Source: Candidatus Omnitrophota bacterium (GTDB taxonomy: Bacteria > Omnitrophota > Koll11 > Tantalellales > Tantalellaceae). Taken from it: DNA of 8,867 bases. Under the pieces are notes generated by a model that did no database searches, was not told the DNA's origin, and saw nothing but the letters and a program-made list of their open reading frames with translations. The translations under genes and the position numbers were made by a program. The stretch covers positions 1 to 8,867 of the forward strand of contig JADGBB010000047.1 of the NCBI GenBank assembly GCA_015231715.1, in the 5' to 3' direction. Shown here piece by piece: positions 1 to 8,867 of this stretch (position 1 is its first letter; every line of letters begins with the position of its first letter).

Positions 1-442
1 TTAAAAATTTATTTCCACACTTACTGTTTCCCTTGCCTTTTTTCTTATTGTTACTTGTTTTTTTTGATTCCACCAACCGACAATACGAAACATAATTCTT
101 CATGCTTTTAAATCTATCCAGCTCTCCGACTACCTTTCCGTGTTCGTTCTTAATAGGTATTTTATGGATCTTAACTATGCGTTCTTTTCCTTCTATCTTG
201 CGCATCAGTTCTGTTTCGAGGCCTTGTCCGGAATTTATAACCTTTTCATCATCAGCTTTATATATGTCTGCCAGGTCTTTTGGATGAAGTTCATGATCGG
301 TCTTTCCTTTAATGTCTTCGGGGCTGATACCCAGGTCATCGGCATAATTTTTATTACAGTATGTATACGCCGACTTTAAATCTTTAGCAAATATCCTTTG
401 CGGAAGGTTTTCCAAAAGATCTTTAAATTTTATTTCATTCAT
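1..442 (-). CDS. PAS-domain protein fused in frame to an IS110-family transposase C-terminal segment (partial, runs off left edge)
   Basis: The frame opens with ATG at 442, 2 nt after the receiver gene's stop, and stays open to the window edge (147 codons visible). Residues 1-105 form a typical PAS sensor domain: NLPQRIFAKD start, an ADDLGISPEDIKGKTD-type core and the closing strand IPIKNEHGKVVG. From about residue 107 the sequence is no longer PAS-like. It reads ELDRFKSMKNYVSYCR, then TSNNKKKGKGN and KCGNKFL, which I recognise as the conserved C-terminal (Transposase_20) region of IS110-type transposases. The Ser in TSNN (residue 130) sits where the family's catalytic Ser is expected. The N-terminal DEDD RuvC-like domain of the transposase is absent. 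No stop or frameshift lies at the join (about nt 118-133). The PAS part probably once belonged to a longer signalling protein serving the adjacent kinase and receiver. The fusion may be a deletion product or an assembly chimera. PAS call strong; transposase call from remembered family motifs. Confidence 0.75.
   Translation of the reverse strand, partial: MNEIKFKDLLENLPQRIFAKDLKSAYTYCNKNYADDLGISPEDIKGKTDHELHPKDLADIYKADDEKVINSGQGLETELMRKIEGKERIVKIHKIPIKNEHGKVVGELDRFKSMKNYVSYCRLVESKKTSNNKKKGKGNSKCGNKFL
118..133 (-). other. junction between PAS-coding and IS110-transposase-like coding sequence
   Basis: Codons for GKVVG (end of the PAS domain) are followed directly by codons for ELDRFKSM. The latter matches the stretch preceding the SYCR motif in IS110-family transposases. 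The reading frame is maintained. The breakpoint cannot be fixed more tightly by eye, because a Gly followed by an acidic residue fits both families at this point. Confidence 0.55.
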
Positions 443-444
443 TT

Positions 445-813
445 TTACCCGACAAGTTGTTTGACTGCCTCTAATAGTTCCGAATTGCTGAACGGTTTTT
501 TTAAAGTATATTTAACATTTGATACATTCTTGACCATTTCAAGACATTGTTTAGAATCAAGCTGGCCGCCGCCCGAAATAGCGATAACCGGCACATCCGG
601 GAAATCCTTGAACAATTCAAAAATAACTTCAGCGCCTTCTTTATTCGGCATTATTATATCCGTAATGACCAGATCCGCAGGCTCAGCCCTGAATATTTTC
701 ATTCCGTCTTCCCCGTCAAAAGCGGTTTCAACACTATAATCTTTTCTTTCCAAAATTTCTTTTAGCACCGTTCTCATGTCTTGGTTATCGTCAATTATTA
801 ATATTCTAGGCAT
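445..813 (-). CDS. single-domain response regulator (CheY-like receiver)
   Basis: A stand-alone phosphoacceptor receiver of 122 residues, the usual length of a lone REC domain, with no DNA-binding or enzymatic output domain. The landmarks are all present: acidic pair D8-D9 (ILIIDD), phosphorylated D52 in VITDIIMPNKEG, S80 in VIAISGGG, and K106 in LKKPF. It lies 24 nt downstream of the histidine kinase gene and is almost certainly its phosphotransfer partner. Output would have to come from another protein; the PAS gene starting 2 nt downstream was a candidate before its apparent disruption. The ATG at 813 is preceded by GGAG at 824-827 with a 10-nt spacer, slightly long but usable. A phosphate-sink role or an adaptor role is equally possible. 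Family assignment is secure; the target is not known. Confidence 0.93.
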   Translation of the reverse strand: MPRILIIDDNQDMRTVLKEILERKDYSVETAFDGEDGMKIFRAEPADLVITDIIMPNKEGAEVIFELFKDFPDVPVIAISGGGQLDSKQCLEMVKNVSNVKYTLKKPFSNSELLEAVKQLVG

Positions 814-823
814 TTTCTATTAT

Positions 824-827
824 CTCC
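824..827 (-). promoter_or_regulatory. Shine-Dalgarno GGAG for the receiver gene
   Basis: GGAG on the minus strand, 10 nt upstream of the ATG at 813, inside the short spacer after the kinase stop codon. It supports this start. Confidence 0.6.
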
Positions 828-837
828 GTGTTAAATG

Positions 838-2847
838 TTAAACGACTTCTTTAGGAAAATATATACTGATACTTGTACCTTTACCGAGTTCGCTTTCAAC
901 TTTTATCATTCCTCCGTAACTTTCAACAATACCATGAACCATTGAAAGACCTAGCCCTGTGCCTTTCCCAACTTCTTTAGTTGTAAAAAAAGGATCAAAT
1001 ATACGGCTGAGCGTATCTTTATCTATACCATATCCGTTATCTTTTATAATTAGCAGGACATATTCACCACTCTTAAGATCTTTATATTGTTCAGCCAATT
1101 TCTTATCGACAGTAACACGGCTAAGCGAAACTTCTATTTCAACCGAAGACTTTTTTATAGCATGCAGACTATTGTTCAAAAGATTCAAAACTATATGCTG
1201 TATCTGATTGGCATTAGCCATGATATATCCGCAATCAGGATCAATATTTTCACTGATAGCAATGCGGCCTTTTACCGAGGCATTAAAAAGATTTAAAGAT
1301 TCTTTCACAACGGGAGCTATTTCAATTAAACTTAATTTAGCATCTGTAGCTCTACTGAAAGTCATCATTTGGCCGATCAATTCCTGGGCGTTTTCTATCC
1401 CGCTCATAGCTCTAGCTAGATCTGTATATATCCTTGTTTCTTTACCCACATCTTCGCTGGCTAATTCGACACTCCCTCGTATAGCTCCTAAAATATTATT
1501 GAAATTATGCGCTATTCCGCTCGATAAAGTGCCTACAGCTTCCATCTTTTGCGACTGAAAAAGCTGTTTTTGAAAATATTGTTTTTGTTCTTCAGCTTTG
1601 ATCTGATCAGTTATATCTTCAACCATTTCTATCGCCGCAGTTACTTTCCCATTTTCAATAATAGGAGCAGATATTATCCTGTACTTTCTGATCTCATCAC
1701 CGACAGGTGTTTCGGTAGTATCTTGATGTACCTGCCCATCCATAAGTGTTTTACAAGTTGGACAATAAGAACAAATTTCATCTCTTGGCGGATCATTAAA
1801 TGCTTTATAACATATGGGTTTGGATGAATCATCAATAGACGGGAACCATTCTCTCATTTGTTTATTCAAAGATAATATTTTCATATCGGGACTTATTAGA
1901 GCTATCCCTATGCCGATATTGTCAACAATACTGCGGTATTTTTCTTCGCTTTTTGCTAAATTGTATGTTTTTCTTTTGATCTCTATCCGCAAAAATATAA
2001 CTATCAAAACAGCAAGAATAAGGATAAAAGGGATGATAATATAGAAAATATATTTGAGAATATCTTTTATCTTCAAATGTCTGCCCATCAAAGGAACAAA
2101 CCACTTTTCATGCAGTTTCTCAAAAGTTCCGTCAGCCATTACGATAGACAGTCCTTCGTTCAGCTGTGACAGTAATTTTATATCCCCGTCTCTGACAGCA
2201 AATGCAAAGTCCTGCCTAAAATTATTTAATGGTTGATCAAGCGAAACAACGCCTTTAATTTTTTTGTCTTTTAGTATGTAATCGCCCATAAGTTTCTGAG
2301 CAATAACGGCGTCATGTTTACCGGAAGAAAGCAATTTCATCGCCAGAGCATAAGTCGCAACAGGAAAGATCTTAGACGATATGTTCTCACGCAAGACATA
2401 CTCTTCTGCGCTGTCTCCTTTCATAACTATCAATTCTTTGTCCGCTAAGTCAGCGACAGATTTGATCCTAGTATCTCCTTTTCTTACAAAAATGCCTCCG
2501 TGAAGAGGCATGTATGTAAAAGTAAAGTCGTATATAACCTCTCTTTCAGGTGATCTTGCAACTAACGGTAGAACGTCAATTTGACCGTCTTTTAACTCTT
2601 CTTTGATCTTTGCCCATGGTCCGACCTTGAATATAACATCAAAACCTACCACTCTAAGAGATTCTCTTAAAAGTTCAACACTAAAACCATCGGCATCACC
2701 TTTATCATTAACTATACAAAACGGAGGATAATCATATTCCGACCCGGCCCTAACAATACGATGTTCATCGGCAAGCAGATTTGAGGAAAAAGAAAAAAAG
2801 AAAACAAATAAAAAACCAAAGAATATGAGTTTTCTTTTAATTATCAT
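838..2847 (-). CDS. membrane sensor histidine kinase with periplasmic solute-binding (SBP_bac_3) domain, Cys-rich PAS, HisKA and HATPase_c
   Basis: A 669-residue BvgS/EvgS-style sensor without attached receiver domains. Domain order: signal peptide at 1-26 (KRK, then Phe/Leu-rich, cleavage near LLA-DE); family-3 solute-binding domain at about 30-255 (VRAGSEYDYPPFC start, DGFSVELLRE, KWFVPL end); one TM helix at about 264-287; PAS at about 298-415; HisKA with H447 in GIAHNFNN; HATPase_c with N-box N555/N559, G1 box DNGYGID (603-609), F box FDPFFTTK (617-624) and G2 box GKGTGLGL (627-634). The PAS carries four cysteines (C346, C359, C362, C365), the last three as CxxCxxC. The expected path is periplasmic ligand binding, signal across the membrane, autophosphorylation of H447 and transfer to D52 of the receiver encoded 24 nt downstream. 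The ATG at 2847 is the only start after an in-frame upstream TAA. It lacks a Shine-Dalgarno sequence and follows a -10-like TATAAT by 7 nt. The ligand is unknown; family-3 domains often bind polar amino acids or related small molecules. Confidence 0.95.
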   Translation of the reverse strand: MIIKRKLIFFGFLFVFFFSFSSNLLADEHRIVRAGSEYDYPPFCIVNDKGDADGFSVELLRESLRVVGFDVIFKVGPWAKIKEELKDGQIDVLPLVARSPEREVIYDFTFTYMPLHGGIFVRKGDTRIKSVADLADKELIVMKGDSAEEYVLRENISSKIFPVATYALAMKLLSSGKHDAVIAQKLMGDYILKDKKIKGVVSLDQPLNNFRQDFAFAVRDGDIKLLSQLNEGLSIVMADGTFEKLHEKWFVPLMGRHLKIKDILKYIFYIIIPFILILAVLIVIFLRIEIKRKTYNLAKSEEKYRSIVDNIGIGIALISPDMKILSLNKQMREWFPSIDDSSKPICYKAFNDPPRDEICSYCPTCKTLMDGQVHQDTTETPVGDEIRKYRIISAPIIENGKVTAAIEMVEDITDQIKAEEQKQYFQKQLFQSQKMEAVGTLSSGIAHNFNNILGAIRGSVELASEDVGKETRIYTDLARAMSGIENAQELIGQMMTFSRATDAKLSLIEIAPVVKESLNLFNASVKGRIAISENIDPDCGYIMANANQIQHIVLNLLNNSLHAIKKSSVEIEVSLSRVTVDKKLAEQYKDLKSGEYVLLIIKDNGYGIDKDTLSRIFDPFFTTKEVGKGTGLGLSMVHGIVESYGGMIKVESELGKGTSISIYFPKEVV

Positions 2848-2854
2848 AACAATT

Positions 2855-2882
2855 ATTATACAATTTTAAAAAATTAAAGCAA
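2855..2882 (-). promoter_or_regulatory. putative promoter of the histidine kinase operon
   Basis: On the minus strand a perfect TATAAT occupies 2855-2860 and a weak -35 (TTGCTT, 2877-2882) lies 16 nt upstream. Transcription would begin at or next to the ATG at 2847, giving a leaderless or nearly leaderless mRNA. No Shine-Dalgarno sequence is present. The region is very AT-rich, so the match could be partly fortuitous. Confidence 0.45.
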
Positions 2883-2918
2883 CCAGAAGATTTTTAAGAC
2901 AAGCACCAAGTCCCCACC

Positions 2919-2953
2919 GTCATCCTGAGGAGCGAAGCGACGAAGGATCTCAG
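2919..2953. repeat. REP-like palindromic repeat, GTCATCCTGAG...GGATCTCAG type
   Basis: A 35-nt GC-rich unit beginning 6 nt beyond the glnS stop codon. ATCCT (2922-2926) can pair with AGGAT (2944-2948), or CTGAG (2925-2929) with CTCAG (2949-2953). The two pairings share bases and exclude each other. Related units of the form GTCATtCTGAGcgaagcgaAGaATCTC occur in many copies in numerous bacterial genomes; that is from memory. Only one complete copy is in this window. Its nine-base core GCGAAGCGA recurs inside the 3' end of glnS at 2993-3001. Confidence 0.6.
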
Positions 2954-2959
2954 CCCCAC

Positions 2960-4639
2960 TCAACCTTTCCCCTGCACCTTCCCCCAAGTATCGCGAAGCG
3001 AAACTGTCTTATTAAACACCAAATTATCCGGATTCGAATCCTTCCTATCCAAACAAAAATACCCGATCCGTTCAAATTGATAATGTTCCCCCAAAACCGC
3101 GTCCTTTAAAGCCGGCTCAAGATACGCATTAACGATTTTCAACGAATCAGGATTTATATTATCTTTATAATCTCCGTTAGACTCGACTTCATTAGGATCC
3201 CGCTTAACAAAAAGATTATCATATTCTCGCACTTCCGCTCTAATCGCGGTATCCGCCGAAACCCAATGTATAGTACCTTTAACTTTACGTCCGTCCGGCG
3301 ATTGTCCGCCTTTAGTACTAGGATCATAACTGCACCTAAGCTCAATAACATTCCCTTTAGCATCCTTAATAACTTCTTCACATTTTATAAAATATGAATA
3401 CCTAAGCCTCACTTCTTTACCCGGAGCAAGTCTGAAAAAATTTTTGGGCGCGTCTTCCATAAAATCAGTTTTTTCTATGAATATATTTTTTGAAAACGGA
3501 ACTTTTCTTGTCCCGCAACTCGCGTCTTCAGGGTTGTTCACAGCATCAAGTTGTTCAGTACCGTCACCGGGATAATTCGTTATAACAACTTTAAGCGGAT
3601 CCATAACTGCCATTACACGATACGCAGTTTTATTCAATTCGTTCCTCAGCGAATTTTCCAAAACAACAAGCTCAATAATACTGTTCGTTTTAGAAATACC
3701 TATCTCTTCGCAAAAGTTACGGATACTCTCGGGCGTATATCCTCTTCTTCGTAAACCCGATATAGTAGGCATGCGCGGGTCATCCCATCCGGCCACAATT
3801 TTACTTTCAACCAATTCCAAAAGTTTTCTTTTACTTAAAACAGTGAACCCCAGATTAAGCCGCGCAAACTCGATCTGCTGAGGATGATGCATTCCGAGCT
3901 CTTCAAGAAACCAGTCATATAAAGGCCTGTTATTTTCAAACTCCAAAGTACATATCGAATGCGTAATCCCTTCAATACTGTCGCTGATACAATGAGCAAA
4001 ATCATACATCGGATAAATACACCATTTATCCCCTGTCCTGTGATGCGATTCTTTTTTTATTCTATACATGGCAGGATCGCGCATAACAATATTGGGATGA
4101 GCCATATCAATTTTAGCCCGCAATACTTTTGACCCTTCTTCAAATTTACCTAAGCGCATACCTTCTAAAAGTTCAAGATTTTCTTTTACGGGCCTGTCTC
4201 TAAAAGGGCTATTTTTACCCGGCTTTGTAAGTGTCCCTCTATATTCCCTGATCTCATCCGCCGTAAGATCACATACATACGCTTTCCCTTTATCAATAAG
4301 CTTTACAGCGCATTCATAAAGTTTATCAAAATAATTCGAAGCAAAATAAAGCCTATCATCCCAGCTAAACCCAAGCCACTTGACATCCTCGATTATAGAA
4401 TTAACATACTCATCTTCTTCCTTAGCGGGATTAGTGTCATCCATCCTAAGATTACAGATCCCTTGATATTCCTTAGCCAGCCCGAAATTAAGACAGATAC
4501 TCTTAGCGTGCCCGATATGCAGATACCCGTTAGGCTCAGGCGGAAACCTCGTATTAATCCTCCCGCCATTCTTCCCGTCCTTAAGATCCCGTTCAATAAT
4601 CTCCTCAATAAAATGCCTAGCCTTATTCTCCATGATCAT
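2960..4639 (-). CDS. glnS: glutaminyl-tRNA synthetase
   Basis: A complete class I aminoacyl-tRNA synthetase of 559 residues, close to the 554 of the E. coli enzyme. It charges tRNA-Gln with glutamine using ATP in the cytoplasm. The Rossmann catalytic domain carries [16 protein letters not shown] (HIGH at 41-44), [10 protein letters not shown] at 65-74, and the KMSKS equivalent VLSKR at 267-271. The motifs [12 protein letters not shown] and [14 protein letters not shown] separate it as GlnRS rather than bacterial GluRS. The C-terminal beta-barrel anticodon-binding region is complete, with [11 protein letters not shown]. The TGA of the upstream ATPase gene ends 1 nt before the ATG at 4639, so expression is probably by read-through and translational coupling. 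A second ATG at codon 3 is an alternative start, better spaced from GTGAG. Having GlnRS implies direct charging rather than sole reliance on the GatCAB route. Confidence 0.97.
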
Positions 4640-4640
4640 C

Positions 4641-5813
4641 TCACTTTATTTCTGTTTTAAAAAAATCATACCAATAAATACTTTTTACGTTCTCCGAAAT
4701 ATTTTGATTTTCACCTGTAAAGCTCAATAAAAACGCTTTGGCTTTGAAAATTGAAATTCCTTTTTTTAGTTCATCAAAATGTTCTTTTCTTGGAGTAGAA
4801 GTAGCCTTGATCTCAAGTAAATATTTTAACTGTCCATGATCGATCACTACATCTATCTCATTATGATTTGAATCACGGAAAAAGTACAATTCAAAATTCA
4901 AATTGTAGTTAATTTTTAGTTTTAAAAGTTCAGCGACTATTAAATTTTCAAATAATGCACCCGCCTGCGGTCCGGACATTAACGATGCCGCATCCGGATA
5001 TCTTAAAAGATATGACAACAATCCCGTATCCGTAAAATATATTTTAGGCGATTTAACCACCCTTTTGCTGACATTTCTTGAATACGATCTCAAGAGATAA
5101 ACTATTCGTGTGCTTTCCAATAATGATAACCAGCGTTTCGCTGTCGTAAAACTAACCCCGCATTCTTTGGAAATTTCATTAAGGTTCAAAAGATTTCCTG
5201 CCCGTGAGGCCAAAAGTTCCAAAAAATCCTGAAATACTTTAAGATCATGGACAGAAGTCATCTGTCTTATATCTCTTTCAAGGTACGTTTGTAAATATGA
5301 TGAATAATACCTGTTACGGTCTACTCCATGCACCGCGATATCAGGATAAAACCCATTATATATAGCTTTCTCACAATCTTTTTTATTGTGCTTTTTTAAC
5401 GACGCTATCTCATTGAATGAAAGTCCTAAAAGCTCATACAGTGCAGCGCGTCCGGCAAGCGATTCACTAATACCTCCCATAAGCGGAAAACACTGAGAGC
5501 CCGTAAGCAAATACCTGCCGCATACTCCCCTGTCCTCATCCACGGCGATCTTTATATACGGTAAAAGTTCCGGAAGATACTGTATTTCATCAATGATCAT
5601 CTTGGAGTGACTAGACAAAAAATATTTGGGATCATCTTTCGCTATCTTACGGGTAAGCGGATCATCCAGTGTAAAGTATTCATACCCTTTGAACAGATGC
5701 TTAAACAACGTAGACTTCCCGGTCTGCCTTGGCCCCGTCAGCACAACAACAGGAAATTGTTTTGCGGCCTCCAGTATCTCCCTCTCAATATCTCTGTGAA
5801 CATATTTTTTCAT
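4641..5813 (-). CDS. AAA_14-family ATPase with C-terminal DUF4143 domain
   Basis: A 390-residue P-loop ATPase of the widespread AAA_14/DUF4143 architecture, whose cellular role is not established. Walker A is GPRQTGKST at 27-35, Walker B MIIDEIQ with D75-E76, and a sensor-1-like LLTGSQ ends at 107; the family motif [15 protein letters not shown] follows from 118. A winged-helix-like segment covers about 205-250 ([23 protein letters not shown]). The C-terminus (about 285-340) is a PD-(D/E)XK-type fold with NEIDVVID (D321) and LLEIKA (E334, K336), the arrangement of a nuclease-like active site. The ATG at 5813 is the first start after an in-frame TGA and has no Shine-Dalgarno sequence; a -10-like TATTCT lies 6 nt upstream. 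It is 79 nt downstream of the TonB gene and 1 nt upstream of glnS. Such genes are often scattered, horizontally moving singletons. Family call firm; function unknown. Confidence 0.92.
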
Positions 5814-5819
5814 ATGAAA

Positions 5820-5848
5820 AGAATATCACAAAACTTATGCAGATTCAA
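5820..5848 (-). promoter_or_regulatory. putative promoter of the ATPase-glnS pair
   Basis: On the minus strand TTGAAT (5843-5848) and TATTCT (5820-5825) are separated by 17 nt, a sigma70-like arrangement with four of six consensus bases in each box. The predicted start of transcription falls at the ATG at 5813, which again suggests a leaderless mRNA. The predicted element lies wholly within the 79-nt gap after the tonB gene. Confidence 0.4.
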
Positions 5849-5892
5849 CAAAATAAATCAAATATACATAATTATGGGGTCACCTATGAGGC

Positions 5893-6480
5893 CTATTCTT
5901 TAGCTCCAATTGTAATATGAAACATAATGTCCAGTTCAACCTTTATTTCCGATTCATTTAGTTCCTCAGGGAAGGACAAAAACGGGCTGGCACGTTTGAC
6001 CGCATCCAGCGATTCCTTGTCCAACTCGTCAAATCCGGATGAAGAAATAAGCCGTAAACCTTCGATCTGTCCGGACGGCAGGACAGAAAAGGTTATCCGC
6101 GCGTTCCCTTGATGCCCTGAACGTAATGCCCAGCGCGGATACTGCTTTTCCTTCTGGATTTTCTGCTTGATGCTGTCTTGATACCGCAGAAGTGATTTTT
6201 TAATCTCTTCATCTTCTTGAGCCGGATTGGGCGCTTCGATTATTGATTCATCCGGTACAGGTTCAATTACATCTTCCTTATCAATAACCAAAGGCTCGAT
6301 TATCTTCTCTTCATTTACTTCAAAAACTTCCGGCAGAATTTCTTCTTCGACTTCAAAAGCGACTTCGAACGGTTTGTCTTTCTGCTCGAAGTTAAAATGC
6401 ATCATGCCCGATCCAAGCAGCCCGGCATGCGCGATAAGCGAAATAATAAGACATGCTTGCAGATCATTTATTTTTTTCAT
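5893..6480 (-). CDS. tonB: TonB-family energy transducer
   Basis: A 195-residue inner-membrane-anchored periplasmic protein that carries energy from ExbB/ExbD to outer-membrane receptors. A single N-terminal helix (about 9-27) contains S14 and H18 in the S-x3-H arrangement of the E. coli TonB anchor (S16, H20), residues important for coupling to ExbB/ExbD. The linker (about 30-105) is strongly acidic with scattered prolines instead of the usual Pro-Lys/Pro-Glu repeats. The C-terminal TonB domain runs from about 112, with YPRWA (114-118), GNARITFSVLPSGQIEG and a last helix before PFLSFPEEL. The gene overlaps exbD by 17 nt and lacks a clear Shine-Dalgarno sequence, so it probably depends on coupled translation. 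As the last gene of the receptor-exbB-exbD cluster, it most likely serves the receptor encoded in the same operon. Confidence 0.9.
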   Translation of the reverse strand: MKKINDLQACLIISLIAHAGLLGSGMMHFNFEQKDKPFEVAFEVEEEILPEVFEVNEEKIIEPLVIDKEDVIEPVPDESIIEAPNPAQEDEEIKKSLLRYQDSIKQKIQKEKQYPRWALRSGHQGNARITFSVLPSGQIEGLRLISSSGFDELDKESLDAVKRASPFLSFPEELNESEIKVELDIMFHITIGAKE

Positions 6481-6889
6481 CGTTTGCCGTTTTAGTAGAT
6501 ATCACAAGGCCGTCCGCGTTTGCCTCTTTGGCTATATCCATCACTTTGACGGCTAATCCTAATAAAACGTCTTCGTCAGCCTTAATGACGACAGTTTTCG
6601 AATCGGCCTTGTTGAGTTCAGACATGAGCAGTCCTTTAAGTTTATCCAAGTCAACTTCGGCTTCATTCATAAAAATATCACCCTCTTTATTAATGGAAAC
6701 CATCACCTGTTCGTTCTTTTGCGTTTGGGCGCTGACCGCTTTGGGCAGTTTCACCTTAAAGCCTTTATTCGACACAAAATGCGATGACAGCACAAAGAAT
6801 ATCAGAAGCAAAAAAACAATATCGATCAGGGGAGCGATATTTAAAGTCGTATCCGATTTTTTCCTTCTTTCAAGCTCAAATGAACCCAA
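6464..6889 (-). CDS. exbD: biopolymer transport protein ExbD (TTG start)
   Basis: A 141-residue ExbD/TolR family protein, the usual size. A short basic cytoplasmic N-terminus (ERRKKSD) precedes the single TM helix (about 19-36), which contains the conserved proton-carrying aspartate D23 in LNIAPLIDIVFLLLIFF. E. coli ExbD has D25 at the equivalent place. The remainder (about 40-138) is the small periplasmic domain. It forms the proton-driven motor with ExbB and acts on TonB. No ATG precedes the TM helix, and the in-frame codon two before the chosen start is a stop (TGA). The start must therefore be the TTG at 6889, which has GGAG 6 nt upstream. The gene lies 15 nt after exbB and overlaps tonB by 17 nt. 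Confidence 0.94.
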   Translation of the reverse strand: MGSFELERRKKSDTTLNIAPLIDIVFLLLIFFVLSSHFVSNKGFKVKLPKAVSAQTQKNEQVMVSINKEGDIFMNEAEVDLDKLKGLLMSELNKADSKTVVIKADEDVLLGLAVKVMDIAKEANADGLVISTKTANDEKNK

Positions 6890-6895
6890 ACTTCA

Positions 6896-6899
6896 CTCC
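6896..6899 (-). promoter_or_regulatory. Shine-Dalgarno GGAG fixing the TTG start of exbD
   Basis: GGAG on the minus strand with a 6-nt spacer to the TTG at 6889. A nearby GTG in another frame reaches a stop within a few codons, so this site supports TTG initiation. Confidence 0.7.
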
Positions 6900-6904
6900 G
6901 GCTG

Positions 6905-7501
6905 TTAATGCAAATTAAAAATATCCGCGGCCAAATTTTTGTACTGTACCGCGCGGCTGTCAACAATGCCTTCAAAATAATGATATATAACCAGAGTCGG
7001 GATCGCCACGCTTAACCCTGCCGCTGTAGTAAGAAGCGCCTCCCAGATTCCGCCGGCAAGCAACGAAACATCCGCGGTTCCTCCGGAAGCTTCGATCTTA
7101 ATAAAGGTCTGGATCATGCCGGTTACCGTCCCCAATAGTCCCAACAAGGTTGCTATATTGCCGATCACAGAAAGAATCCGAAGATGTTTTTCGCCCTCTT
7201 CAAGCTCCCGCGACCCGGCCCGGCGCAGTATTTTGCCTTTTTCATCAGATGGTCTATCCATCACTTTGATCCCGACTGCCAGAAAACGGCCGATAAAACT
7301 TGCGTCTTGCTCGCAAAGCTTATATGCTTCATCGGGCTTCTCGGCATTGATTAAGATTTGCGCCCGTTCCGGCAAATTCTTATTACCTGAGCGCGTGCGG
7401 CGGAAATACCTTAACCTCTCTAAACCAACAGCTAACGAGACAACCGAACACAAAAAAATCGGCCAAATAAAAAATCCGCCTTTAACAATAAAATTCATCA
7501 T
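6905..7501 (-). CDS. exbB: biopolymer transport protein ExbB (MotA/TolQ/ExbB family)
   Basis: A 198-residue proton-channel subunit of the TonB motor in the inner membrane. Three TM helices are visible: about 8-28, about 108-132 and about 154-176, with the large cytoplasmic loop between the first two. The signature GLLGTVTGMI ends at 130, and GGIWEALLTTAAGLSVAIP spans 150-168; its Glu (E154) corresponds by motif to the conserved Glu of TM3 in E. coli ExbB (E176). It pairs with the ExbD encoded 15 nt downstream. The start is one of two consecutive ATGs at 7501/7498, preceded by AAGAGAGG that overlaps the stop of the receptor gene, so the two are translated together. TolQ is the main alternative, but the neighbouring TonB receptor and transducer favour ExbB. 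Confidence 0.93.
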   Translation of the reverse strand: MMNFIVKGGFFIWPIFLCSVVSLAVGLERLRYFRRTRSGNKNLPERAQILINAEKPDEAYKLCEQDASFIGRFLAVGIKVMDRPSDEKGKILRRAGSRELEEGEKHLRILSVIGNIATLLGLLGTVTGMIQTFIKIEASGGTADVSLLAGGIWEALLTTAAGLSVAIPTLVIYHYFEGIVDSRAVQYKNLAADIFNLH

Positions 7502-7507
7502 TATTAT

Positions 7508-7515
7508 CCTCTCTT
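7508..7515 (-). promoter_or_regulatory. Shine-Dalgarno AAGAGAGG for exbB
   Basis: A strong purine-rich site 6 nt upstream of the first ATG of exbB. It overlaps the TAA that ends the receptor gene (7514-7516), consistent with coupled translation in one operon. Confidence 0.75.
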
Positions 7516-8866
7516 AAAACCTATACGATAAACTGCCGTAGATAAACATCCCGGGCTCGTTAACAATCTTCACATTTGTACCGCTCGGGTCGGTCGGGTC
7601 ATATTCATAAGAATTCGCCATTGTATATTTTTTGTCAAACATGTTATCAATACCAAAATTCAGGTTTAGTCCGTTTAAGAATGCAGCCTTGCCTTCTTTT
7701 TCGGCAAACTGATACCCTGCACGAAAATTAAACACATCCCAGCCTTTAAGAGGCGTCTCCCCGGCATCACGATCAATATCCTTGCTATCCAATGAGTGCA
7801 TCCACTCGTATACGGCAAAGAACCCTTTTTTTTCATAAGACAAAGCCAGCTTTGTTTTTAGAGGGACTATCTCGGCCAGATCCTTATCATTATTTCCGGC
7901 CGGTTGATCGAGCTTTCTGCCGCGCTGATACGCTACGCCGCCTTCAAGCGCGAAACCTTTCAACAGGTCATACACGGCTGTCGCGTCGCCTCCGAACATA
8001 TACGCGTCAATATTGGTATATGTTTTAATGCCGCCCGCGGCCTGCTGATAAATATAATCGGGTAAATAGCTATAGAAACCTTTTGTCTTGAACTTCAAAC
8101 GCTGTGTCAATTTGGTTTCAACCCCAAGATCAGTTTCAAGATTGCGCGACGGTTTAAGGTCAGGATTACCGTAATATACAGCTCCCTCCTGAACATAGCG
8201 TTCCACTGTCGTTGGTGTTCTATTCGTTAGCCCTATACCTCCGAATATGTTAGTGTCATCCGTTAAAAAATACTTCAAAAACACATTCGCTCCAGGTAAA
8301 ACATCAGTCTTGGAGTTTGTATCAGTCATTGCTTTGCTAAACTTCAAATCCTCATTAGCCTCGGAATGAAAAACATCCATGCGCAATCCCGCGGTCGCGG
8401 AAAGTTTATCAATATCCCGTTCAGCCTTAACATACAACCCAAAATTCAGCTCATTCACATCCGGGAACAATTCATCGTTAACGATTACGTTTGTAGATCT
8501 GTTAAACACATCGCCGTACCAGTTCCGATGATAAAAGTCCGTGCCGTAAGTGAATACCGCAAGGTCGCAGGGAGTCTTATTTTCGATCCGCGCGCCGGTA
8601 ATCGAGGAAATCGCCTCGATCCTCAGGTTATTAACTCCGCCGGTTCTGTATTGACCATAGGGATAATGCTCGACGCGATTGTAATACGCGGATAATTTTA
8701 ATTGCTCGGAAATAGAGCTTAAATCGTCAACTGTGTACTCCACTTTATTGAGATACGTCTTTTCCTTCTCGGTGTCCATAGCGACGCGCGGAGTCATAAT
8801 ATCGCTAGCCTCGCCATAGGAAGATGAAAAGAGCAAATTCTGGTTCTCCGCGGGCTTCAGCGAAAC
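7514..8866 (-). CDS. TonB-dependent outer-membrane receptor, C-terminal part of the beta-barrel (5' end outside the window)
   Basis: The frame stays open through the right edge, so this is the last 450 residues of a longer protein. The TTG at 8836 is not a credible start because coding sequence continues upstream (VSLKPAENQNLLFSSSYGEA). The visible part is all 22-strand-barrel sequence: alternating aromatic/polar strands, the family landmarks GGIGLTNRTPTTVERY and GNPDLKPSRNLETDLGVETK, the NFGIDNMFDKKY motif, and a terminal strand ending SLSYRF with the C-terminal Phe needed for outer-membrane insertion. The N-terminal plug and TonB box lie outside the window. Motif spacing near the end (FDKKY, then VNEPGMFIYGSLSYRF) reminds me of OprC-like copper receptors and some siderophore receptors, but the substrate is not determinable here. 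It is followed after 12 nt by exbB. Confidence 0.92.
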   Translation of the reverse strand, partial: VSLKPAENQNLLFSSSYGEASDIMTPRVAMDTEKEKTYLNKVEYTVDDLSSISEQLKLSAYYNRVEHYPYGQYRTGGVNNLRIEAISSITGARIENKTPCDLAVFTYGTDFYHRNWYGDVFNRSTNVIVNDELFPDVNELNFGLYVKAERDIDKLSATAGLRMDVFHSEANEDLKFSKAMTDTNSKTDVLPGANVFLKYFLTDDTNIFGGIGLTNRTPTTVERYVQEGAVYYGNPDLKPSRNLETDLGVETKLTQRLKFKTKGFYSYLPDYIYQQAAGGIKTYTNIDAYMFGGDATAVYDLLKGFALEGGVAYQRGRKLDQPAGNNDKDLAEIVPLKTKLALSYEKKGFFAVYEWMHSLDSKDIDRDAGETPLKGWDVFNFRAGYQFAEKEGKAAFLNGLNLNFGIDNMFDKKYTMANSYEYDPTDPSGTNVKIVNEPGMFIYGSLSYRF

Positions 8867-8867
8867 T

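What the first reader, a model, noticed from the sequence alone, without database searches (positions are those of the whole stretch)
1..442. In-frame PAS domain / IS110-family transposase C-terminus chimera
The open frame after the receiver gene gives a normal PAS domain for about 105 residues, then continues without stop or frameshift into DRFKSMKNYVSYCR...TSNNKKKGKGN...GNKFL, the hallmark C-terminal region of IS110-type transposases. The DEDD catalytic half is missing, so this is not a simple insertion of a whole element. Possible explanations are a deletion joining a sensor gene to a nearby IS110 copy, capture of the Ser-bearing transposase domain by a sensory domain, or a chimeric contig. 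A ligand-sensing domain on an IS110 recombinase fragment would be new to me.
Basis: partly seen in the sequence, partly recalled or inferred. Interest (0 to 1): 0.72.

Follow-up and report, generated by a model that had tools for sequence, protein, structure and literature searches.

The report
Contig-end splice of two ordinary genes
The odd gene at the edge of this contig is most likely two ordinary genes, a bacterial sensor and a piece of a common mobile-element recombinase, spliced together by an assembly or deletion break rather than a new kind of sensor-controlled recombinase.

Summary
In detail: complement(2..442) is one open frame whose residues 10-106 match PAS and whose residues 105-146 match the IS110 Tnp domain. 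The novel reading does not. The frame runs off the contig end. Both domains are cut inside: PAS stops before its last strand, where 30 of 32 matched relatives carry a D-[IVLM]-[ST] ending, and the Tnp match begins at profile position 22 of 87. The tail is identical, 42 of 42 residues, to residues 235-276 of P0045, an intact 339-aa IS110 recombinase on a 25,313-nt contig; the next best of the 211 other proteins held has 34. Identity begins at codon 106, window nt 127, so the tail is about 127 nt, the contig-end overlap expected of metaSPAdes at k=127. No second protein with this join was found among 17 candidates. Best explanation: the contig ends one k-mer inside an IS110 repeat, entered through a chance join with a sensor gene. 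Whether that join is in the chromosome (a deletion scar) or only in chimeric molecules cannot be told without reads. Either way it is debris, lacking the RuvC half of the composite active site. Interest is low.

The parts
128..442 (-). Start and most of a PAS domain (residues 1-105), first part of a sensor protein whose remainder is missing
   Evidence: PAS_4 8.7e-17, profile 1-97 of 110; TIGR00229 PAS S-box 35.1 bits; 50-52% identical to PAS domains in long proteins of the phylum of G001; 30 of 32 matched relatives go on with D-[IVLM]-[ST] where the window does not
1..127 (-). Fragment of an IS110-type recombinase (42 residues of the Tnp domain, with the conserved Ser at residue 130, nt 53-55), cut by the contig end
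   Evidence: Transposase_20 23.2 bits on the tail alone; 42 of 42 residues identical to P0045 residues 235-276; Ser placed by the alignment to IS621
125..133 (-). The join (within codons 104-106, V-V-G)
   Evidence: Identity to P0045 starts at codon 106 = nt 127; if the donor copy had V before G, as several relatives do, it could reach nt 131
445..813 (-). Response-regulator receiver protein upstream of the PAS gene, intact
   Evidence: Response_reg 7e-23, profile 1-111 of 111
838..2847 (-). Sensor histidine kinase with periplasmic solute-binding domain, upstream in the same direction
   Evidence: SBP_bac_3, HisKA, HATPase_c

Best explanation
The frame is two unrelated genes spliced at a break point, seen because the contig ends inside a repeat. 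The 5' part is the start of an ordinary PAS sensor gene that follows a histidine kinase and a receiver gene in a bacterium that is probably of the Omnitrophota. The 3' part is a stretch from the middle of an IS110 recombinase gene of which an intact copy exists. The assembler walked from the sensor gene into the IS110 sequence through a join supplied either by a real deletion/rearrangement or by chimeric molecules, and stopped one k-mer (about 127 nt) later, where the path merges with the intact copy. The fused frame is open by chance (one in three joins keeps frame). No function is expected: the PAS lacks its last strand, and the Tnp piece lacks the RuvC-like DEDD half that supplies the rest of the active site. 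Shown: domain matches, internal cuts, identity with P0045 at protein level, place of codon 106. Inferred: that P0045 comes from the same assembly, that k was 127, the origin of the join, the host.
For: Frame runs off the contig end. Both domains are cut inside: PAS_4 to 97/110, Transposase_20 from 22/87, against 2-87/87 in P0045. 37 loci compared, 32 with a match, 30 of the 32 continue with D-[IVLM]-[ST] after the join point. Tail 42/42 identical to intact P0045; next best of the 211 other proteins held 34/42. P0045 and P0001 are the only proteins in the lists with the source field '-', which hints at one withheld source. Codon 106 starts at nt 127. COBRA (PMC10914622, passages read): in simulations, contigs broken at repeats carry end sequences of maxK length with metaSPAdes and MEGAHIT, and metaSPAdes is run to k=127. 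No second protein with the join among 17 candidates. IS110 active site is composite RuvC + Tnp Ser, and mutating D11, E60, D102, D105 or S241 abolished IS621 recombination (PMC11208158, passages).
Against: No reads or coverage could be seen, and the DNA of P0045's contig could not be fetched, so nucleotide identity and the exact 127 nt are not shown (128 if the donor Ser codon ends in C; up to 131 if another copy with V-G is the donor). The assembler is not known; that P0045 comes from the same assembly is inferred only from an empty source field. P0045 sits unbroken in a 25-kb contig, which needs an assembler that resolves repeats, or another assembly. The contig passes the join without breaking, so the fused path was the one kept, which favours a join present in most reads. 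The host is guessed from GlnRS alone, and the histidine kinase had no match at E 1e-60 in 42 genomes of the order of G166.
Confidence: 0.87

Rival explanations
1. Within the splice reading: the join is real in the chromosome. An IS110 copy downstream of the sensor gene, same direction, was joined to it by a deletion that removed the 3' part of the sensor gene and the 5' part of the element; a pseudogene scar is left, which would end at the IS110 stop after about 210 aa if the rest matches P0045.
For: The contig passes the join without a break, so the assembler kept this path; same-strand orientation fits a simple deletion; IS110 relatives occur in the phylum of G001 (18 of 270 genomes at E 1e-8) and some copies there are already broken.
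Against: No read support seen; the join is inside the element, not at its ends, so the recombinase itself did not make it in its usual way; no other instance of the join, though no close relative is held in which to look.
Confidence: 0.45
2. Within the splice reading: the join is not in any cell. It is a chimeric molecule or a false path of the assembler, and the true gene goes on into a normal PAS ending.
For: Join close to a contig end at a sequence that exists intact elsewhere; tail length equal to a common maxK; the protein cluster of this join has one member on one contig.
Against: A false path that outcompetes the true one is unusual at fair coverage (my judgement); the natural continuation was not found.
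Confidence: 0.42
3. A true fused gene: a PAS domain regulates or positions an IS110 Tnp domain.
For: One open frame without stop; conserved Ser kept.
Against: Both domains cut inside their folds; no match to the RuvC domain; the tail has not diverged from the intact copy at all (42/42), so the fusion shows no history of its own; no homologous fusion found.
Confidence: 0.02

Closest known systems
IS110 family recombinase (PF01548 + PF02371; P0045; IS621)
   Same: The 42-residue tail is identical to P0045, which scores as an IS110 family RNA-guided transposase above cut-off (NF033542), and carries the conserved Ser of the Tnp domain
   Different: No match to the RuvC-like DEDD domain, Tnp domain only from profile position 22, no end; sits behind a foreign N-terminus
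PAS sensor proteins of the phylum of G001 (e.g. L120, 593 aa; L121, 402 aa)
   Same: 50-52% identity over residues 2-111
   Different: The relatives finish the PAS with a last strand and D-I-T-E-R-K and go on into further PAS or kinase parts
Contig-end overlaps of de Bruijn assemblers at repeats (COBRA paper, PMC10914622, passages)
   Same: End block of maxK length identical to another copy (identity at protein level only)
   Different: Normally the flank enters a repeat at its natural end; here it enters in the middle of a gene

Membership tests
IS110 family recombinase | N-terminal RuvC-like DEDD domain (PF01548) | tested here: not met
   No PF01548 match in P0001 at E up to 1; P0045 has it. 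The frame's whole N-terminal side is on the contig and is PAS, so it is absent, not unseen
IS110 family recombinase | Tnp domain (PF02371) with conserved Ser | tested here: inconclusive
   Profile 22-63 of 87 only, 23.2 bits on the tail alone; Ser present; the rest lies beyond the contig end
IS110 family recombinase | Score above NCBI's cut-off for the whole protein | tested here: not met
   NF033542 15.8 bits against 140; P0045 scores 159.6
IS110 family recombinase | Element ends and bridge RNA | not testable with these tools
   Sequence beyond the contig end is not held
PAS domain protein | Complete PAS fold including last strand | tested here: not met
   PAS_4 to 97/110; window has VGELDRFK where 30 of 32 matched relatives have a stretch ending in D-[IVLM]-[ST]
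PAS domain protein | Sequence match above family cut-off | tested here: met
   PAS_4 61.8 bits against cut-off 23.1
Assembly end overlap at a repeat | End block identical to another copy | tested here: met
   42/42 residues at protein level; DNA not available
Assembly end overlap at a repeat | Block length equals an assembler maxK | tested here: inconclusive
   127 nt if P0045 is the donor, possible range 127-131; assembler not known
Assembly end overlap at a repeat | Read and coverage pattern at the join | not testable with these tools
   No reads held

The most novel reading that the evidence does not exclude
A real, expressed protein of about 210 aa in which a PAS domain is joined to the Ser-bearing half of an IS110 Tnp domain and acts, for example, as a ligand-dependent inhibitor of the intact IS110 recombinase by entering its tetramer.
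Probability: 0.02. Interest if true: 0.7.

Novelty: not a real feature. Interest (0 to 1): 0.08.

Why it matters
If the fusion were real and functional it would be the first sensor-linked IS110 recombinase part known to me. As it stands the use is practical: an in-frame 'domain fusion' whose second part lies within one k-mer of a contig end and is identical to an intact copy elsewhere should be treated as a break point, not as a new protein.

Tried and rejected
Own-genome search: none is held. Relatives of P0001 by back-translated patterns in viral and genome contigs: none confirmed. The tail in plasmids at E 1e-5: none. P0002 in phages: one record, 54% identity, E 6e-9. P0002 and P0045 in viral contigs: none; a 23-nt pattern from the IS110 tail in viral contigs: none. 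A close sister genome by GlnRS: best 70-72%, so no close relative from which to read the natural continuation or the IS110 DNA (best 80 kept of a capped scan, 384 genomes drawn from a larger group). The histidine kinase in 42 genomes of the order of G166 at E 1e-60: none. P0045 in 197 genomes of the class of G195 at E 1e-60: only G088, 61% over residues 126-339. A structure prediction was not run: it would not tell a splice from a gene. Metagenome contigs were not scanned (cap of zero).

Considered and rejected: chance match of the tail (42/42 identity); insertion of a whole IS110 into the sensor gene (the join is at codon 235 of the recombinase gene, not at an element end); foreign contamination (thought unlikely, not excluded: IS110s of this branch occur in Omnitrophota, since P0019 is so named and G088 and G075 carry relatives).

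Papers: listings; passages of PMC11208158, PMC11208160 and PMC10914622. That no such fusion was met in print rests only on the listing (six papers holding three of four terms, judged by title and start of abstract).

Full report
What is there. The window's left edge holds an open frame on the minus strand, complement(2..442), 147 codons from an ATG, with no stop before the contig ends. Pfam gives PAS_4 on residues 10-106 (E 8.7e-17) and Transposase_20, the Tnp domain of IS110 recombinases, on residues 105-146 (E 9.4e-4 in the whole protein, just under the cut-off; 9.3e-5 and 23.2 bits, above the 21.3 cut-off, for the tail alone). NCBIfam agrees on both places, the IS110 model weakly.

Where it lies. 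Upstream on the same strand are a receiver protein, a histidine kinase with a periplasmic solute-binding domain, a glutamine--tRNA ligase, an AAA/DUF4143 protein, TonB, ExbD, ExbB and a TonB-dependent receptor that is cut by the other end. The tRNA ligase is closest to a MAG named Candidatus Omnitrophota, 70%, among the best 80 of a capped scan, and reaches 72% in the phylum of that genome. A PAS-bearing locus of that phylum, L120, also has ExbB-ExbD-TonB nearby. I take the host to be Omnitrophota-like; this rests on the one ligase, since the PAS was searched only in that phylum and in five single genomes. No genome of the window itself is held.

The PAS side. A search of 285 genomes of the phylum of G001 gave matches to P0001 in 151 at E 1e-4 (a few are to the IS110 side); the best two are 50-51% identical, in frames of 407 and 599 codons. 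I gave 37 loci to a direct comparison (L081-L087, L088-L117); 32 had a match to residues 1-104. In 30 of the 32 the protein goes on past the join point with a D-[IVLM]-[ST] motif, mostly D-I-T: 28 of 29 from the phylum of G001 and 2 of 3 from G002 and G004, whose titles do not name Omnitrophota. The other two have D-I-A and D-I-E at that place. The window has V-G-E-L-D-R-F-K instead. The PAS is thus cut within its last strand, in agreement with the Pfam match that ends at position 97 of 110.

The IS110 side. Searching the large protein collection with an alignment of IS110 relatives brought up P0045, a 339-aa protein with both IS110 domains (PF01548, and PF02371 over 2-87 of 87) on a 25,313-nt contig; NCBIfam places it above cut-off as an IS110 family RNA-guided transposase. 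Its residues 235-276 are identical to window residues 106-147, 42 of 42; the next best of the 211 other proteins held has 34 of 42. A second search with residues 70-276 of P0045 listed 120 proteins of 4309, and the nearest after P0045 itself is 81% identical. P0045 and the window's own P0001 are the only proteins in these lists whose source field is '-', which I take as a hint, no more, that they share a withheld source. The alignment to IS621 sets P0045 Ser259, window residue 130, on a Ser that is followed by Gly in IS621. With the two extra residues of the deposited chain (328 against the 326 of the paper; my inference) this is S241, the nucleophile, next to the conserved G242 (PMC11208158, passages).

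The length of the tail. Codon 106 begins at window nt 127. If P0045's gene is the donor, the identical block is 127 nt long, or 128 if its Ser codon ends in C; if the donor is another copy with Val before the Gly, as in several relatives, up to 131. This supposes identity at the DNA level, which I could not see. The COBRA paper reports from simulations that contigs broken at repeats carry end sequences of length maxK in metaSPAdes and MEGAHIT, and names metaSPAdes runs up to k=127 (PMC10914622, passages). The contig end is therefore what one expects when a unique stretch runs into a repeat: the contig stops one k-mer inside it. A tail length near one of the few common maxK values would arise by chance in only a few percent of cases (my own rough estimate, not computed).

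What made the join. The join is at codon 235 of the recombinase, not at an element end, so it is not a plain IS110 insertion. Two options remain. One is a deletion in the chromosome that removed the 3' part of the sensor gene and the 5' part of a nearby, same-direction IS110. The other is a chimeric molecule or false path. The contig passes the join without breaking, which slightly favours a join present in most reads. The lack of any second instance (17 candidates, one match besides itself, a 133-aa IS110 fragment) says little between the two, because no close relative of this organism is held. That P0045 lies unbroken in a 25-kb contig needs an assembler that resolves repeats, or a separate assembly. 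Reads would decide.

Why it is not a new protein. Domain fusions that work are usually joined between folds; here both folds are cut inside. The Tnp piece lacks the RuvC-like half, and IS110 catalysis needs both halves in one composite site: in IS621, mutating D11, E60, D102, D105 or S241 abolished recombination. The tail has not changed by a single residue from the intact copy, so there is no sign that it has a history of its own. An open frame across a random join is a one-in-three event.

Verdict. If the join is real in the chromosome it is a pseudogene scar, still ordinary.

Noticed in passing
L113 546-1659 (G088:C22): An IS110 copy in the phylum of G001 whose reading frame is split into two overlapping frames, as if frameshifted; decayed copies of this IS110 branch exist there.
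   Followed up: no
L124 / L119 (G242:C216): An IS110 relative with two TAA codons inside the matched stretch, at the end of a contig of 3,260 nt; another broken copy at a contig end.
   Followed up: no
L120 7131-8820 and window 5893-7501: ExbB-ExbD-TonB cluster near PAS-rich signalling genes in both the window and genome G166 (in L120 judged from the translations).
   Followed up: partly
window 838-2847: Histidine kinase with an SBP_bac_3 periplasmic sensor, followed by a single receiver protein and the PAS gene: an ordinary-looking two-component cluster cut by the contig end.
   Followed up: partly
window 2960-4639: Glutamine--tRNA ligase scores best with NCBI's model of a ligase/YqeY fusion (NF011291, positions 11-559 of 769) but ends before the YqeY part.
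   Followed up: no
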